Shown piece after piece: positions 1 through 64,000 of a stretch of 64,000 nucleotides of DNA (position 1 is the first letter of the stretch; each line of letters opens with the position of its first letter). The position numbers were made by a program, and so were the translations under genes. The notes beneath the pieces are model-generated. The model was not told the DNA's origin, made no database searches, and saw only the letters and a program-made list of their open reading frames with translations. Origin of the DNA: a virus; IMG/VR virus record IMGVR_UViG_3300009181_000063, positions 1 through 64,000 of that record; one strand, given 5' to 3'.

Positions 1-1041
1 TGGACTATCAGATGTCGAAGGCGATGGGGAAGGAGTAGGTGATGGAGTTGGTGTGGGTTCTATTGATGGTGTTGGCGTTGGGGTTGGTACTGCCGTTGAC
101 TGTGTTGGTGTGGGGCTGGGTGTTGGGGAAGGTTCTGGCACACTGGTTGCACTTGGTGAAGGACTTGGTGAAGGAGTAGGTGATGAAGAAGGTTCTGGTG
201 TCGCTGTTGGTGTTGGTGTTGGGCTCGGTTGGGGCGTTGCTGTTTCTGAAGGAGATGGTGAAGGCGTTGGAGTTGGAGTCGGGGTTTGAGTGGGAGTTGG
301 ACTCGGAGTAGGTTCTACAATTACTTCTGCTGTTACAACTGGTGCGATATACACACGAGTAAGACCTGCTTGTTCTAAAGTAACTACCTGACCATTAGGT
401 AAACGAACACCTGTTCTAGTATTCAGGCCTTGCTGAACATCTGAAAGATAAGTAATAGTCAAAGTGTTATCAGGGTTAATTGCCGCAGTCACCACAATTG
501 TTGAAAGTGGGTTGGCTGAGGCATTTTGTCCAAAAGGACGAACCGCTAAATCAACTTGGAACCCTGCTTGACTTGAAGTAATAATTAAATGCTCGTCAGG
601 CGCCCTCCACCCTGCTGGGTATGAGTTAGATGGGTTTGGGTTATTAGGGTCTAGTACCACCCAATCATAAGCATTAACTGAGATTGAAGGTCTATTTGGA
701 AAAGTGGCGTAATTATTATCTTGTTGGCCAAAAACAATAGTTGAATTAGTTGTTGCGTAGACAGCTGTATAAGTATCGCCTTGAAAATTTATAGCGGTGG
801 GTAAGGCAACTTGATAAGAAACATCATCTCCACCACAGGTATCCTGTACAAGCACGGGTGTAGACGTAGCTGTAGGCGTATCCCCTGGAGTAATTACTTC
901 AGTATTTAAAACAACAGGGGCTGTCGCCGCTGCAGCTATAGACTGTGCGGTTGTTACACACGTGGCGTTAGCGGGTGTTGCGAGTAATAGTGGGAAAAAA
1001 GCGAAGGATAGTGTAACGATTAATGCTGCTAGTAGGCGCAT
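1..1041 (-). CDS. Secreted Thr/Pro/Ser-rich protein, C-terminus off the window
   Basis: The frame is open for 347 codons and runs off the left edge, so the C-terminus is missing. The N-terminus is a textbook Sec signal peptide: MRLLAAL, a hydrophobic stretch and a cleavage-like ANA at about residue 26. A globular region follows (about residues 30-240, Asn/Ser/Val rich, probably beta), then a low-complexity tail of [10 protein letters not shown]-type repeats for the last hundred or so residues. The layout resembles actinobacterial or phage-encoded exported proteins that span the cell wall. The function is unknown. It is the last gene of the minus-strand small-gene cluster. The start is the first ATG; a GAGGGAG sequence lies further upstream than usual. 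Confidence 0.75.
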
Positions 1042-1059
1042 GGCGCGTGAAACGTTCAG

Positions 1060-1080
1060 TTGTCTTCTCCCTCGACAACT
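1060..1080. repeat. Inverted repeat upstream of the secreted-protein gene
   Basis: GTTGTC and GACAAC arms enclose a 9-base spacer that contains, on the minus strand, the GAGGGAG sequence. It lies about 20 bases before the ATG at 1041. It could be an operator or a small leader hairpin that affects ribosome access; this is inference. Confidence 0.35.
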
Positions 1081-1089
1081 TAAATTTTA

Positions 1090-1287
1090 CTAGAAGATAG
1101 AATCCTCTGGGTCGTAAACATTTGCTGCTTGCTTTAATAAACTATCTTTTAAACTTCTTGCGTGGTGACCGCAAAACATTAACTCACCGTTTAAAAATGT
1201 AGCAATAACTTTTGCTGCTGCGTTACAAGAATCACATCGATCCTCCGCCGTCAGCTCCCGACCCGCCATCTGCTCCTGTGTTGCCAT
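1090..1287 (-). CDS. Small zinc-binding protein, DUF7455-like
   Basis: This 65-residue product has the pattern C18-x2-C21 followed by LMFCGHHA (C39, H41, H42), with an NGEL turn between. That is the layout of the DUF7455 family, common in actinobacteria and their phages and of unknown function. The start at 1287 (MATQEQ) was chosen because a longer reading would overlap almost all of the neighbouring gene; it still overlaps that gene's 3' end by 56 bases. A second in-frame ATG at 1269 is possible. Confidence 0.6.
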   Translation of the reverse strand: MATQEQMAGRELTAEDRCDSCNAAAKVIATFLNGELMFCGHHARSLKDSLLKQAANVYDPEDSIF

Positions 1288-1459
1288 CGTGTCCAGCTCC
1301 TTCAGTAGTAGTTGTGTCAGCATTGGTTGTTCCTGAGCCCATACCGCCCCACATGTACGCAGGATAGTAAGGAAGTACAATTCCACCAACTCGAAGAAAC
1401 CCTCGGTCATTCATAGACACGTTTTTATACTGTCTGTGCTTCTTTTTACGCTCAGTCAT
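1232..1459 (-). CDS. Small Gly/Thr-rich protein of unknown function
   Basis: The product has 75 residues: a basic N-terminus (MTERKKKHRQYK), a middle with LPYYPAYMWGGMGSG, and a tail rich in Gly, Asp and Thr (GADGGSGADGGGSM). No family is recognised. The start ATG overlaps the stop of the gene before it (ATGACTGA), which supports 1459 over the longer in-frame reading from 1498. The 3' end overlaps the next gene. Confidence 0.5.
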   Translation of the reverse strand: MTERKKKHRQYKNVSMNDRGFLRVGGIVLPYYPAYMWGGMGSGTTNADTTTTEGAGHDGNTGADGGSGADGGGSM

Positions 1460-1574
1460 TTTCGTAGTCTTTCTGTAGGTGGCGCTCTTCGCAATCACGT
1501 GCTAAGCCCGGAACTACGTATATCTTTTGACAAAACTCACAAGTCCAACGCTTTATGCGCTCCTTGTCATCCAA
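1452..1574 (-). CDS. 40-residue zinc-finger-like microprotein, TTG start
   Basis: The frame begins with TTG one base after the stop of the preceding gene and ends with a TGA that overlaps the next ATG. The product (LDDKERIKRWTCEFCQK...) carries C12-x2-C15 and later C28 with H32, a small C2H2/C3H-like metal site. Both junctions are coupled like the rest of the chain, which supports it despite the weak start codon. No family is assigned. Confidence 0.5.
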   Translation of the reverse strand: MDDKERIKRWTCEFCQKIYVVPGLARDCEERHLQKDYEND

Positions 1575-1575
1575 C

Positions 1576-1896
1576 TTAGCGGCGTTTCATCTCGCGCTCA
1601 GTAGTTTTCTTCGTTTCAATTTTCTTGCGCTTTTCTTTTGCTAAAGCGGCGCCACTTACTGGTCCGCCAAGCATTGTTGGATTATCTGTTGCTTCTTTTA
1701 CAGTTGGGTTTAACTTAACTGCATTACGAGCACCTTGAACACCAGTTTTAACATCATCTTCAAAGCGCTCTGCACCTGTCATCTTACGAGTGCGATCCAT
1801 CTCACCAATAGATTGTTCTACGGCACGCTTCTTTAGACCTGAGTCGTCTCCGCCTTTGCGATAGATATTAGAGAATTGAGTTGTATTTGGTTCCAT
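1576..1896 (-). CDS. Small basic protein with MxPxxxQF N-terminus
   Basis: The product has 106 residues, is highly charged, and ends in KKTTEREMKRR. It begins MEPNTTQF, matching the octapeptide M-x-P-x3-Q-F found at the start of five other small proteins in this window. No catalytic motif is visible. It shares one base with the neighbouring HNH gene at 1896. The role is unknown; a virion-internal or DNA-associated protein is one possibility. Confidence 0.7.
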   Translation of the reverse strand: MEPNTTQFSNIYRKGGDDSGLKKRAVEQSIGEMDRTRKMTGAERFEDDVKTGVQGARNAVKLNPTVKEATDNPTMLGGPVSGAALAKEKRKKIETKKTTEREMKRR

Positions 1897-2189
1897 TATT
1901 TTTGATTCTCCTTCTTACCCGCACGGCGCTTATTTTCTTTTGCAGTGTTCTTACTGCGAGATATAGCTCTTAGGTTTCCCTTAGAGTCATTATTGTGGTT
2001 ATTATCTTTATGATCCACAGTAATATCTTTAGACTTAAGTTTACCGTTTTTTGACTCGTAGTCAGCGCGAGCTTTGTTCTTAGAAGTAGTAACCCACTTA
2101 TCGCCTACCTTTTTCTTGTAGACGTAAATAGGGCGTCCGCCATTAGCGTCACTGCCCTTGTAGGGTCCAAACTTCTTAGTCTCAGCCAT
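1896..2189 (-). CDS. HNH endonuclease-like protein
   Basis: This 97-residue basic protein contains ITVDHKDNNHNND (D59, H60), then GNLRAISRSKN with N72 and N81. These match the beta-beta-alpha metal HNH fold of phage homing-type nucleases. The N-terminal part (GGRPIYVYKKKVGDKWVTTSK) could be a DNA-binding strand pair. It is short for a free-standing homing enzyme and sits inside the small-gene chain, so a structural or packaging nickase is also possible. Confidence 0.7.
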   Translation of the reverse strand: MAETKKFGPYKGSDANGGRPIYVYKKKVGDKWVTTSKNKARADYESKNGKLKSKDITVDHKDNNHNNDSKGNLRAISRSKNTAKENKRRAGKKENQK

Positions 2190-2409
2190 TCTTCTTATGC
2201 CAATCTTTTGTAGCCTTTACGCCTTGCTTAATTGTTTTAGCGCCAGCCTTCTTAGTAAGGTTAATCTTGTCGTACTTACCTTTTTTACCAGCGTGATCAA
2301 CAATCACTTCACCGCTAGGCTTTTGCTTAATAGTGTGCTTTTCACCTGCGACTTTGATTGTTTTTTTATGAGATGCTTTCGGCTTACCGCAGCCGCAGGT
2401 GGCGCACAT
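2182..2409 (-). CDS. Lys-rich protein with N-terminal CxxCxC metal site
   Basis: The 75-residue product begins MCATCGCGKPK, a compact C-x2-C-x-C cluster, followed by a lysine-rich body (KKTIKVAGEKHTIKQK) with VDHAGKKGKYDKINL. The start ATG overlaps the stop of the preceding gene (TAATG) and its end overlaps the next gene by 8 bases. No family is recognised. A DNA-binding or metal-binding role is inference. Confidence 0.65.
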   Translation of the reverse strand: MCATCGCGKPKASHKKTIKVAGEKHTIKQKPSGEVIVDHAGKKGKYDKINLTKKAGAKTIKQGVKATKDWHKKNG

Positions 2410-2570
2410 TACTTCTTTTTCTTTCTTAGAGCAGCGAAGTCAGATCCTTCTAGCTTGCCATCTTTGTCAACATCAAGCTTCTTCTGCTTTGGTGACATCT
2501 TCTTAGCAGTCTTCTTGCAGGCGCCCTTACAGCCCGGCTTTGAACAACCACATCCACATGATTTGCACAT
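2409..2570 (-). CDS. Cys-rich microprotein with an EF-hand-like loop
   Basis: The product has 53 residues. The N-terminus CKSCGCGCSKPGCKGAC has seven cysteines in about 17 residues. The C-terminus has DVDKDGKLEGSDF, which fits a canonical EF-hand/dockerin calcium loop (Asp at 1, 3, 5, Gly at 6, Leu at 8, Asp at 12). Joining a Cys cluster to one Ca-binding loop in so small a protein is unusual. Both ends use TAATG overlaps with neighbours, strong evidence of a real coupled gene. Confidence 0.65.
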   Translation of the reverse strand: MCKSCGCGCSKPGCKGACKKTAKKMSPKQKKLDVDKDGKLEGSDFAALRKKKK

Positions 2571-2719
2571 TATTTTTTACCAGCTTTCTTTTTAGTAGGT
2601 TTTGCAACTTTTGACTTACCAGAGCCTGCAGGAACACAGTTAGGAACTTTCTTGCCCCTTAACATCTTCATACCAACTTGGACATAGCCTTCCCAGCATG
2701 GATTTGAATCTTTTGCCAT
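2570..2719 (-). CDS. Small conserved phage protein (CWEGY...VPNCVPAG type)
   Basis: The 49-residue product contains CWEGYVQVGMKMLRGKKVPN followed by CVP, a motif I recognise from short proteins of many environmental phages. The tail is Lys-rich (KPTKKKAGKK). The function is unknown. It is linked to its neighbours by TAATG overlaps at both ends. Confidence 0.65.
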   Translation of the reverse strand: MAKDSNPCWEGYVQVGMKMLRGKKVPNCVPAGSGKSKVAKPTKKKAGKK

Positions 2720-2976
2720 TAACAGTCCCACTTTCTAAGCGCAAGCGCTTTACGTGTTGGCTTGCCATTTTCCATCATAGGACCTGGCATACCACCCATT
2801 CTCGCACAGAAAGACTTACGACGTGAGGCACCTTTAGGTGAACGACGTGCTTCCTTTGCAGATACAGGAGGTTTTAAATCAGAGCCTGGGTTAGCAGACT
2901 CATAAGACTTACGTCCCTTTTCGTTAAGACCACCCTCAGAGTTTTTACCCTCTTTGCGTGTCCACGCTTGAGTCAC
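2719..2976 (-). CDS. DUF6321-like small basic protein
   Basis: The 85-residue product contains the hallmark stretches GGLNEKGRKSYESANPGSDL, SPKGASRRKSFCARMGGMPG and a closing ALALRKWDC. These match DUF6321-type proteins of environmental phages. It is strongly basic and of unknown function. Start is GTG at 2976, overlapping the previous gene's TAG stop. The conserved RRKSFCARM stretch suggests nucleic-acid contact, but that is inference. Confidence 0.7.
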   Translation of the reverse strand: MTQAWTRKEGKNSEGGLNEKGRKSYESANPGSDLKPPVSAKEARRSPKGASRRKSFCARMGGMPGPMMENGKPTRKALALRKWDC

Positions 2977-3122
2977 TACTTATTGCCTTTAACAGTTACG
3001 TGCCCACCGCTCGACTTTTTTTGTTTTCTAACGGCTTGTTTGCCGTAAATAGCTTGGCCAGGCTTTGCAGCTTTTGGGTTCATTAATCCAGTCTTTGGAT
3101 CTACCTTAGGTGTTTTAATCAT
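2976..3122 (-). CDS. Small basic protein of unknown function
   Basis: The 48-residue product (MIKTPKVDPKTGLMNPKAAK...) is rich in Lys, Pro and Gly and has no recognisable domain. Its start overlaps the TGA of the gene before it (ATGA) and its TAG overlaps the GTG start of the next gene, so it fits the coupled chain exactly. Confidence 0.55.
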   Translation of the reverse strand: MIKTPKVDPKTGLMNPKAAKPGQAIYGKQAVRKQKKSSGGHVTVKGNK

Positions 3123-3304
3123 TTTGTTTTCTTATCCCTCATCTGTTGTTCGTAGGACTGACCCTTGAAGTCAGGCTTAAAAGTATGTGCGGCCTTATCG
3201 CCACCTTTTGCTTCCCAAGTCTCTTTAGCCCACGTAGCATCAGCATCAATCTGCGCTCTGCGTGATTTAGCGCTATCTGAGAATTGCGTTCCGTTTGGAA
3301 TCAT
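3119..3304 (-). CDS. Small charged protein with MxPxxxQF N-terminus
   Basis: The 61-residue product starts MIPNGTQF, another instance of the shared octapeptide. The body is charged and partly helical (SRRAQIDADATWAKETWEAK). ATG at 3304 was chosen over the upstream in-frame ATG because it overlaps the previous stop (ATGA) and aligns the octapeptide with its relatives. Confidence 0.65.
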   Translation of the reverse strand: MIPNGTQFSDSAKSRRAQIDADATWAKETWEAKGGDKAAHTFKPDFKGQSYEQQMRDKKTK

Positions 3305-3474
3305 TTGCTGTACCTTCCGGGGTATTGGTCGGGCGCTGATGCACAATCCATAGGATCTGCATGAAACGTTTGTGAACCTAGTCTACTGTTAGCAATGGTA
3401 TTTGTTTTCCCTAATATGGGTTTTCCACAACTGTCACAACGATGAATATCAAACTGCTTTTGAGAGGGTTTCAT
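3301..3474 (-). CDS. Small CxxC protein with MxPxxxQF-like N-terminus
   Basis: The 57-residue product begins MKPSQKQF, fitting M-x-P-x3-Q-F, and continues with HRCDSCGKPIL, a CxxC zinc knuckle, followed later by H39 and C44. It may bind one metal ion. It overlaps both neighbours by a few bases. Function unknown. Confidence 0.6.
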   Translation of the reverse strand: MKPSQKQFDIHRCDSCGKPILGKTNTIANSRLGSQTFHADPMDCASAPDQYPGRYSK

Positions 3475-3680
3475 TACATACCTTTATTGACTGCATCCGA
3501 TGCTGTATCACCGACTTGATATCTTCCGTAACTAGCACGTGGACCCTCATACATGCCTTTAGCTACTTTACGTTTTCCTAGAAAAGCTTTCGAACGACCC
3601 GACCCTGTACTTACACCCTTAGCATCTCTACCAAATGCACGTTGCTCACGAGTCTTACCCGTTGCTGGATCGTAAATCAT
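3474..3680 (-). CDS. Small basic protein of unknown function
   Basis: The 68-residue product (MIYDPATGKTREQRAFGRDA...) is Gly/Arg/Lys rich and probably disordered. Start and stop overlap the neighbours (ATGA and TAATG). No family is recognised. Confidence 0.55.
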   Translation of the reverse strand: MIYDPATGKTREQRAFGRDAKGVSTGSGRSKAFLGKRKVAKGMYEGPRASYGRYQVGDTASDAVNKGM

Positions 3681-3820
3681 TTGTTGTCCTTGTCGTAAGG
3701 TTTAACAACGCCTGCTTGTTGTGGTCCCCACTGACGTTCACCTTTTGCTTGTGCTTTCTTTTCAGCACGCTTAGCATCAAGGGATACGACGTTATCGAAC
3801 TGGCCCTTTGCAGGTTCCAT
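3677..3820 (-). CDS. Small basic protein with MxPxxxQF N-terminus
   Basis: The 47-residue product starts MEPAKGQF and continues with a Lys/Ala/Gln-rich helical stretch and QWGPQQAGVVKPY. It shares only the N-terminal octapeptide with its relatives. The TGA overlaps the next ATG; the start lies just after the stop of the gene before it. Confidence 0.6.
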   Translation of the reverse strand: MEPAKGQFDNVVSLDAKRAEKKAQAKGERQWGPQQAGVVKPYDKDNK

Positions 3821-4216
3821 TTACTTACCCTTTTCAGTTTCTTCCTTGATAGCACGCTTAGCGTTATCACCCTTGTTAGGGTTGCTACCTGCCCACTTAA
3901 TAAATTCTGCACGACGCTTTGCAGCGCCTTCACGATCCTTAGCAATACCTGCTCCACCAGCGGGACGAGCAGACTTCCACTTGTTAACTACAGCAGTACG
4001 CGTTTTAGTTGGTTTACCTTTACGTGTACCACGTGTCATAGTTGTTGGGTTGTCTTCAAACTCTTCTAAGCGATCTTCGGCATTAGCCAAACGATCTGGA
4101 GACCTCTTAGCCCAATCGCGGAATTGGCGAGTCGATGCACCATGTTCAGGGCGCTCTGCTTTCCAATTCTCTACGGAATTGTCTTCTGGTTCTGGTGCTG
4201 GGTTCTTGATAGCCAT
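3821..4216 (-). CDS. Basic hypothetical protein
   Basis: The 131-residue product is about one third charged. It has an acidic N-terminus (MAIKNPAPEPEDNSVENWK), a basic middle (TRGTRKGKPTKTRTAVVNKW) and a Lys/Glu end. No catalytic motif. It stays in the same minus-strand chain. The opposite strand also reads open here, but its product is a mirror of this one and lacks a plausible context. Confidence 0.6.
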   Translation of the reverse strand: MAIKNPAPEPEDNSVENWKAERPEHGASTRQFRDWAKRSPDRLANAEDRLEEFEDNPTTMTRGTRKGKPTKTRTAVVNKWKSARPAGGAGIAKDREGAAKRRAEFIKWAGSNPNKGDNAKRAIKEETEKGK

Positions 4217-4225
4217 AATGGAATT

Positions 4226-4447
4226 CTACTTTGCTAGTGGGTCTTCGTAAGCCTTAATAGCTTCTACAAGGTGTGAGCGAAGGATAATAAACTGGTTTGG
4301 ATGCCTATCTATAAAGTGCTGTATTACGTACTTCATACTGGCTACAGAGTTAAGACAGCCGTTATTACGGTCATTGTAGATTAACTTGTATAGGGAGCCG
4401 ACTGAGTCATCTCTATCGTCCTGCTCCATAAGCCATTGCATAAACAT
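4226..4447 (-). CDS. YozE/SAM-like fold protein
   Basis: The 73-residue product opens MFMQWLMEQDDRDDSVGSLY, which resembles the YozE_SAM_like family (F-x2-WL-x2-Q-x-DRDDP[IV]GDLA). It continues with a second helical part ending LVEAIKAYEDP, as YozE proteins do. The biochemical role of the family is unknown; it is a small helical bundle. An in-frame ATG two codons later is also possible. Confidence 0.6.
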   Translation of the reverse strand: MFMQWLMEQDDRDDSVGSLYKLIYNDRNNGCLNSVASMKYVIQHFIDRHPNQFIILRSHLVEAIKAYEDPLAK

Positions 4448-4483
4448 GGCTAAAGGGTAAATCTATTCGGGGCCGAATTGGTT

Positions 4484-4870
4484 CTAATCGTTTAAATCTA
4501 TTTTGGGAGTCTTAGCTGACATCGGTTTCTTATGACGTAAGTCTTCACCGGGGCTTACACGCTTATCTGCAACGATTGCTTCTGGCATATCGCTAGCAAC
4601 CCGGTTGAATTGGCGAGACTGTGTCTTGACTTGATGAGGCTCAGCGCCACCGGGCGGTACCTGCATCAATGCACCTAGTTCTTCTGTAGAGAAGTCCTTA
4701 GTAGCACGATTAGCCAATTTGTAAGCGGCCGATTCCTGATCCAAAATCTTCTCAGCTTTCGCAACGCGACCTTTAGGCTCAGGGTCATAGTTACCGCCAC
4801 CTTTATTCATGACGCTAACTTTTTTCCCCTTATATGGCTTAACCAGTTTAGGGCGACTCTTCTTAGGCAT
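4484..4870 (-). CDS. Basic hypothetical protein heading the small-gene chain
   Basis: The 128-residue product (MPKKSRPKLVKPYKGKKVSV...) has a strongly basic N-terminus, an Ala/Glu helical middle and a KKPMSAKTPKIDLND end. The start at 4870 was chosen over an upstream in-frame ATG because the longer form would overlap the divergent HNH gene at 4893. It is the most upstream gene of this minus-strand chain, so a promoter should lie in or near 4870-4893 or inside the neighbouring gene. Confidence 0.55.
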   Translation of the reverse strand: MPKKSRPKLVKPYKGKKVSVMNKGGGNYDPEPKGRVAKAEKILDQESAAYKLANRATKDFSTEELGALMQVPPGGAEPHQVKTQSRQFNRVASDMPEAIVADKRVSPGEDLRHKKPMSAKTPKIDLND

Positions 4871-4892
4871 AGGGCAATGATAGTATTCCGAA

Positions 4893-5987
4893 ATGGAAAA
4901 GTCACCTGCAACCGTAGATGAAAGATGTGGCACCTACGCTGGCTATAAAGCCCATAGAAAGCGCAATGAGGAACTCTGCCAACCCTGTAGAACTGCTATG
5001 AATGAATACCGAAGGAAGTACAGCAAAGCTCAGCCTGAAAAAGAAAAACAATGGAAAAAGACTTACTTTTCCAAACCTGATAAAAAAGCTGCTCGTGACG
5101 AATACTTAAAGAAATACCATCAGGCCAAGTACAACTCTCTACAGAACATACAGGCTCGTGAAGGGAAGCGAGTAGCCAGAGAGGAAAGAGCTAAGGCTAC
5201 TGTACGAGAAAAGCAAGCTCAAAAATTATTTAAAGAGGAGTCCCGTAAAAAGGCTCTAGAAGAACGCCGATTAGCACGAGAAGCAAAGAAAAATGATCCC
5301 GTCGTACTTGCACAGAAACTAGCTAATCAAGAAAGGGTTTGGGAGCAAAGCCGAGAAAGGATTCGGGCTCTTAATGCAATTGCACATGAAAAGGCTGAAA
5401 TTAGAAAAGCCGAAGAAAAGATCATCAAGGATGCAGAAAAGGCAAGGAAGCAAGAGGAACGTGAAAGAAAGTTGCTACTTGCTAAGATTGCAAAGATAAT
5501 TCGTAAACGGGTTCGTGTAAAGAAAGAACGAATTGCTCTCAACCAGCACGGAGTCACAGTAGGTGATTACCAACGCTGTAGAAAAGTTAATGGCAAAGCC
5601 TGCGAGGAGTGCAGAGCAACAGCAGCCAAGTACGTGAGAGAGAAGTTTCATTCTGATCCAAAATACAAAGAAGCTGAAAAACGTTGGAAGAAACGTACTG
5701 GCAATCATTCACAATACCGAGATAACCGAGATCGCGCTCTCAAGCATGACGTTAAGACTGAGTACTACACTAGAAAACATGTCATACAGATGTGGGGCAC
5801 CGATTGCCACATTTGTAATAAGCCAGTAGATTTCACGGCAAATCATGTTCAAGGCCAACCGGGATGGGAAACTTACCCGCATATGGATCATGTAATTCCT
5901 ATATCCAAAGGCGGAGATGATGTGCTGAGCAACGTCAAGTTAGCGCATGCAAAGTGCAATATCGATAAAGGCGTAAATATATTGTAA
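4893..5987 (+). CDS. HNH endonuclease with two CxxC repeats and a long coiled coil
   Basis: The 364-residue protein has three parts. The first is an N-terminal CGTYAGYKAHRKRNEELCQP repeat (C12 to C32). A long, very charged Lys/Glu/Arg helix follows (about 45-215). A second copy of the first motif comes next (QRCRKVNGKACEECR), before a C-terminal HNH domain with TDCHICNKPV, HMDHVIPISKGGDDVLSNV and AHAKCN. The paired cysteines hold a structural zinc and the HMDH histidines form the active site. It stands alone on the plus strand between two operons of opposite direction, as a mobile homing-type nuclease would. Confidence 0.85.
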   Translation: MEKSPATVDERCGTYAGYKAHRKRNEELCQPCRTAMNEYRRKYSKAQPEKEKQWKKTYFSKPDKKAARDEYLKKYHQAKYNSLQNIQAREGKRVAREERAKATVREKQAQKLFKEESRKKALEERRLAREAKKNDPVVLAQKLANQERVWEQSRERIRALNAIAHEKAEIRKAEEKIIKDAEKARKQEERERKLLLAKIAKIIRKRVRVKKERIALNQHGVTVGDYQRCRKVNGKACEECRATAAKYVREKFHSDPKYKEAEKRWKKRTGNHSQYRDNRDRALKHDVKTEYYTRKHVIQMWGTDCHICNKPVDFTANHVQGQPGWETYPHMDHVIPISKGGDDVLSNVKLAHAKCNIDKGVNIL

Positions 5988-6197
5988 TGACAAAAAGCCA
6001 CTGTACGACTTATCGAGGTGTTACCTATTTTTGTGCCCTGGGGCCTCTTTCTGTGAGCCAAATCACCTAACCCTACCCCCCTCTTCTAATAAGTAGATGT
6101 GACCGACATCACAACAAAGGTCATTGGTGCGTGAGGCACGAGGCATTACCTTTATCTTATTGGTAGCGAACGACTACCAATGAACAGGGGCTACACA
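5988..6197 (+). promoter_or_regulatory. Early leader module 0 with CRP-like site(s) and pre-start hairpin
   Basis: This 210-base non-coding stretch holds an exact TGTGA-N6-TCACA palindrome at 6098-6113 and a near match at 6052-6067. It has the conserved ACAAAGG block after the palindrome, a possible -10 (TTATCT) near 6154, and a perfect hairpin ATTGGTAG/CTACCAAT with loop CGAACGA at 6159-6181. CAGGGGCTAC precedes the ATG at 6198. It lacks the GTTTGTGTTG block of the other modules. Confidence 0.7.
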
Positions 6198-6359
6198 ATG
6201 AAACTAACAAGACGAGGCGAAATAGTATTCGCTATCTCTTTCATTACTACTGCCGTCCTTGCCTTCGCTGGCTTGGTCTGGCTTACTGACCACATCAACT
6301 GGGTGGGCGACCACTACTGCTTTGCTTCATCTATCGAGTGCTACTTTGGGGGTAAATAA
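6198..6359 (+). CDS. Small single-pass membrane protein
   Basis: The 53-residue product has a short basic N-terminus (MKLTRRGE) and one hydrophobic helix of about 22 residues (about 9-30, IVFAISFITTAVLAFAGLVW). The rest (DHINWVGDHYCFASSIECYF) has two cysteines and would lie outside the membrane. It is the first gene behind leader module 0. A role in altering the host membrane early in infection is inference. Confidence 0.65.
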   Translation: MKLTRRGEIVFAISFITTAVLAFAGLVWLTDHINWVGDHYCFASSIECYFGGK

Positions 6360-6361
6360 CA

Positions 6362-6814
6362 ATGGGACTAGACATGTATCTTCACGCTAAGAAGTATGTT
6401 GGTGGTTGGTCGCACATGAAGGACACAAGCGAGTTCCACGCTATCGCTTCTATGTATCCTGATGTTCAGGTTACTGAGGACAGCCCTTCTATTGAAATCC
6501 AATTCACAGTTGGATACTGGCGCAAGGCTAACGCAATTCATAACTGGTTCGTGAAAGAAGTTCAGGGTGGCGAGGACGAGTGCCTTCCTCATTATGTATC
6601 ACGAGAACAACTAGTTCAGCTACGTGACAACTGCAAACTTGAGATGTTAGTTCCAGCAGGTGCTGGGGTACTTGAGCCAACAGCAGGCTTCTTCTTCGGT
6701 AATGCCGAACGAGATGAGTGGTACTACGATAACTTACAGCGCACGATTGAAATCGTTGAGAAGTGCCTAGCAATCTCAGACGAATGGGAATTCTCTTACC
6801 GATCTAGTTGGTAA
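6362..6814 (+). CDS. Conserved phage protein of the MGLDMYL family
   Basis: The 150-residue product begins MGLDMYLHAKKYV and continues with YWRKANAIHNWFV, HYVSREQLVQL and a FFFGNAERDEWYYDNLQRT end. These are fixed stretches of a protein family found in many phages and some bacteria, of unknown function. It follows the membrane protein by two bases and shares its promoter. Confidence 0.75.
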   Translation: MGLDMYLHAKKYVGGWSHMKDTSEFHAIASMYPDVQVTEDSPSIEIQFTVGYWRKANAIHNWFVKEVQGGEDECLPHYVSREQLVQLRDNCKLEMLVPAGAGVLEPTAGFFFGNAERDEWYYDNLQRTIEIVEKCLAISDEWEFSYRSSW

Positions 6815-6825
6815 GCGAACAGGTC

Positions 6826-6861
6826 AAGCGCCTTGCCTCTCCGTTCAGGGGCAGGGCGCTT
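6826..6861 (+). terminator. Strong hairpin after the MGLDMYL gene
   Basis: AAGCGCCTTGCC pairs with GGCAGGGCGCTT (12 base pairs with one G-U) across a 12-base loop. There is only a short T run afterwards, so it is either a weak terminator or a 3' end stabiliser. Confidence 0.55.
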
Positions 6862-6880
6862 TGCCATGCCGCGCCGAAAT

Positions 6881-7061
6881 GTTTGTGTTGGTACCCGCCC
6901 TCCCAGTACCTAATCCCTAAAGGGAAGGGTGGAGAGAAGCTCGAACAGATGTTCGAACGCCGGGTGTGAGCGACATCACAGCAAAGCCTATTCGTGAGAG
7001 TGGCAGGAGATGAGATAGTTCTCCTATCAACGAAACGCAGTAGTTGATAAAGGGGCTAGAA
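6881..7061 (+). promoter_or_regulatory. Early leader module 1
   Basis: The elements in order are: GTTTGTGTTG at 6881-6890; hairpin GGTAC/GTACC around loop CCGCCCTCCCA (6890-6910); a small TCCC-TAAA-GGGA hairpin; GGAGAGAAG; the exact palindrome TGTGAGCGACATCACA at 6965-6980; the conserved GCAAAGCCTATT; a -10-like TAGTTC near 7016; hairpin TATCAAC/GTTGATA (7025-7049); and AAAGGGGCTAGA before the ATG at 7062. Confidence 0.75.
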
Positions 7062-7520
7062 ATGAAACTAACCAACAAGCAAGCACTTAGTGCTTACAAT
7101 GAAATAGCGGAAGCGTTCGCCTCAAACGAACCCCTTCCAGTAAATGCGGTAAATCTTATCGTCTACGCAATACAAGACTTACAGGTTCGTGACTATTTTC
7201 TTGGACACGCACCAATGTCTTTCGGTGTTGAAGGTGCGATTAAATTCGTTACCGAAATCCTTCCGTTAGTTGAAGAAGGTCACCGTTCACCGTTCTACAC
7301 TCTACTCTCAGCGTTCTACTATGAGGCAAACGATAAAGAGTTGGCGTATGTCTCACTTGTTCAAGCACAATTGCTTGACCCTAATTACTCACTCGCTAAG
7401 TTGCTCGACCGAGTTTACAAGGCAGGTTGGGCAACTGACGCAATGGCAACAATGCGCACCGAATTGCACCCGAAGGTAGTTGCAACCTTCGAAGTGGAAG
7501 AAGAGTTGGCTATCGCATAG
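7062..7520 (+). CDS. DUF4192-like protein
   Basis: The 152-residue product is helical and ends with YVSLVQAQLLDPNYSLAKLL, which matches the C-terminal signature of DUF4192, a family frequent in actinobacteria and their phages. The preceding segment RSPFYTLLSAFYYEANDKEL also fits. Function unknown. ATG at 7062 was chosen because the GGGGCTAGA motif lies directly in front of it, as in the sister genes; an upstream TTG is in frame but lacks this. Confidence 0.7.
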   Translation: MKLTNKQALSAYNEIAEAFASNEPLPVNAVNLIVYAIQDLQVRDYFLGHAPMSFGVEGAIKFVTEILPLVEEGHRSPFYTLLSAFYYEANDKELAYVSLVQAQLLDPNYSLAKLLDRVYKAGWATDAMATMRTELHPKVVATFEVEEELAIA

Positions 7521-7535
7521 CCAGCCCCAATGGAA

Positions 7536-7565
7536 AGCCCTCGGCAGAGATGTCGGGGGTTTTTC
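7536..7565 (+). terminator. Rho-independent terminator
   Basis: CCCTCGGC and GTCGGGGG form a G-U-containing 8-base-pair stem around AGAGAT, followed by TTTTTCC. It lies 16 bases behind the DUF4192-like gene, so leader module 2 must have its own promoter. Confidence 0.8.
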
Positions 7566-7566
7566 C

Positions 7567-7636
7567 ATGCCCGGATCCTGGAGCTCGTTTTTTTAGGGGA
7601 TGCCAAAATACTATTTTGCCCAAAGCCTCAATGCCA
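7567..7636 (+). repeat. Conserved pre-module block (copy A)
   Basis: GGATCCTGGAGCTCG is followed by TTTAGGGGATGCCAAA and TATTTTGCCCAAAGCCT. The same order (BamHI-like GGATCC palindrome, TTTAGGGG-TGCCAAA, TATTT, CCCAAAGCCT) recurs at 10183-10247, in both cases between a terminator and a GTTTGTGTTG block. Confidence 0.5.
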
Positions 7637-7639
7637 ATT

Positions 7640-7801
7640 GTTTGTGTTGGACACCCACCCTCCCAGTGTCCTATCCCTAAAGGGATCGGGAGGAGAGAGA
7701 TGATGTGATGTAGATAACAACAAAGGGCATTAGTGCGATTGGCGAGAGATGAGAAGGTTCTCTTAGTTGAGGCGAACGACCTCAGCGACAGGGGCTAAGA
7801 A
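7640..7801 (+). promoter_or_regulatory. Early leader module 2
   Basis: It holds GTTTGTGTTG (7640-7649) and hairpin GGACAC/GTGTCC around loop CCACCCTCCCA (7649-7671). Next are the ATCCC-TAAA-GGGAT hairpin and GGGAGGAGAGAG. The palindrome TGTGATGTAGATAACA at 7704-7719 has one mismatch in the right half. Hairpin GTTGAGG/CCTCAGC has the loop CGAACGA (7766-7786), identical to that of module 0, and CAGGGGCTAAGA precedes the ATG at 7802. Confidence 0.75.
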
Positions 7802-8068
7802 ATGAACGAACAAAACGCAATGAAAGTGTTTGACCTTATTAGCAAGACTGGTAATGAGGAATTGACTTCAGAGGAAGTTAGTTTTCTCAACAACAACCTT
7901 GCGCCTTTCACCTCAGTTCTAATTGAGGCAGGGGTTCATACAATGACCAATGCGGGAATGGATAAAGAGGAAGCACTCTCTATCTTGGAATTGCTCGCAA
8001 TGGTATCTCGTATGGCTGGTGCGTCAAACTTCGTTGATTTCGTCAATGTAAAACAAATGGAGGGCTAG
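7802..8068 (+). CDS. Small acidic hypothetical protein
   Basis: The 88-residue product is predicted all helical (MNEQNAMKVFDLISKTGNEE...) with a hydrophobic core region LLAMVSRMAGASNFVDFV. No family is recognised. It is first in a two-gene unit behind leader module 2. Confidence 0.65.
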   Translation: MNEQNAMKVFDLISKTGNEELTSEEVSFLNNNLAPFTSVLIEAGVHTMTNAGMDKEEALSILELLAMVSRMAGASNFVDFVNVKQMEG

Positions 8069-8072
8069 ACAA

Positions 8073-8492
8073 ATGGCATCAAAAGCAATAACTGTAAAAG
8101 TTCCAACGGCAAAAGTAATAACTGCTCTACAAGCAAAGTTGGAAAAGATTGAGTTGGATTTTGCTTCTCAAGAGTCCAATGATGCTCAATACCAAAACGC
8201 TATGGAAGCGTGGCGCAAGGAAATTGGAAAGTGGGCTATTGACCGCTTCTCAAAGGCTTCTAACATCAGAACCAATTATCGGGAGTGGAACAAGACTCTC
8301 AATGTTGATTTTGACATCACAGTTGATGAGAAAGAGTTTCCAAAAGAACCAGTGCGAGAGCACGACAAAATCCATCTTCACGAATACAAAGAGATGAAAG
8401 AGGACATTACAAATGCCCTTAGCATCTTGCGTATGACTGAGGAAGAAGTAGTAAATGCCTCAACTATGAAATCCATAGCAAGGTATCTATAA
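8073..8492 (+). CDS. Hypothetical helical protein
   Basis: The 139-residue product is strongly charged and mostly helical, with EAWRKEIGKWAIDRFSKASN in the middle and LSILRMTEEEVVNASTMKSI near the end. It follows its neighbour by four bases behind a GGAGGG ribosome-binding site. Function unknown. Confidence 0.65.
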   Translation: MASKAITVKVPTAKVITALQAKLEKIELDFASQESNDAQYQNAMEAWRKEIGKWAIDRFSKASNIRTNYREWNKTLNVDFDITVDEKEFPKEPVREHDKIHLHEYKEMKEDITNALSILRMTEEEVVNASTMKSIARYL

Positions 8493-8504
8493 GAGAAGCG
8501 ACCG

Positions 8505-8532
8505 GCTGCTCTGGGCTTCGGCTCAGAGCGGC
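8505..8532 (+). terminator. Hairpin closing the module-2 unit
   Basis: GCTGCTCTG and CAGAGCGGC pair (one G-U) around a CTTCGG-containing loop. No T tract follows, so it may act as a 3' stabiliser or a Rho-assisted stop. Confidence 0.5.
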
Positions 8533-8548
8533 GCGGGCCGCGCAAAAT

Positions 8549-8706
8549 GTTTGTGTTGGATCCCACCCTCCCTGATCCTTTCCCTTACAGGGAAGGTAAG
8601 AGAGAGATGTGACGCACATCACAGCAAAGCCTATTAGCGCTGGGGGATAGCGGGCTTATTGTTCAGTTATTAGAGAAGCACAGTATCTAATGGAATGGGG
8701 CTAGAC
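8549..8706 (+). promoter_or_regulatory. Early leader module 3
   Basis: It contains GTTTGTGTTG (8549-8558), hairpin GGATC/GATCC with loop CCACCCTCCCT (8558-8578), a TTCCC/GGGAA hairpin and AAGAGAGAG. Next come the exact palindrome TGTGACGCACATCACA (8608-8623) and GCAAAGCCTATTAG. Hairpin ATTAGA/TCTAAT (8669-8691) has loop GAAGCACAGTA, similar to module 1. GGGGCTAGAC precedes the ATG at 8707. Confidence 0.75.
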
Positions 8707-8958
8707 ATGGCAGATGATTTTTGGAAGCGTTACTACGGTTCATTCGTAGGCGCTCGCATCCTATCATTCGAGGGTATGAATACCGAGGATGATTTAGGCG
8801 ACGGGTTCCCTGAATTTACCGTTCAATTCGCAAATGGTGAGATTGGACTAATCTCAGTATCACAAGACCCCGAGGGTAATGGCGGAGGATTCTTGTTCGG
8901 ATTGGCATTACCTGCGGAGCATCCGCAAGGTGGAGAGATGAGGACACTCAATGCTTGA
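8707..8958 (+). CDS. Small acidic hypothetical protein
   Basis: The 83-residue product (MADDFWKRYYGSFVGARILS...) looks like a small beta-rich fold with PEFTVQFANGEIGLISVSQD and a Gly-rich turn GNGGGFLFGLALP. An ATG four codons upstream is in frame, but it lies inside the GGGGCTAGAC motif used as the ribosome site by the sister genes, so 8707 is preferred. Function unknown. Confidence 0.65.
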   Translation: MADDFWKRYYGSFVGARILSFEGMNTEDDLGDGFPEFTVQFANGEIGLISVSQDPEGNGGGFLFGLALPAEHPQGGEMRTLNA

Positions 8959-9061
8959 TGAATACAGCGATGATGAACTAATCGAAGTGCTCATTGCACG
9001 TGGGTGCTACGACATTGACAATGAAGGTCAAGCGATTATTTACACGGGGGTGAAGGTATGA
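8951..9061 (+). CDS. 36-residue acidic microprotein
   Basis: MLDEYSDDELIEVLIARGCY is followed by DIDNEGQAIIYTGVKV. The start overlaps the previous gene by 8 bases and the TGA overlaps the next ATG (ATGA). The regular overlaps are the main evidence. No family is known. Confidence 0.5.
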   Translation: MLDEYSDDELIEVLIARGCYDIDNEGQAIIYTGVKV

Positions 9062-9240
9062 GTAGATTAGAGGTAGGTGATACCTACACTACGCAAAAGA
9101 CTGGTGTGACTGGCGTAATCATGGAGATTGTGCCAAATGACACGGGCTCCACTAGATTGAAGTTGTTGACCGCGGATCTCGTGATTCGTTGGACGACATA
9201 CGTTCCTGAGAGACTGGGGCAGGTAAAGGTTTCTCGTTAG
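9058..9240 (+). CDS. Small SH3/KOW-like protein, paralogue of the gene at 25361-25564
   Basis: The 60-residue product is beta-rich: VGDTYTTQKTGVTGVIMEIV, PNDTGSTRLKL, IRWTTYVP. The minus-strand protein at 25361-25564 has the same skeleton (GDWYTTHSSGVSGRIQEIVP, NKTGTSRVRLR, ERWTTHIP). They are paralogues in two different transcription units. The pattern suggests a small barrel that binds nucleic acid or protein. Function unknown. Confidence 0.65.
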   Translation: MSRLEVGDTYTTQKTGVTGVIMEIVPNDTGSTRLKLLTADLVIRWTTYVPERLGQVKVSR

Positions 9241-9411
9241 CCCCACTAAAGAGAAAGTGCTGGGTCACACTATAAAATGACCCTATAAATTTAGCTAGGC
9301 GAGTCAAAGCGCTTCACTTCCTTTCTTGCCAAGCGTATCCAGGATCCGGACTGTTCACCGGGGAGATATTGCTGCTCGCCTAGCTGCTCCACTTTCGGCC
9401 GCTCGCAAAAA
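9241..9411 (+). other. Non-coding stretch before module 4
   Basis: No open frame with a plausible start was seen. It contains CACACTATAAAATGACCCTATAAAT-like AT-rich sequence, a CCAGGATCC element (9348-9356) and several short palindromes. No clear terminator was found. It may be the 3' end of the preceding unit. Confidence 0.4.
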
Positions 9412-9577
9412 GTTTGTGTTGGCCCACCCTCCCCATTAGGGAATTATTATGAGAGAAGCTCAGCTACCGGGGATCCAGGTGTGACGAGCATCACAGCAAA
9501 GCCTCTTCGCCGTAGGGGAGAGATAAGAGATAGTTCTACTACTAGCAAATCGCTAGTGATTGAGAAAGGGGCTAGAC
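9412..9577 (+). promoter_or_regulatory. Early leader module 4
   Basis: It has GTTTGTGTTG (9412-9421) with a degenerate first hairpin (CCCACCCTCCCC loop sequence retained), GAGAGAAG, the exact palindrome TGTGACGAGCATCACA (9480-9495) and GCAAAGCCTCTT. These are followed by a -10-like TAGTTC, hairpin ACTAGC/GCTAGT (9541-9557) and AAAGGGGCTAGAC before a GTG start at 9578. Confidence 0.7.
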
Positions 9578-10135
9578 GTGGGTTACTACGTTTCGTTGCA
9601 TTCATCAGATTGGGAGATTACAGAATCTCCTGAGTTACTGGCAGTTCTAAAAGAAATGCCTACACGGTTCCATGCTATCAAGCGTGGCGGTTCATCTAAT
9701 GGTGAATCATGGTTCTCATGGGTAAATGATGAGGACTTCGTCAAAGCGACTACATGCGAAGAGATTATCAACGCGTTTGGTTTCGAGACATCAGAATCAC
9801 AAGGCGTTGTATCTATAGATGGATACAACAACAAGACTGGACAAGAAGACGTCCTACTCGCAGTCCTTGCACCATTCGTTACAGAAGGTGCAGAAATGGA
9901 ATGGAGTGGCGAAGAAGGCGAGCGCTGGCTCTACCTTGTCAAAGACGGCAAGTTATTTGTATCAGGTGAAACGCGTAATTGGGATGAGCCTGAGCCATAC
10001 AAGTATCTTCACTACGATTTCCACACGGATGCAGATGGCAAAATGGTTACTGACACCAAGGTCATTGACATCTATGCGCCAATGCCAGAAGACTTAGTAA
10101 GTCGCTGGGATAAGAAGAAGAAGGTCGAAGCCTAA
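9578..10135 (+). CDS. Conserved actinophage protein (MGYYV family)
   Basis: The 185-residue product begins VGYYVSLHSSDWEI (translated M). It contains FHAIKRGGSSNGESWFSWVN, DGYNNKTGQEDVLLAVLAPF and GERWLYLVKDGKLFVSGET, a family I recognise from actinophages, often beginning MGYYV. The DGY...NKTGQE...LLA segment looks like an alpha/beta dimer fold. GTG at 9578 was chosen from the module's GGGGCTAGAC motif. Function unknown. Confidence 0.7.
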   Translation: MGYYVSLHSSDWEITESPELLAVLKEMPTRFHAIKRGGSSNGESWFSWVNDEDFVKATTCEEIINAFGFETSESQGVVSIDGYNNKTGQEDVLLAVLAPFVTEGAEMEWSGEEGERWLYLVKDGKLFVSGETRNWDEPEPYKYLHYDFHTDADGKMVTDTKVIDIYAPMPEDLVSRWDKKKKVEA

Positions 10136-10147
10136 GAAGTAGAAGAA

Positions 10148-10177
10148 GCCCCTCAGCCAAAAGCTGGGGGGTTTTTT
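10148..10177 (+). terminator. Rho-independent terminator
   Basis: CCCCTCAGC and GCTGGGGGG form a stem around CAAAA, followed by TTTTTT. It sits 12 bases behind the preceding gene. Confidence 0.9.
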
Positions 10178-10182
10178 CATAC

Positions 10183-10247
10183 CAGGATCCAGCTGCTCGA
10201 TCGCGCCGGTAAATTTAGGGGTGCCAAATGTTATTTCCCAAAGCCTA
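10183..10247 (+). repeat. Conserved pre-module block (copy B)
   Basis: CCAGGATCCAGCTGCTCG is followed by AATTTAGGGGTGCCAAA, TTATTT and CCCAAAGCCT, the same order as at 7567-7636. The two copies differ by small indels. Confidence 0.5.
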
Positions 10248-10251
10248 ATTT

Positions 10252-10437
10252 GTTTGTGTTGAACAGCCCTCCCACCCTGTTTAACCCTTTCAGGGAATGG
10301 GTAGGAGAGAGATAGCTAGCTAGCTGCTCGGCCGGTGTGATGCAGATAACACCAAAGCCTATTAGCGAGAGAGACACGTGGGCATATGTTTATACCAGTG
10401 AGCAACACCGCTTACTAAATAGTGAAGGGCTAGGAAC
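10252..10437 (+). promoter_or_regulatory. Early leader module 5
   Basis: It has GTTTGTGTTG (10252-10261), hairpin TTGAACA/TGTTTAA around GCCCTCCCACCC (10259-10284), an ACCCT/AGGGA hairpin, GGAGAGAG and a TAGCTAGCTAGC tract. The palindrome TGTGATGCAGATAACA (10336-10351) carries the same TAACA variant as module 2. Then come CAAAGCCTATTAGCGAG, hairpin AGTGAGC/GCTTACT (10397-10416) and AAGGGCTAGGAAC before GTG at 10438. Confidence 0.7.
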
Positions 10438-10683
10438 GTGAGACCACTATCTCAAATTGCTCAGGACATCGAGTCCGAGTGCGGTACCAAGGATTGGTAC
10501 GTATATGCAGAAGCATATGTGACACCAATGAAATCGCTTACATCTTTAAGCGATACATATGGCGCTGATAGCGCTGAATCTATAGTGCTCTACGCACTAT
10601 CTAATCTCACCTCATGGCGAGGAGAGAGAGCCCGCAGTATCAAGGCGGAGCTCAACGGGATGCTCAAGGGGGTGAGTGCATGA
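10438..10683 (+). CDS. Conserved small actinophage protein
   Basis: The 81-residue product (MRPLSQIAQDIESECG..., ending SWRGERARSIKAELNGMLKG) matches a small helical family often seen in mycobacteriophage early regions (RPLSEIA...YFGA...YG.D....WRGE.AR.IK.ELN.ML). It starts with GTG behind leader module 5. Function unknown. Confidence 0.7.
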   Translation: MRPLSQIAQDIESECGTKDWYVYAEAYVTPMKSLTSLSDTYGADSAESIVLYALSNLTSWRGERARSIKAELNGMLKGVSA

Positions 10684-11138
10684 GCGTCGATACATATAAC
10701 CCGAATGCGCTAGTTACTTATAAAAAGATAGCTGGCACCTATGCTGAACCAGAAGCACCAGAATACATTACCGACAAGGTAGTGGACCTCGAGTGGACGC
10801 TGCACCAAGGGCGCGAAGCTCGCACCGAAGCTCAAAAGCTCCGGGCCACAATAGCTTCGATCCAGGAGCACATGACCCGCAACGATTGGTATAACCCGAA
10901 TACAGAAGCATCGGAGATCCTGGCTGCTCTGCAGGAGATCCTGGGTTACGAACCAAAAGCTGAAATTCGGATCACAGCTGTAATTGAAGTAGAGGTTACG
11001 GTTGAGCTCAACATGGATGAAGTAGAAGATTTCGATGCAGAGACCTGGATCAGTGATTGGGTCTCAGTAGATACCAGCTCGGGAGATTCGAGCTGTGATA
11101 GCTGGGCAGTTAGCTCAGCTGATTGGGAAGATGCCTGA
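10680..11138 (+). CDS. Hypothetical protein with acidic C-terminal beta domain
   Basis: The 152-residue product has a helical N-terminal half (VVDLEWTLHQGREARTEAQK) and a C-terminal half of alternating strands (KAEIRITAVIEVEVTVELNM) that ends very acidic and Ser-rich. The start is the ATG overlapping the preceding TGA (ATGA). Family members occur in actinophages; function unknown. Confidence 0.65.
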   Translation: MSVDTYNPNALVTYKKIAGTYAEPEAPEYITDKVVDLEWTLHQGREARTEAQKLRATIASIQEHMTRNDWYNPNTEASEILAALQEILGYEPKAEIRITAVIEVEVTVELNMDEVEDFDAETWISDWVSVDTSSGDSSCDSWAVSSADWEDA

Positions 11139-11310
11139 CGCATTAAGCATCGTGGGACGGCTGCTGGTCGAAGGGTCAGCAGCCTACCTAGATGCTAAAA
11201 CAATCGATGAAGAGAATGGATATTCAGATGCTATGGAATCCATGGAGAGAAAGTACTGGGAAGGGTACACAGATGCTCTCTATGAATTGGAAGCTCTGAT
11301 TAATAAATAG
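11131..11310 (+). CDS. Small hypothetical protein
   Basis: The 59-residue product (MPDALSIVGRLLVEGSAAYL...) is helical and acidic with ERKYWEGYTDALYELEALIN near the end. The start at 11131 gives an 8-base overlap with the upstream gene; an earlier in-frame ATG at 11095 would overlap more. Confidence 0.55.
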   Translation: MPDALSIVGRLLVEGSAAYLDAKTIDEENGYSDAMESMERKYWEGYTDALYELEALINK

Positions 11311-11314
11311 CCCG

Positions 11315-11350
11315 GTGCGATCCTGGCGGCTTCGGCCGCTGGGGTTGCGC
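11315..11350 (+). terminator. Long hairpin with UUCG tetraloop
   Basis: GTGCGATCCTGGCGGC pairs over its whole length, with G-U pairs, to GCCGCTGGGGTTGCGC across the tetraloop TTCG (16-base-pair stem). No U tract follows. It is a very stable 3' end, directly before leader module 6. Confidence 0.65.
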
Positions 11351-11353
11351 TTT

Positions 11354-11508
11354 GTTTGTGTTGAATGCCCACCCACCCATTCACCCTTCGGGTTATTTTA
11401 AGAGAGAGCTCGCTCCTGGCGTGTGACGTACATCACATCAAAGCCTATTGGGGAGAGAGGTGCCATAAGGTTAAATATGCATTACATCAACGACATGGAG
11501 GCTAGTTC
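11354..11508 (+). promoter_or_regulatory. Early leader module 6
   Basis: It contains GTTTGTGTTG (11354-11363), hairpin TGAATG/CATTCA with loop CCCACCCACC (11362-11383), an ACCC-TTC-GGGT hairpin, AAGAGAGAGC, the exact palindrome TGTGACGTACATCACA (11422-11437) and CAAAGCCTATTGGGG. The pre-start hairpin seen in other modules is not clear here. GGAGGCTAG precedes the ATG at 11509. Confidence 0.7.
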
Positions 11509-12210
11509 ATGGAAAAGTTAAAGCGTAGTAAGGACCGCAAGGTAGCTAATTCTCTCACCGCATCGGGCGGCGTTAGAATCGCTAATTCTTTCGGTCTACC
11601 GGCGGGCAAGGCATATTCATGCCCTAGCGCCACTAGTATATGCACACGCATATGTTATGCGGGCAAGCTAGAGAAGATTTACAAGGGTGTTAAGGCTAAT
11701 CTCATTCACAATTGGGATTTATTGAGAGATGCCGATCATGACACTATGGAAGCACTATTAGAAGAGATGATTGCAGACTTTCGCAAGGATTGTGAGAAAT
11801 GGGATGCGCCTAAAGAATTCCGTATCCATTGGGACGGGGATTTCTTTAAGCCAGACTACGCATTCGCATGGAAGCACGTTATTTTAAATAACCCGGATAT
11901 TCTATTCTGGGCATATACACGTGTAGAATCTGCAGCGTACATGCTCAAGGGCATGGATAACCTGGCGTTATATTTCTCCGCCGATACGGAGAATATGGAG
12001 GCGGCTAAGCGCTTAAGCGCACACGGTATCAAGCTCGCCGGGTTACATGAGACATTCTCTCAAGCTAAGGACATGCTCATGTCATTAGGTGAGAGAGGGG
12101 CTAAGTGCCCGGAACAACGTAAGCAAATTCCACTAGAGGGCGCATGCGTAGCATGCAGAATATGCCTAAAGGCGGATGCAAATATTACATTCTCAATAAG
12201 TAAGAGATAA
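11509..12210 (+). CDS. GP88 family protein
   Basis: The 233-residue product (MEKLKRSKDRKVANSL...) matches the GP88 family of actinophages, with SCPSATSICTRICYAGKLEK, RIHWDGDFFKPDYAFAW, YTRVESAAYMLKGM, LALYFSADTENMEAA and a late CVACRICLKADANITF. Four cysteines early (CPSAT.IC...C) and a CxxCxxC near the C-terminus could bind a metal or an iron-sulfur cluster. The family's function is not known. It begins a three-gene unit. Confidence 0.8.
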   Translation: MEKLKRSKDRKVANSLTASGGVRIANSFGLPAGKAYSCPSATSICTRICYAGKLEKIYKGVKANLIHNWDLLRDADHDTMEALLEEMIADFRKDCEKWDAPKEFRIHWDGDFFKPDYAFAWKHVILNNPDILFWAYTRVESAAYMLKGMDNLALYFSADTENMEAAKRLSAHGIKLAGLHETFSQAKDMLMSLGERGAKCPEQRKQIPLEGACVACRICLKADANITFSISKR

Positions 12211-12220
12211 GGGGATAAAA

Positions 12221-12502
12221 ATGGGACGTAATCTATCAATGGAGCTAGCTGGAGGATTGGGAGACCTATCCTTGCAGCACCAGCTCAAGATTCAATTGCA
12301 GAATAATCACTACCCGCCAGTGCCTACGTCCATGGTATTCCCATGCATCGCGGCAATTACGGCCGTTAATGAGGAGGATCCTGGCAAGCTCATCGAATTA
12401 CCGGAGGGCGTGCTATGGAGAGGGAAGACATCCGCGCCAGCGAGCGCGATAGTAGAGGCGCATCACCTTGATGCATGGTTAGATGGAGATGACTATGAGT
12501 AA
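12221..12502 (+). CDS. Conserved actinophage protein of unknown function
   Basis: The 93-residue product has LSLQHQLKIQLQNNHYPPVP, SMVFPCIAAI, LIELPEGVLWRGKTSAPASA and IVEAHHLDAWLDG, all fixed stretches of a family I recognise from actinophages next to GP88 genes. Function unknown. It follows GP88 by 10 bases. Confidence 0.7.
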   Translation: MGRNLSMELAGGLGDLSLQHQLKIQLQNNHYPPVPTSMVFPCIAAITAVNEEDPGKLIELPEGVLWRGKTSAPASAIVEAHHLDAWLDGDDYE

Positions 12503-12590
12503 TACATTCCTTGATTTGATGGACCAGATCCTAAAGGAGGGCCTGGCCGCCATCGATGCCCTAGATGAGGATGATCTAGAAGAAGAATAG
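12495..12590 (+). CDS. 31-residue acidic microprotein
   Basis: MSNTFLDLMDQILKEGLAAI is followed by DALDEDDLEEE, an amphipathic helix with an acidic tail. It overlaps the upstream gene by 8 bases; an in-frame ATG two codons earlier is possible. A strong terminator follows at once. Supported only by context and coding character. Confidence 0.45.
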   Translation: MSNTFLDLMDQILKEGLAAIDALDEDDLEEE

Positions 12591-12624
12591 AGTTGCTCCC
12601 GGTTCTTGCCCGGTCGAGCACACG

Positions 12625-12662
12625 CTCCCAGCTGCTGCTAGCCCGGTAGCTGGGAGTTTTTC
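12625..12662 (+). terminator. Rho-independent terminator
   Basis: CTCCCAGCT and AGCTGGGAG form a perfect 9-base-pair stem, followed by TTTTTC and TTTTTT. It ends the GP88 unit. Confidence 0.9.
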
Positions 12663-12702
12663 TTTTTTTATGGTTGTTTTTTTAGCCTACACCCATCCAA
12701 AT

Positions 12703-13303
12703 GTTTGTGTTGACCCACCCTCCCCTTATCCCTTCGGGATAGGGTAAGAGAGAGAGGCTGTGACGTAAGTCACATGTGACATTACTCACGCAGTGATGTT
12801 CATCACAGTAGAGAGAGTTGAGTCGGGCCGGCTCAACTTTGCTGAGTCCAGCCCATTCAAGCTAATTCCACCGGGAATTTGCGATCTCGAGAGAGATGAG
12901 AGAGAATGAGCTGAAGAGAGAGAGAAGGAGAGAGAGAGAGAGCCAAGCTAAGTAGCCGACATTAAATGTCGACAAATCGACTGATTAGGCTACTGTGAGC
13001 CACATCACAGGACTCAGCAGTTATGCCACCAGCTCTACAGCCTGTTCAGCCTGAACATATGCGTATATGTGAGAGATATCGCTTGAATAGGCTGAATATG
13101 CGATCTCAGCCCGGTAGAGAATAAAGAAGCAGAGATAGCAAGCCAGGATCCATATGATTCTCTCTCTCATATGCTCTCTCTAGTAGAACAAGGAGAAGTA
13201 AATCTATTTCGGGCCCATCCGCCACGTGATGCAGGTCACAGCAAAGGTACTTAGCCATAGCGCCATCAAGCTCTAATGTTCTCTATATCAAGCAAACAAC
13301 GAA
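12703..13303 (+). promoter_or_regulatory. Large non-coding control region (module 7 and beyond)
   Basis: About 600 bases without a credible gene. It opens with GTTTGTGTTG (12703-12712), a TATCCC-TTC-GGGATA hairpin and GAGAGAGAG. Three CRP-like palindromes follow head to tail at 12759-12774 (exact), 12775-12790 (TCACG end) and 12792-12807 (AGTGA start). Then come inverted repeat GTTGAG/CTCAAC (12829-12849), long GAGA tracts (12890-12941), nested inverted repeats at 12951-12994, another exact palindrome (12994-13009) and CAGCCT/AGGCTG with inner GTTCAGCCTGAAC. Near the end are CATATG and TCTCTC tracts (13150-13185) and a further CRP-like site at 13225-13240 followed by GCAAAGG. It is a candidate replication origin or master control region. 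Confidence 0.55.
12951..12994. repeat. Nested inverted repeat
   Basis: AGTAGCC (12951-12957) and GGCTACT (12988-12994) flank an inner 13-base palindrome GACATTAAATGTC (12958-12970). The last T is also the first base of an exact TGTGA-N6-TCACA site. This could be a protein-binding iteron or a cruciform at an origin. Confidence 0.55.
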
Positions 13304-13531
13304 ATGGAGCAAAAAATGATGGATTACCACAAGGCTGAAGAGGACAAGTACGACGCAGAACGTGACGTTGCTTTCCACGCAATTATGCAATTGGTTCGTG
13401 ACTCACTCACAACCAAGCAACAGGAAGAACTTATCAAGTTATACGTAGATGCCACATTTGCAAGTTATTGGGCTGGCTGGCATGGTCATGGCTATGCCAT
13501 TGAGAAGGTCGAAAAGAAGGTGAGCGCATGA
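13304..13531 (+). CDS. Small helical hypothetical protein
   Basis: The 75-residue product (MEQKMMDYHKAEEDKYDAER...) is helical with QLVRDSLTTKQQEELIKLYV and an aromatic stretch ASYWAGWHGHGYA. It is the first gene after the large control region and begins a chain of overlapping genes. Function unknown. Confidence 0.6.
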   Translation: MEQKMMDYHKAEEDKYDAERDVAFHAIMQLVRDSLTTKQQEELIKLYVDATFASYWAGWHGHGYAIEKVEKKVSA

Positions 13532-13668
13532 ACGATTCAATTAGCTGGGGCGAGTTAGCCGAACTCACCCACGAGTCACAGGTCGAGCGATTTGGCTTCT
13601 GTTCTTGTGAGGATCTTGAACCTCATGAGTATCCCTATCCATCATGCCTAACAAGGTTGATTCCATGA
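13528..13668 (+). CDS. 46-residue hypothetical protein
   Basis: The product starts MNDSISWGELAELTHESQVE and has a CSCEDLEPHEY segment that may bind metal. Both ends overlap neighbours in ATGA fashion. Confidence 0.55.
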   Translation: MNDSISWGELAELTHESQVERFGFCSCEDLEPHEYPYPSCLTRLIP

Positions 13669-13922
13669 GTCGCGTTATTAGGTATGACAGTAATGGCGAA
13701 CAGTTTTTGGGCGATCCGCCATCGCTGGCAGAAGTCATGGCTGATGTAGATGACCTAAGAGAAGGTAAGATTCCAGCAGGTGAACTGCATGGTCGTGTAT
13801 TAGACATTGTTGGGTCAATTCGTGACCTTGATGGTGAACTCTATTCAGACGAACAATGCCTATGGATGATTCACGATGTTATTAACCACTGGTCAGAACT
13901 AGCAGATGAAGGGAGATTTTGA
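13665..13922 (+). CDS. Acidic hypothetical protein
   Basis: The 85-residue product (MSRVIRYDSNGEQFLGDPPS...) is acidic and helical and ends NHWSELADEGRF. The start at 13665 overlaps the previous TGA; an in-frame ATG seven codons earlier is less likely. No family recognised. Confidence 0.6.
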   Translation: MSRVIRYDSNGEQFLGDPPSLAEVMADVDDLREGKIPAGELHGRVLDIVGSIRDLDGELYSDEQCLWMIHDVINHWSELADEGRF

Positions 13923-14065
13923 TGGACTTTGAGAATGTTATACCTATTGAGTCTAAGCCGAAGGTGTATTCAAAATTTTCGGACAAAAATACAAGAGAGC
14001 AGATATTGCAATCATTGCAAGATGAAGGACGACTTCATATCATCAAAGTAGGGGAGGATGAATGA
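13922..14065 (+). CDS. 47-residue hypothetical protein
   Basis: MDFENVIPIESKPKVYSKFS is followed by a short helix (TREQILQSLQDEG) and LHIIKVGEDE. Start and stop overlap the neighbours (TGATG, ATGA). Function unknown. Confidence 0.5.
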   Translation: MDFENVIPIESKPKVYSKFSDKNTREQILQSLQDEGRLHIIKVGEDE

Positions 14066-14289
14066 AGATTTCAACTAAAGATGCAATTATGATCCATATG
14101 CTTAAAACAGGTAATTTTGAAGATGCAACGCTAACCGTCAAAGGTTTGGTGGGCGCTAACCTCGTGGCAGCACGGGTTGCGTTACAAGAGTTACCTAAAC
14201 CATTGACACAAGAGGATATAGATAGTGTTCTTGCGTTCATTGTTGAGGCGGAAGCCACCCTCGAGTATCTAGGAGATGTGGAGGATTAA
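14062..14289 (+). CDS. Small helical hypothetical protein
   Basis: The 75-residue product (MKISTKDAIMIHMLKTGNFE...) contains LVGANLVAARVALQELPKPL and TQEDIDSVLAFIVEAEATLE. A helix-turn-helix cannot be excluded but no diagnostic motif is seen. It precedes the whiB gene by four bases. Confidence 0.55.
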   Translation: MKISTKDAIMIHMLKTGNFEDATLTVKGLVGANLVAARVALQELPKPLTQEDIDSVLAFIVEAEATLEYLGDVED

Positions 14290-14293
14290 TTGA

Positions 14294-14584
14294 ATGGCAG
14301 TAAAAGCATATGAAAACCTCAAACCAACTGCGGATTTATGGGAATGGCAAAATCAAGGTAATTGCGTAGGCAAGGATCCTGAGATGTTCTTTTTAGAGCA
14401 TAACATGCGTGACTCCATGAAGCGCAAGAAAGAAACAGAAGCAAAAGCTGTGTGCAAAGGTTGCCCGGTAATTGCTAAATGTTTAAATCACGCGTTAAGT
14501 GTCCCTGAAGCCTATGGCGTATGGGGTGGCTTGAGTGCTGATGAAAGGTTTTATTACAACACCAAGAGAAGGGTAAACGCATGA
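14294..14584 (+). CDS. WhiB-family transcriptional regulator
   Basis: The 96-residue product has four cysteines in WhiB order: C24, C54, C57 and C63 (CKGCPVIAKC). The GVWGG turn (75-79) and a basic C-terminus (TKRRVNA) follow. WhiB proteins bind a 4Fe-4S cluster and act through the main sigma factor in actinobacteria, so this gene is the firmest pointer to the host phylum. Phage WhiB proteins can rewire host promoters. Its stop overlaps the methyltransferase start (ATGA). Confidence 0.9.
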   Translation: MAVKAYENLKPTADLWEWQNQGNCVGKDPEMFFLEHNMRDSMKRKKETEAKAVCKGCPVIAKCLNHALSVPEAYGVWGGLSADERFYYNTKRRVNA

Positions 14585-15315
14585 AGGCTGTATCGCTGTT
14601 TGCTGGTGTAGGTGGATTTGATTTAGCGTTGGAGAATGCTGGTGTATCAGTAGTTGCTTCATGTGAAATCGATAAACACGCACGAGCTGTGCTTGCAAAA
14701 CAATTTCCAAACTCAACACTAATCAACGATGTAAAGGATGTAACAGGTGATCAACTTAGAAAACTCGGATTCAACGGTAGTGAAGGAATTATTGTCGGAG
14801 GATTTCCATGCCAGGATCTGTCCGTTGCGGGAAAGCGAGCAGGACTTGCTGGCTCTCGAAGTGGACTCTTCTGGGAAATCTGTCGCATCCTCGAAGAAAC
14901 GAAAACTAAATGGTTCGTCCTCGAAAACGTCCCCGGTTTGCTGTCATCTAACGACGGAGCAGACATGGGCACCGTCCTCCAAGCGTTGGCTGAGCGCGGG
15001 TATGGGGTCGCATACAGGATTCTTGACGCTCAGCACTTCGGAGTCGCCCAAAGAAGGCGTCGAGTCTTCATTGTTGGATGTCTTGGAGACAACGGGAGCG
15101 CACCTGCAGAAGTACTTGCTCTCATCGAGGGCATGCGAGGGCATCTTGAGACGAGCGACAAAAAGAGGAAAGTCATTGCCAGCGCTACTCCACTCAGCAC
15201 TCGAGCGGGGGATGGAAGAAAAGTAGCTAACGCTATTCCAGCAGAGATTTACCATCATGCAACAGTAGTCAACCAAGATGTGGACAGTGGTCACCTTGTG
15301 GTTCATCAAGAGTAG
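14581..15315 (+). CDS. Cytosine-C5 DNA methyltransferase, N-terminal catalytic half
   Basis: The 244-residue product holds motif I (SLFAGVGGFD, SAM binding), motif IV with the catalytic cysteine (GGFPCQDLS, C77), motif VI (ENV, 115-117) and motif VIII (QRRRR, 157-161). Target recognition and motifs IX-X are missing: the frame stops at 15315 and the rest continues one base out of phase in the next gene. The half would not be active alone in the usual single-chain design. The start overlaps whiB. Self-protection or host-restriction evasion is the likely role. Confidence 0.9.
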   Translation: MKAVSLFAGVGGFDLALENAGVSVVASCEIDKHARAVLAKQFPNSTLINDVKDVTGDQLRKLGFNGSEGIIVGGFPCQDLSVAGKRAGLAGSRSGLFWEICRILEETKTKWFVLENVPGLLSSNDGADMGTVLQALAERGYGVAYRILDAQHFGVAQRRRRVFIVGCLGDNGSAPAEVLALIEGMRGHLETSDKKRKVIASATPLSTRAGDGRKVANAIPAEIYHHATVVNQDVDSGHLVVHQE

Positions 15316-16045
15316 GAGAGCACAGACTGTGGATGATTTTGAGACATGGGTAGATGGAGAAGTTACTCCAACACTCAACGCGTTTGATAACAACGGGGAC
15401 ACTCGTGCAACGGTATTGATCTTCTATGGTAATCGAGTCGATGACATTCGTATTCAAGGAGGAGTAATCAATACACTACAAGCACGTATGGGAACTGGTG
15501 GAAACAATATGCCAATGCTGGCGTATCCAATACAAGATGGGCGTGATATGGAAAAGAAACAGAACGGTTTAGGTGTAGGTGACGAAAATGATCCTTCATA
15601 CACACTAGATAGAACTGGTGGTCAGGCTGTTGCTTATCCAATTCAAGGCACAGTAATTGGTCGTAGTGATACAGCTGGACCGCAAGGAAAGGGTTACGGC
15701 AATCCTGATGATCCTATGTTTACTATCGATACAGTTGGAGGTCATGCAGTGGCACGAGTAGGTAACTTTGAGTTGTATGACTTCCCTAAAGAAGATGTGG
15801 CGCCAAGCCTTAACGCTCGACGTGCTAAAGATACGTTGGCTTATGAGGACGCTGTTGTTCGCAGACTAACTCCGTTAGAGTGCGAGCGCTTGCAGGGTTT
15901 CCCTGATGGTTGGACTGATAGCCAGTCTGATTCACAGCGCTACAAGCAAATGGGTAATGCTGTTGCAGTACCTGTTGTTCAATGGATTATTAACCGTATC
16001 GTGGAGGTAGATAATGCAAGACCTGATGCAGAACCTAAAGAATAA
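15278..16045 (+). CDS. Cytosine-C5 DNA methyltransferase, target-recognition and C-terminal half
   Basis: The product has up to 255 residues. Its homologous part begins near the previous stop (about residue 11, KSRRAQTVDD). It carries the variable target-recognition region with repeated PSYTLDRTGGQAVAY-like units, then motif IX (RRLTPLECERLQGFPDGW) and motif X (YKQMGNAVAVPVVQWI). It overlaps the first half by 38 bases in the +1 frame. It may be translated separately from ATG 15278, giving a two-subunit enzyme, or be joined by +1 frameshifting; a sequencing indel is the plain alternative. Confidence 0.8.
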   Translation: MWTVVTLWFIKSRRAQTVDDFETWVDGEVTPTLNAFDNNGDTRATVLIFYGNRVDDIRIQGGVINTLQARMGTGGNNMPMLAYPIQDGRDMEKKQNGLGVGDENDPSYTLDRTGGQAVAYPIQGTVIGRSDTAGPQGKGYGNPDDPMFTIDTVGGHAVARVGNFELYDFPKEDVAPSLNARRAKDTLAYEDAVVRRLTPLECERLQGFPDGWTDSQSDSQRYKQMGNAVAVPVVQWIINRIVEVDNARPDAEPKE

Positions 16046-16211
16046 ATGCATTGAGATTCATAATGCTGGTGGGTTGGATGCTGTTGATCGGTATCTTGAT
16101 GAACACCACCGCCTGATTCCGTGGGAGTCGTGCTTTGAATGCGACGCCATTACCCCACGTGATCCACGAACACTTAAATGTTTTTTTGAGGAGGAATGTC
16201 ATGAAATCTAA
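16014..16211 (+). CDS. Small CxxC protein
   Basis: The 65-residue product (MQDLMQNLKNKCIEIHNAGG...) ends with SCFECDAITPRDPRTLKCFF and CHEI; CxxC plus two later cysteines suggest a zinc site. It overlaps the methyltransferase 3' end and has GGAGG 8 bases before the ATG. Confidence 0.6.
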   Translation: MQDLMQNLKNKCIEIHNAGGLDAVDRYLDEHHRLIPWESCFECDAITPRDPRTLKCFFEEECHEI

Positions 16212-16599
16212 TCCATACGATTTCTTTTTCTACGATAGAAACGGAAAAGGTATCACCATGAAGCAGTGGTGCGTTGAGTCCAGTAGCAAGTATGCTTTCA
16301 GAAAGGAAGTAACTGTTAATGGATTAAGGATTCTTACTAAGTGGACTGGTGTTGACGCACCAGAATACGACTGGATGGTTAAGAACCAGTTCAGTATTAA
16401 TAAGTGGAAGCCCAGTCACCGGGCTCGAGTCTTCGTCTCATACATATGGAATGAAGACAGCGAAATCGTAAAGTCTCAGCGTTACATTACGATTGAGCAA
16501 GCATACGAGGGTCATCACAAGTTGGTAGCGGAAGTTGAGGCTATGCACTTTGGGGTGTACCATCAACCAGTAAACCAATTGGAGGAAGTACATGGCTAA
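16201..16599 (+). CDS. Hypothetical protein
   Basis: The 132-residue product (MKSNPYDFFFYDRNGKGITM...) is rich in aromatic residues and Lys. The start at 16201 follows a GAGGAGG site and overlaps the previous gene by 11 bases. No motif was recognised. Confidence 0.6.
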   Translation: MKSNPYDFFFYDRNGKGITMKQWCVESSSKYAFRKEVTVNGLRILTKWTGVDAPEYDWMVKNQFSINKWKPSHRARVFVSYIWNEDSEIVKSQRYITIEQAYEGHHKLVAEVEAMHFGVYHQPVNQLEEVHG

Positions 16600-16891
16600 A
16601 AAAGTTACGCAAACTCTCAAGGCTCACCTAGCAAAGAACACCATCTTTGATAAGGGCGGGGCTTGGTTGTTGGAAATCACAATTCAAACTGAAGGTCATC
16701 AGATTTATGATCTAAACACATGCACAGCTTGGGCTAACCCATCGGCTGCTAAACGTTATCTTAAGTCGGTTGTATTGGATAACACACCACGCAAATCAAT
16801 CAAGATGGTTGTAACAAGTGGGAACCTCGACACTGGCAAGCCTCTTACTCTTGATGGCGAATTAACCTACAAGGTCGACGCAGGTCTATAA
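16592..16891 (+). CDS. Hypothetical protein, last of the plus-strand unit
   Basis: The 99-residue product (MAKKVTQTLKAHLAKNTIFD...) appears beta-rich, with WLLEITIQTEGHQIYDL, RKSIKMVVTSGNLDTGKPLT and LDGELTYKVDAGL. It follows GGAGG with a slight overlap and is followed by a bidirectional terminator. Function unknown. Confidence 0.6.
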   Translation: MAKKVTQTLKAHLAKNTIFDKGGAWLLEITIQTEGHQIYDLNTCTAWANPSAAKRYLKSVVLDNTPRKSIKMVVTSGNLDTGKPLTLDGELTYKVDAGL

Positions 16892-16898
16892 ACAAAAT

Positions 16899-16945
16899 TA
16901 CCCCCAGCCTTTAAAGCAAACTGTGAGTTGCTAAGGCTGGGGGTA
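16899..16945. terminator. Bidirectional terminator between convergent units
   Basis: TACCCCCAGCCTT and AAGGCTGGGGGTA pair perfectly over 13 bases. T-rich flanks lie on both sides (TATTTTTATG to the right; AAACAAAATTA, T-rich on the other strand, to the left). It separates the plus-strand unit from the minus-strand reductase. Confidence 0.9.
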
Positions 16946-16958
16946 TTTTTATGTTATT

Positions 16959-18998
16959 TTATTGATTCTCTTTAATAAGTCTTACTTCGCAAGCATCAGT
17001 TGTGCAGTACGCTTCACCGATAGCATCGGCCGCCATTCCTGCATACACTCCAGTAAAGTCAATTGGCATCAGTTTCATAGTCGCGTCGTTGAACTTTTTC
17101 TCTGTAATTTGAGTGTAAGGCATCTGCGGATAAGTCTCGTTCCCCATTGGTAGGAAGGAAACGGTTTTGAGTTGTCCGTCAAACATGTGTAGGACTGTTC
17201 CTACATCGTCCCTTTCAGTCTCTGCATTAAATGATACGGTTACAGATACCGAGTTGTCTGACCAATGTCGTTGAGCTGTAGCAGCAAGTGACACCTTCTC
17301 ATAAATTGATACATCTTTTTCTGATCGTTTAGCTGAGGATTTGATTGGAAAGAACACCACTGACGTAGTCTTTGGTGATTCGCTTGCCTTCTCAACTCGA
17401 TAGTTAGCCATCTTAAATAATGGAAGCATCGGATCCTCGTTGCTAAAACGAATAGCACGATCAAAGTACTCTCCACCCGGTGTCCAATGAACTCCCGGTG
17501 ATTCTCCCGCCAGGATCGATACTGTTCCTGATGGCTTTACCGTGGTGGTCTTGATTGACTCACGGATACCTAGCCACTCTGAATATGTGGTGTCGTACTT
17601 CTTAATGACCGCGTAGCCTTCGTCCATCCAGTTGCGAAGTATTGGCAAACCATTGATGTCTGCAAAGTTAGCAACACCTGACATTGAAGTACCAATGCGA
17701 CGGTTACGTTGCATGATGGCGTTAGTTTCTTCCCAATGTGTAGGTAGAAGCGTCACAGTCTTTGCGTATAGGTAGGCAAACTTAAGTGTGCGCTTGTAGT
17801 CCTCTAGATTTTCATGACGGTTTAGGTATGTTTCAACCAAGGTACACATCTCAAATGACTCTAGTGATTGCTCAGCACATGGGTTGTACCCAGCTACACG
17901 CCAATCCTTATCGTTTGCTGGATCAATGAGGCGACCATACTTACGGCTTACATCCATCCAAACAACGCCCGGTTCTCCGTTGTTAGCAATACCGTCGACA
18001 ATACCTGAAAGGTCAGCGCCTACGGATGCTTCGATTGAGTTGTTAGACATCCACGCCCAACCAGGGCTGGCTGGATCATATGAGTTGCGCTCTGGGAATA
18101 CGGCAGCGTTCTTTAAGTTCAAGAAGTCTGGGTCGTCTAAACGACCAATAAGTAGTTCTGCTGAACGACGGACGTTTCCTGATACAACGCATACGCCAAT
18201 CATGTTTCCAATGTCCGCAATATCACGACGAGTCACTGTCTGACCAGCACGACCTTTGAACAATGTATGAATATGGTTGTGAAGCTTTAAGAGGGGTTCG
18301 TGTCCTGCGGCTGTTCCACCGAAGGTTCGGATTGGCGTTCCTGCTGGGCGGATCTCGCTGTAATCAAAGCCTGCAATCTTCTGATCTGGTCGGAGGTAAG
18401 AATTGATGACTGCTGTGAGGGACTCAACCCAGCCTTCTCTAGTGTCTGCAATGATGGTAAGTGTTTCAGGTTCTTTTGGCTCATAGATTGTAAATTCCTT
18501 GTCTGCTCCCTTATCGTCAAAGCCAACGCCCACTCCGAGCATTGAGGCTTCCATAAGAAATGCGAATGGTTTTGCTGGATCGTTTTTGGTCATTGAAGAT
18601 GTGCTAACAAAAGCACAGTTCTGTAAAGCAGCGGAGTTCTTTTGCTCGTTAACAATTTGAGTGCCCATTACCCACAGCCCACGTCCCGGTGGTGACCACT
18701 TCAAATGGAACAAACGGTCGAAGGCTTCTTTAGCTGATGCCTGAGCTTTAGCGTCTGACCAAGGGAGTCGTTGGGATTTAGCGTGATCCTTTTGAAGGGA
18801 GTACATGCCATTGATTACTCGCTCGCATACATCTACCCAAGTCTCCTTGGTGCCGTCCTCTTTTAATCGGGAGTAAGTTCTTAAAAAAGTAATCTCTCCC
18901 ACCGAGTTTCCTGCCGCATCTTTGTAACCCCAAGGAACTGTCTTACCCTTGTATACAGTTACAAACTCATCTGCTAGGCGGAAACTCAAATTCATCAT
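16959..18998 (-). CDS. nrdJ: Class II (adenosylcobalamin-dependent) ribonucleoside-triphosphate reductase
   Basis: The 679-residue single-chain enzyme reduces ribonucleotides to deoxyribonucleotides for phage DNA synthesis. NPCAEQ gives the thiyl-radical cysteine C374 and E376; C385 lies 11 residues on, exactly the Lactobacillus leichmannii RTPR spacing (C408/C419), and C128 (NCAF) supplies the partner. PSGTVSILAGESPGVHW is the phosphate-binding segment. The end has a C-x4-C relay pair (YCTTDAC). It resembles the monomeric RTPR type. It needs B12 coenzyme from the host and no oxygen-dependent radical. Confidence 0.92.
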   Translation of the reverse strand: MMNLSFRLADEFVTVYKGKTVPWGYKDAAGNSVGEITFLRTYSRLKEDGTKETWVDVCERVINGMYSLQKDHAKSQRLPWSDAKAQASAKEAFDRLFHLKWSPPGRGLWVMGTQIVNEQKNSAALQNCAFVSTSSMTKNDPAKPFAFLMEASMLGVGVGFDDKGADKEFTIYEPKEPETLTIIADTREGWVESLTAVINSYLRPDQKIAGFDYSEIRPAGTPIRTFGGTAAGHEPLLKLHNHIHTLFKGRAGQTVTRRDIADIGNMIGVCVVSGNVRRSAELLIGRLDDPDFLNLKNAAVFPERNSYDPASPGWAWMSNNSIEASVGADLSGIVDGIANNGEPGVVWMDVSRKYGRLIDPANDKDWRVAGYNPCAEQSLESFEMCTLVETYLNRHENLEDYKRTLKFAYLYAKTVTLLPTHWEETNAIMQRNRRIGTSMSGVANFADINGLPILRNWMDEGYAVIKKYDTTYSEWLGIRESIKTTTVKPSGTVSILAGESPGVHWTPGGEYFDRAIRFSNEDPMLPLFKMANYRVEKASESPKTTSVVFFPIKSSAKRSEKDVSIYEKVSLAATAQRHWSDNSVSVTVSFNAETERDDVGTVLHMFDGQLKTVSFLPMGNETYPQMPYTQITEKKFNDATMKLMPIDFTGVYAGMAADAIGEAYCTTDACEVRLIKENQ

Positions 18999-19118
18999 TT
19001 TCTCTTTTCTTGTCGTATGGAAAGGTAATTTTACTCAAGCGGACCTTACACTTCATGACGTGTTAGTACAACTTTTATGCTTATCTAGCGTCGGTACAGG
19101 TTCATGGTTTAAAACACG

Positions 19119-19135
19119 AACATATCCGATATGTT
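19119..19135. repeat. 17-base palindrome, copy 1
   Basis: AACATATCCGATATGTT lies at the very end of the gene at 19135-20595 and before the reductase. The same sequence in inverted orientation occurs inside that gene at 19769-19785. It could be an operator pair; chance is not excluded. Confidence 0.35.
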
Positions 19136-20595
19136 TATTCTTCTATTGCTTGCTTAATTATGGTCGTGGTGTCCTCTTCGCTGATCCCACCGTTAGGTAT
19201 TTCTTTTAAGATTTGAGCTTTCTCGCCAAATATTTGAGACAAAACTCCAGCGTTTCCTTGGCGCTCTACGGTCATTCTAATGAACTCTCGCGAATCGTCC
19301 AATTCTTTAGTTGTTTTAATTAATTTAAACAAACGATCAATCTCTTGGCTAACATTTGGGTCAGCGTACCCGCCGTTCATTTCTTCAGCAAATCGCATAA
19401 AAGCAACTCTTTGCCCCTGCATTTCGATGATTGCGTTAATTAAACTCTTAAGTTGATCTTTAGTCTTTACTTCAATAGGGAGTTTAAATGCACAAGTATT
19501 TTGAGGTTTAAACGCTGGGCAATTTGATGCAATAAAGCACGTGTCGCACTGACGCAAACTTGTGTCATGTGTACGAATTACTGGAACATCTTTTAGTACG
19601 TCGTTACCTGAATCATCTCGTTCAACAATGGTCTTTATTTCAAATCCAAAGACAGGTAAATTGCCCATTTCTTCTGGATTTCTAGGTTGAAGTTTCCGCA
19701 TCTCTACCCCCAACCTATCCGATACTGCGGGTACGTTTTCCGCATAATCTTCACCAGCTGGATCTTCAAACATATCGGATATGTTGCCCACTTTGGTTAA
19801 CCTCGTCTCTAATTGGTCAAAAGACCAAACTGCTAATTTACAAAGTTCTTCTGAATCATCTCCGACTATCTTGTCAAAGTCTAAACCAGCCTTTTCGTAC
19901 ACGGCCTTGTGACGTGGACGAGCTTGCTCTTTCATGCTCTTTGGGTAGCGTACCAGTCTGGTTCCGTCCCAGACGATGGTTTCTCCACGAGTCATTGGCG
20001 ATAGCCACGAAAGTGTTGCCGCGCTCTCCACGGGCACCTGACGCAGGTTGTCTGGTCGGGCTGTACCCAAGGCGTGGAAGCGGCTTCCTTCTGTCCTTAC
20101 AAGCCTCTGTGTGACTCCTGATAGCCACGTGTGATCTTCTAGGGACTCACCGGGAAGGGCTACATCCAAGTACTTGGCGGTTAGTTCGCCTAACCCCTTT
20201 TGACCGGTTTGAGGGTTCCAGACAGGCAAGAACTTGGCTGGTGGCATTTCCGCCCAGACAGTTTCTCGTTGATCTCGAACAAAGTCAGGGCTTACTTGAA
20301 AGTGGTTAATCTCTGTGAATTGATTAAGGCGTTCAATATTGTTGACTATAAACTCTTCATAATCAGCGGCAAACTCTTCCAGCTCTGTGCGACCAATCTC
20401 TTGGGCTCTTGGTATTCCGGGGTGAACCAGAATGCTCATGCCTTCTGGAAAGTAGTTCTCTAATAAATAAATCTTGGTTTTGGGTAAGCCCCGTTTAACT
20501 AAACGCCAGTAACTTACGCCAACAGACGTGGCTCCAGCTGAGCCTAAAAGGATGCGGTTGCTAGGGACCTCTGCCCCAAGGTAGATAATCTTCAC
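19135..20595 (-). CDS. Large protein of unknown function with C-terminal Cys cluster
   Basis: The 486-residue product begins MKIIYLGAEVPSNRILLGSA and has FHALGTARPDNLRQVPVESA near residue 170, vaguely like the FHGLG region of TIM-barrel tRNA-guanine transglycosylase-type proteins, but no catalytic residues can be assigned. Near residue 350-370 it has CDTCFIASNCPAF and NTCAF, four cysteines that could bind zinc or iron-sulfur. It is likely an actinophage-specific enzyme. It overlaps the upstream HAD-like gene by four bases, so the two are co-translated. Confidence 0.6.
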   Translation of the reverse strand: MKIIYLGAEVPSNRILLGSAGATSVGVSYWRLVKRGLPKTKIYLLENYFPEGMSILVHPGIPRAQEIGRTELEEFAADYEEFIVNNIERLNQFTEINHFQVSPDFVRDQRETVWAEMPPAKFLPVWNPQTGQKGLGELTAKYLDVALPGESLEDHTWLSGVTQRLVRTEGSRFHALGTARPDNLRQVPVESAATLSWLSPMTRGETIVWDGTRLVRYPKSMKEQARPRHKAVYEKAGLDFDKIVGDDSEELCKLAVWSFDQLETRLTKVGNISDMFEDPAGEDYAENVPAVSDRLGVEMRKLQPRNPEEMGNLPVFGFEIKTIVERDDSGNDVLKDVPVIRTHDTSLRQCDTCFIASNCPAFKPQNTCAFKLPIEVKTKDQLKSLINAIIEMQGQRVAFMRFAEEMNGGYADPNVSQEIDRLFKLIKTTKELDDSREFIRMTVERQGNAGVLSQIFGEKAQILKEIPNGGISEEDTTTIIKQAIEE

Positions 20596-21041
20596 TTACG
20601 GGGGTCTTCCAAGTACATATCCGCCTGCTTATTAAGTTCTGCGGTTATGTCTCCCCAGCTTTTTCTTCCTTCAATGCTGTCGGGTCGAAACTTATGATCA
20701 ATATAAACTGGATCAAGGAATAAAAGTACCCTGAAACCGTGTTCTAGTAGTTTGGTAGAAAGTGCGGGATCTGAAGTAATTACATAATCAATAGGACCTT
20801 GAGAACGGCACCACTCTGCTTGTCTAAATGGGTCGTTATCTCCACCGGGAACAACCCCAACAAGGTTGTCTATCTTTCCCATGTTATTTTGCTTAAGCCA
20901 ATGATCCGCTTTTTCTTTGTCTTTAGCAAGGAGGATTACGGCAAGTGTTTTTTGCAGGGTACGGGTGAGTCCTAGCCCTGGTGCAATAGCCACACCTTTA
21001 TCGTTCGACAATACTCCGTCGATATAAATTAAAACTGCCAC
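20592..21041 (-). CDS. HAD-like protein with altered active site
   Basis: The 149-residue product begins VLIYIDGVLSNDKG. This looks like the first HAD motif (DxDGV/T), but the nucleophile position is Tyr6; only Asp8 remains. A second segment, VITSDPALSTKLLEHGFRVL, resembles the Lys/Ser helix region, and LFLDPVY the third motif. Either the reading of the family is wrong or it is a non-catalytic HAD relative. It lies between a nucleotidyltransferase-like gene and the 486-residue protein. Confidence 0.5.
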   Translation of the reverse strand: MAVLIYIDGVLSNDKGVAIAPGLGLTRTLQKTLAVILLAKDKEKADHWLKQNNMGKIDNLVGVVPGGDNDPFRQAEWCRSQGPIDYVITSDPALSTKLLEHGFRVLLFLDPVYIDHKFRPDSIEGRKSWGDITAELNKQADMYLEDPRK

Positions 21042-21066
21042 AAGTCATGCTCCGTATTCCGACTAA

Positions 21067-21999
21067 TTATCTGTTGTATGTAGCAGCCCTGCGAATCAGG
21101 GTTGATACGTTAGGTAACTCTATACCATAGGTAGCGGCGGCAAAATCTCTTGCTGACATATCCGCAATTTCTTTTAGCTTTGCCAAAGCTTGAACAATAC
21201 CGGCCTCTTTGCCTGCTTGCCAACGATAGTTGTTGTAATCCAAGTATCCTGATCCAGACTCACTAAACGCGTATTTACGTCCTTGATGAATATCCTCGAA
21301 CAACGCTGAGGCTTGGTCTACTGCTAATTTTAAAGCACGTTCGGCATTAATTCTCATGGCTGGATTAGTGGATGAGTTAACCGCATTTAGTGCTGTGGCA
21401 TATCGAGCAATAATTTCAGAAGCAGCGCCTTTATCCCGTTCAGCTTTTATTGTCCATTGTGGATCCGTAGGCGCTTCTTCAATAGTTGGTTCAACAACCC
21501 AATCATTATTAACAAGTGAGTATGCTGCGTAGGGTTTAATTTTTTTAATGTCCGACTGTACATTTACATAAAAAGTAAGTTCAAATGTTTCTAAAAAGTT
21601 TTCTGTGAGTGGCCATAGATTTTCCCTAAAGCCTTCATTAATCATGCTTGCAATTTCTTGGTTGTTAAGACCTGTGTACTTAACGTTTGCTTGACGAAAA
21701 GATAAATAGTCAATACCGACTAAACAGTCTAAGTCACCGGGGTATCTTTTAGCCGCCCACTGGTGCGATACTCCAGAGCCAGCCAACCAAGCAGATGTCC
21801 AGTCTTGTGGGGTTTGGTACAGAGTTGATAAATAATTGTACAAAACGGTTAATACACCGTTGCGTACTGATGAAATAAGTTTTCCATTTACGAACAGGCG
21901 TGGATCAAGCCCAACCTGTGGTTTGCTAAAATAAGATGTTGAGGACGGCTCAATGTTTACGGGTACTGCCTTCGCAGCCAACGCCTCGTAAAAATCCAT
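21067..21999 (-). CDS. Nucleotidyltransferase-like protein (pol-beta fold)
   Basis: The 310-residue product has GSGVSHQWAAKRYPGDLDCL at about residues 74-93. That matches the pol-beta nucleotidyltransferase signature hG[GS]...Dh[DE]h with the metal-binding DLD. The rest is helical. The substrate is unknown; phage relatives may modify RNA ends or small molecules. It is followed by the HAD-like gene, an arrangement seen with RNA repair or modification enzymes, but that link is inference. Confidence 0.7.
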   Translation of the reverse strand: MDFYEALAAKAVPVNIEPSSTSYFSKPQVGLDPRLFVNGKLISSVRNGVLTVLYNYLSTLYQTPQDWTSAWLAGSGVSHQWAAKRYPGDLDCLVGIDYLSFRQANVKYTGLNNQEIASMINEGFRENLWPLTENFLETFELTFYVNVQSDIKKIKPYAAYSLVNNDWVVEPTIEEAPTDPQWTIKAERDKGAASEIIARYATALNAVNSSTNPAMRINAERALKLAVDQASALFEDIHQGRKYAFSESGSGYLDYNNYRWQAGKEAGIVQALAKLKEIADMSARDFAAATYGIELPNVSTLIRRAATYNR

Positions 22000-22013
22000 A
22001 TGCTTATTCTATG

Positions 22014-22580
22014 CTATTCGTACTGGATATGGGTGTGTATCTTCCCGCCAGAATAAATATCATGTTTGCAAGCAATCTCTACAGCCCTATGTACTAGTTT
22101 TTCCACAGCTTCTGGGGTCTTACATTTTTTGTAATCTAAAGCCTCTAAAGCACCTAAAGCAACATCTCCACCACTACCTGCGTAGTAAACCTTGCGCTCT
22201 TCTCGATCCCAAGAATAGTCATTAAAGATTGGGTATATAACTCCACGAACAGAAATCAAAAGGTTGGAGTCATGCCAAGCTGCATCGCCATCTTCTTTAC
22301 CTTCAAAGCCAGCATCTTGAAAAGCTTTACGCATTGAAGGGATAAACCTTTTAGTCATAAACACGTCAAGGTCTTCGCTTGCGCGGGGCTTTGGGGGTTT
22401 CCAACCAAACTGTGTAATGTTTCCGCCACGTGAAGCGCCAGAAACGGCAATAAGAACTCCGTTATTGTTAACAATTTTTGGAGTGGCAAGTTCCATAAAA
22501 CGACCATCTTCATCAGAAGCACGACTGTCACACCCTACGACGGACCAACCATCACCTTGAATGGCTACAAGCGTGGTCAT
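22014..22580 (-). CDS. Proteasome beta / HslV-like Ntn hydrolase
   Basis: The 188-residue product begins MTTLVAIQGDGWSVVGCDSR. After removal of Met, Thr1 would be the N-terminal nucleophile, with the D17 equivalent in GCDSRAS and the Lys33 equivalent in TPKIV. YAGSGGDVALGALEAL matches the HslV/proteasome GSGG-x-ALGAA-x-AL signature. It probably forms a self-compartmentalised protease ring or a regulatory mimic in a host that has its own 20S proteasome. No ATPase partner is adjacent. A GGGGAT ribosome site precedes the start. Confidence 0.8.
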   Translation of the reverse strand: MTTLVAIQGDGWSVVGCDSRASDEDGRFMELATPKIVNNNGVLIAVSGASRGGNITQFGWKPPKPRASEDLDVFMTKRFIPSMRKAFQDAGFEGKEDGDAAWHDSNLLISVRGVIYPIFNDYSWDREERKVYYAGSGGDVALGALEALDYKKCKTPEAVEKLVHRAVEIACKHDIYSGGKIHTHIQYE

Positions 22581-22598
22581 TGAATCCCCTTTGTGTAG

Positions 22599-22910
22599 TT
22601 ACAGAATGTCGCGGTTGGATAAAGCCTGCCGCACACCGTCGGTTGCCCGCTGGGTATCCGTCTGGTTTTGAGATGAAATTCTTGCGGCTGTGTAGCGTGC
22701 AATGTCATCTTCTGACAAAAACTCGTGAATTTCACGTGTTCCAGTTTTTACGTCTAATCGGGAGGCTGGGCGTTCAATAGTAAAAATTGATGATACGTCA
22801 ACGGTAGCTTTCCAACTTCCGTCTTTCTGTTTTATAACAATAAATGCTGTTTCGGCATCTGCTGGGACGTCAACTTCTTCTGTTGTGTCTGGGGTTACTT
22901 CATCTGTCAT
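22599..22910 (-). CDS. Hypothetical protein
   Basis: The 103-residue product has an acidic disordered N-terminus (MTDEVTPDTTEEVDVPADAE) and a strand-rich middle (AFIVIKQKDGSWKATVDVSS). It overlaps the upstream gene by four bases. No family assigned. Confidence 0.6.
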   Translation of the reverse strand: MTDEVTPDTTEEVDVPADAETAFIVIKQKDGSWKATVDVSSIFTIERPASRLDVKTGTREIHEFLSEDDIARYTAARISSQNQTDTQRATDGVRQALSNRDIL

Positions 22911-23449
22911 TTGTATAGTCCTCTTTCTTTGTTGCTCTTCATCATGTTGAAGCTTTTAACTGGGCAAAAATCGCAAAGATAAAACGAAGGTAGTTTTTCA
23001 TCAGATAAACCCGCTTCGCGTCTTTCACGTTTCATAACGTCAATCTTAATAAGTTTTGATCCTGATTTGTAATCGGGGCATTGTCCTTCTGGGCGCAAAT
23101 GAACCTGAAAACATTTCATTGCATCTGCTGAGTAAGTGTCTTTGGCCGCATAAATCTCTTGACCAAGCCCTCCGCCACCAAGACCGTCTAGAACCTGAGC
23201 ATGGATCTGTTTACGACCTGTGTCGCTATTCCATACCGCAAAGTCAACGTCAAATAAAACACCCAAGTGTGGCTGTGGGCGTTGGTGCTTTTCTAAAGCA
23301 ATGGCAAGATAAGGGTTATCTTGTTGGTGTTTAATTGGATATCGCTCATCCACTGGGACTTCTTCCATTGTAAGGCAGTCTTTGCATGCCAAAACAAGGA
23401 TGCGATGTTCATCCTTTTTATTTGCTAGGGTCGAAAGGTCAATTACCAT
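22907..23449 (-). CDS. Hypothetical zinc-binding protein
   Basis: The 180-residue product has CKDC near residue 25, a Gly-rich loop (LDGLGGGGLGQEIYAAKDTY) and CDFCPVKSF near the end. Two CxxC pairs may chelate one zinc. It resembles conserved actinophage proteins of unknown role. It heads a minus-strand pair with the gene at 22599. Confidence 0.6.
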   Translation of the reverse strand: MVIDLSTLANKKDEHRILVLACKDCLTMEEVPVDERYPIKHQQDNPYLAIALEKHQRPQPHLGVLFDVDFAVWNSDTGRKQIHAQVLDGLGGGGLGQEIYAAKDTYSADAMKCFQVHLRPEGQCPDYKSGSKLIKIDVMKRERREAGLSDEKLPSFYLCDFCPVKSFNMMKSNKERGLYK

Positions 23450-23463
23450 GACCCGATACTACA

Positions 23464-23904
23464 CTATCCGCGAGGGCGAGCTACATTCTTGTCTAGTGAC
23501 TTACCGCAGTCTCCACGACCGCAGGTATCGCTTCCGCTTGGGGCGGTCTTGATGCAACCAGAGCCTGTGCAAGGAGCCTCTATGTCACGAGGTACTCCAC
23601 GGGACGAAGACTTAACGGCGTGGAAAGCGGCGCGGGACGCCTCTAACTTTGCACGGTTAGGCTTTAGCTTAGTTCCTTCTGCAATAAAGTCAGCTGAATG
23701 TTGTGCCATAGCACGATGGTTTGAATCTTCTGCGTCAGATCCTGGGACCTTCATGTCTAAAACTTGCTTGCGACCACCCGGTACCTGCTTTTTAACTAAA
23801 TCATCTGTCTCGTTCTGGATGACACGATTTTTGTTAGCACGGCTTGCACGTGCGGCAATATCTCTATCCGCTGCTGAGTCTGCTGAGTCTCTTTCGTCTG
23901 ACAT
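23464..23904 (-). CDS. Hypothetical charged protein with terminal Cys-rich segment
   Basis: The 146-residue product is disordered-looking, Asp/Ser/Ala/Arg rich, and ends with CTGSGCIKTAPSGSDTCGRG and DCGKS: four cysteines in 24 residues. It belongs to the second small-gene cluster. The function is unknown. Confidence 0.6.
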   Translation of the reverse strand: MSDERDSADSAADRDIAARASRANKNRVIQNETDDLVKKQVPGGRKQVLDMKVPGSDAEDSNHRAMAQHSADFIAEGTKLKPNRAKLEASRAAFHAVKSSSRGVPRDIEAPCTGSGCIKTAPSGSDTCGRGDCGKSLDKNVARPRG

Positions 23905-24248
23905 TATTTAGCCTTTCCGCTGTCAATTTTAATAACTTCTTTTTCTTTTTTAAGTGGGCTCCAGCTAGTTTTTTCTCTAAACTCACGAACGCTTGCGCCG
24001 TATTTTGCCGCTTCACCAGATGCACGCATATTTGTTAGATCAGTACTTGCTTGATTATAGTCTGCTTGAGACATGGCTTGAAAAGCTCCGTTACGAGGTT
24101 CAATAACTTTAACGCTTGGGGAAACTTTAGTTCTTTTGTGGCCTGCTAGAGCAGCGCTTGAAAAATCATCAACAGTTTCTGGCAAATCAATACCGCGAGC
24201 TTTAAATCCACTTAAACTTTTAGGAAACTGGGATGCGGTCGGTTCCAT
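23904..24248 (-). CDS. Small protein with MxPxxxQF N-terminus
   Basis: The 114-residue product starts MEPTASQF, again the shared octapeptide, followed by a basic Ser/Ala-rich body ending KKEKEVIKIDSGKAK. ATG 24248 was preferred to an in-frame ATG five codons earlier because that one falls inside the previous gene's stop and would displace the octapeptide. Confidence 0.65.
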   Translation of the reverse strand: MEPTASQFPKSLSGFKARGIDLPETVDDFSSAALAGHKRTKVSPSVKVIEPRNGAFQAMSQADYNQASTDLTNMRASGEAAKYGASVREFREKTSWSPLKKEKEVIKIDSGKAK

Positions 24249-24249
24249 G

Positions 24250-24405
24250 TTATTTGTCTCCATATTCAGACTTGATATTAATTTTTAGTTCAGGCTTTGG
24301 CTTTGAGTCTTTAGATATAACTCGTACACCACTAATAGGCTCGGCGATTGGACCGCCTCCGCCTAACTTACCTGCACCTAAAAACTGACCGCGCTTTGGA
24401 ATCAT
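24250..24405 (-). CDS. Small protein with MxPxxxQF N-terminus
   Basis: The 51-residue product starts MIPKRGQF, followed by a Gly-rich turn (LGAGKLGGGGPI) and a basic strand-like end (KPKPELKINIKSEYG). Its stop is one base before the next ATG. It and its neighbour carry the octapeptide side by side. Confidence 0.6.
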   Translation of the reverse strand: MIPKRGQFLGAGKLGGGGPIAEPISGVRVISKDSKPKPELKINIKSEYGDK

Positions 24406-24407
24406 AA

Positions 24408-24614
24408 TTAGCCCAGTGGGTTAACTTTGTTTGATTCTTCTGAGTTAATGAAGCCATAGTTCATGTATGGGTGAAGTCCAGCACGGTTCTGTACGACAGT
24501 CTGGTCGCCCATTCCCGGTGCTACTTCAGTGTTTGGACGGCGCTTGCGGTACTTGCCATCTGTTGCACCCTCGATGAGTGATGCGTTTTCTGAACGTGCT
24601 TTGCGTACTGTCAT
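24408..24614 (-). CDS. Small basic hypothetical protein
   Basis: The 68-residue product (MTVRKARSENASLIEGATDG...) has KYRKRRPNTEVAPGMGDQTV and LHPYMNYGFINSEES. Probably disordered, unknown function, coupled to both neighbours. Confidence 0.55.
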   Translation of the reverse strand: MTVRKARSENASLIEGATDGKYRKRRPNTEVAPGMGDQTVVQNRAGLHPYMNYGFINSEESNKVNPLG

Positions 24615-24847
24615 GCCATTCGGCCTTTCACTAGGTTTGCCTTCTTACGTCGTGTGCAGTTTGGGCACATTCCGTTTTGTGAGTGTAAGTTCTCTACGGG
24701 GTTCATAGATAAACCACATTCAATACAAGGTTTACTACCATTGTAGTAAGTCTTTTTTAAATCGCGCTGAGTCTCAAGACTTACGTCGTAAGAACCAGAC
24801 ATTCCTTCGCCTGTTGAGTCTGTTAATAAACCTGAATCTTTAGGCAT
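24611..24847 (-). CDS. Zinc-ribbon protein
   Basis: The 78-residue product has CIECGLSMNPVENLHSQNGM and CPNC, a C-x2-C...C-x2-C zinc ribbon at residues 41-64, then a basic tail (RRKKANLVKGRMA). A nucleic-acid or protein adaptor role is likely for this fold. Confidence 0.65.
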   Translation of the reverse strand: MPKDSGLLTDSTGEGMSGSYDVSLETQRDLKKTYYNGSKPCIECGLSMNPVENLHSQNGMCPNCTRRKKANLVKGRMA

Positions 24848-25026
24848 TAGTTACCGACTTTTCCTTCATCGTCTACGTTATACCCAGTGTCTCTAGCTTG
24901 CGCTTTAGCGTGTTCTGGGCTTTTAGACATAAAAGTGTGTGAACCAGACCATCCTCCGTCTTTTGAAGACATTTGGAATGTTACAGGAACCTGACCTTTT
25001 TTAAAGTCTGTGTTATTACGTGGCAT
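24847..25026 (-). CDS. Small hypothetical protein
   Basis: The 59-residue product (MPRNNTDFKKGQVPVTFQMS...) reads as a small strand pair plus helix: VTFQMSSKDGGWSGSHTFMS, KSPEHAKAQARDTGY. Start and stop overlap neighbours in TAATG fashion. Confidence 0.6.
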   Translation of the reverse strand: MPRNNTDFKKGQVPVTFQMSSKDGGWSGSHTFMSKSPEHAKAQARDTGYNVDDEGKVGN

Positions 25027-25361
25027 TAAACTTGTCCTAACGTGTTTCTGCTGGTCGATTCAGTTGTAGTAGCCTCACCAGAAAAGTCTTTTCTAGTGGC
25101 GGTTCTAGTACTGAGTTCAATAATATCCTCAATTGCGTATTCTTCCTTGGTGTATCCGTACTTATCTGGAAACATCTCAATTTGAGGTAAGTTCGGGCGT
25201 ACGTAAAGTTGGAGTTCCGCTTTGGACATGGTGATTGAAGAAGCGGCTTGATGGATTAAGCGCTCTCTATTGCTAGAAAACGGGCCCATGTAATCGGCTG
25301 GGGGTGCTTCATCTCCCCAAGGTTTACGGCTGTATACGCCGTCAGCAATCCTGCCGGTCAT
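25026..25361 (-). CDS. Hypothetical protein
   Basis: The 111-residue product (MTGRIADGVYSRKPWGDEAP...) has LIHQAASSITMSKAELQLYV and a YGYTKEEYAIEDIIELSTRT helix. No family recognised. It shares one base with the SH3-like paralogue. Confidence 0.6.
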   Translation of the reverse strand: MTGRIADGVYSRKPWGDEAPPADYMGPFSSNRERLIHQAASSITMSKAELQLYVRPNLPQIEMFPDKYGYTKEEYAIEDIIELSTRTATRKDFSGEATTTESTSRNTLGQV

Positions 25362-25564
25362 CAGTTACCTCCGTCAGGGATGTGAGTAGTCCAGCGTTCA
25401 TTTCCATCGTTCATACGTAATCTAACTCTACTTGTTCCTGTTTTATTTGGAACAATTTCTTGAATTCTTCCGCTAACCCCAGAACTATGTGTAGTGTACC
25501 AATCCCCTTCTTTAGGGGGAACATAACGGCGTTTAGGATCGCCAGACTTGTCTGGTGCGCTCAT
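25361..25564 (-). CDS. Small SH3/KOW-like protein, paralogue of the gene at 9058-9240
   Basis: The 67-residue product has a basic N-terminal arm (DPKRRYVPPKEG), then GDWYTTHSSGVSGRIQEIVP, NKTGTSRVRLR and ERWTTHIP. These align along nearly the whole length with the early-region protein. A small beta barrel is likely. Confidence 0.65.
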   Translation of the reverse strand: MSAPDKSGDPKRRYVPPKEGDWYTTHSSGVSGRIQEIVPNKTGTSRVRLRMNDGNERWTTHIPDGGN

Positions 25565-25565
25565 T

Positions 25566-26105
25566 TTATTTCCAAACTGGTCTCATTCGTGCCCATTGAT
25601 CGGCACGCTTTTGGTTAATCTGACCGGGTGAATCGCTTTTTACTGTTGGACCAGCCTTACCATCGTTAGGAAGGTGTGGAGCTGGAACAAGGGTTACTTG
25701 ATCGGAATTCTTTTTAGTTTGAATAGTATTTCCAACTTGAACCCCACGCATTTGTCGTTTAATACCGCGATCTGGTTCAAAACCTTCTGGGTAATAATAA
25801 TCGCTTGGGTCAATTCGCTCACCACGGTGAACACCACGTTGATACGAACGTTGACCAACACGGTTTTTAATACTGTCAAGAACTGTGTCTGAGGTTGAGC
25901 TTGAACGACCGCGATCATCGCGACGTGAACGAATAGTTCCTAGGTAACCGTCTGGATATTCTGCAGATGGTTGGCGACCAACACCCATACGTGACGTATC
26001 GAGTTCTGAGCGTGCAACAGGTACGCCACCACCACCGTAAGTGGTGTTAGTTCCGTACATGCCACCAGCGCCCAAGTTCTGAACGTTTTGATGAAGATTA
26101 GGCAT
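25566..26105 (-). CDS. Hypothetical Gly/Arg-rich protein
   Basis: The 179-residue product is Gly/Arg/Asp rich and likely extended. The N-terminus has NLGAGGMYGTNTTYGGGGVP; the middle has SRRDDRGRSSSTSDTVLDSI and YYYPEGFEPDRGI. A structural or virion-associated protein is possible. No recognised domain. Confidence 0.55.
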   Translation of the reverse strand: MPNLHQNVQNLGAGGMYGTNTTYGGGGVPVARSELDTSRMGVGRQPSAEYPDGYLGTIRSRRDDRGRSSSTSDTVLDSIKNRVGQRSYQRGVHRGERIDPSDYYYPEGFEPDRGIKRQMRGVQVGNTIQTKKNSDQVTLVPAPHLPNDGKAGPTVKSDSPGQINQKRADQWARMRPVWK

Positions 26106-26119
26106 GTCTAAAGTATAGG

Positions 26120-27292
26120 CTAGCGAAACCCGCCAAGTACTACTAACTCACGTCGTGGATCAAAACCTTCTCCTACAACTAATGAAGTAATTCCGGGGTG
26201 GGATTCAAGACCAGATTTGTCTCTAAACCAAGCTGAACCGTTATCCATTGCTGGGTTCTGAATAAATAATCTCATTCCTACGCTCTTCACATCGTAGTGG
26301 TGAAGGTGTCCAACGTTAAGGATGTCAGCGTTTGCCACGGAACAACGTCCCATGACTTGACCTGACCACCACTTAACCATGTCTCTTGCTTGGTGACCGT
26401 GAGCCATGCCGTACAAAATACCGCTCAAGTTAACAGCAAGCGTGCTGTCATCTTTGGCTGGGTAACGGAACTCCACTCGATCCTTCAAGAATTCATTCTC
26501 TAAACAGGCGTCTTCAACGGCACGAACAATCTCAATCTGCCATGAGTCTTCTGGGCGTGATACTAAGAAGCGTTGAACTTCGTCATGATTTCCGGGGACA
26601 ACTGGAACAATAATCTTTGTGGCAAATGGGGCCATGGCTTTAATCTGCGCCATAAGAATTCTTCGGCCAACCTGCACTTGTTGCGCAACACCAATGTCGT
26701 GGCGCCCCATTACTTTACCTTTTTGGCTTGTCATACCTTCAATGCAATCTCCAAGTTGTGGAAGTGCAATCTGACTAATTTTGTATTTAGTTTGTAAGAA
26801 CTTGTGATGCTCTACAGCTTCGGTAAATGATCTAAGAACTCTTTCAACAATTGCTGGTGTATCGTCCTTGCCGTATTGAGTGTCTCCAAGGCTATAAACA
26901 GCCGTTAGGTCGCCTTCAAAATCTATTGAACTTTCTGGGCGCCAACTACTTATGGATTCAATTAATTTTTCTGCGTCGTAATCGTTAACTAAACTACCAA
27001 CTACTGGGACTACATTAACTCTAAAAGATTCTAACCACTCTCCGTCGTAGCGTTGCCAGCGGGAACGTCGATGTGAAATCACTGCCCACTCTGCGGGATC
27101 TAAATTTGCTTCTCGCAAAATTTCTTCGGCACCGGGAGTATTGCCATCTGGTCGTGGAGTTGAAACTACAAACCCGCCATCGGTACCTATCTCAGAACGC
27201 GGCCGCCATGCGTCTGGTATGTCTTTTGTTATGTTGTCTGATCCTTCGATTCCTGCTTTTACAAACTCGTTAAACTCATCCTTTAGAGCCAC
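26120..27292 (-). CDS. Calcineurin-type metallophosphoesterase
   Basis: The 390-residue product has the expected metal motifs: SLGDTQYG, LGDCIEG, VPGNHDE, GMAHGHQA and VGHLHHY. They place it among calcineurin-like phosphoesterases close to SbcD/Mre11-type nucleases. A DNA nuclease or end-processing role beside the recombination genes is likely but unproven. The C-terminus (DPRRELVVLGGF) is family-like. It overlaps the upstream HTH-like gene by 17 bases. Confidence 0.85.
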   Translation of the reverse strand: MALKDEFNEFVKAGIEGSDNITKDIPDAWRPRSEIGTDGGFVVSTPRPDGNTPGAEEILREANLDPAEWAVISHRRSRWQRYDGEWLESFRVNVVPVVGSLVNDYDAEKLIESISSWRPESSIDFEGDLTAVYSLGDTQYGKDDTPAIVERVLRSFTEAVEHHKFLQTKYKISQIALPQLGDCIEGMTSQKGKVMGRHDIGVAQQVQVGRRILMAQIKAMAPFATKIIVPVVPGNHDEVQRFLVSRPEDSWQIEIVRAVEDACLENEFLKDRVEFRYPAKDDSTLAVNLSGILYGMAHGHQARDMVKWWSGQVMGRCSVANADILNVGHLHHYDVKSVGMRLFIQNPAMDNGSAWFRDKSGLESHPGITSLVVGEGFDPRRELVVLGGFR

Positions 27293-27500
27293 ATGAACAC
27301 CATTTATTTCTGTGAGATTTGAATGAAGTTAGGCCCGGAAACATATCATTATTTGATGATAAGAACCTATGTAAACTTGCTGTAGACGCAGAATCATTTG
27401 CTAACAGTTCATCAAACTCTTGACGAAACGCCTCGTCTTTATCAGACAAGAACTTAGCCACGGAGCAAAAACCTCGGGCGTTAGATGGTAGATGTTCCAC
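27276..27500 (-). CDS. Small HTH-like protein with CxC end
   Basis: The 74-residue product ends SLHRFLSSNNDMFPGLTSFK followed by SHRNKWCSCG. This resembles a small actinophage family with a helix-turn-helix and a terminal HR-x2-xCxC, often next to a metallophosphoesterase or terminase. DNA binding is inferred. Confidence 0.6.
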   Translation of the reverse strand: MEHLPSNARGFCSVAKFLSDKDEAFRQEFDELLANDSASTASLHRFLSSNNDMFPGLTSFKSHRNKWCSCGSKG

Positions 27501-27544
27501 GCCCTTAGTTAATCACATGGTTGTAATTAGCACAAAATGAGAAT

Positions 27545-27566
27545 GCCCCCCATTACGCTGGGGGGC
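27545..27566 (-). terminator. Minus-strand terminator
   Basis: GCCCCCC and GGGGGGC pair across CAGCGTAA-type loop sequence; on the minus strand a T-rich ATTCTCATTTTG follows. It ends the unit containing the gene at 27584. Confidence 0.75.
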
Positions 27567-27583
27567 GAGCGCCTAATAACTAA

Positions 27584-27916
27584 TTAGGATTGGCTGCTTA
27601 CGCCGTCCTGAAAGTTAGGAGCAGTGCGCTTTACAGCTGCCTGAAACAAACGACCGTTACCCTGAGTTGCCCCAGCTTCTGGTGATGTGTATGAAGGCAT
27701 AGATACGTTGATGCCGTACTTAGCGCCGCTTGTAGCGGTTACCTTGGTACGTGATGGAGCTGCTTGCTTTGTAAAGTCAGTTCCGCCCTTAGCGTTACCT
27801 GTCTTTTTAATAAGCGTGCCTTTTTCAGGCTTTGATGTGTGACGTGCTTTTGTTGCAGAACCTGGCCCTGTAGAAGTAGGGGCAAGTGGTGCTGGGTTCT
27901 TAATTGAATCTTTCAT
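27584..27916 (-). CDS. Hypothetical low-complexity protein
   Basis: The 110-residue product (MKDSIKNPAPLAPTSTGPGS...) is rich in Lys, Thr, Ala and Gly and looks unstructured. Its N-terminus IKNPAP recalls the MAIKNPAP start of the protein at 3821-4216. It is the last gene before the terminator. Function unknown. Confidence 0.6.
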   Translation of the reverse strand: MKDSIKNPAPLAPTSTGPGSATKARHTSKPEKGTLIKKTGNAKGGTDFTKQAAPSRTKVTATSGAKYGINVSMPSYTSPEAGATQGNGRLFQAAVKRTAPNFQDGVSSQS

Positions 27917-27962
27917 GTTTTGTTTCCTTCGGCCAAAGGTTGGAAAATTAAATGTACCAGTT

Positions 27963-28244
27963 TTAGCTGGTTTTTACTTCAAATACGATGGCAGAAATCT
28001 GTCCATCGTGGCTTTCAATGCTTGCAAAACCCGGTACGCAGACAAGATCAATACCTCTTGGGGCTGTATAGCCTCTTGCGATAGCAATTGCTTTGACTGC
28101 TTGGTTTACGGCACCAGCGCCTACAGCACGAACTTTGCATCCACGTGTTTCATAAACACTGTGGGCAATCGCTGAAGCAACTGATTGGGGATTAGAACCT
28201 GCGCCTACACGCAAAATTTGTTCTTCTTTTGGATCTGTAGTCAT
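27963..28244 (-). CDS. SpoVS-like protein
   Basis: The 93-residue product matches stage V sporulation protein S over its whole length: LRVGAGSNPQSVASAIAHSV, VRAVGAGAVNQAVKAIAIAR, GYTAPRGIDLVCVPGFASI and a final strand. SpoVS has an Alba-like fold and is thought to bind nucleic acid. ATG 28244 was chosen because GAGGTG lies at ribosome-site distance; the upstream in-frame GTG is part of that site. The gene has its own predicted promoter. Confidence 0.9.
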   Translation of the reverse strand: MTTDPKEEQILRVGAGSNPQSVASAIAHSVYETRGCKVRAVGAGAVNQAVKAIAIARGYTAPRGIDLVCVPGFASIESHDGQISAIVFEVKTS

Positions 28245-28287
28245 TTTGTGCACCTCGGGGTTACGTATATTTGAGCTCCTTGCCTAA

Positions 28288-28316
28288 ATTATGAAGGCAA
28301 TTACCCTAGGTGTAAT
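28288..28316 (-). promoter_or_regulatory. Predicted promoter and operator for the SpoVS-like gene
   Basis: On the minus strand, ATTACA (28316-28311) and CATAAT (28293-28288) are 17 bases apart, a sigma-70-like pair. The near-palindrome ATTACCCTAGGTGTAAT (28300-28316) covers the -35 and spacer and may be an operator. A TTGCCT/AGGCAA hairpin lies at the start of the transcript. Confidence 0.5.
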
Positions 28317-28317
28317 G

Positions 28318-28500
28318 CTAAACAGTCCTGTAGTCCACTGGGGTTGGGGCGGTAGCTAAGGAGCCACAAAGATAGCACTCCATATCCAGCATATATAGGG
28401 ATATCTCACCCTCTTCAAATTGTGCTTTTACTTTCCACAATGTGGATCCGCAAACGCACACCTCAAGGGGCGCTTCTTTGTCTCTAAGGTCAAATGTCAT
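28318..28500 (-). CDS. Zinc-ribbon protein
   Basis: The 60-residue product (MTFDLRDKEAPLEVCVCGST...) has C15-x-C17 and C43-x2-C46, one zinc-ribbon-like site. The start at 28500 overlaps the previous TGA (ATGA). Function unknown. Confidence 0.6.
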   Translation of the reverse strand: MTFDLRDKEAPLEVCVCGSTLWKVKAQFEEGEISLYMLDMECYLCGSLATAPTPVDYRTV

Positions 28501-28733
28501 ACGTTCCACTTTTCTTTAAATTCTTCAACCACTTTACGGTTTTTTTCAATCTCAACTTCAATTAAAGCCTGTTCTTCTTCAGACATTTTATCTTTATTTT
28601 CTAAATAAAAACGCATCCCTGTATCAAAATTCTGCTCAAATATTGAAATTTGAGTTTTACGGCGTTCTTTTACAAACGCGTCTGCTTCGGCTTGTCGTTG
28701 AGCTCGTTTTTCTTGAGTTTTGCTAAGCGACAT
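28497..28733 (-). CDS. Small coiled-coil protein
   Basis: The 78-residue product is almost entirely charged helix (KTQEKRAQRQAEADAFVKER and EEQALIEVEIEKNRKVVEEF). It overlaps both neighbours. A structural or adaptor role is possible. Confidence 0.55.
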   Translation of the reverse strand: MSLSKTQEKRAQRQAEADAFVKERRKTQISIFEQNFDTGMRFYLENKDKMSEEEQALIEVEIEKNRKVVEEFKEKWNV

Positions 28734-28881
28734 TTTCTTTAGACCAATCTAGCCATGCTAAAGCTAGCTCGTTTACATCAATAGTGCCTGTAAACCCAAG
28801 TTCGTGTAAGTGCTCAATAAAATCGTCATCTGCCATTAGTACTGGTAGACCCTTGTAAGTTACATTTTCTTCGTAGTTCAT
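28723..28881 (-). CDS. Small acidic hypothetical protein
   Basis: The 52-residue product (MNYEENVTYKGLPVLMADDD...) has FIEHLHELGFTGTIDVNELA and LAWLDWSKENVA. It overlaps the FmdB-like gene by ATGA and the next gene by 11 bases. Confidence 0.55.
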   Translation of the reverse strand: MNYEENVTYKGLPVLMADDDFIEHLHELGFTGTIDVNELALAWLDWSKENVA

Positions 28882-29048
28882 CCTTGTCCCCCCCATCCTC
28901 CGCCTTTAAATTGCACCGCTGGTGGTGTCCAAACTTTTGTCATAAAGTTTCCGCATCGATCGCAAGCAGGGCGGTCAACAGAATCAAACGCTAAATGCAT
29001 TTCTACTGTGCTATCACACGGCACACAAGAAAAATCATATTTAGGCAT
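28878..29048 (-). CDS. FmdB-type zinc-ribbon protein
   Basis: The 56-residue product has MPKYDFSCVPCDSTVEMHLA, CDRCGNFMTKVW and PPAVQFKGGGWGG. This is the FmdB regulatory zinc-ribbon pattern (MP-x-Y-[DE]-[FY]-x-C-x2-C ... C-x2-C ... P-A-V-x-F-K-G-x-G-W). Such proteins are thought to regulate transcription or bind metal, with little direct evidence. Confidence 0.75.
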   Translation of the reverse strand: MPKYDFSCVPCDSTVEMHLAFDSVDRPACDRCGNFMTKVWTPPAVQFKGGGWGGQG

Positions 29049-29617
29049 TACCTCTCCCGATTCTCTGCGGTTTGCAACTTCTGATAAATTTCTTTTTCAT
29101 AGGCCATAGTACCCTTTCCTGAAACAATGTGCGCTAGCCCGTAAGAGTCAGCGGCATTGTCATCGGGAAACTCGACGTTCCATTTCTTGTATACCTGAAG
29201 GAGCATTTGGTTCTTTTGGACGCCAGTACCACGACCAGTTACGTATTTCTTTAGGCTCGTTGGGGGAACAATCATGGGGCTATTCCCGTTTCCAAGACCT
29301 TCGGTTTCGTGAAGGGTTAGCTTAACAACCCCGCCTAGTTCCCCTAATTTATTAGCCATGATTGATCCGTAGGCGTAGCCTTCCATGGCAACGTCCTGAA
29401 CTTGGCAACAATTTTTAGTTTGAGTTAAGGCGTCTTGCAGGTGAGCCTGTACCTCGCTAAGGCGTTCTCCGCCAGAGTTATCAAACTTGGCAACTGTGGT
29501 TTGGTAAGAACTATCTTCGCCAAGGACGGTTATAGCGAATCCGCCATAGGACTGATCGATACCTACCCAACACTTTTTGTTGGGTGTAACCCCGTCTCCG
29601 TAAGTCTTTAGTCTCAT
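29048..29617 (-). CDS. RuvC-like Holliday-junction resolvase
   Basis: The 189-residue product has the RNase-H-fold acidic set: D21 in VGIDQSYG, E79 in MEGYAYG, and D152/D153/D157 in PDDNAADSYGLA. GELGGVVK and PPTSLKKYVTGRGTGVQKNQ are the conserved middle of RuvC/phage resolvases. It would cut four-way junctions during recombination or before packaging. It lies directly in the recombination block. Confidence 0.85.
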   Translation of the reverse strand: MRLKTYGDGVTPNKKCWVGIDQSYGGFAITVLGEDSSYQTTVAKFDNSGGERLSEVQAHLQDALTQTKNCCQVQDVAMEGYAYGSIMANKLGELGGVVKLTLHETEGLGNGNSPMIVPPTSLKKYVTGRGTGVQKNQMLLQVYKKWNVEFPDDNAADSYGLAHIVSGKGTMAYEKEIYQKLQTAENRER

Positions 29618-30111
29618 GGAAACAGCCGATTTGAACGCTGGAGTGCGCTGTTGGATGTGCGTCGCGTCAACTCTCGGCTTACTAATTGCGTACTTCTATC
29701 TACGTTGTTAACCATTACTTCAATTAATTTGCGGTAAGCGTACTTAGCGGAAAGACCTTCGCGTAAATAAATAATTGTAGGATCTGCCGCCATTCGTGCT
29801 TTCATTATGGTTACAGTCTCTTTTTTGTTTTCTTCGTAAGAAGATATGTAGTTCTTACTTTCTTCCATGTCTAATGATTGATCTGCATTTTTTTCATCAA
29901 TAACAGCACAGGCAAACTGCACAGATAAGAAGTTAGCGTAAGCGGTTAACTCGCCAAACAACTGCATAAGGCTTTCATCATCAATTTCTGTAATGTCTGC
30001 CGGTACATTTGGCAGTTTCATCTTCATTCGTGTTTGAAATTCAAACCCTTGAAGTTGTAAACTTTCTATTACTGGCTGGCTAGTACCAGCATTAATTGCT
30101 AACTCGCTCAC
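29614..30111 (-). CDS. Conserved hypothetical protein in the recombination block
   Basis: The 165-residue product is mostly helical, with LMQLFGELTAYANFLSVQFA and YRKLIEVMVNNVDRSTQLVS. It ends with an Arg-rich helix (RELTRRTSNSALQRSNRLFP). It lies between RuvC and the Cas4-like nuclease, overlapping both. A recombination mediator is plausible from position only. Confidence 0.6.
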   Translation of the reverse strand: MSELAINAGTSQPVIESLQLQGFEFQTRMKMKLPNVPADITEIDDESLMQLFGELTAYANFLSVQFACAVIDEKNADQSLDMEESKNYISSYEENKKETVTIMKARMAADPTIIYLREGLSAKYAYRKLIEVMVNNVDRSTQLVSRELTRRTSNSALQRSNRLFP

Positions 30112-30958
30112 TTATTTTCTCCTCTTTGTAGTCGGAGCACTTTGGGCACCCTGCAACACCATTAATATTACAGATGGGAGGGGTACCTTTGTCAATTGCT
30201 AAAATGATGTTGGCTGCCGCTTCAAATAACTCGGCAATACCCCAATCATTTTTTTGTACTACAAATTCTTTATGTTCGTGAAGACCCTTTGCTTCGTACA
30301 AAATAAGGGCTTCTTGTGGGGCATTAGGCTGTCCCATAAGTTCTAACAGCTTCATATAAATCTGTGCCTGATGAATGTGCTCTAAAAATGGTGCGCCAAT
30401 AGCTGCCCACATCTTTTTAAAATCATTGTTATTTGCATATGCAATGTCTGGGGCATACCAACGAATACTGCCCTCACCAATAGTTTTTACTTCAAGTAGT
30501 AGTGGATCTCCAAAATTAACAAGCCATCCGTCGGCCTTACCTGAAATGCGAAGGGGGTCAAAAAACACAGGCACTTCGTTGTATTTAGTACGGCATCCGC
30601 CTTGTGCGTGTTCGCTATTTAAACCAAACCACTCTAAATCATGTGTGTAGCAATACCATAAGCCTTTAATCTGATCCATCTCTTTAAACCAACTTTGCCA
30701 CATATTGTGAGCGGCGTGACCTGTTCCAAAAATAGATGCGCGACGAAGACTCATAACTTCTGGTTTAGGTGCGTGACCGTTTAGCCAAAAGTATTGTGCC
30801 CGGTGACACCAGCTTGCTGATGCCATTTCAGAAGGGTGGATTACATCTGAAGCACGAAAATCTCGCGGCTTCGAAATAATATGTTTTTCAACTTTACCAA
30901 TTACTCTGGTGCCTTTATCTGCTGCTAAAAACGCTTTCAATGCACCAGTTGGTTTCAT
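30092..30958 (-). CDS. Cas4-like PD-(D/E)XK exonuclease
   Basis: The 288-residue product has HPSEMASASWCHRAQYF (C51), D143 in SGKADG, then LLLEVKT (E156, K158), the RecB/Cas4 nuclease triad. Cysteines near the C-terminus (ICNINGVAGCPKC) could close a 4Fe-4S cluster with C51 as in Cas4. Phage homologues process DNA ends for recombination. No CRISPR array is present, so an adaptation role is not suggested. Confidence 0.85.
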   Translation of the reverse strand: MKPTGALKAFLAADKGTRVIGKVEKHIISKPRDFRASDVIHPSEMASASWCHRAQYFWLNGHAPKPEVMSLRRASIFGTGHAAHNMWQSWFKEMDQIKGLWYCYTHDLEWFGLNSEHAQGGCRTKYNEVPVFFDPLRISGKADGWLVNFGDPLLLEVKTIGEGSIRWYAPDIAYANNNDFKKMWAAIGAPFLEHIHQAQIYMKLLELMGQPNAPQEALILYEAKGLHEHKEFVVQKNDWGIAELFEAAANIILAIDKGTPPICNINGVAGCPKCSDYKEEKISERVSN

Positions 30959-31281
30959 TTCTTTTTAACCCATTCCTCTAATGTTTTCCCGTTTTTAGCG
31001 GCTTTTCTTTTAAGAGCGTTGCGCTCTCGATGAGATAAGCCACCCCATATACCGTGTTGTTCATCGTTTTGATCCGAATACAAAAGGCAGGCTAGTCTCA
31101 CGGGACATTCTGCCTTACCATCCTTGCCAAAGCAAACTGCCTTAGCCTTGTCAGCAATAGGTTTATATTTAGTTTTATCGCGTGGAGGGAACCAGTAATC
31201 GGTTTCTGGGCTGTCGCACATGCCGCGGCATTTAGCCTGATAACGCCACTTCTCTACACCTTCGTCTTCGTACAAGAGCAC
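30955..31281 (-). CDS. WhiB-family protein with enlarged cysteine spacing
   Basis: The 108-residue product has C18, then C50, C59 and C65, and GIWGG at 77-81, followed by a basic tail (KRKAAKNGKTLEEWVKKK). The usual CxxC is here C-x8-C (CFGKDGKAEC), a six-residue insertion, while the C-x5-C and turn are normal. C22 could be an alternative ligand. It lies within the recombination block, unlike the first WhiB, which precedes the methyltransferase. Confidence 0.85.
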   Translation of the reverse strand: MLLYEDEGVEKWRYQAKCRGMCDSPETDYWFPPRDKTKYKPIADKAKAVCFGKDGKAECPVRLACLLYSDQNDEQHGIWGGLSHRERNALKRKAAKNGKTLEEWVKKK

Positions 31282-31592
31282 TCCAATAGGATTTGGCGCA
31301 GCTCTAGAAAGTCGTCTTCCGTTAACATGACGTAATTTTCGCCGTTAAGATAAAAGCCGAGAACAGGTGTCCGACCGTCAAGAATTGCTTCTGTGACAAT
31401 CTTCTCTAAAACCGCAGCCTTAACGGATACGGAAGCTTTGCCAGTCCACTTATGCTCTACGAGCAAATCTTTGGATCTAACATCACCTTTTCGACTCCAA
31501 AATGCTCCGCTGGCTGCTGTTCGCTGACCACCAATAGCTTTTGCAAGTCTATCCTCGTGCTTCCTTGACTCTTTTTGTCCTTTAGTTTTCAT
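31254..31592 (-). CDS. PD-(D/E)XK nuclease, resolvase-like
   Basis: The 112-residue product has an N-terminal helix (KESRKHEDRLAKAIGGQRTA), GAFWSRKGDVRSKDLLVEHK with D37 and the EHK motif, then a helix. This fits small phage PD-(D/E)XK nucleases of the Hjc/VRR type. It is likely a Holliday-junction or flap nuclease. Overlaps with RecA and WhiB tie it to recombination. Confidence 0.75.
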   Translation of the reverse strand: MKTKGQKESRKHEDRLAKAIGGQRTAASGAFWSRKGDVRSKDLLVEHKWTGKASVSVKAAVLEKIVTEAILDGRTPVLGFYLNGENYVMLTEDDFLELRQILLECSCTKTKV

Positions 31593-32667
31593 CTTCGTCT
31601 GGTTCTACAACGTACTTAGATCCAGCTTTGACGGTTTCAAGAACATCCTTCTCCAATGTTTCCCGCAGGTCAATCTCTTCTTTAATAGAAGCAACCATAG
31701 CATCTGCGCCTTGCCACTGCCTTTGCTCTCCGTTAAACGTGTAACGGTAGTAAGCCCCAGCTCGAGCAATTACCCTGTTAATAATGCCTAAAGCCACAAT
31801 TTCCTTAGCAAAATCGTAGTCTCCTGCTGGAACTGTCCCACCATCGGCAAAGTAAAAGTCTAAATATGCCACTTGTGACGGTGGGGCTGACTTGTTTTTA
31901 AGTGTTCTGGCTTTAATAGTCTGACCAACACGGCGCTTAGAATCTCCAGTGCCTACTTCGATCCACTCGTCACGTTTAATCTCAACACGCGTAAAGAACG
32001 CGTAGTTCTTTCCTTTACCACCAGGTGTTGTGCGTGGGTCACCGTACATAACTCCAACTTTGTCACGCCACTGGTTAATCATTAATCCAATAAATGGGCG
32101 CTCTATCTCAATAAGACTGCGCTTAGATGCCTTACCAACCTTGCGAAAAAACTTGTTGGTCATAAGCGCTCCGCGACCTACGGTAAATTCTTCCATTTCT
32201 TTTTGATCTTCTGCACTAGGAACGAGAGCAGGAAGGGAGTCGATAACAATGCAATCAACAGCCTTGCTTTCGATAATTTGAATAACCGCTTCATAAACTT
32301 CCTCCATAATATTAGACTCAATAACAAATAAACGTGAAACATCCACACCGCATAGTTCTGCGTAGGAAGGAACCCATTGTTCAGCCGCTACCCAAACAGC
32401 AGTCCACTCTGGATCTCTGCGTTGGTTTGCTGCAATTGTTTTAAAAGCAATTGCGGTTTTACCGTTGGATTCTTCTCCAACAATCTCATGCCATTGGTTA
32501 ATTGGCCATCCGCCACCAAGGGCTACGTCTAACGCTAGTGACCCTGTTGTAAAACGTCCAGATAAATCTCTAATGTTTGACCCAACAACAATTGTGTCTT
32601 GACCAAACTTTTTATTTAATTTTGCTACGATTTTTAATAATTCCGGATTGAGTGCCACGTTCGCCAT
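31582..32667 (-). CDS. recA: RecA/UvsX-type recombinase
   Basis: The 361-residue product has Walker A GEESNGKT (64-71), TGSLALDVALGGGWP, a Walker B region CIVIDSLPALVPSAED and MINQWRDKVGVMYGDP. The loop 2-like GGKGKNYAFFTRVEIKR resembles RecA. It forms ATP filaments for strand exchange. ATG 32667 overlaps the previous stop (TAATG), which rules out an upstream in-frame ATG at 32703. Confidence 0.92.
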   Translation of the reverse strand: MANVALNPELLKIVAKLNKKFGQDTIVVGSNIRDLSGRFTTGSLALDVALGGGWPINQWHEIVGEESNGKTAIAFKTIAANQRRDPEWTAVWVAAEQWVPSYAELCGVDVSRLFVIESNIMEEVYEAVIQIIESKAVDCIVIDSLPALVPSAEDQKEMEEFTVGRGALMTNKFFRKVGKASKRSLIEIERPFIGLMINQWRDKVGVMYGDPRTTPGGKGKNYAFFTRVEIKRDEWIEVGTGDSKRRVGQTIKARTLKNKSAPPSQVAYLDFYFADGGTVPAGDYDFAKEIVALGIINRVIARAGAYYRYTFNGEQRQWQGADAMVASIKEEIDLRETLEKDVLETVKAGSKYVVEPDEDEN

Positions 32668-33029
32668 TAACCTAACTTTCCAATAATTGTTGTTGGATTC
32701 CATCCGCCTGTGGCTACTTGTACTGCTGGTTGAGCTGGACCTACGGCCTGTGGGCCACCAGTAATTCCTTTGCCTAAACCGCTACCGCTTTGAACAATTG
32801 GATAACCGCAATCGTAACAACGTGCTTTAGTTCCTTCAATTGATCCATAGTTTCCGCTACCGCAACCTGGGCATCGTGAAGCATTAGCTGATGCGGGTGG
32901 GCGAACTCCTTGTTGTGGAGGCGCTGGTGGTGCGTACGTCATGGGTTGTTGCGAGGGAGGCATCGGAGGCATATTTGCCGGACGTGATTGCTGTTGAGGT
33001 TGACTTAGTTTATCTGCCCACCAACTCAT
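32667..33029 (-). CDS. Zinc-ribbon protein with Pro-rich N-terminus
   Basis: The 120-residue product has a Pro/Gln/Met-rich N-terminus, then CPGCGSGNYG and CYDCGYP (C53/C56, C71/C74), and a Gly/Ala/Gln-rich tail. It may be an ssDNA- or protein-interaction adaptor. It sits between RecA and the gene upstream of DNA polymerase. Confidence 0.6.
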   Translation of the reverse strand: MSWWADKLSQPQQQSRPANMPPMPPSQQPMTYAPPAPPQQGVRPPASANASRCPGCGSGNYGSIEGTKARCYDCGYPIVQSGSGLGKGITGGPQAVGPAQPAVQVATGGWNPTTIIGKLG

Positions 33030-33478
33030 ATTTGGATATCTCCTTTAATCGTATCTGTGCTGATAATACCCAATTCTAGTCCAGATGCAAAAGCGGACAA
33101 AAGCGCTGAATAACCTACCTGAACATACATATCTTCAATATGTTCTTTTTCGTGGGCTAACTCTTCTGGATTCATGCCTTGAGCTTTTGTAAAATGATCA
33201 AACTGTAATGCGGTAATGGCGCGAGCATTAATATCTGCAATAGTTTCTAAAAATGGAACTAATGGCATAACGTTAAGTAAACGTGCGTCACTCTCTGACT
33301 CTTCCTGCTCTTCGCCTTCTGCGCTAACGGGCATCATCCCTACAAGACTTGCAATCTTGTTTGGCTCTTCCATCCCAGCGTCGTAAAAGTACCAGCGGGC
33401 AAGAACTGGTAACGGAACCTCGGTTATAGTTCTTTCACCTTCATCAGCCTGAACTTTTTGCCAAAATTTCCAATTCAT
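33026..33478 (-). CDS. Hypothetical protein
   Basis: The 150-residue product is acidic in the middle (SAEGEEQEESESDARL) and helical elsewhere, with YSALLSAFASGLELGII near the C-terminus. No family recognised. It shares one base with the polymerase stop. Confidence 0.6.
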   Translation of the reverse strand: MNWKFWQKVQADEGERTITEVPLPVLARWYFYDAGMEEPNKIASLVGMMPVSAEGEEQEESESDARLLNVMPLVPFLETIADINARAITALQFDHFTKAQGMNPEELAHEKEHIEDMYVQVGYSALLSAFASGLELGIISTDTIKGDIQI

Positions 33479-35433
33479 TACTTAGCCTCTCCCCAACGCT
33501 GAACAACCGTTATGTCAGCAATGAGTGGCACCTCCAATAGGTTAATGCCTTCCATGGCTTCTTTAATTGCTGCTTTTGTCTCTTCCACCAGATTATCTGG
33601 AGCAAGAGTCACCAATTCATCGTGAACGGTAAGTATAAGTTTAGCCTCTTTGGGTATTAAGCTGTGTGCTCGAACCATAGCAAGTTTAATGACGTCTGCT
33701 GCCGACCCTTGGATCTTGGTATTAAACGCTTGGCGTTCTGCACCAGCTCGATCATATTTATCAGAGGCATTCATTTCTGGAAGATAGCGGCGTCTTCCAA
33801 GAATGGTCGTAACGTAAGGAACTGGCTTTTCTTTATTACCTAATTTTCTGGTAGAAACAAGTACTTTAAACTTATAGGTGTTAATAGAAGGAAAACGGGC
33901 TGAAAAACGGTCTAAAAGATCTCTAGCCTCTTGTTTTGTACACCCGATTGATCTGGCAATTTTATCTGGACCTACTCCATAAGACATAGCAAGAACAAGA
34001 ACTTTGCCAGCCTTGCGGTCTACGCCCATTTCATTTCCCACGGTGGTGTAGATGTCCCCACCGTTTTTGTAGTTTTCAACCATGATTGGATCCTTAGAAA
34101 AGGAAGCAATAACTCTTGGCTCAATCTGCGAATAGTCGGCTACAACAAACTTGTACCCATCTGGGGCTTTAAAGAGGTTGCGAATTGCTTTACCGTGCGC
34201 CGTGTGTGGTGCTGGTACGTTTTGTAGGTTTGGGTTACGACTTGAGAACCGCCCTGTTTCTGCGCCGTGCTGTACAAAATCACAATGGATTCTGTTGTTA
34301 ATGAGTAAACTGTCTTTTGTTTCAATTCTAACCTTTCCGGCTGTAGTCCTAGTAACTTCTCCGCCTAAATATGGGACAACGTATGTGGTGTGCAATTTGT
34401 TTAAATCAGCGTAAGTTAAAAGAGCGTCAACTAGCGGGTCTTCTCCCCGGTAAGCCTCCAGCGCTTCAGCTGAAACTGAATCCCCGCCCTTTGCGGTAAC
34501 AATCTTTGGCTTAAGTCCTCGACCGCCTTCTGATTTGGGGCCATACAAAATTACCTGCTTATCAACGTTAGAGTTGATGTTGAACTGCTGACCAGCAACC
34601 TTAAAGATCTCAGCTTTTGCGGCTTCAATGTCAATTTTTAATTGAGCATCTAAAACTGTAAGAGCATCCATATCGATAGGAGCGCCAGTCAACTTCATGT
34701 CACAAAGAACCTTAAGAACATCCATCTCAAGTTTCATAACGCCAGTCACTTGATTTTCTTCTAACTTCTTTACAAGTATTTTCCATAGCAAGAACGTGTA
34801 CTTAGCGTCGAGGTATGCGTACTTAGCAACCTCATCAAATGAATAAACTTCTACTTGAGCTCCTACGCCCTTTTCCATTTGAAAACCAATTTCACGCTTT
34901 AAACAATCGGCAAGACCGCATCGGTTCTTGTTACGGTTATCGTAAAGAAACGAAGCAATCATGGTGTCAAAGTAAGGACCTACGGGAAAATTACCACCGT
35001 AGTATTTTGCAACAGAAGTAAGGTCAAATACTAAATTGTGACCAATCTTTAAAATGCTGTTATTAAACATAAGAGGTTTAAGGGAAGCAAAAACCTCTGC
35101 TGGAAATAACTGTGAGGGAGGGTCAGAAAATACTTTAGTTGATTTTTTAGAGTCTCGTGAGTAGTCGCTAGGTCGTGCTTCAAGACCTTGTTCTACGCGC
35201 TTTTCACCTTGTCCTGTTAAAGGAAAGACCGTATCGAGAAGAACACCATTAGGATGACCCATAGGGATAACATCACAACGACCGTGAGTAGCCAAACTAA
35301 TCCAGAGTACTTCATTAACAGGCGTATCGCCTCTACGTTCTCCGACTGTTTCCACGTCGTAAGCAAACGCATCTTGTTCAAGATAGTAGGCAACCATTTC
35401 ATCTAGTTGATCGTTAGTTGTAATTATATTCAT
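33478..35433 (-). CDS. polA: Family A DNA polymerase with 3'-5' exonuclease
   Basis: The 651-residue product has an exonuclease domain (D26/E28 in YDVETV, HNLVFD, YAYLDAKYT) and a polymerase domain. The latter has GRFSSRNPNLQN near 395, motif A VADYSQIEPR (431-440), O-helix RKAGKVLVLAMSYG (R473, K477, L481, Y485) and motif C VHDE near 603. Leu481 sits at the Pol I Phe762 position. There is no 5'-3' nuclease domain. ATG 35433 was chosen behind a GGGGAT site. It is the replicative polymerase. Confidence 0.95.
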   Translation of the reverse strand: MNIITTNDQLDEMVAYYLEQDAFAYDVETVGERRGDTPVNEVLWISLATHGRCDVIPMGHPNGVLLDTVFPLTGQGEKRVEQGLEARPSDYSRDSKKSTKVFSDPPSQLFPAEVFASLKPLMFNNSILKIGHNLVFDLTSVAKYYGGNFPVGPYFDTMIASFLYDNRNKNRCGLADCLKREIGFQMEKGVGAQVEVYSFDEVAKYAYLDAKYTFLLWKILVKKLEENQVTGVMKLEMDVLKVLCDMKLTGAPIDMDALTVLDAQLKIDIEAAKAEIFKVAGQQFNINSNVDKQVILYGPKSEGGRGLKPKIVTAKGGDSVSAEALEAYRGEDPLVDALLTYADLNKLHTTYVVPYLGGEVTRTTAGKVRIETKDSLLINNRIHCDFVQHGAETGRFSSRNPNLQNVPAPHTAHGKAIRNLFKAPDGYKFVVADYSQIEPRVIASFSKDPIMVENYKNGGDIYTTVGNEMGVDRKAGKVLVLAMSYGVGPDKIARSIGCTKQEARDLLDRFSARFPSINTYKFKVLVSTRKLGNKEKPVPYVTTILGRRRYLPEMNASDKYDRAGAERQAFNTKIQGSAADVIKLAMVRAHSLIPKEAKLILTVHDELVTLAPDNLVEETKAAIKEAMEGINLLEVPLIADITVVQRWGEAK

Positions 35434-35451
35434 AGATATCCCCAAAAGCCT

Positions 35452-35483
35452 AGAGGCGCTAGGGGGATAAATCTAGCGCCTCT
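35452..35483 (-). terminator. Hairpin between the ssDNA-binding-like gene and the polymerase
   Basis: AGAGGCGCTAG and CTAGCGCCTCT pair perfectly over 11 bases across a 10-base loop. On the minus strand AGGCTTTTGGGG follows. It may attenuate read-through into the polymerase or protect RNA ends. Confidence 0.6.
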
Positions 35484-35496
35484 AAACATTTTTTGG

Positions 35497-36171
35497 TTAG
35501 AGCAGACTTTCTGCAATCTCTACCAATGATTGATGAGAATCCTCACGGATCTCAGTGCGCTCAAATGGTTTAAAAGCTGCAACAGCAAGTTCTGTCTCAG
35601 CCTCGTTAAGTCCCCAATCTTCTGTAAGATCACGAGCCTTTACTGGCATTAAGTTGTAAACAGTTTGCTGCTTTTGTCCTGTGCGACTTAGCGCCCAGTA
35701 GTTGCGGGTCAATGGACCAGCCTGTGAAAACTCACCCGCGTGCAAAGTCTTATACAAACGAGGTGTTGCAATTAGCATTTGACGCTGGTATGGCTTAGCA
35801 GTCAAATTAATAACAGTGAACGCACGCTTTACTTCTGGCTTGTCTTGAAGCTTTAAGCAAAGTGGGCAAGTATCACCTAAACACACATAAGAACGGCGAC
35901 CTTCGGTCTTGTCCTTTAAGAAGTGTTGGCGGTAGTTGGCAAATGGACCAGCAGTATCGATGAAACGAACTAACTGGAATGTTTCAGAATGCTTGTACTC
36001 AGTTGGGAACTCTGTCTGAACTGGAACAAGTTGTTCTGCTGCTTCCCAACCCGATTGGATTGAGGATGTTGTTGCTGATGTTGTTTGAGTTGGACGATCT
36101 TCTACTGAGAATGATTCGTCTATTACTTGTCCGTATGTCGATGCATCCGGTGTTGTTTGATTTACGCCCAT
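35497..36171 (-). CDS. Putative single-stranded DNA-binding protein
   Basis: The 224-residue product belongs to a family I recognise beside phage polymerase genes: YKHSETFQLVRFIDTAGPFA, a CLGDTCPLC zinc-type segment near residue 97, RAFTVINLTAKP, YWALSRTG and KARDLTEDWGL. The fold is plausibly OB-like with one zinc site, as in T4 gp32. ssDNA binding is inferred from context, not from a verified domain hit. Confidence 0.6.
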   Translation of the reverse strand: MGVNQTTPDASTYGQVIDESFSVEDRPTQTTSATTSSIQSGWEAAEQLVPVQTEFPTEYKHSETFQLVRFIDTAGPFANYRQHFLKDKTEGRRSYVCLGDTCPLCLKLQDKPEVKRAFTVINLTAKPYQRQMLIATPRLYKTLHAGEFSQAGPLTRNYWALSRTGQKQQTVYNLMPVKARDLTEDWGLNEAETELAVAAFKPFERTEIREDSHQSLVEIAESLL

Positions 36172-36207
36172 GGGCGGCTTTCTCCTTTTCGCAGTTGTAT
36201 GCAGTTA

Positions 36208-36660
36208 TTAAGCAGTTTCCTCAGCGAGGGATTGTTCCCAAGCTTTGGCTATTTCTTCAGTGACCTCTCGGTACTTTACCCAGTCTATACGCTTCACGTG
36301 TAAAACGCCAAACTTAGTAAAGATCATGATTGCGGATTCAATCATCGAGCGGCTATATAAGCGCCTTCCTTGCCGTTCCCGTCCCAACTTATCCGTTTTA
36401 GTCGGTAAGCGGTAAGGCGATGTTGGTAGGTGCCCTTCGTTCATCCATAGTTTAAGTGTCACAACTGGTCGACCCAGTGCTTGACTTAAAGAGCCTATGC
36501 TGAACAAATCTATTTCTTTCCCATTTGGAAGTAAAGTTGATCGTGGGTGTTTATCCCAATTTGATTCTTTAACTTCTTTAACTTCTGGCTCGCGACGTTT
36601 GCGTTTGCTATTAGGGTAAAACAAATCCCCAAACGTCTGATCGATAAAATCTTCTGTCAT
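36208..36660 (-). CDS. MerR-like DNA-binding protein
   Basis: The 150-residue product has FSIGSLSQALGRPVVTLKLW at about 52-71, then MNEGHLPTSPYRLPT and GRRLYSRSMIESAIM, the winged helix-turn-helix plus wing of MerR/excisionase-type proteins. There is no effector domain. A regulator or origin-binding protein. It overlaps the upstream gene by ATGA. Confidence 0.75.
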   Translation of the reverse strand: MTEDFIDQTFGDLFYPNSKRKRREPEVKEVKESNWDKHPRSTLLPNGKEIDLFSIGSLSQALGRPVVTLKLWMNEGHLPTSPYRLPTKTDKLGRERQGRRLYSRSMIESAIMIFTKFGVLHVKRIDWVKYREVTEEIAKAWEQSLAEETA

Positions 36661-37046
36661 AGTACGAAAGCGTAAGAAACCTTTGCTGGGAACATTGAGT
36701 CAATATCTTCTTCTGACAATTGACCTTTGTAAAACGCAGCCATGATTGCGTCTTCACTAACCGTTGGGATCATGATGATGCAGTCATCTTTAATGCCACG
36801 TTCTACAAGCAACGTGTCTGCAACATCCATGTTAAGTGTTTTAGAAACTCGACGTTGGTTTGTAACCTTAATGTCTTCGTCAAGTTCTAATGTGATGTGG
36901 CCTCGGCCATCTGTTTCGCCAAGTTCTTTAACCGCGTCGTTTAAGCGATCTTTAATTTCTTTTTGGCGCTCTTCTAAAAACTTAATTTGCTTCTTAAGTT
37001 CTAGGTATTGCTTAGCTTCATTTGTAAGCTGTTTGATGTCTGACAT
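36657..37046 (-). CDS. Coiled-coil hypothetical protein
   Basis: The 129-residue product has a helical N-terminus (LELKKQIKFLEERQKEIKDR) and a beta-rich middle (GHITLELDEDIKVTNQRRVS). Conserved near replication genes in actinophages. It is the first gene behind the promoter at 37072-37099. Confidence 0.6.
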   Translation of the reverse strand: MSDIKQLTNEAKQYLELKKQIKFLEERQKEIKDRLNDAVKELGETDGRGHITLELDEDIKVTNQRRVSKTLNMDVADTLLVERGIKDDCIIMIPTVSEDAIMAAFYKGQLSEEDIDSMFPAKVSYAFVL

Positions 37047-37063
37047 TTGTATCCCCTTTGTTT

Positions 37064-37099
37064 GGTAGGAATCTATACCCTACCTGGGGGGACTGACAA
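37064..37099 (-). promoter_or_regulatory. Predicted promoter with an inverted repeat around the -10
   Basis: On the minus strand TTGTCA (37099-37094) and TATAGA (37077-37072) are 16 bases apart. GGTAGG and CCTACC (37064-37084) flank the -10 with nine bases between. Transcription would start about 19 bases before the ATG at 37046, with GGGGAT as ribosome site. The ribbon-helix-helix gene lies immediately upstream, so it may repress here. Confidence 0.55.
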
Positions 37100-37111
37100 A
37101 TTGAGGGAGCC

Positions 37112-37258
37112 TTACTCGGAGGCTTTGTACTCCTCAAGAGCCTTAATTATGACCGAGGTCACAGTTACGGACTCTCTGGCGGCTTTGCGCTGTACGGCAA
37201 GCCACAGGTCATCTGCCACCCGAATTGTGCGGGTTGGGGTCTTTGGTGCGTTAGGCAT
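37112..37258 (-). CDS. Ribbon-helix-helix DNA-binding protein
   Basis: The 48-residue product has a strand (TRTIRVADDLW) followed by two helices (LAVQRKAARES and VTSVIIKALEEYK), the Arc/CopG fold that binds operators as a dimer through the strand. It lies directly upstream of the promoter at 37072-37099, whose inverted repeat is a candidate target. Confidence 0.8.
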   Translation of the reverse strand: MPNAPKTPTRTIRVADDLWLAVQRKAARESVTVTSVIIKALEEYKASE

Positions 37259-37267
37259 CCGTCTAGT

Positions 37268-38860
37268 TTACACGGAGCTGTTAAGCAAAAACTGGTTCAA
37301 ACTAGACAAACTGAAGTCTATTCCACCCTCAGTATTTATGCCCTCGCCATCAATTACGGCGCTTGCTACGGCGTTTTTATGCTGAAGCATCTCGTGTTGA
37401 CGAACTTCTATTGATCCTCCTACAAGAAAGTCTTGAATAACAATGCTGGGCCATTTAGAAGAGGCACGCATTATTCGTCCATTGCGCTGTGTCGCCCCGC
37501 CAGACGACCAAGGTAAGTCGTAATTGACAAGAAGATTAGCAGCTGGGAGGTCAACACCATACCCACCAGCATCAGAACTAACGAGGACACGGACATTTGG
37601 GTCTGTGTTAAGGGCAATTTTATTTTCTTCTTTAGTCTTGGCATCTAGTTTCCCTGTGTATGTTCTAGTTCCGTATTGAATAAGGGCTTGAGAAATCATG
37701 TCTGTCATGTCTACATATGTGGCAAAGATAACCACTTTGTTTTCTTCTGATTGTTCTAAAAAATCTTTTACGTATTGAATAAGCGCTTCTAGTTTAGGGG
37801 ATTTATCAATACCTTCTAAATACCCAAACTCAACTAGTTCGTTTGCGTATGAAGAGCCTTCACCGGGAGTTGATAAGTATTTACGTGCGCTTGTTCTGAG
37901 TAGGTCTGGGTGGGAGCAAAGCATTTTAAGCGCCCCGACTTTAGACATAATTTTTCCACGCCACTCGTTCTCTTCGTAACTACCACTACCGTTCTGCACA
38001 CCGTAATGTGAAAAGATATTAAAGTTAGCCCCAAAAAGGGACTGAGCCTCTGCTAAGTCGTTTAATAAGTCTTTTCTAATTCGTTCGTATAACTTGGCAC
38101 TTCGTCTATCGAACGTGATGAGAAGCGGCTCACTATGGATGGAATCTGGTAGGTGAGGCGCAACATCTGGATCTTTTTGCGACTTTCTAACACTTGCTTC
38201 TTTAAGTTTTTCATGAAGAGTAGGCAAATTGCGATAACGCTGGACTCCACCAAAATTATTACGAACAATAAAAGCTTTATCAAATATATCAAACCTTCCT
38301 AGTACGGAGTCATCAACAAACTGCATAATGCTAAAGACCTCTTCTGGCTTCCCATTCTCTACTGGAGTTCCAGTAAGAGCAAATTTAAACGGAGCGTTAG
38401 CCATACGCTTCACCGCTTTAGATCGTTTTGACTTAAAAGATTTAATTGCTGTTGCTTCGTCAATAACAATAAAACCCCGTGGAAGTTTCTTTACTAAATC
38501 CCAATCGTTTACTACCTGCTCGTAGTTCATAATTACATAATCAACTTTTGTTTCACGCCAATTAAAAGCCTCTTCGTATTGCTCAAGACGTTGCTTAGGT
38601 GTTCCGTCAATAACAATAGATTTAGAGGTGCCGTCAGTAAACTTTTCGATCTGGTTGTGCCATTGGTATTTAAGTGATGAAAGGCAGATAACCATTCCCG
38701 GTTCTGTAATCTGACCTTCGTCCATAAGTTGTTCTACGGCAGCAATAGTCAGAACTGTTTTTCCTAAACCAAGATCGTAGGCAACTAATACCTTATGCCT
38801 GTCAACCATCTTGTTGACCGCCTCGGGTTGGTAAGGAAGTAGAGTCCCAGTAAAAGTCAT
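37268..38860 (-). CDS. SNF2-type DEAD-like helicase
   Basis: The 530-residue product has motif I DLGLGKT (29-35), motif Ia SSLKYQW, motif II IDEATAIKS (133-141), motif III ALTGTP, and in the second RecA domain VIFATYVDMTD, VRVLVSSDAGGYGVDLP and motif VI QRNGRIMRASS. This is the order of phage SNF2-family translocases acting on duplex DNA. It is part of the replication operon. Confidence 0.92.
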   Translation of the reverse strand: MTFTGTLLPYQPEAVNKMVDRHKVLVAYDLGLGKTVLTIAAVEQLMDEGQITEPGMVICLSSLKYQWHNQIEKFTDGTSKSIVIDGTPKQRLEQYEEAFNWRETKVDYVIMNYEQVVNDWDLVKKLPRGFIVIDEATAIKSFKSKRSKAVKRMANAPFKFALTGTPVENGKPEEVFSIMQFVDDSVLGRFDIFDKAFIVRNNFGGVQRYRNLPTLHEKLKEASVRKSQKDPDVAPHLPDSIHSEPLLITFDRRSAKLYERIRKDLLNDLAEAQSLFGANFNIFSHYGVQNGSGSYEENEWRGKIMSKVGALKMLCSHPDLLRTSARKYLSTPGEGSSYANELVEFGYLEGIDKSPKLEALIQYVKDFLEQSEENKVVIFATYVDMTDMISQALIQYGTRTYTGKLDAKTKEENKIALNTDPNVRVLVSSDAGGYGVDLPAANLLVNYDLPWSSGGATQRNGRIMRASSKWPSIVIQDFLVGGSIEVRQHEMLQHKNAVASAVIDGEGINTEGGIDFSLSSLNQFLLNSSV

Positions 38861-39408
38861 TAGTAAGACTGCATCCTAGTTCTAATTAAAAGTTCAAGGT
38901 CTTCTATAGACCCGTTATTAACAAATATTTGATCTACTTTATAGCCGTCTAGTTCGGATTCGGAAACATGTTCGTTAACCGGAGCTGTTCCTAATCGTTT
39001 TACACGCCAAATTTGTCCGCCAAACTCTTGAACCCATTGAGCTTCATTTTCAAACCTAACGTCAGAAACAACAACTTTGTCTTGTGGTGCAACGTCTGAC
39101 AAAGCTTGATAAATCCAAAAGGTGTCTCCAAACAATTTTCGTGCCTCTACTCCAACATCCTGTAAAAGTCTTCTAACTTCTGGATAATCAACTTTAACTT
39201 TGTCCCAACCATAAGAATCAACAAGATCTTGTAAACGGTAATTAATTACGTTGTCTTCGTAACCTTTAGGTATTAAAGGATCCATTCCATAAATAAGATC
39301 TCGAATAGGGTCGGCAAAAGCAATACGTCGGTAGCCATGTTTTTCAACAAGAATGTTGGCAACGGTATCTTTTCCTGATTGTGCGTACCCAGATAATCCA
39401 ATAATCAT
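38860..39408 (-). CDS. Deoxynucleoside monophosphate kinase
   Basis: The 182-residue product has P-loop GYAQSGKDT (7-15), FADPIRDL, VGVEARKLFGDTFWIYQAL and VVVSDVRFENEAQWVQEFGG, which match phage dNMP kinases (T4 gp1 type). It phosphorylates dNMPs for DNA synthesis and complements the reductase. Confidence 0.88.
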   Translation of the reverse strand: MIIGLSGYAQSGKDTVANILVEKHGYRRIAFADPIRDLIYGMDPLIPKGYEDNVINYRLQDLVDSYGWDKVKVDYPEVRRLLQDVGVEARKLFGDTFWIYQALSDVAPQDKVVVSDVRFENEAQWVQEFGGQIWRVKRLGTAPVNEHVSESELDGYKVDQIFVNNGSIEDLELLIRTRMQSY

Positions 39409-40352
39409 GACAGTGCCTTCTCCCCATGTAGAGCGTGCTTTGCGTTTTCAATTCCGTAGACTATCTCAGATTTACTCATAGCGCCAACATCCTTAACACT
39501 AGAGCGCTCAACCCAGTCAATCCCAGAGTAATCAAAGAACCAGCACTCAAACCACATGTCAATAGATTTTTTTAGAAAATCTTGAGAAGCTTGATGACCG
39601 GCCTCATCGTTATCCATTGCAACAATTACACGATCCGCACCCTTGATTACGTTTAATTGATCTTTAGATACCGCGGTTCCGTAAGTAGAAACTCCTCCTA
39701 GAACCCCTACAGAAGCCATACGAGCAACATCAAGAGGCGACTCAACAACTACCATCACTCCGCCCTTGTATTGCTGGTAACCAAACAACGAATGGCTTTT
39801 CTGAATACCGGCGGGATAATTTCTAAAGTAACGTCCCTTAGAGCCCTTCTCCTGCCAACCAAGTAATTTCCCAGTCATGTCACGGATAGGAAGAATCCAA
39901 CACTCTTTACGAGAGTCATACAAAATTCCATACAACGCAGCAGCCTCTGGCGTTATTCCACGGCTTTGTAAAAGCTCAACTGGTGGCGCTACATAAGCAG
40001 CAAGGTTAGCCTCTGTAATAGTAATTGAATTTTCAACTACTTTTGGTTTTGGATTAAGCGCTCGCTCTAAACGCATTGATAAGTCGCTGGTAGTTGTTTT
40101 AACCCACTCGTCAGCTTGCTCCATAGGGATACCGTTAACGTATGAAACAAGATACTGCAGTCCACCACGGAATCCGCATGAGAAACAGTTATGCGCCCCT
40201 GTGTCTGCGTTGATTGACCATGATGGGTTGTGATCTTCCTTGCCTGTTCTATCAAAGTGACCGGGGCATAAACCCTTTACCTCTGAACCACGAACACCAT
40301 AAGTTTCAATACCTAAACCTTTAAGAAAATCTTCCATCTCTTCTACTGTCAT
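39405..40352 (-). CDS. DnaG-type DNA primase
   Basis: The 315-residue product has a CHC2 zinc finger (C29, H32, C56, C59: CPGHFD...NCFSC) and a Toprim domain (VVVESPLDVARM and VIVAMDNDEAGHQAS). It is shorter than bacterial DnaG and lacks the helicase-binding domain. It lies directly beside the DnaB helicase. Confidence 0.9.
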   Translation of the reverse strand: MTVEEMEDFLKGLGIETYGVRGSEVKGLCPGHFDRTGKEDHNPSWSINADTGAHNCFSCGFRGGLQYLVSYVNGIPMEQADEWVKTTTSDLSMRLERALNPKPKVVENSITITEANLAAYVAPPVELLQSRGITPEAAALYGILYDSRKECWILPIRDMTGKLLGWQEKGSKGRYFRNYPAGIQKSHSLFGYQQYKGGVMVVVESPLDVARMASVGVLGGVSTYGTAVSKDQLNVIKGADRVIVAMDNDEAGHQASQDFLKKSIDMWFECWFFDYSGIDWVERSSVKDVGAMSKSEIVYGIENAKHALHGEKALS

Positions 40353-41590
40353 GCGTCTTCACCTGACATCTCACGGAAGGTACCTTCGTCCCAAGCCCAC
40401 GTTAAGAATGTAGAACCAGGTCCAGAGTTACGGCTTGCAAGAACACTGAGGATGCGAGTCTGGTCATCGCTTTCTTCTGGCTTTTCAAGACCGAACAATA
40501 CGTCAGCATCTTGGAAGAATGAAGATGAGTAACCGATTGAGTTAGCGGTCAGTTTACCTTTGCTCTTCTTCCAATCCAAGGACTGAGTTGTAATAATAAT
40601 TGGAATCTTAAAACTCTGAGCCAAACGCTTAAACCCACGGGTTAGATTAGTTAGGGCTTGCGGAGTGTTCTGCTCACCAGTCTGCTCGTCTGTCATCAAG
40701 TACATACCGTCAATAAAAAGAATGCTTGGACGATGTAACTGTAACTTAGCGGTAACGCCAGACAAAGTTGATCCTGATGAAGAGTCAACAAGCCAAAACT
40801 TTTCAGCATCATTACGCATTTTGTTAGTAACAAGTGTTTGGTATCTCGCCTCTTCGTCGGGGCGTAAAGTTCCAGTAATTAAACGCTGGTGTGAGATTCG
40901 AGCACGCATTGAGTCGTAGCGGTCTTCTTGCTCACGGTTGCTCATCTCAAACGAGTAGAACATAGGCATTACCTCAGACTGAGTATGCACGTTAATTGCA
41001 ACCTGCATAGCAACTGTTGACTTACCTGTCTTAGGTGTAGCGGTAATAACAATTAACTGTTCGTTCTGCAAACCATTAGTAACCTTGTCAATAGTTGGAA
41101 ACCCTGTTGGGTAACCAAGTAGACCGTTTGGAAGTAACTTGCGCTCTTGATAACGAGCCCAACGCCGGTCAAGTTCTTTGCCTTCGGTAATATCGATATC
41201 GTTGGTTTGACTAAACCCAGCTTCGTCCATTTTAAGAACGCCAGATTGAAGAACTTGAAGAGCGCCCTCATGATCCTGCTCACGGTCAATCTTCTCAATA
41301 GCATCACGAAGTATGTTGGCGGTGTAAACCTTGCGACGTGCTGAAGATAAAGAGTCAAGAAGATACCCAGTAGTGTCATTAACTGGAACTACTTCATAAG
41401 AGGGGTAGTTATCTTTAATAACATCAAGGCTTGGGCACTCACCATAACGTGCGTAGTGCTCACGTATGAATACCCAAATTTTTTTATCGTTATCATCTGA
41501 AAACCAAGATTGATTTACGTTGCGGTCAAATAACGGGGTTAGGTCTCTATCAGTAAGAGCCTTGCTTAATAATCTCTTCTCGTTGTTCAT
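40349..41590 (-). CDS. DnaB-like replicative helicase
   Basis: The 413-residue product has an N-terminal helical domain, Walker A TPKTGKST (185-192), FYSFEMSNREQEDR, SILFIDGMYLM, IIITTQSLDWKKSKG and an arginine-finger region ILSVLASRNSGPG, as in hexameric replicative helicases. It overlaps the primase by ATGA. Confidence 0.9.
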   Translation of the reverse strand: MNNEKRLLSKALTDRDLTPLFDRNVNQSWFSDDNDKKIWVFIREHYARYGECPSLDVIKDNYPSYEVVPVNDTTGYLLDSLSSARRKVYTANILRDAIEKIDREQDHEGALQVLQSGVLKMDEAGFSQTNDIDITEGKELDRRWARYQERKLLPNGLLGYPTGFPTIDKVTNGLQNEQLIVITATPKTGKSTVAMQVAINVHTQSEVMPMFYSFEMSNREQEDRYDSMRARISHQRLITGTLRPDEEARYQTLVTNKMRNDAEKFWLVDSSSGSTLSGVTAKLQLHRPSILFIDGMYLMTDEQTGEQNTPQALTNLTRGFKRLAQSFKIPIIITTQSLDWKKSKGKLTANSIGYSSSFFQDADVLFGLEKPEESDDQTRILSVLASRNSGPGSTFLTWAWDEGTFREMSGEDA

Positions 41591-41997
41591 AGCCGCGTTA
41601 AGTCCATTCCCCAGTGTCCGTATCTCATCAATCTATCAGGCCGATCTATGACCCCTAAAATCTCAGGTCTGTAAGGAAGTTGCTTAACTAAAAAGTCAAC
41701 CGACTCGTAAGCGTTGCAATGTCTAAACGGGTTAGTTCCGTACTTGTCTAACGTGTCTAAAACTTTTTGAAGTTCTTCTTGACTTAAATTAAAAGAAGCA
41801 AGCTCTACAACATATGGGGTTTGAACTGCCCATAAAAACAATTGACTAAGTACTTCTTTTTTAAATGAAACCTTTTTGCGTGTTTGCTTAAATATTTTGT
41901 ATTTCTTTGGCAGGTTTTCTGTTTCTAACAGTACAAACACATCCGTAGTAACAATAATCCGTTGCGGTATATCGTTACTAATATCCCCGAATTGCAT
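41587..41997 (-). CDS. Conserved hypothetical protein
   Basis: The 136-residue product has IIVTTDVFVLLETENLPKKY, TPYVVELASF and PYRPEILGVIDRPDRLMRYG followed by HWGMDL. The family occurs with phage helicase genes; a possible nuclease- or HAD-like fold cannot be confirmed. It overlaps the helicase by four bases. Confidence 0.6.
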   Translation of the reverse strand: MQFGDISNDIPQRIIVTTDVFVLLETENLPKKYKIFKQTRKKVSFKKEVLSQLFLWAVQTPYVVELASFNLSQEELQKVLDTLDKYGTNPFRHCNAYESVDFLVKQLPYRPEILGVIDRPDRLMRYGHWGMDLTRL

Positions 41998-42309
41998 TTA
42001 GAAAACTTCAATCTTGCCAAAAGCTAATATGAAGTCTCTGTAAGCCTCAATAGAGTGCTTTGCTTTCTCTGTGTCTTCATCTGTTGCGCGTTTAGATATC
42101 TCAAGCGGATAGGAGCCTCCGTTAGAGTTAATGCGTGCTTGAACAAAACGAGTGTGCTTGCAAGTAGTTCGACCCTTAAACCCAGCGCAAGTACATAGCA
42201 AGTCACCGTTTGGCTTTGTGCTTACTTCGTAAATGCTAGGGCCCGGTGTTTGAGTCGGACTTAAAAAAACCTGAAGCAACTTCGGTTGATCCATTAAACG
42301 TCCTCTCAT
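41998..42309 (-). CDS. SWIM-type zinc-finger protein
   Basis: The 103-residue product has LLCTCAGFKGRTTCKHTRFV, a CxC-xn-CxH SWIM finger that could bind DNA or protein. The first ATG gives an ATGA overlap with the helicase-loader gene; an ATG five codons later has a better ribosome site (AGAGGACG). Confidence 0.75.
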   Translation of the reverse strand: MRGRLMDQPKLLQVFLSPTQTPGPSIYEVSTKPNGDLLCTCAGFKGRTTCKHTRFVQARINSNGGSYPLEISKRATDEDTEKAKHSIEAYRDFILAFGKIEVF

Positions 42310-42986
42310 CTTCGTAGGTCTCCTTTAGTTGATTTTAAATCAATATTTAAAAATGCTTCGTGAGCAAAGCTAGCGGTAGCCTCACCGTAAAAGTCTTGCC
42401 ATTTCATAAGGGGAATATTAGAGGTAACAATAGTCGGAAGACCAGCATTAAATCTACTACGAAGGACATGGTGAAGAGTACTTTGATTCCAGCCACTAGC
42501 CATATTGTGCTCACGACCAACATCATCTAAAACCAAAACCTTTACATTACGACGGCTATCAGAGGACTCTCCCATAATGCCTTCATAAAGCATCTCTCTG
42601 CTTTCCTCAATCTGATCGCCCATGGTTTCACCTTTAAGATCGATAAGACTTGCGTAAGTAGTGAAGTAACAAGGACGCACATCGTTAAGTTCAAAAATGT
42701 CAAGGGAGGAAGTTCTCATCATGTTTTGAATTAGTGCTGCAACCAAAGTTGTTTTTCCATTACCGGGATCGCCATACAAAGCAACACCACGACCGCAGGT
42801 TCTCTTTCCTACTGCGTTAATAATCTTTCCGTCTTGAACTAAAGTTTCCCAACCCTGTAAAGCCTCAAGATATTTTTTATCAACAGAATTGCAGTCTGAG
42901 TATTCCCAACCTTGTAAATGCTTTGGTATACCAGCAGCCCTAATCCAGCTCTTGCGCCGAATCTTTAGCTCTTCAACATTAAACAT
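42306..42986 (-). CDS. DnaC/DnaA-type AAA ATPase, helicase loader
   Basis: The 226-residue product has Walker A GDPGNGKTT (72-80), Walker B KVLVLDDVGRE, sensor-like TIVTSNIPL and a short N-terminus typical of phage helicase loaders. It probably loads the DnaB helicase. It overlaps the winged-helix gene and the SWIM gene. Confidence 0.87.
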   Translation of the reverse strand: MFNVEELKIRRKSWIRAAGIPKHLQGWEYSDCNSVDKKYLEALQGWETLVQDGKIINAVGKRTCGRGVALYGDPGNGKTTLVAALIQNMMRTSSLDIFELNDVRPCYFTTYASLIDLKGETMGDQIEESREMLYEGIMGESSDSRRNVKVLVLDDVGREHNMASGWNQSTLHHVLRSRFNAGLPTIVTSNIPLMKWQDFYGEATASFAHEAFLNIDLKSTKGDLRR

Positions 42987-43875
42987 CTTCTCCCCTTAAA
43001 ATCCGTTGCGCTTTATCCCAAGCCTCTTCTGCCATAAGAACGTCTGCATCCGTGTTGACGGATAGTACGGCTCCCTTTACCAAACCCGGTAATCGGCTTA
43101 CGAACAATCGCCACAATACCTCGGCGTCTTTGTATTCGCTAATTGAGATTTGCCTAAAGAATAAATCCATAGCGGCTACCTCGGTAACACTATCAGTGCC
43201 TAAACGTTTTCTAGCAGAAGCAAGGGCTCCAGAGAATTTACTTTGAGTAACTGACCATGGCTGAATATTCCAGTAACTGTGAATCCGCTCAGCAAACTCA
43301 AAACACACGTCAGTGACAGACCACTCGGCAACTGGCATGGTGTGACGTTTTTGAAACCTGCTCACATGCGTTGTCATAGATTTTTTATCAAAATCAGACT
43401 TTCGCTTCTTTTCAGCGGCGGCACGACGCTTCTTCGGATCTTCGGAATCTTCGGAAGGTTCGGCGGTAGAGTCGAAAAATTCGTAACCCATCGTTTTATA
43501 CTCCTCGGTCTCTAAAACCAATCTCGACTTCGTCGAGAGATTTGGTTTACTTATAACAGTAGAATTAGTAATTCTGCTTATATGCTCATTACTGTAATCA
43601 GAAGTCACGTTATGTGACTCCACAACTTGAGACGGCACAATACCAAAAAATGCACGATTTGCTTTTTCAGTTAACACCGAAACAGTCATAATCTTGTTAC
43701 CGATTCGTTGCTGACTTGTGAGAATGTAGGAGTTATCCCTTAGTTCCTTCAAGCCACTCAACGCTGCCCTACGACCCACTCTAAAGTGATCCATCATAGT
43801 TTGGGCAGAGATGTTTAATGAGTGCTGATGAATTGCTAAAAGAAACCCGTAGGCTTTTGGAGATAGGTCTTTCAC
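42979..43875 (-). CDS. Winged-helix replication-initiator-like protein
   Basis: The 298-residue product has an N-terminal winged-helix stretch (SAQTMMDHFRVGRRAALSGL, KELRDNSYILTSQQRIGNKI), an acidic and Lys-rich linker (about 140-180) and a helical C-terminal domain with SYWNIQPWSVTQSKFSGALA. The layout and the place next to the loader gene suggest an origin-binding initiator (gpO/DnaD-like). Confidence 0.7.
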   Translation of the reverse strand: MKDLSPKAYGFLLAIHQHSLNISAQTMMDHFRVGRRAALSGLKELRDNSYILTSQQRIGNKIMTVSVLTEKANRAFFGIVPSQVVESHNVTSDYSNEHISRITNSTVISKPNLSTKSRLVLETEEYKTMGYEFFDSTAEPSEDSEDPKKRRAAAEKKRKSDFDKKSMTTHVSRFQKRHTMPVAEWSVTDVCFEFAERIHSYWNIQPWSVTQSKFSGALASARKRLGTDSVTEVAAMDLFFRQISISEYKDAEVLWRLFVSRLPGLVKGAVLSVNTDADVLMAEEAWDKAQRILRGEDV

Positions 43876-44441
43876 ACCACGCCAGCCTCTTTGAGCGCTT
43901 CCATAACCTTCTTGGTTATTAGCTCAGCAAGGTCAACCTTTACCTTAGGATCATTAGCCTTTACCTTAATCTCAGATTTTGGGATTTCCTCTGTAACGAC
44001 CTCCTGGGGCTCGTTCTCACGTTCTATGTGTGACAACTCAACCAGACCCATGCAAAGGTCGTAGGAGGGCACGGAAGCCTCTTGGAAGGCGTAAAAAGCA
44101 GCAGTCCCAAAGCCATCTTCCTCATCCCACAAAATGAACGCTTGAGTGTCCTCCCCACGAATCAGTTCGACTACAGCCGAGATTGGGTTTGAAGAGTTGT
44201 GAAGACTGGAGCTTCCAAGACTCATGATGACTGCGTTCTCTGGAGCTATGGCTATTGTTGGTATCTCAAGTTCTGCGGATACCTGATGCGCCCATATTTG
44301 CCCTTGACTTGGTCTATCTTGAAAAGGCAAAAGCAGTGTTACGTCTTTGCCGTTACCTCTGTAGTGATCTTCTAATAAAGCTTCTACGTTAACTCTTGTT
44401 GTTTCACCGTTACCGGCAATGACCAAAAATTTTGATCCCAT
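43872..44441 (-). CDS. Hypothetical protein heading the replication operon
   Basis: The 189-residue product has a Rossmann-like N-terminus (MGSKFLVIAGNGETTRVNVE), PFQDRPSQGQIWAHQVSAEL, AVIMSLGSSSL and an acidic DEEDG. The C-terminal 50 residues are a Lys/Glu helix. Conserved in actinophages; function unknown. It follows the promoter at 44466-44494. Confidence 0.6.
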   Translation of the reverse strand: MGSKFLVIAGNGETTRVNVEALLEDHYRGNGKDVTLLLPFQDRPSQGQIWAHQVSAELEIPTIAIAPENAVIMSLGSSSLHNSSNPISAVVELIRGEDTQAFILWDEEDGFGTAAFYAFQEASVPSYDLCMGLVELSHIERENEPQEVVTEEIPKSEIKVKANDPKVKVDLAELITKKVMEALKEAGVV

Positions 44442-44465
44442 GTAATCCCCCTGACTTGGAGGCAG

Positions 44466-44494
44466 ATACTACACAGGTCTGGGGAGTGCTACAA
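44466..44494 (-). promoter_or_regulatory. Predicted promoter of the replication operon
   Basis: On the minus strand TTGTAG (44494-44489) and TAGTAT (44471-44466) are 17 bases apart; transcription would start near 44459, about 18 bases before the ATG at 44441, with CAGGGGGAT as ribosome site. The same leader length and ribosome-site type are seen at the 37072-37099 promoter. Confidence 0.45.
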
Positions 44495-46792
44495 ACCTGG
44501 TTGGGCTAAGTCAACCCGAAAGGGGGTTCCATGCATTAAATAGCTAGGAAGTTGTGCAATTAAGCGTAGTTGTGTGGCAATTCTGTTTTTGTAGTAATGA
44601 GATCTACCTAAAAAAGCTTGATTGTCTTCCCATATAAGGTCATCTGTTGAAGTAAACCCAGAGTACCCATCAAAGTAAGGTTTTGGTGCTGTTGTTTGTT
44701 CAAACATTGCTGAATCTAAATGAATGACTTGAGTTGTTAAAGCGTTTGTCCAATCAAAATATGGTTTTGCGTAAACAGCGTTTTCTGGAGATAGATCCGA
44801 GTAGGAAGTTCTAATAAAATCAAATTTTAAATCTTGAATAGATGGCACTGGGCCAGGTTCTATTGTTGGAATATTAGTACCGTTAGAAACAACCTGGAAG
44901 TATCTTCCACCAATTGCCGTAACTGTTTTAACACCATTTAATCCTGTTAAATTGTATGTAGTTCCTTGAGAAGCAACAGAACCAAAATCTACAAATCTAA
45001 CTGAGCCCCCTACAGTAAAGCTGTGTTGTTCTACCGTGTATACAGTCAACACATTTCCAGCACGTGAGATTTTATCTATTTTATAAAACTCACTTAATCG
45101 TTCTGGAGTACCAGAGGTAGTGGTTTCAAGAAAGTTTTTGTTAGCGTCGTACCAGTCAATTGACATACGACCAGTTAAGTCAGCAGATGGGTCACCTATA
45201 AAACCAGTGCGTGTGTAAACACTAAAGCTATACCAAAAGCCCTCTAGCACTTCTATAAATTCATTGTATTTTAAACGTACTTGACCGTTGGCTATTGGAA
45301 TAAGTTTTAAAGAAACACTGCTATTTCTATCCTCATCAAAAACCGTAAGATCTTGTGTTGCCGTAGCGTTAGTAGCTACCCAAGGTGCAACAGCCCCATC
45401 AAAGCTTGGGTTTTTAAATTCGTTTACTCGACTTGCTTTAAGAGTAATATTAATTTGACGCGCTTCTTCAAACGTTGTTGCGCCTTCAGAAGATTGTTCA
45501 AATTGAGCCGCATCAAAGAAGTGCATTTCACCTTCTGTAGCGCCATTAATTCGAACATATGGAACCGCAAAGTACGCGTTTACAGGAGCAATGCTAGTTG
45601 TAGCTACTCTAGTTGACCAAGAAGATGTGTTATTTGTTTTTGACTCTTCACCGGCTCTTGAGATTTCTTCACCGTTACGGTCATACCAACGAATATCAAC
45701 AGTAATTTCTCTAGCCACTGTTTTAGCACGGCTATAGATTGAAAACGTGTACGAAGAACCTTCTTTAATTGGAATGCCTCTAGTTTTAGGGGCGGATAGC
45801 CCGCACGCAAACTCAATACCTGCGTCTACGTAGGTTCCAGACGTTCCGTCACTTGCTGCTGTTACTTTAAGACTGGCTGCTCTTTTATTAGGAAATAGTG
45901 AGGGAGAAGAACTTTCTATGTAAGGCGCTACTTCTGCAGGAAGAGCCCGAGAAAGTGTTGCTCTGTAAATACTTGCCCATCTACCAAGGTCTTCTTCAAA
46001 AGAAGAGTCGTTATAGTCAAGCATTAAATTTTTACCAAGAGTAGTCGTTTCGTCATACCCCGTAAATGCTTTAATAAAGTCTTTAATTCCTTGAAGACTT
46101 CCCTTTTGTTTGTTTATGTAGATGGCGTTTCTTAAAAAGATACGAGACTGCTGAAGACCTAGTTCTGGTTCAAATGCAAGACCAAACTGTCTCATAATTT
46201 CAGGGACTATTGGAGCGTAGGTAATTGCAGTGTCGTATGACTTGTACGATAACTCAGCGTTCGTTTTGTATAAATCGTATGCAAAAGCAAAGACGGAAAG
46301 AAACGCACGCAAGTCTGGGTTTTCGTTGTTATCCGTAACGCTTGCAAGTTGTGTATTTCTATATATTGCTGGCAAATTGTTGTACATAAAATCTAAAGAT
46401 CCATAATTTTTTACAGATATACCCAAAGCGTTTCCTGCTTTAATCCAAATTTCAGTTTGTGCATCAAGAACAAAAATTGAATAATGGTAGGCAATTCCTT
46501 GGCGTAAACCAATATTATTTGGAACTTCTCCGCTATCTATGTAACTGCCAAGTGAAAAGTTTTTTGGTTCATCAGCTACAATAGCTCCGTCATCTACGGA
46601 AAGTGGAAATCCATATGTGTTTCTTACAACGCGAAGGCGAGACCAATCTCCCGTAGGAGGAGTCCAAGTTACAGTAATTTGACCATATCCAGTAGGAGTT
46701 GCTAAAACTGGTGACGCGTCAAAGTCAACAACAGCTACGCCACCCGATCCGTAGTTAGACAGACCGTAATAATCAATTCCGTACCGTGCCAT
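44489..46792 (-). CDS. Baseplate protein of the P2 gpI type with receptor-binding-like domains
   Basis: The 767-residue product has an FN3-like start (ATPTGYGQITVTWTPPTGDW) and a tail-protein-I region (LPAIYRN...LRAFLSVFAFAYD and QKGSLQGIKDFIKAFTGYDE). Two carbohydrate-binding-like repeats follow, marked by SIYSRAKTVAREITVDIRWY and SVYTRTGFIGDPSADLTGRM. It joins the baseplate wedge to an outer domain that may touch host glycans. It ends the tail block on this side. Confidence 0.75.
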   Translation of the reverse strand: MARYGIDYYGLSNYGSGGVAVVDFDASPVLATPTGYGQITVTWTPPTGDWSRLRVVRNTYGFPLSVDDGAIVADEPKNFSLGSYIDSGEVPNNIGLRQGIAYHYSIFVLDAQTEIWIKAGNALGISVKNYGSLDFMYNNLPAIYRNTQLASVTDNNENPDLRAFLSVFAFAYDLYKTNAELSYKSYDTAITYAPIVPEIMRQFGLAFEPELGLQQSRIFLRNAIYINKQKGSLQGIKDFIKAFTGYDETTTLGKNLMLDYNDSSFEEDLGRWASIYRATLSRALPAEVAPYIESSSPSLFPNKRAASLKVTAASDGTSGTYVDAGIEFACGLSAPKTRGIPIKEGSSYTFSIYSRAKTVAREITVDIRWYDRNGEEISRAGEESKTNNTSSWSTRVATTSIAPVNAYFAVPYVRINGATEGEMHFFDAAQFEQSSEGATTFEEARQINITLKASRVNEFKNPSFDGAVAPWVATNATATQDLTVFDEDRNSSVSLKLIPIANGQVRLKYNEFIEVLEGFWYSFSVYTRTGFIGDPSADLTGRMSIDWYDANKNFLETTTSGTPERLSEFYKIDKISRAGNVLTVYTVEQHSFTVGGSVRFVDFGSVASQGTTYNLTGLNGVKTVTAIGGRYFQVVSNGTNIPTIEPGPVPSIQDLKFDFIRTSYSDLSPENAVYAKPYFDWTNALTTQVIHLDSAMFEQTTAPKPYFDGYSGFTSTDDLIWEDNQAFLGRSHYYKNRIATQLRLIAQLPSYLMHGTPFRVDLAQPGL

Positions 46793-46795
46793 TTT

Positions 46796-47272
46796 TTAAG
46801 CCCCAAAAATAGCAAGAATTATTGATTGATCAATTTCAGGAGCATCAATGTAACTAGCAGTAATTTTTCCAACAGGACTAACACTTGCCACCGTTGTTCC
46901 AGCGGAGGTCTTCCACTCCATAAGGTTTGCGCTTTGAGATGCAGCACCCCTAACAGTTAAACCAATGCTACTTGCCGCGACGTTTACAATAGTGTCAGCT
47001 CCGGCTTTTTTTACATACTGCGTGTGACTGTCTCCAACAATTCCTCGTTCAATGTTTGCCAATCGCAAAGCTACGGTCGAGTACTGGCTAGAGGTGCCAA
47101 GGAAAGTATCAGTTGATACAACTGAAGTAGAAAGCGCTGGGTTAACACCAAGCGTTGTCTCGATAGCTACAACTTCTTCTTGCAAAGTGTTTGGATCAGC
47201 AGCGTCGATAACGCTGAGGATGTTTGTTTTTGTTGTAAACGGGCGTACCGATGATGGATAACTGGCTGTCAT
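46796..47272 (-). CDS. Baseplate/tail-fibre-like protein
   Basis: The 158-residue product (MTASYPSSVRPFTTKTNILS...) has the SSVRPF...NILSVIDAADPNTLQEEVVA N-terminus typical of phage trimeric fibre or baseplate spike components and a DSHTQYVKKAGADTI repeat-like segment. It lies between gpJ- and gpI-type genes. Confidence 0.65.
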   Translation of the reverse strand: MTASYPSSVRPFTTKTNILSVIDAADPNTLQEEVVAIETTLGVNPALSTSVVSTDTFLGTSSQYSTVALRLANIERGIVGDSHTQYVKKAGADTIVNVAASSIGLTVRGAASQSANLMEWKTSAGTTVASVSPVGKITASYIDAPEIDQSIILAIFGA

Positions 47273-47280
47273 GATGTCTC

Positions 47281-48732
47281 CTAGTCTTCAATTCCGCCGG
47301 TTACGGTAACTAAAATAGTTCCGGCTCGTGGAATTTCATTGAGTGCAAATACGGCATCTGCTATACCAGATTGAGCCGCACCTACCCGCGCTATTAAAGT
47401 AGGATTTGAATACGCTACACCTTGTGTTGCGGCAAGAGCCTCAATTACATAGTGTAAAGAAATACGGTCAGCAAATTGAACGTTGTCAAATGTTAAAATT
47501 TCTTGTAATGCTTTTTCCGCGTTACTCTTAACAACACTTCTCTTGTACTGAGGTAAAGCATTTACTGTAACCGTAATGTTTACACCAACAAACGTTGGAG
47601 GAAGCAATGTAATACTTACATTTGGTGGAGTTTTATCTACAAAAAATTGAGCAATTCTATTTCCAAGTTGTTGAAAAACGGCTGTTAAATTTCCAGAGCC
47701 GTCTAGTCCAGTATCGCCCGCTGGGGCAACATATAGATTAATGCTTGAGTAAACTTCTGATGTTGCGGTTGCTTTTGCAACTCCCGGAACTTGAAGTGCT
47801 AGGTCAGCATAATCTTTAAGAGACACGGCTCGTTGAATAGCACGAATACTTGCTGGAGCATTTAAACGAATAGAGTCTGTAGATTCTGCGTCTACTCCAC
47901 CCGAGGCTGCTGCCGCATTTGTTACAGTTAAACCGGGAGTAAAGTTTGTCACAATACTGTTTAAAGTTCCAACAGTTACGTTTCCTTGGGCTCCTCCGCC
48001 AATTCGATAGGCTACAAGAATTTCAGCGTTTGCTGGTGGAATTCTTCCACTAACTCCGTCTCCAAAAATAATAGTAGTAACTTCGTCCGCGTCAGTTGTG
48101 CTGTAGAAAACAGCGTCTGAACTACCAGCGTCAATAATGTAAGTAACAGGTGAGTACACGGTGTCGTTTACTGTTACTGAAATGCTGTTACTAATAACAG
48201 GGGTTTCGGAAAGAATAAACTCTTGATCAGAGGTTCCATCAGATGTTCCCGCAACCTCCTCGTAGATAGTCTCACCTTCGGTTGCGGCTACGCTGATATT
48301 GCCATTTGCTGGAACGGTAACGGCTGCGTCTGTTTCAAATATAATTTGCGTGTTTGTTCCATTTACTACAGTTGTGCTAGCTACTTGAGTTCCAGCAGGC
48401 ACGACAATAGAAGCAGAAGTGCTGTTAAAAAACGATAATGTAGTGGTTGCTGGGATGCTGTCTACAGGGGTGTAGCCAAGAACATTTGCAATACGCAAAA
48501 CGCTGTCTCGCTGGCTTGCTGTTGACAAGAAAGACTCATTAGCGGCTCTATCAATGTAGTAATTAAGTGAGTCGCCCATATAAGCAAACATTTCTAGCAA
48601 AACAATGCCGAAATCGGCTGGGTCACGGCTTACCCACTGTGGGGCGTAAAGAGGAATTAAATTAATTAAGTCTTCACGGATTGAGGCGTAATCACGGGAG
48701 GTGTAATCAACTTGTGGGACAAAGTCAGCCAT
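47281..48732 (-). CDS. Baseplate J-like protein
   Basis: The 483-residue product has DYTSRDYASIREDLINLIPL and DFGIVLLEMFAYMGDSLNYY. It continues with a long beta-rich body and AGDTGLDGSGNLTAVFQQLG. This is the gpJ/T4 gp6 baseplate wedge family, which forms the baseplate iris. It overlaps the gpW-type gene by one base. Confidence 0.9.
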   Translation of the reverse strand: MADFVPQVDYTSRDYASIREDLINLIPLYAPQWVSRDPADFGIVLLEMFAYMGDSLNYYIDRAANESFLSTASQRDSVLRIANVLGYTPVDSIPATTTLSFFNSTSASIVVPAGTQVASTTVVNGTNTQIIFETDAAVTVPANGNISVAATEGETIYEEVAGTSDGTSDQEFILSETPVISNSISVTVNDTVYSPVTYIIDAGSSDAVFYSTTDADEVTTIIFGDGVSGRIPPANAEILVAYRIGGGAQGNVTVGTLNSIVTNFTPGLTVTNAAAASGGVDAESTDSIRLNAPASIRAIQRAVSLKDYADLALQVPGVAKATATSEVYSSINLYVAPAGDTGLDGSGNLTAVFQQLGNRIAQFFVDKTPPNVSITLLPPTFVGVNITVTVNALPQYKRSVVKSNAEKALQEILTFDNVQFADRISLHYVIEALAATQGVAYSNPTLIARVGAAQSGIADAVFALNEIPRAGTILVTVTGGIED

Positions 48733-49139
48733 TATGCAAGCTCCTGAATTAGATCGCCAGATCGGGTAAAGGTTCCAGCCTTAACGTCAAGACTGTCCAC
48801 CTGTTTGTTTGGTAGCTCGTATTCTACAGAAATATTGAGCGCATCAACTCCTAAGCTACTTGACTCCTTTGTTACAGAAAGTCGCGTCAAGCTTAGCTCT
48901 GGCAGGTACTGGTTAAAAGCAGCGCCAATAGCCTTGCTCACATACTCAGTCACAACACTTTCTGGCTCAAACACCGCTCCAGCAGCAACTGTTCCATATG
49001 TAGGTCGCATGACTCTACTATCAGGTGCTGTAAAAATTACCCCTAAAACACGGTCTTGGTATTGCTTAGAGGCTAAAGTAGTTGTATCAATAGCCCCCGA
49101 TGTGTTAAACGAAAACGGTAATGAAATTGATGATGCCAT
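48732..49139 (-). CDS. gpW/gp25-like baseplate wedge protein
   Basis: The 135-residue product (MASSISLPFSFNTSGAIDTT...) has RVMRPTYGTVAAGAVFEP and IGAAFNQYLPELSLTRLSVT, the gp25/gpW pattern (R-M-P-x-Y-G ... A-I-x-x-W). ATG 49139 overlaps the previous TAA (TAATG) and is preferred to an in-frame ATG upstream. Confidence 0.8.
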   Translation of the reverse strand: MASSISLPFSFNTSGAIDTTTLASKQYQDRVLGVIFTAPDSRVMRPTYGTVAAGAVFEPESVVTEYVSKAIGAAFNQYLPELSLTRLSVTKESSSLGVDALNISVEYELPNKQVDSLDVKAGTFTRSGDLIQELA

Positions 49140-49660
49140 TAAAATACTCCCATCCATATTGGAAAGTTAGGGTCTCCGCCTTCAAACATGACCCAAACAC
49201 CTTGATTTAAATCCGGCACCAACCTGTGAGGCGTGTGCTCAGGAAATTCTGTAGTTATTTCTAGATTGTCATTCCATTTATTTTCTTCATCTGGATCCGT
49301 ATCGTGAGCATGATCTAAGTTCCACGTAGTGTCAGGGCTCTTACCTGTGTGGTTATTGGTATGTGCTGCGGTATAGCTAAAGGTGTGGGTGTGGGAGCCA
49401 AAAGTAGAAACGGTAGTTCCACCAGTAGTTCCTGAAATTGCATGATCTGCATGAGCATTAAGAAGCGCGGCTACCTCAGAGGCTAGGTGCTTTTTGTGGT
49501 CAGGGTGGTTAGCGTTAGAAAGTACAGGAAGGCACGGCCAAGCCCAGTCACTAATAGATTGCCCAAGCACCTGAGGAACTTGAACTTTAATACGATTTTT
49601 GTCAATAGGGTCGGCATTATCCATACAAACGGCTCTATATATGCCATAGAACTTATCCAT
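49139..49660 (-). CDS. OB-fold baseplate spike/hub protein (gpV/gp5-like)
   Basis: The 173-residue product has YGIYRAVCMDNADPIDKNRI, KVQVPQVLG and a VMFEGGDPNFPIWMGVF end, the OB-fold core of gpV/gp5 spike proteins. A His/Thr-rich insertion (THTFSYTAAHTNNHT) lies between. It caps the tail tube tip. Confidence 0.8.
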   Translation of the reverse strand: MDKFYGIYRAVCMDNADPIDKNRIKVQVPQVLGQSISDWAWPCLPVLSNANHPDHKKHLASEVAALLNAHADHAISGTTGGTTVSTFGSHTHTFSYTAAHTNNHTGKSPDTTWNLDHAHDTDPDEENKWNDNLEITTEFPEHTPHRLVPDLNQGVWVMFEGGDPNFPIWMGVF

Positions 49661-51005
49661 TTGTTCTCCTAAGTTTTTTAACAACAACTGCCGACTTCCC
49701 AGTCTTTTTAGTTATTTTAACTAAATTTCCAGATGTACTTGCCCACTTAGTTGCAATTATAGTCTTTCCAGCAGATTTAGGTTTAGCGCGATTTCCTATT
49801 TTTCCAAAACCAACTGGGGAGTTTTTGTTTGCGTTTTTTGTTCCCTTTTTAAGCGTAGTCCTACCCTTTTTGTTAGTTTGTCTAACGTTAGGAATAATTG
49901 TTCTTTTTGGACGACTATTTGGTACTTCACCCGTTCTTTTACCGCCCTTAGCCATACCAGCTCTAGTTCCAGCCGAACCCAAAGAGTCAGTTCCTAAATG
50001 TAAGATTGTTACGTATCGTTGGTTGCTATACGCTTCAGAATCAATTACATGTTCCGCTTTAAGCACCACCCAATAACCCGCGTACGCTGATGCCACACCG
50101 TCTAAATACACTGGCATATCTGGATGCAAGTTAGGATCTCCAAGAACTTTTGCGGTAGCACGATATGGAAACCTAGTTCTTTCATCCACAGACTTAGATT
50201 CGTTTTTTGCCATGTCGTAGTCGTTAACCACTACTCCAGTAGAGAAACTGTCAAAAAACTCAGGCTCATATTGTTTCTTTGCGGGCTTAGGTCGTTTTTG
50301 ATTAGTTAACTGAATAACTTTTCCTGTGTGTTTATCCACACCCGACATTGCCGCCGCTGATTTTATTTCTCCGTCGTGGTCTAAACTTTCGCCAATAAGA
50401 GGCTTAAAGGAGTAAAGAGTAGATCCTTGAGGATCGTTTGAGTCACGAAGTACAAAGGTAGGAGCATTTTCTCGTTCTTGATCAAACAGCTTTGTTACTG
50501 GTTGAAAATGAATTTCAGAGTTTGTAATACGCAAAGAGTATCCACATTGTTTTGCTAATTTTTGTAACATTTCCATGTCAGTTAGACCAGCTTGTGAGAC
50601 TTGATCGTACACACGTGGATGCGGTTCAGCTTTGTAACAAAAGTTGTTTCTTTTAGCAATTTTTACAACAATTTGATCAGCGGTTAGTTTTTTGTAAACT
50701 TGTTGGGAAGTCTGTTTTAAGTAGTAGGAAGCTCCAATAAAATGAACTCTTACAAAGTTTACACCGGGGCTTATTACGGGCTCAACGTGATGTACATATG
50801 CGTTGTAGTCACGACTACCGTTGTCTCCATTAATTGTAAACTCAACAGGAGTTCCCGGTCTAATATCATCAAAGTCTACGTCTACCTCACGAAATTGAAA
50901 ATAACCAAACTCGTGCTTGTACCGCTCTTGCCAAAGTGTCATGTCAGAGACACGAGACGGCGATATGTTTGCAGAAGGAAACCCAACCTGTACAAAGTTA
51001 AACAC
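49653..51005 (-). CDS. gpD/gp27-like baseplate hub protein with basic C-terminal tail
   Basis: The 450-residue product has the gpD features GTPVEFTINGD, YVHHVEPVISPG and SQAGLTDMEMLQKLAKQCGY, and an IHFQPVTKL strand. About 110 residues at the C-terminus are strongly basic and Ser/Thr/Lys rich, beyond the usual end of the family. They may contact the tape measure or DNA. It overlaps the LysM gene. Confidence 0.85.
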   Translation of the reverse strand: MFNFVQVGFPSANISPSRVSDMTLWQERYKHEFGYFQFREVDVDFDDIRPGTPVEFTINGDNGSRDYNAYVHHVEPVISPGVNFVRVHFIGASYYLKQTSQQVYKKLTADQIVVKIAKRNNFCYKAEPHPRVYDQVSQAGLTDMEMLQKLAKQCGYSLRITNSEIHFQPVTKLFDQERENAPTFVLRDSNDPQGSTLYSFKPLIGESLDHDGEIKSAAAMSGVDKHTGKVIQLTNQKRPKPAKKQYEPEFFDSFSTGVVVNDYDMAKNESKSVDERTRFPYRATAKVLGDPNLHPDMPVYLDGVASAYAGYWVVLKAEHVIDSEAYSNQRYVTILHLGTDSLGSAGTRAGMAKGGKRTGEVPNSRPKRTIIPNVRQTNKKGRTTLKKGTKNANKNSPVGFGKIGNRAKPKSAGKTIIATKWASTSGNLVKITKKTGKSAVVVKKLRRTNG

Positions 51006-51279
51006 GAGGAATCCTAAGTACAGTTCCGGGCTTTATGTTTTGTGGGTCTGTTATCTCTGGGTTGTAGTCTAAAATAATCCACCAAAGATCAGATCGACGG
51101 TAATACAAATGAGCAATTGTGTCTAAACGCTCGCCTAAAATATATGTGTGCTCTGTGTAGTTGAAGCTTCCTAAATCTTCAAAAGCGTAAAAAACAATAG
51201 GGTTTGAGTCAGAGTTTTCTTTAACAGATACAAAATCAATTACTGAATACTCGTAGCGTGACCCTTGAAAAATTCCCAT
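50998..51279 (-). CDS. LysM-domain baseplate protein (gp53-like)
   Basis: The 93-residue product ends YILGERLDTIAHLYYRRSDL, WWIILDYNPEITDPQNIKPG and TVLRIP, a LysM repeat as found in gp53/gpX baseplate proteins. It is joined to its neighbours by overlaps. Confidence 0.85.
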   Translation of the reverse strand: MGIFQGSRYEYSVIDFVSVKENSDSNPIVFYAFEDLGSFNYTEHTYILGERLDTIAHLYYRRSDLWWIILDYNPEITDPQNIKPGTVLRIPRV

Positions 51280-52316
51280 TACGACTCCTTCTTATCTTGA
51301 ATACCAGCCGACGCCATTAAGTTCATTGCAATAGATACGTCGGTACGAATAGGGGTCATGTCTTGGCTAAAAGAGAGATGAGTTACGTTTAATGAGTTAA
51401 TGTAGCCAATGTAAGACAGCGGTCCTATATCAATTCTTAACAAAGTTGCGCTTAGGTATCCGATGTCGCCAGTTTTACGACCAGTAATGTTTTTCCATCC
51501 CGGACCGTTTACAGCGGTATAGATGTATTCAAGATCAGCAACGGTTCCAAGGTCTAACAACTCTTTTAGTTGTTTTCCTCTTTGTGCTGCTGTTTGGTTA
51601 TTAAAAAACCCAGTGTTATAGTACTTCTGAACCATCTCAACTAAATTTTTATCGTCAGCCACAGGTCCTTCATAATTTCCTAAAGTGTAGCCTTTTTTAA
51701 TTAAGTTTTTTAAACAAGCAAAATCGTTTGTTCGGTCCAAACGTATACTGAAGGAGATAGTCTCTCCGCTGGGAAACGCTCCAGCAACACCCACGAAACG
51801 ATCGTTAACGCTTGGAGTAACGTCCGTATTCAGGGAAATAGAAGTTGTGTAGCTTTCTGGGTTCCACAAAAATTGAAAACCATAGCGTCTATCAGAGCCT
51901 TTTGTTTGAGGCTTTTCTTTTCCGTCTGCATCCACAAAGTTATTAGTTGTATTTGCGTACCACCAAATGCGACCACGTCGATAAGTTTCTGGAACCCCAA
52001 CTAAGTTTGTGTCGGCTTTGTACATGTCTTCTTCAACTTGAATTGGCGTTACAGGCAGGCTCCATGTGTGCGGAGGTAGGTTCCACTTGTAGTCTAAAGT
52101 CGGCTCTGTAGAAGGTTTGTTTTTTTCATACTCAGCTTTTTCTTTAGCTTTTCTGGCTTTTTCCGCAGCAGCGGCCTTCTTTTTTGCAGCTTCTGCTTTC
52201 TTTTTCTGTGTAGCAGCTGCGGCTTTGTCGGCTTTATCTTGAGCTTTTTTAGCCGCCGCAGCCTGAGCAGGGGTTATTGCAAGGAGTGTAGAACCAACAT
52301 ACATATAACCAGCCAT
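51279..52316 (-). CDS. Baseplate/tail protein with Ala-Lys coiled coil
   Basis: The 345-residue product has a 60-residue Ala/Lys/Glu coiled coil after residue 15, then a beta-rich domain (RRGRIWWYANTTNNFVDADG, GFQFLWNPESYTTSISLNTD, GETISFSIRLDRTNDFA). It matches uncharacterised baseplate proteins next to LysM genes in contractile tails. Confidence 0.65.
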   Translation of the reverse strand: MAGYMYVGSTLLAITPAQAAAAKKAQDKADKAAAATQKKKAEAAKKKAAAAEKARKAKEKAEYEKNKPSTEPTLDYKWNLPPHTWSLPVTPIQVEEDMYKADTNLVGVPETYRRGRIWWYANTTNNFVDADGKEKPQTKGSDRRYGFQFLWNPESYTTSISLNTDVTPSVNDRFVGVAGAFPSGETISFSIRLDRTNDFACLKNLIKKGYTLGNYEGPVADDKNLVEMVQKYYNTGFFNNQTAAQRGKQLKELLDLGTVADLEYIYTAVNGPGWKNITGRKTGDIGYLSATLLRIDIGPLSYIGYINSLNVTHLSFSQDMTPIRTDVSIAMNLMASAGIQDKKES

Positions 52317-54619
52317 TATTTTGTCATCGCTTTCTCACGGATTGAACTATCACTTAGAATTCTTCGCAATTCTGATGCAATTAATTTTACATCCGTTGAT
52401 CCTTCTTTTGGCATATGGAAGTTAATAGTTACTCCACCGTAATTTACTGTTTGCGCAGTGTCTTGGTGTGTAGCCCCACGACCAAATCCAGCGGCAGGTG
52501 TGTGACCTTCTCCACCCATAGGCTGAAGAATTAAATCGCCAGCGCCTTTTTTAATAGTAAGGCTTGATTTAGCTGGTGGAACAGAGTTGTTTCCCGCTTC
52601 AGCAGCATTAGATAAATACTGCATTGGGTCTAACTTGTTTCCGCCTTTGCGTACTTCAAAGTGAAGGTGCGGTCCCATACCGGGTCCACCACCAGATTTA
52701 CCACTTTGACCAATAAGTTCACCGGCTTTAACAGCCTTACCCGCAGGAGCAATCTTCTTGTCTAAGTGTCCAAAATAATTTTCAGTTCCATCTGAATTTA
52801 AAGTTTTTATAAAATTTCCAAAACCACCGCCATCATACGGGGTTCCTTCAACCACACCATCAGCAACAGCAAATACGTTTGTACCTTCAGCGGCACGAAG
52901 GTCTACACCGCCGTGCGGCTTACCCCAAGTTGGGCTTTTTGATCCGTCATCAAAAGTAATATGTCGAACTTCATTCCATGGGCTTGTTACGGTCAATACT
53001 CCACTAAGTGGGTTTACTCTAGAAGGGTCTGCTCCATCGGAACCATCTCCTTCTTCTCCATAAGGATTAGCGAGGGATGTGACAGCGCCGGCTCCAGCAC
53101 CAGCAATTGCAGCAAAAGGATTTTTGGTTACAGCAAGAGTAGTTAACGCACCTTCACCAGTATCAAAGGCTACGTTTCCAGCAGTGCGAAGCCAATCAGG
53201 AACGTCCGCTCTATTTAATTGCTTTTGCAACCATTCCATTGACCCGTACACAGCCGCACCAGATAAAGCGCGACCGCCAAACTTCATTGCTTTGCTACCA
53301 GCGCCCTTAAAAAAGTTTCCAGCTTTACCAGCAGCGGCCTTAGCCCCACCACCTTTAAAGAAATTTTTCATTCCGTTAAACGCTTTTCCAGCAAACGCTC
53401 CAGCACCACCAGCAAGAAGGGATGTCAGCATGCTACCGGCTCCGTTACCAGAACTGGCTACGGTGTCTGTATACCCTTTAAGTTCTAATACTTTACGAAG
53501 AGCCTCTCCCACAACACCCGCAGATCTAGCAACTTCCGCAAGTTTGTTACTTGCGGCGGCTAAGTGTTCGTTTGCTTTTTCAAATCCTTTAAGCGTTGAT
53601 GGAGCAACGGCTTGAATAGCATTAAGTGACGCCGCGCTTCTATTGCTTGCTGAGGTAACAGCGCTTGTTGTTGCGCCTTGATCCTCTAGGGTTTTTTTAT
53701 TCATAGGCGATCCTTTACCGCCAGTACCCGCTAAAAGCATAAGTTCAGAAATAACTGTTTGACGAAGAATAGGGTCATTACCAAAATATTGATTCATCAT
53801 AGAATCAAGGGCGTTACCGGGTTGCAAAGAGAACGAGATATCTTCTTTGCTAAGTTTACCTGCGCCAGACTTTTGAGTGTTTAATACTTTCCATAGATCT
53901 TTAGCTATGTCTTGGAATTGACGCATCATGCCATCAGCGCCACGCACATTGACGCCAATCATTTTAAGCATGTTTACATTTTTACCTTGGTTAAGCGCAC
54001 CCATTGCTTGCATACCGCCTTGGAGACCAACACCAGGCATAAGGTTAGAAATTGATGCTGCACTACTTGCAATAGAACTAAAGTTTTTAAGTCCGGGCAT
54101 TAAGCCCATGCTTGCGCCAGTCATAGAGGCGCGAGCGGCATCCATAGGGTCAGTAGTTGTACCCTGACGGGCCATACTTAACTGGGTTGCGTTAGCGTTT
54201 TTTCCGCCGTAGAAACCAAAGCGTGAACGTAGCAAGTCTTGTTCAAACGACTGCTCAACTGTAGGAAGACTTTGTAGACCAATAGCTCCAAGTTTTAAAG
54301 CGTTTCTTCCTAGGAATCCCATAACACGTGAAGCCGTGCTTGGACCACCGCCTCCACCACCCGTGCCATTAGAGGTATCGGTGTCTTTAGTTCCAGTAGA
54401 GTCACTAAAACTTGATCCTAGGAGATTGTTTCCTCCACCAGAACCGGGTCTTGCATTCTTAAGGTTTTTGGAAATTTCCTCAGACAGGCGTTTAGTTTTT
54501 TCAAGTTCAGCATTAAGGGTTTTAAAAGCGGTCGTTAAATCAGCGACTAATTCAGTTTTACGACTGAATATGCCGCCTCCGCCAACACCCATTGCTGAGC
54601 TAGTGTTTTTACCCGCCAT
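52316..54619 (-). CDS. Tape measure protein with M23 peptidase domain
   Basis: The 767-residue product has a helical N-terminal body with Gly/Ala-rich hydrophobic segments (about 380-480). A C-terminal M23 peptidase follows, with HGGVD (His569, Asp573) and HLHFEV (His651, His653). The peptidase would cut host peptidoglycan at DNA injection. The tape measure sets tail length and is translated directly after the frameshift ORF. Confidence 0.87.
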   Translation of the reverse strand: MAGKNTSSAMGVGGGGIFSRKTELVADLTTAFKTLNAELEKTKRLSEEISKNLKNARPGSGGGNNLLGSSFSDSTGTKDTDTSNGTGGGGGGPSTASRVMGFLGRNALKLGAIGLQSLPTVEQSFEQDLLRSRFGFYGGKNANATQLSMARQGTTTDPMDAARASMTGASMGLMPGLKNFSSIASSAASISNLMPGVGLQGGMQAMGALNQGKNVNMLKMIGVNVRGADGMMRQFQDIAKDLWKVLNTQKSGAGKLSKEDISFSLQPGNALDSMMNQYFGNDPILRQTVISELMLLAGTGGKGSPMNKKTLEDQGATTSAVTSASNRSAASLNAIQAVAPSTLKGFEKANEHLAAASNKLAEVARSAGVVGEALRKVLELKGYTDTVASSGNGAGSMLTSLLAGGAGAFAGKAFNGMKNFFKGGGAKAAAGKAGNFFKGAGSKAMKFGGRALSGAAVYGSMEWLQKQLNRADVPDWLRTAGNVAFDTGEGALTTLAVTKNPFAAIAGAGAGAVTSLANPYGEEGDGSDGADPSRVNPLSGVLTVTSPWNEVRHITFDDGSKSPTWGKPHGGVDLRAAEGTNVFAVADGVVEGTPYDGGGFGNFIKTLNSDGTENYFGHLDKKIAPAGKAVKAGELIGQSGKSGGGPGMGPHLHFEVRKGGNKLDPMQYLSNAAEAGNNSVPPAKSSLTIKKGAGDLILQPMGGEGHTPAAGFGRGATHQDTAQTVNYGGVTINFHMPKEGSTDVKLIASELRRILSDSSIREKAMTK

Positions 54620-54621
54620 TG

Positions 54622-54771
54622 TTAACCCCTACGTCTGGATCGGTCAATCCAATTTTTGCGTTCTCTAAAGGACAGTGATCGGATATCCGTCAAAGTCCAT
54701 CCAGTAAAGTGCCGAGTTAGTAGTTCAAATTGGTCCAGTAAATTTACGTAGTCTTCGTCTTTATACTCGAA
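54622..54771 (-). CDS. Frameshift ORF: DUF6760-like segment without its own ATG
   Basis: The frame +1 to the hub-chaperone gene encodes FEYKDEDYVNLLDQFELLTR, then HFTGWTLTDIRSLSFRERKN and WIDRSRRRG. This resembles DUF6760 proteins of contractile systems, which follow the hub chaperone. No ATG, GTG or TTG occurs before the conserved part, and a TAG lies just upstream in this frame. It is probably made by +1 frameshifting at TTT CGA (54771 region), giving a fusion. A CTG start at 54780 is the alternative. Confidence 0.6.
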   Translation of the reverse strand, partial: FEYKDEDYVNLLDQFELLTRHFTGWTLTDIRSLSFRERKNWIDRSRRRG

Positions 54772-55558
54772 ACAATGCAGCTAAGGTCAGTGGCATAGGA
54801 ATATCCTCACCACATGCCTCGCATACCTTCTTCACCTCCCCAAGGCGTGGGCCTGGGTTACGGTCTAGAATTTGCTGTACGAGTACTTCACGATCTTTCC
54901 AACTAAGTCTTAAAACATCAGTAGCGCCAATTGAAGGACTTCCATTGATAGATGCTACGCACCCAGACAATAGAATTGTATTCAATTCTGCTGCACTTTT
55001 TTCGGAATTCTCAAGCAGTCTGCGCTGAACGCTTCCTGTAGGAAGACCAACTTTTACAATTCCCAGCTTTGATTCATAATCCCACATTCGATCTTCCATT
55101 GGATCAGTAAGTTCCTTAATTGGAATATCTTTAGTTAGATCTAAAACCAGAGCTTGCTCAGCGTCACAGGTAGGACATGCCCCGTTGAATTCAATTTCAT
55201 TTCCAAATGTTGCTATGCGCACTCCAATTAGGATTGCATCACGGTCTCCAGATAGAAGGGTGTCTAAATCTTCTTTAGACGCTGAATCCATACCTAGGCT
55301 TACCAAACCACGCTGAAGCATGGTGTTCAACGCACGACCCGTATTACCAGATCGAGCAATTGCTTCTTCATCTGCGCCGTTAAGTTCACGGACTTCCGCG
55401 TACTTAACTAAGGCACCCTCCCGGTTCATAAATCCTCCGGGAAGGGCGACCTCAGTGTCAGAAGGCGCCTTAGTAACAACTGCTACTTTAGGCGTTTCTT
55501 CAAATTGAGCTGCGGCTTTTGCTAGAAGTTGTGGATCTGAGCTTATTGACTCGTTCAC
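54761..55558 (-). CDS. T4-type baseplate hub assembly chaperone
   Basis: The 265-residue product has VALPGGFMNREGALVKYAEV, RELNGADEEAIARSG, LDTLLSGDRDAILIGVRIAT and ACPTCDAEQALVLDL, the T4 gp26/gp51-like (PF12322) hub assembly chaperone pattern. CEACGEDIPMPL ends the gene. It comes just before the tape measure with the DUF6760-like ORF overlapping in another frame, the usual gene order. Confidence 0.75.
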   Translation of the reverse strand: MNESISSDPQLLAKAAAQFEETPKVAVVTKAPSDTEVALPGGFMNREGALVKYAEVRELNGADEEAIARSGNTGRALNTMLQRGLVSLGMDSASKEDLDTLLSGDRDAILIGVRIATFGNEIEFNGACPTCDAEQALVLDLTKDIPIKELTDPMEDRMWDYESKLGIVKVGLPTGSVQRRLLENSEKSAAELNTILLSGCVASINGSPSIGATDVLRLSWKDREVLVQQILDRNPGPRLGEVKKVCEACGEDIPMPLTLAALFRV

Positions 55559-55583
55559 GATTTGTTCTCCTTATTAGTTTAGA

Positions 55584-56186
55584 TTAAGCGGTGCGAGTGT
55601 AATCAGTACCGGTAAAGAATACTGAAAGTCCTTCATGTACAAGACCAATGGTCTCTACCATGAGGTTATTTCCGCCTGCATCTAGGTCAGAATAGTTCAA
55701 AGTTGAAATCCATGCGTTGTGCACGTGGAATCCCATCTTTGGAACATTTGCCCCACCTTCACCAGTAGTTGTAGCAGTTGCGTTGCTTGCTGCTGGGTGA
55801 TCCATGACGTAGATTTTAAGGTCGCAACGGAAATCATTATCGCCTAAGGCAATACCATCTCCTGCTGCTGCTGCGAATAGGTGTCGCATCCATTTCATAC
55901 CCTGATCGTTTCCAACGATAACTCCACGGTTAAGTGTTATTGGGTTAAATGTTGTCATGCCAGGTACTTGGTGAATTGTGGTGTTGTAACCACCTTCACG
56001 GTACGCGATTGACTGTGTGTTGATTCCAAGACCAGAGACTTGTGTAAACCCGCCCTTAAAACCAGTGATTGTGCTGCTCACCTTGCTTCCTTGCTGAGGC
56101 GCAAGGAATTCAACTGTGTATCGAAACGAACGAAGTGGGTCGGTCGCTACGCTAGAAAAGCGATTGATTACGCTATCGGTTGCCAT
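55584..56186 (-). CDS. Tail tube protein (gp19 type)
   Basis: The 200-residue product has DPLRSFRYTVEF, GGFTQVSGLGINTQSIAYRE, GGYNTTIHQVPGMTTFNPIT and LNRGVI, the gp19-like tube family. It forms the inner tube beneath the sheath. Confidence 0.9.
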   Translation of the reverse strand: MATDSVINRFSSVATDPLRSFRYTVEFLAPQQGSKVSSTITGFKGGFTQVSGLGINTQSIAYREGGYNTTIHQVPGMTTFNPITLNRGVIVGNDQGMKWMRHLFAAAAGDGIALGDNDFRCDLKIYVMDHPAASNATATTTGEGGANVPKMGFHVHNAWISTLNYSDLDAGGNNLMVETIGLVHEGLSVFFTGTDYTRTA

Positions 56187-56201
56187 TTTTATATGTCTCC
56201 T

Positions 56202-57692
56202 TTACGCCACAGTAACGGTGGTGCCACCGTCAAACTGTCCGATTTTGATGATTACGAACTCGGCTGGGCGCTGTAAAGCAACACCAACTTCGATGTTTAC
56301 TTGACCACCGTCAATTGCAGACTGTGGATTAGTTTCAGCGTCGCACTTTACATAGAAAGCTTGACTTGGAACAGCTCCGCGAAGACCGCCTTGACGCCAG
56401 AAGTTATTTAAGAACCCTTCAAGGGATGCAGTGATTGAGCGCCACAATTTTTCGTCGTTTGGCTCAAAGATTGCAAACTGACTTAGGTCTGACATTGATT
56501 TACGTAAGTAAATAAGTGTACGACGTACAGGTACATAACGATCTACGTATGTTCCCTGAAGTGTGCGTGAACCCATAACTACAATTCCAGAACCTGGAAC
56601 AAACTTAATAGCGTTTACTGCAGCAGTGTTGCTGTTTAGCGAATCAAGTTCAGAGTTAGTTAAAGTTGCAACAGAAATAGCGCCTCCGACACGAGTCTGA
56701 AGACCCGCTGGAGCCTTAAACACACCGCGTGATGCGTCTGTGCTTAGGTAAAGACCAACGACCGCTCCACCGGGGCTAACAGATACTGTTACTCCTTGTG
56801 TGTTAGTTGTTGGGTCTTTAATTACGATTTCTGGGAAGTATACAGCGCCGTATGAAGTTGCTGTATAAGAATTAGCACGAGTAATTTGATTTGCCGCAGT
56901 TCCAGCTATTGGATCAATAACAACAAATACGTCGCCACGAGCTGCCGCATAAGCTGTAAGAAGGTTTACAGAAGTTGCGTCATTAATTCCTGGTGCATTT
57001 AGAACTAGTGAATTAATTACAGTATCAAAAGATGATACGGCTCCAGCAACAGCTGAATCTGCTGGAAGAGTTCCATCTGTACCGCTGATTAGATAAGCAT
57101 TTGTAGTTATTACTGGAATACGAAGAGCTCCTGTTGTTGCAGAATTCTCATCAATTAGTTTAATATACTTAGACTGTGAGTTAACTAAAGTTACAGCGTA
57201 ACGATCGTCTACCGCAGTCATTGTAAGGTCGGTGTAACGCTCAACAATATTAGTTGAAGCAACACCGTTGTAAAAAACTGTAAGATCAAATGCACCAGCA
57301 GTTGTAGCTGCTGAAACACTAACGTTTACAAGACTGCCCCAAGAACCTACGTTTGCTGAATTAATTGTAAGCGTGTTTAAAGGTGTTCCCGCTCGATCTT
57401 TAAGTGTACGAGTAGAGATGTCAGATCCACTACCGGGTACACGTTTAATATAAGCTTGGCTTCCGCCATTTGAAAAAAACAACAAAAGCGCTGTGTGCAT
57501 TTTTGTGTTTGTTGTCCACCCACCGTAAAGGCTGACATATTGGCTCCAGGATGTGACCAGAGTTGGAGTGATAGGACCACGATCCGTATAGCCAATAAAG
57601 GCAGCAATTGACTGCGATGTGGTGCTTTGTACTGGTGCGGATAAGTTGAGGGATTCCTCAACAAACACACCGGGACGAAGGTATGCAGGCAT
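56202..57692 (-). CDS. Tail sheath protein
   Basis: The 496-residue product begins MPAYLRPGVFVEE and has AAFIGYTDRGP, LFFSNGGSQAYIKRV and, near the C-terminus, YVPVRRTLIYLRKSMSDLSQ and RQGGLRGAVPSQAFYVKCDA. These are the contractile sheath signatures. It is the defining evidence for a contractile tail. Confidence 0.95.
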   Translation of the reverse strand: MPAYLRPGVFVEESLNLSAPVQSTTSQSIAAFIGYTDRGPITPTLVTSWSQYVSLYGGWTTNTKMHTALLLFFSNGGSQAYIKRVPGSGSDISTRTLKDRAGTPLNTLTINSANVGSWGSLVNVSVSAATTAGAFDLTVFYNGVASTNIVERYTDLTMTAVDDRYAVTLVNSQSKYIKLIDENSATTGALRIPVITTNAYLISGTDGTLPADSAVAGAVSSFDTVINSLVLNAPGINDATSVNLLTAYAAARGDVFVVIDPIAGTAANQITRANSYTATSYGAVYFPEIVIKDPTTNTQGVTVSVSPGGAVVGLYLSTDASRGVFKAPAGLQTRVGGAISVATLTNSELDSLNSNTAAVNAIKFVPGSGIVVMGSRTLQGTYVDRYVPVRRTLIYLRKSMSDLSQFAIFEPNDEKLWRSITASLEGFLNNFWRQGGLRGAVPSQAFYVKCDAETNPQSAIDGGQVNIEVGVALQRPAEFVIIKIGQFDGGTTVTVA

Positions 57693-57730
57693 TATTTATC
57701 TCCTTTGAGAGTTTCTAGTTTGACCATGTG

Positions 57731-58357
57731 TTAGACCGATCTTAAGCCCGAAGGGATGTTCGTTGGTTCTGTTTCGAGATTTACTATTTCAACTTGTGGA
57801 GTTGCTACATCTGGCACCAACGGTGTCATTTCACTAACCACTCTGATACTAAAGACGTTTCTAAAGAGACGTCTTCCATCCTCGATGGAGTCGCGTTTTA
57901 CGAACCCCTCAAGAAACATATGTCTTGCTACCGTACCTACCCCGTTACCCTGTGGCACCATTAAGTGCCCGTACTTACCGGGTATCTTTTCATTTAACAT
58001 TGAAAGCATAATTCCACGATCATGTCGTGGGTGTCGTGAGTATGAGCTCACTTGGTAGTACAAATCGTACACAACTGGGGCATAGTATGAATAAGTGCTT
58101 TCAGCAGCAACTGGTTGCGTTCCTCTGTTGGTATTGTCCATCCAAATTCCGCTGCTTTGGCGATCGCTAGCAGGTTGAATATCGTACAAATCAATAACTA
58201 GGTATGGGTACTCTTGTGCTCGAAGTTCTACGTCTGGATAGCCAAACCACACTTTAACTTGTCGGGTGCTTTGTTTTAAATCCGAAACAGTGATGCCTTG
58301 AAGGTGTTCTTTTAAGGCTTTATCTTCAGCAAATAAGAATGCGTCATCTAGGCTCAT
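57731..58357 (-). CDS. Tail completion/terminator-like protein
   Basis: The 208-residue product (MSLDDAFLFAEDKALKEHLQ...) has VKVWFGYPDVELRAQEYPYL and VVYDLYYQVSSYSRHPRHDR. Its place between the sheath and the head-connector-like genes suggests a tail terminator/neck protein. No diagnostic motif. Confidence 0.55.
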   Translation of the reverse strand: MSLDDAFLFAEDKALKEHLQGITVSDLKQSTRQVKVWFGYPDVELRAQEYPYLVIDLYDIQPASDRQSSGIWMDNTNRGTQPVAAESTYSYYAPVVYDLYYQVSSYSRHPRHDRGIMLSMLNEKIPGKYGHLMVPQGNGVGTVARHMFLEGFVKRDSIEDGRRLFRNVFSIRVVSEMTPLVPDVATPQVEIVNLETEPTNIPSGLRSV

Positions 58358-58668
58358 GGGAGTATTCCTTGTGAGAAAAGATAATCAAGCGCTTCTGCGC
58401 CTATAGCGTTTTTAATGGCTGGCTCAGCCTTGACCATAAAAGGGCGAATTACAGAGTTAGGGCTTACACTTTCATGCCCATACTCTGAGTTAAAAATATT
58501 TGTTTCATCAGCTTCAAGGTAGGAAAGCGTTATTGTTCCACGCTTAGCGTCTACAGATACTGTTGCATCCCAACTAGCATTTTTAGCAGCCTGTTGAAGT
58601 TCATCATCAAGATCTCTGGCTATATGGCCAGCAACAATAGGAGCGCGGTCTTGGAAATTACCGGTCAC
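58354..58668 (-). CDS. Small structural (neck) protein candidate
   Basis: The 104-residue product (MTGNFQDRAPIVAGHIARDL...) begins with GTG overlapping the previous TGA. It has TISLSYLEADETNIFNSEYG-like strands and a helical end. The position fits a head-tail joining protein. Confidence 0.5.
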   Translation of the reverse strand: MTGNFQDRAPIVAGHIARDLDDELQQAAKNASWDATVSVDAKRGTITLSYLEADETNIFNSEYGHESVSPNSVIRPFMVKAEPAIKNAIGAEALDYLFSQGILP

Positions 58669-58832
58669 TTCTTCTTCTTCTTTTTCTTTGCCTTTTTAAG
58701 ACCGTACATATACCCAAGTCCTACAGCCGCTAAAGATATTGCTGATTCTTTTGCGCCAGGAGCATTGCCTGTTATGCCACGATAGAAGTCGACCTCAGTA
58801 GGGCCGTCTAACCATGAAGGTTTATCTGACAT
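58665..58832 (-). CDS. Small protein with hydrophobic segment and poly-Lys tail
   Basis: The 55-residue product (MSDKPSWLDGPTEVDFYRGI...) has a short hydrophobic stretch (AISLAAVGLGYMYGL) and ends in KKAKKKKKKK. Interaction with membrane or DNA is possible. Its stop overlaps the next GTG. Confidence 0.55.
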   Translation of the reverse strand: MSDKPSWLDGPTEVDFYRGITGNAPGAKESAISLAAVGLGYMYGLKKAKKKKKKK

Positions 58833-58915
58833 GTCAGTCTCCAATCGGAGTCGCAGGTATACGTACGCAAAAGGTAAAGAAACCCCCGCATGGGAGTTAA
58901 AACCAATGGTAAATG

Positions 58916-58937
58916 AAAAAGCCCCCTTGCGGGGGCT
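58916..58937 (-). terminator. Minus-strand terminator
   Basis: AGCCCCC and GGGGGCT flank the loop GCAA on the minus strand, with TTTTTC directly after it. It ends the unit formed by the genes at 58944-60990. Confidence 0.85.
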
Positions 58938-58943
58938 AAGTCA

Positions 58944-59162
58944 TCAGTCCTTATCGGACTTCTTAATTTTCTTTATAATCTTGGAATCAATCTTCTTATC
59001 TTCCGCCATGGTCTTAGGCTTTTTCTTGGCTCCGTGGGCTTTGTCGGCTTTCTCAAACTTAGCCTTTTCGTCCTTGTCAAAACCAGCTTTCTTAAGCATC
59101 TTAGAGTCCTTCTTCTTGTCTTTAGACTCTGTGTACTTGCCTTTCTCAAACGCCTTAGCCAT
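58944..59162 (-). CDS. Highly charged Lys/Asp-rich protein
   Basis: The 72-residue product is about two thirds charged (GKYTESKDKKKDSKMLKKAG, AEDKKIDSKIIKKIKKSDKD). Two imperfect repeats of DSK-I/M-LKK are visible. It could be a DNA-binding or scaffold-like protein; unknown. Confidence 0.5.
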   Translation of the reverse strand: MAKAFEKGKYTESKDKKKDSKMLKKAGFDKDEKAKFEKADKAHGAKKKPKTMAEDKKIDSKIIKKIKKSDKD

Positions 59163-59251
59163 TATTCGTCCCTTTTTCCGCAGTTACAGTTGCCGCATTT
59201 GCAGCCTTCTTCTTGTTTCTCTGAACTAATCTTTACTTCTTGAATTGTCAT
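59162..59251 (-). CDS. 29-residue Cys-rich metal-binding microprotein
   Basis: MTIQEVKISSEKQEEG is followed by CKCGNCNCGKRDE: four cysteines in CxCxxCxC, a metallothionein-like cluster. Start and stop overlap the neighbours (TAATG). Confidence 0.5.
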   Translation of the reverse strand: MTIQEVKISSEKQEEGCKCGNCNCGKRDE

Positions 59252-59793
59252 TAGATAGTTCCATTCGCGTATTGTTGGAATTGTGCGTCGTTTATAAGTT
59301 CGTCGTGCATGACTTGAATCATTCGAATTGTAACCAGAGTACCACGGTCGTCCAAGTAGCCATCTGGCTGTACGTGGTACGGGCGGTAAACCTGCTCTTT
59401 CCAGACAGCTCGGTATCGGTTTGCTTCTGAAATTTTTGCTTTATACGCTCCGCGAGACTCAAATAGTTCTGGGCTAACTTCGATTAAATCATCAATATTG
59501 ACAGTGAAGGTAAGCATGTCGGCATTGTAAAAGCCTCGCTCGCTAGATTGAACGTTTCCTTGCAACCAGTTAGCGCTAAGTACGTGAATTTCCTTAGGTC
59601 CAATCCAAACACGACCGCCAACTGTAGAGTCCACGTCGTATACGGGATCCATGGTTGAAGCAGCTTTATTAAAAGACCACCACTCGGCAAAAGTTCCTAC
59701 TGGGTTTGTAAGATCCGAGGTGATTCCATCGCCAATAGCGTTAAGCTCAAATTCAGTGGTAAAACGACCACCAGGTGTATAGGCTCTCATCAT
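59251..59793 (-). CDS. Head-tail joining/structural protein candidate
   Basis: The 180-residue product (MMRAYTPGGRFTTEFELNAI...) is beta-rich (GGRVWIGPKEIHVLSANWLQ, LVTIRMIQVMHDELI). It lies among neck genes. Structural role inferred from position and composition. Confidence 0.55.
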   Translation of the reverse strand: MMRAYTPGGRFTTEFELNAIGDGITSDLTNPVGTFAEWWSFNKAASTMDPVYDVDSTVGGRVWIGPKEIHVLSANWLQGNVQSSERGFYNADMLTFTVNIDDLIEVSPELFESRGAYKAKISEANRYRAVWKEQVYRPYHVQPDGYLDDRGTLVTIRMIQVMHDELINDAQFQQYANGTI

Positions 59794-59798
59794 TCCCC

Positions 59799-60848
59799 TT
59801 AAGCTTTATAGAACATAAGGTTACGCTGCAATCGTTCATCTGTCGGGTTTAGTTCAACGGCTTTCATACCGTATTCCAACGCCTCAGGGGTTTTTCCTAA
59901 GTTATACGCAGCAATAGCCGCGTAGTCGTATGGAGCATAACTCCAAGCATATTCCTCACAGAGATACTCTAAAGGTTTTTCAACTATATCTAAAGCCTTT
60001 TCAGCAGAGTCTAAGCACGCAAGCCAAGATTGAGTCGAGTAGTAAAGGGCGGCAAGGTCTACATAAGCCTCGCGGCGGTCGGGAGATTCATTAACAGCTT
60101 TTCTAAGCCATTCTTCCCGCACCTGTAGGTCATCATCCATCTTAGATATAAATCGCATAGATGCTGCTCTTTCAGGTCTCCACGTAGCCCTAGGAAGACT
60201 TAAATGCCTTTTAAACTCTTCCGTAGACTTTTGGTACTCACCGTAGAAATACAATTCTCTAGCGTAGTAAAAGGCGTTACGGTCATCGTATGGATCTTCT
60301 TCTACTGACTGAGCTAATAAAGGCATGTATTGAGACCTAGGTTTTGAGTTGTCTGGGTGATGGTGGATTTCAAGTTCAGTCCAGTTTTCTATTTGAGTAA
60401 TGCGATCCGTAATCATTACTTCGTGCACTGGGTGCTTCCAACGGTATCCGTGACGAGAGTGAATCTTGTCCCCACTATATTGAAGCCCAGGTTTTCCATC
60501 ATCAGTCCAGTTCCACGTGTACTTGTACCGCGGTCTAGTTGTTTGTGTTGGTACAGCCTCTAGCCGTTCACGCCAGCCAGTTATTAAAACTTCGTCAAGA
60601 TCTAGAGCAATGCAGTAATCAACATCGTTAGGAACAACAGCGAGACTAGCATTACGAGCATCATCAAACCTCCACGGTTTGATTGAAATTTCAACTACAT
60701 TTATCCCAAGACTTTTAGCAAGGGCAACAGTCCCATCAGTAGAACCAGTGTCAGCAATAAGTAAGTAGTCAGCTTCTTTAGCCGACTCGTACCAGCGCTC
60801 AACAAACTGTTCTTCATTTAAAGCAATCGTGTATACGGCTATTTTCAT
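59799..60848 (-). CDS. Family 2 glycosyltransferase with TPR-like C-terminus
   Basis: The 349-residue product has a GT-A start (IALNEEQFVERWYESA), DTGSTDGT (33-40) and metal-binding DLDE (83-86). Helical repeats follow from about residue 200 (LYYSTQSWLACLDSAEKALD and AAYNLGKTPEALEYGMKAVE). It could glycosylate virion proteins or DNA. It is surrounded by structural genes, which favours virion proteins or fibres as targets. Confidence 0.85.
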   Translation of the reverse strand: MKIAVYTIALNEEQFVERWYESAKEADYLLIADTGSTDGTVALAKSLGINVVEISIKPWRFDDARNASLAVVPNDVDYCIALDLDEVLITGWRERLEAVPTQTTRPRYKYTWNWTDDGKPGLQYSGDKIHSRHGYRWKHPVHEVMITDRITQIENWTELEIHHHPDNSKPRSQYMPLLAQSVEEDPYDDRNAFYYARELYFYGEYQKSTEEFKRHLSLPRATWRPERAASMRFISKMDDDLQVREEWLRKAVNESPDRREAYVDLAALYYSTQSWLACLDSAEKALDIVEKPLEYLCEEYAWSYAPYDYAAIAAYNLGKTPEALEYGMKAVELNPTDERLQRNLMFYKA

Positions 60849-60858
60849 AGCGCATAGT

Positions 60859-60990
60859 CTACTCAGTTTCTGCGGGAGCGACTAAGTCGTACCCGATTAC
60901 TTCTCCAGTATCTGCGTTCTTTACCTCAAACTTTTCAAAACCAGAGGCTTCTACCCCAAGGCTTGTTTTAGTTACGTTAATAGCTGTCAT
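60859..60990 (-). CDS. Small beta-rich hypothetical protein
   Basis: The 43-residue product ([20 protein letters not shown]...) has [19 protein letters not shown]. Its start overlaps the fibre gene by ATGA. Possibly a fibre accessory protein. Confidence 0.55.
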
Positions 60991-62507
60991 GCTAGGCGAC
61001 CCCAGTATCCGTTAGATGTGTTAGTTAGAGGAGTGGCTGTAGCCAGAAGATCTGATTGACCGTCTAGGTAACCACGCATAATTGGGCTAAGTACGTTGAG
61101 GGGTGTGGCTGGGTAACCAAACGCTAGGAAACCAGTTCCCGGAGTAGTAGCCACTACCAGTACCGCAAAACCATAACGAGTACCAGCCGTTAAGGTAACT
61201 GAATTTCCCAGACTTCGGGTGTAAACAGTGTTACGAGTTGAGAATATCGTAGAGTCATTAGCGGTGTTAGCAAGTCTAGTTGCTGTTGTTTCGTTAAATG
61301 AGTAGATACCCATCTTTACAAGAGTTGCTCCAGTAGTTGCTGTACCAGCAGATGCCACCGTTACGTTGGTTACTGTTGTTGTAAACATAGGCGTAAAGAA
61401 TGTCCAGTAGATAGTTCCACTTTCAAATGTTGCCGAACGGTTATCCCAGCGAGGGGATACGTCAACGTAAGTTGACTGTAAGTCAAAACGAGCAAGAACT
61501 TGTTCTGCAAGAGCCACAGTACCGTTAGCATTTGGAAGCGTAATTGTTCTGTCAGCAGTTGGGTCCGTTACCTGAAGAGTAGTTTCAAACGCGTCAGCGG
61601 TAGTTCCTTCAAAAACAATGTTTGATCCCACCATTGGATCTGTAAGAGTAAGACCAGCAATAGTTGATGCGGTTCCACCAAGTGAAACTGAAGTGCTACC
61701 AATGGTTACAGAGGAGTTTGCTAACTTAACGTTAGTTACATTAGCGTCTACAATCTTGGCTGTTGTAACAGATAAGTCTGCAGGGGTTCTAACGTTAGTA
61801 AGGCGGGTATCAGTTCCATAAACTACCTGTGAGGTAGACGCATCTCCAGTTGCTGGCACGTCTTTTACAGAGGATGTGCCAAGACCAGTTACCTGGGTGT
61901 TTGCAATTGAAATAAGAGTTTGGTTGATACCAATATTTGCAGCAGTTGAGGTGCCGCTATTTGTAATTGGTCCAGTTACTGAGATGACTCCAGAAGGGCC
62001 TGTAACGGTGCTGTTAGCACCAGTTGCACCAGTTGCACCAGTTGGCCCTGTAGCGCCAGTTGGGCCTGTAACGGTGCTGTTAGCACCAGTTGCACCAGTT
62101 GCACCAGTCGGACCAGTTGGACCTGTAGGTCCTGTCGGTCCAGTTACCGTGCTTGCTGCACCTGTTGATCCTGTCGGACCAGTAGGACCTGTTGGACCTG
62201 TAGGTCCTGTCGGTCCAGTAGCACCAATAGGTAAAACTAAATTTAATGTTTGTGTTGGTGCTGTTCCAGAAACAGAAGCACCTGCGCTTGCACCACTTGA
62301 TACAGAACCAATGCTTAATGAGTTAGGTGCACCCGTTGGACCTGTTGGGCCAGAAGAATAAGGAAGAGAGTTCCAGACTGTAGCGCCAGTACCTACTTTA
62401 AACTTTCCAGTGTCGTACTCGTAACCTACTTCACCTTGTGAAAGGGTAGGGTTGGTGCTCGTCCATGTAGCAGCAGAGTCACGTCTAAATTGAACACGAA
62501 CAGCCAT
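60987..62507 (-). CDS. Collagen-like tail fibre protein
   Basis: The 506-residue product begins with a phage fibre-type [20 protein letters not shown] / [20 protein letters not shown] segment. Collagen-like Gly-Pro-Thr / Gly-Ala-Thr triplets follow (about 54-175), with a 22-residue unit duplicated. A long beta-rich C-terminal part ends in a Gly/Thr-rich receptor-facing region. It is the probable receptor-binding fibre. Confidence 0.85.
61996..62107 (-). repeat. 66-base tandem duplication inside the collagen-like region
   Basis: The segment beginning at 61996 recurs 66 bases on at 62062 and matches for about 46 bases. It encodes a duplicated 22-residue unit ending [13 protein letters not shown]. 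Such repeats change length by slipped pairing or recombination. Confidence 0.6.
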
Positions 62508-62516
62508 TAGATCTCC

Positions 62517-62879
62517 TTAAGCTCCGGCAGCAAATCCACAGTCAATGATAGATGAACCACCATAGATTGTTGTAGCTGTACCGCCATCTACATTTTGAAA
62601 CACAGGTCCTGTTGGTCCGGTTTCTCCGATTAATCCTGTTGGACCAGTAACTCCTTGTGCACCAGTTGGGCCCGTAGGTCCAGTAGGTCCAGTTGGACCA
62701 GTGGGTCCTGTTACTGAAGGACCAGTTGGGCCCGTAACTCCGGGACCAGTTGGACCAGTAGGACCGACAGGTCCTTGGGCAACACTAATTCTCCATACTG
62801 CGCCATCCCAATACCACAGCTGATCTCCAGCCGAAAACAGCTGGTTTACGGCAGGGGAGTTGGGAAAGTCGATTGGCAT
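62517..62879 (-). CDS. Short collagen-like protein
   Basis: The 120-residue product has a head ([20 protein letters not shown]) and GPTGPTGP-type triplets for about 60 residues. A short end ([20 protein letters not shown]) resembles bacterial collagen-like or fibre tips. It is next to the long collagen-like fibre and may form a mixed trimer. Confidence 0.75.
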
Positions 62880-62887
62880 ACTAGATA

Positions 62888-62915
62888 TTGTAATGCCTTA
62901 CTCTTAAAATATACT
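62888..62915 (+). promoter_or_regulatory. Predicted plus-strand promoter
   Basis: TTGTAA (62888-62893) and TATACT (62910-62915) are 16 bases apart. A start near 62922 would leave only about nine bases before the GTG at 62931, nearly leaderless, as is common in actinobacteria. Confidence 0.55.
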
Positions 62916-62930
62916 GCTAAGATAAGACTT

Positions 62931-63101
62931 GTGAGACAGGGACGGGATATACCTACAACAGAACATCCCACATCCTTGACCATATATACGAGATGCCCAG
63001 AGAAATGGGTATTGGTAGACACCGAAACGGGTCAAGTTTACAAAGGTAACCAAGGTGGTTATTGGGATAGGCTAGATCTAATTACTAAGGGGGAACATTA
63101 A
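62931..63101 (+). CDS. Small conserved phage protein
   Basis: The 56-residue product starts with GTG (VRQGRDIPTTEHPTSLTIYT) and has EKWVLVDTETGQVYKGNQGG and YWDRLD. This is a short motif family I recognise from phages with unknown function. A longer upstream reading would run through the predicted promoter. Confidence 0.65.
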   Translation: MRQGRDIPTTEHPTSLTIYTRCPEKWVLVDTETGQVYKGNQGGYWDRLDLITKGEH

Positions 63102-63725
63102 ATGGCTGAACAAATAAACGGATTTTTTCCAGGAGAGCTTTTACCAACAACTACCGTAGGTGGGTGTATTGATATTTTTGAGGGTGCTTGGCCTAATCCA
63201 AAAGAAACAATTGAAGCTATGGATTTTGCCTGTTCCTCTCTAGACTCAGGCGCAAGATGGGTAAGGGCAAAAACGGTTGGTAACCGGGGCTCAGAAAAAA
63301 GAACAAATAACTTCCTTAGTGTTACAGAAGAAGCTATGAGAGACAGTGCAATTTTTCAAAATATTCATAATCAAATGAACATGTTGTTACTTGCCACAAC
63401 AATTCCTTACGCAAAAAAACACGATATTGAGGCTTTATATCACGAGGGCTATCAGGCTTTAAAGTACTCCGGGGGGCAAGAGTACAAAGCACACGCAGAT
63501 GGCACTACCGCTATGGGTAGGGCTGTTTCAGCAATTGTTTACTTAAATGATAACTACAGTGGTGGAGAAGTTGAGTTTGTAAATTTTGGGCTTAAAATTA
63601 AACCTAAACCTGGAATGTTACTTCTTTTTCCGTCTACGTATCCTTATACGCACATAGCCCATCCAGTAACCGAAGGACTTAAATATGCGTTAGTTACTTG
63701 GATCCATGATCGGCCATTAGATTGA
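63102..63725 (+). CDS. 2-Oxoglutarate/Fe(II)-dependent oxygenase (prolyl-4-hydroxylase-like)
   Basis: The 207-residue product has the iron triad H131-x-D133 (YKAHADG) and H184 (PYTHIAHPVTEG), with K194 as the probable oxoglutarate ligand. SAIVYLNDNYSGGEVEFVNF and KPGMLLLFPS are the prolyl-4-hydroxylase-fold strands. It would hydroxylate an amino acid. The divergent collagen-like fibres next door are the natural suspect substrate. It begins one base after its neighbour's stop. Confidence 0.85.
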   Translation: MAEQINGFFPGELLPTTTVGGCIDIFEGAWPNPKETIEAMDFACSSLDSGARWVRAKTVGNRGSEKRTNNFLSVTEEAMRDSAIFQNIHNQMNMLLLATTIPYAKKHDIEALYHEGYQALKYSGGQEYKAHADGTTAMGRAVSAIVYLNDNYSGGEVEFVNFGLKIKPKPGMLLLFPSTYPYTHIAHPVTEGLKYALVTWIHDRPLD

Positions 63726-64000
63726 TAAATAGCAAAAAAATTAAATTTATTGCTAACGCCGAATTAACGTACACTACAGAAGACCCTCCCGTACCCGCCA
63801 GGTCTACTATTCCCCAATGGTATAAAAATATTCCTTTGGAACGAGAAGAAGCTTTAAAGAATGATAAAAAACCTTTTACTGTTAAAGCTTGCATACCTTT
63901 TATGGATGTTATGGTTTCTGGGTATATGTTGTGTATGCCACAAGATTTAGAGTTTAGATTTGTAGACGGTCAACGTAGGGTTTTTTGGGGGTATATAAAA
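63722..64000 (+). CDS. Conserved phage protein, C-terminus off the window
   Basis: The frame is open for 93 codons to the edge, starting with a TTG that overlaps the previous TGA. The product (MINSKKIKFIANAELTYTTE...) has PPVPARSTIPQWYKNIPLER and FTVKACIPFMDVMVSGYMLC. The pattern W-[YF]-[KR] ... KxCxPF-x-D-x3-[ST]-GY is typical of a family of unknown function found in many marine and freshwater phages. Confidence 0.65.
   Translation, partial: MINSKKIKFIANAELTYTTEDPPVPARSTIPQWYKNIPLEREEALKNDKKPFTVKACIPFMDVMVSGYMLCMPQDLEFRFVDGQRRVFWGYIK

What the first reader, a model, noticed from the sequence alone, without database searches (positions are those of the whole stretch)
54622..54786. Probable +1 frameshift from the hub chaperone into a DUF6760-like domain
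The chaperone frame ends TTG TTT CGA GTA TAA. The +1 frame carries a clear coding segment (LLDQFELLTRHFTGW, LSFRERKNWIDRSRRRG) that runs to the tape-measure start but has no ATG, GTG or TTG. TTT followed by the often-rare CGA allows tRNA-Phe to slip onto TTC. DUF6760-like segments follow this chaperone in contractile systems. Frameshifted chaperones precede the tape measure in many long-tailed phages, but +1 events are less usual than -1.
Basis: partly seen in the sequence, partly recalled or inferred. Interest (0 to 1): 0.65.

Follow-up and report, generated by a model that had tools for sequence, protein, structure and literature searches.

The report
Conserved +1 frameshift before tape measure
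This contractile-tailed phage, and a very large group of its relatives, almost certainly make a longer second form of a tail-building helper protein by having ribosomes slip forward one letter at a fixed UUU-C site, a kind of slip that in phage tail genes is usually backward and that closely resembles one known from influenza virus.

Summary
The T4 gp26-type chaperone (minus strand, 55558-54761) ends TTG TTT CGA GTA TAA. A +1-frame segment (54774-54625) continues from TTT-C to 2 nt before the tape-measure gene. In 82 non-redundant relatives (177 loci: freshwater phages, Streptomyces phages, actinobacterial prophages, one MAG) the shift codon is TTT followed by C in 82/82, even in genes whose other Phe codons are TTC. 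In the 66 freshwater relatives the +1 frame has no stop, whereas the other two frames are closed in 65/66, and substitutions favour its third positions. Start codons are absent or unconserved, there is no 3' RNA structure, and an indel is excluded. The A-site codon is mostly CGT or CGC, so 'rare CGA' is not the cause; the constant feature is tRNA-Phe re-pairing from UUU to UUC. Most very distant gp26-type chaperones examined show the same +1 overlap at UUU; two use ATG starts. The segment is a remote DUF6760-like relative, below Pfam's cut-off. Best reading: a TAC-N/TAC-NC pair made by +1 frameshifting, unannotated in public records examined. New variant of a known kind. Unexplained extra: a near-invariant internal GGGGAGGTGA about 65 nt upstream.

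The parts
54761..55558 (-). Tail assembly chaperone, short form (TAC-N), T4 gp26 / PF12322 family, 265 aa, GTG start
   Evidence: PF12322 E 1.7e-8, 34.9 bits vs cut-off 24.5; PHROG 150 baseplate hub; AlphaFold pLDDT 87 and Foldseek hits to gp26-type hub proteins
54767..54775 (-). Shift site TTG_TTT_CGA: P-site UUU re-pairs with UUC in +1
   Evidence: TTT followed by C in 82/82 non-redundant relatives
54622..54774 (-). +1-frame C-terminal extension (TAC-C, DUF6760-like), about 49 aa after the shift; fused product 311 aa
   Evidence: conserved domain W/RER/W; stop-free +1 frame and third-position substitutions; fused translation; three-helix model pLDDT 83
54832..54841 (-). Internal Shine-Dalgarno-like GGGGAGGTGA, near-invariant in the freshwater clade, function unknown
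   Evidence: exact in 64 of 82 relatives, i.e. 64 of the 66 freshwater ones; synonymous constraint well above that in tube, sheath and TMP genes
54839..54857 (-). Possible hairpin CCCAGGC-CCAC-GCCT-TGGG overlapping the SD-like element
   Evidence: RNA folding and pair counts; not cleanly supported by covariation
52316..54619 (-). Tape-measure-position gene with M23 peptidase domain, starts 2 nt after the extension stop
   Evidence: PF01551 E 1.6e-22; order
55584..56186 (-). Tail tube gene (T4 gp19-like), upstream neighbour
   Evidence: PF06841 E 1.3e-23

Best explanation
The locus encodes two forms of a contractile-tail assembly chaperone. Most ribosomes read the 265-aa short form (TAC-N) and stop at TAA. 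[quoted passage not shown] As in lambda gpG/gpGT, the short form probably coats the tape measure protein while the extension of the few long copies recruits tail tube subunits. Shown by sequence: overlap, shift site, selection on the +1 frame, gene order. Inferred: that slipping occurs, its rate, and what each form does.
For: 82/82 non-redundant relatives keep TTT followed by C, against 12 TTT: 30 TTC for the other Phe codons followed by C (Fisher p 2e-19, not corrected for relatedness). In Streptomyces diastatochromogenes, Terracoccus and a MAG (61-67% GC) the shift codon is the only TTT in the gene (1 of 6, 1 of 10, 1 of 7 Phe codons). +1 frame stop-free in 66/66 freshwater loci, others closed in 65/66; substitutions by codon position 4432/2399/7273. 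No ATG/GTG/TTG between the upstream stop and codon +10 in 56/82, and no conserved one in the rest. Position between tube and tape measure. The same +1 overlap at TTT-C in SP-15, Streptococcus GXN1, Flavobacterium immuto and a 484-kb phage, and at TTT-TTT in LIS04 and Microcystis Mel-JY01. HSTV-2, whose chaperone record is a join and is described as very likely +1, reads TCC TTT CGC in its overlap. UUU_CGU is a +1 site proven by peptide sequencing in influenza PA-X (PMC3498833).
Against: No protein or reporter data. No RNA stimulator was found at the site, so efficiency may be low. Two distant relatives (LR756511, Atu_ph07) have ATG-started second ORFs. The functional assignment rests on position and family, not on a test. 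Relatives come mostly from metagenomes, and counts are not independent events.
Confidence: 0.92

Rival explanations
1. The extension is a separate small gene translated by termination-reinitiation at a non-standard codon (CTG, ATT) or without a canonical start.
For: DUF6760 genes in actinobacterial tail-like loci start at their own GTG or ATG, several with a strong SD, overlapping the upstream stop; two distant phages have TAATG or ATGA overlaps.
Against: No start codon is conserved in any position: 56/82 have no ATG/GTG/TTG and only 24/82 have a CTG; it would not explain invariance of TTT-C upstream of the chaperone stop in 82/82.
Confidence: 0.05
2. A sequencing indel or a decaying gene in this contig.
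For: Two relatives (L046, L073) do carry early frame breaks elsewhere in the chaperone.
Against: The same junction in 177 loci including isolate genomes.
Confidence: 0.01
3. The same frame is reached by a -2 shift or by transcriptional slippage.
For: Both give the same downstream frame; Mu gpGT uses -2 (PMC3498833).
Against: A -2 move puts tRNA-Phe on UGU (mismatch), while +1 gives UUC (cognate); only three T's in a row, too short for usual slippage.
Confidence: 0.03

Closest known systems
Lambda-type tail assembly chaperone pair (gpG/gpGT; TAC-N/TAC-NC)
   Same: Overlapping ORFs before the tape measure; a rare frameshifted long form with a C-terminal extension
   Different: Direction is +1 at UUU_C rather than -1 (Mu: -2); the chaperone belongs to the T4 gp26/PF12322 family
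T4-like phage chaperones (gp26 family)
   Same: Same chaperone family by HMM and by predicted fold
   Different: A 2022 paper known to me only by its title (Vladimirov et al., cited in PMC12846349) argues for a mechanism other than frameshifting in T4-like phages; here a frameshift is the best reading
Haloarchaeal myovirus HSTV-2 tail chaperone
   Same: Contractile tail, chaperone record is a join, described as very likely +1; TCC TTT CGC lies in its overlap
   Different: The extension has no visible similarity; I could not read the original papers to see which site they proposed
Influenza A PA-X +1 frameshift (UCC_UUU_CGU)
   Same: UUU_C P-site slip with a CGN A-site codon and no evident 3' structure
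   Different: Unrelated virus and host ribosome; E-site is UCC rather than mostly UUG; convergent, not homologous
DUF6760 (PF20546) proteins of actinobacterial contractile/tail-like loci
   Same: Small helical W..R domain encoded next to a chaperone-like ORF that in several loci ends in a zinc ribbon
   Different: Separately initiated genes there; here fused by frameshift; below the Pfam cut-off

Membership tests
PF12322 T4_baseplate (gp26-type chaperone) | Pfam gathering score | tested here: met
   34.9 bits vs 24.5; Foldseek to SP-15, Aeromonas phage 25 gp26 and others
Tail assembly chaperone TAC-N/TAC-NC | Lies between tail tube and tape measure | tested here: met
Tail assembly chaperone TAC-N/TAC-NC | Conserved out-of-frame C-terminal extension reached by a frameshift site | tested here: met
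Tail assembly chaperone TAC-N/TAC-NC | Both products made in a fixed ratio, absent from virions | not testable with these tools
   Needs protein data
UUU_C +1 frameshift class (PA-X type) | P-site UUU followed by C | tested here: met
   82/82
UUU_C +1 frameshift class (PA-X type) | Preference for CGN in the A site | tested here: met
   77/82 CGN; 4 CAG, 1 CCG
UUU_C +1 frameshift class (PA-X type) | Measured +1 slippage | not testable with these tools
   Needs reporter or mass spectrometry
DUF6760 (PF20546) | Pfam gathering score 27 bits | tested here: not met
   No hit in the window; BRock extension 12.4 bits
DUF6760 (PF20546) | Remote homology by profile comparison | tested here: met
   hhalign 92.2%, E 5.8e-7 over 46 columns

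The most novel reading that the evidence does not exclude
UUU_C (mostly UUU_CGN) is an ancient, family-wide +1 recoding signal of gp26-type tail chaperones in phages of Actinobacteria, Firmicutes, Bacteroidetes and others, convergent with the influenza PA-X site, and in the freshwater clade it may work together with a hyperconserved internal Shine-Dalgarno-like element about 65 nt upstream.
Probability: 0.5. Interest if true: 0.75.

Novelty: new variant of a known kind. Interest (0 to 1): 0.62.

Why it matters
Programmed +1 frameshifting is much less documented in tail chaperones than -1. A 2012 study predicted a class of UUU_C sites with CGN in the A site and listed candidates in eukaryotic viruses. 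This locus family would give that class a large natural set in bacteria, with many sequence variants at E and A sites, and would correct annotations in isolates such as BRock, LuckySocke, GiJojo, pSt2308, SP-15 and immuto, where the extension is missing or called as a separate, shortened gene. It also bears on how gp26-type chaperones of contractile phages make their two forms.

Tried and rejected
Rare-CGA stimulation: rejected (CGA not rare in the phage; relatives mostly CGT/CGC). 3' stem-loop or pseudoknot: no consensus structure downstream, no Rfam match. Phage-encoded tRNA affecting the site: none in the window. Direct Pfam/PHROG identification of the extension: no significant hit. Solved structures by sequence: none for either part; by fold, no significant PDB match for the chaperone (HK97 chaperone 2ob9 at E 2.3 is not evidence). 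A DUF6760-like sequence recalled from memory was used only to check that the Pfam model responds; the profile comparison used real genomic sequences. Literature: no paper on DUF6760; none found on a UUU_CG phage tail frameshift. The primary HSTV-2 papers and the T4-like chaperone paper are not held.

Full report
What is there. On the minus strand the order is sheath, tube, chaperone, tape measure. The chaperone (55558-54761, 265 aa) matches PF12322, the T4 gp26 type (34.9 bits, cut-off 24.5); its AlphaFold model (pLDDT 87) matches predicted gp26-type hub proteins, including Bacillus SP-15 and Aeromonas phage 25 gp26. It ends TTG TTT CGA GTA TAA. The +1 frame is closed by a TAG a few codons upstream and stays open from there to a TAA at 54624-54622, 2 nt before the tape-measure ATG.

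Conservation. A search of viral contigs gave 80 close relatives; further scans, genome contigs and phage records brought this to 177 loci with a readable junction, 82 of them non-redundant at 95% identity (one locus corrected). The shift codon is TTT followed by C in all 82. The E-site codon is TTG 66, CTG 11, CTA 3, ATG 1, TTA 1; the A-site codon CGT 34, CGC 33, CGA 9, CGG 1, CAG 4, CCG 1. Elsewhere in the same genes Phe codons are 243 TTT to 136 TTC, and those followed by C are 12 TTT to 30 TTC. The high-GC loci are the sharpest test: in S. diastatochromogenes, Terracoccus and a MAG the shift codon is the only TTT of the gene. These counts are not corrected for common descent.

Coding in the +1 frame. 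In 66 freshwater loci the +1 frame has no stop over the extension; the other two frames have one in 65/66. Substitutions by codon position in the +1 frame are 4432, 2399 and 7273, like the chaperone itself (3768, 2099, 7933). The domain has invariant or nearly invariant W, R-E-R, W and R positions. 56 of 82 loci have no ATG, GTG or TTG between the upstream stop and codon +10, and the rest share no common position. A separate gene therefore has no plausible start.

Mechanism. UUU to UUC is a one-base forward re-pairing of the same tRNA, whose GAA anticodon pairs better with UUC. This is the mechanism argued for influenza PA-X at UCC_UUU_CGU, where +1 was shown by peptide sequencing and where the authors predicted a class of UUU_C sites with CGN in the A site (PMC3498833). 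PRFect's authors note that UUU is among the most slippery codons before the prfB stop (PMC10885494). No 3' structure was found here, and no stimulatory signal is evident in PA-X either (PMC5009743).

Wider family. Beyond the close group, gp26-type chaperones of SP-15 (TTT TTT CAC), LIS04 (TTT TTT AGT), Streptococcus GXN1 (TTC TTT CGT), Microcystis Mel-JY01 (TTT TTT TGG), Flavobacterium immuto (AGC TTT CTT) and a 484-kb phage (AAC TTT CTA) also overlap a +1 extension at TTT. For these the site is a candidate, since the +1 frame extends further upstream. Two relatives differ: LR756511 (TAATG) and Atu_ph07 (-1 frame, ATGA, also T_TTT_TTC). The haloarchaeal HSTV-2 chaperone is annotated as a join, is described as very likely +1 in a review, and reads TCC TTT CGC in the overlap; I could not read the original papers.

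The extension. It does not reach DUF6760's Pfam cut-off, but profile comparison with ten DUF6760 domains taken from actinobacterial genomes gives 92.2% and E 5.8e-7. Those proteins mostly start at their own GTG or ATG, several with a strong SD, overlapping the stop of an upstream ORF that in part of them ends in a zinc ribbon. So the same partner appears to be made by separate initiation there and by frameshift here. The isolated extension is modelled as three helices (pLDDT 83).

Function (inferred). By position and by analogy with lambda gpG/gpGT as summarised in PMC5009743, the short form should coat the tape measure and the long form's extension should recruit tube protein. A recent paper makes the same kind of argument for a -1 site in Vandenendeviridae (PMC12846349). 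Public records treat the extension as a separate, shortened hypothetical gene (LuckySocke, BRock, GiJojo) or omit it (pSt2308).

Unexplained. In the freshwater clade GGGGAGGTGA, the only GGAGGTGA in the window, is exact in 64 of the 66 freshwater loci at about -70 to -61 from the shift codon, with synonymous constraint above any stretch of tube, sheath or TMP genes measured the same way. GGG and GTG are minority codons in these genes. It may sit in a hairpin, but the one freely varying pair is broken in about a fifth of loci. It is absent from the Streptomyces group, so it is not needed for the shift itself; to my knowledge it is too far upstream for the known SD effects on frameshifting. Its role is open.

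Noticed in passing
54832-54841 (minus): Near-invariant internal Shine-Dalgarno-like GGGGAGGTGA in the chaperone gene of the freshwater clade, with strong synonymous constraint around codons 235-243; no downstream ORF is conserved from it.
   Followed up: partly
52316-54619 (minus): The tape-measure-position protein carries a C-terminal M23 peptidase domain (PF01551).
   Followed up: no
L086 15457-15530: HSTV-2 chaperone overlap contains TCC TTT CGC, the same core as the influenza PA-X site.
   Followed up: partly
L205 around 2284: Atu_ph07 chaperone relative has its second ORF in the -1 frame with both a T_TTT_TTC heptamer and an ATGA overlap.
   Followed up: no
58665-58700 (minus): A small ORF ends in a run of lysine codons (KKAKKKKKKK) just before the next gene.
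   Followed up: no
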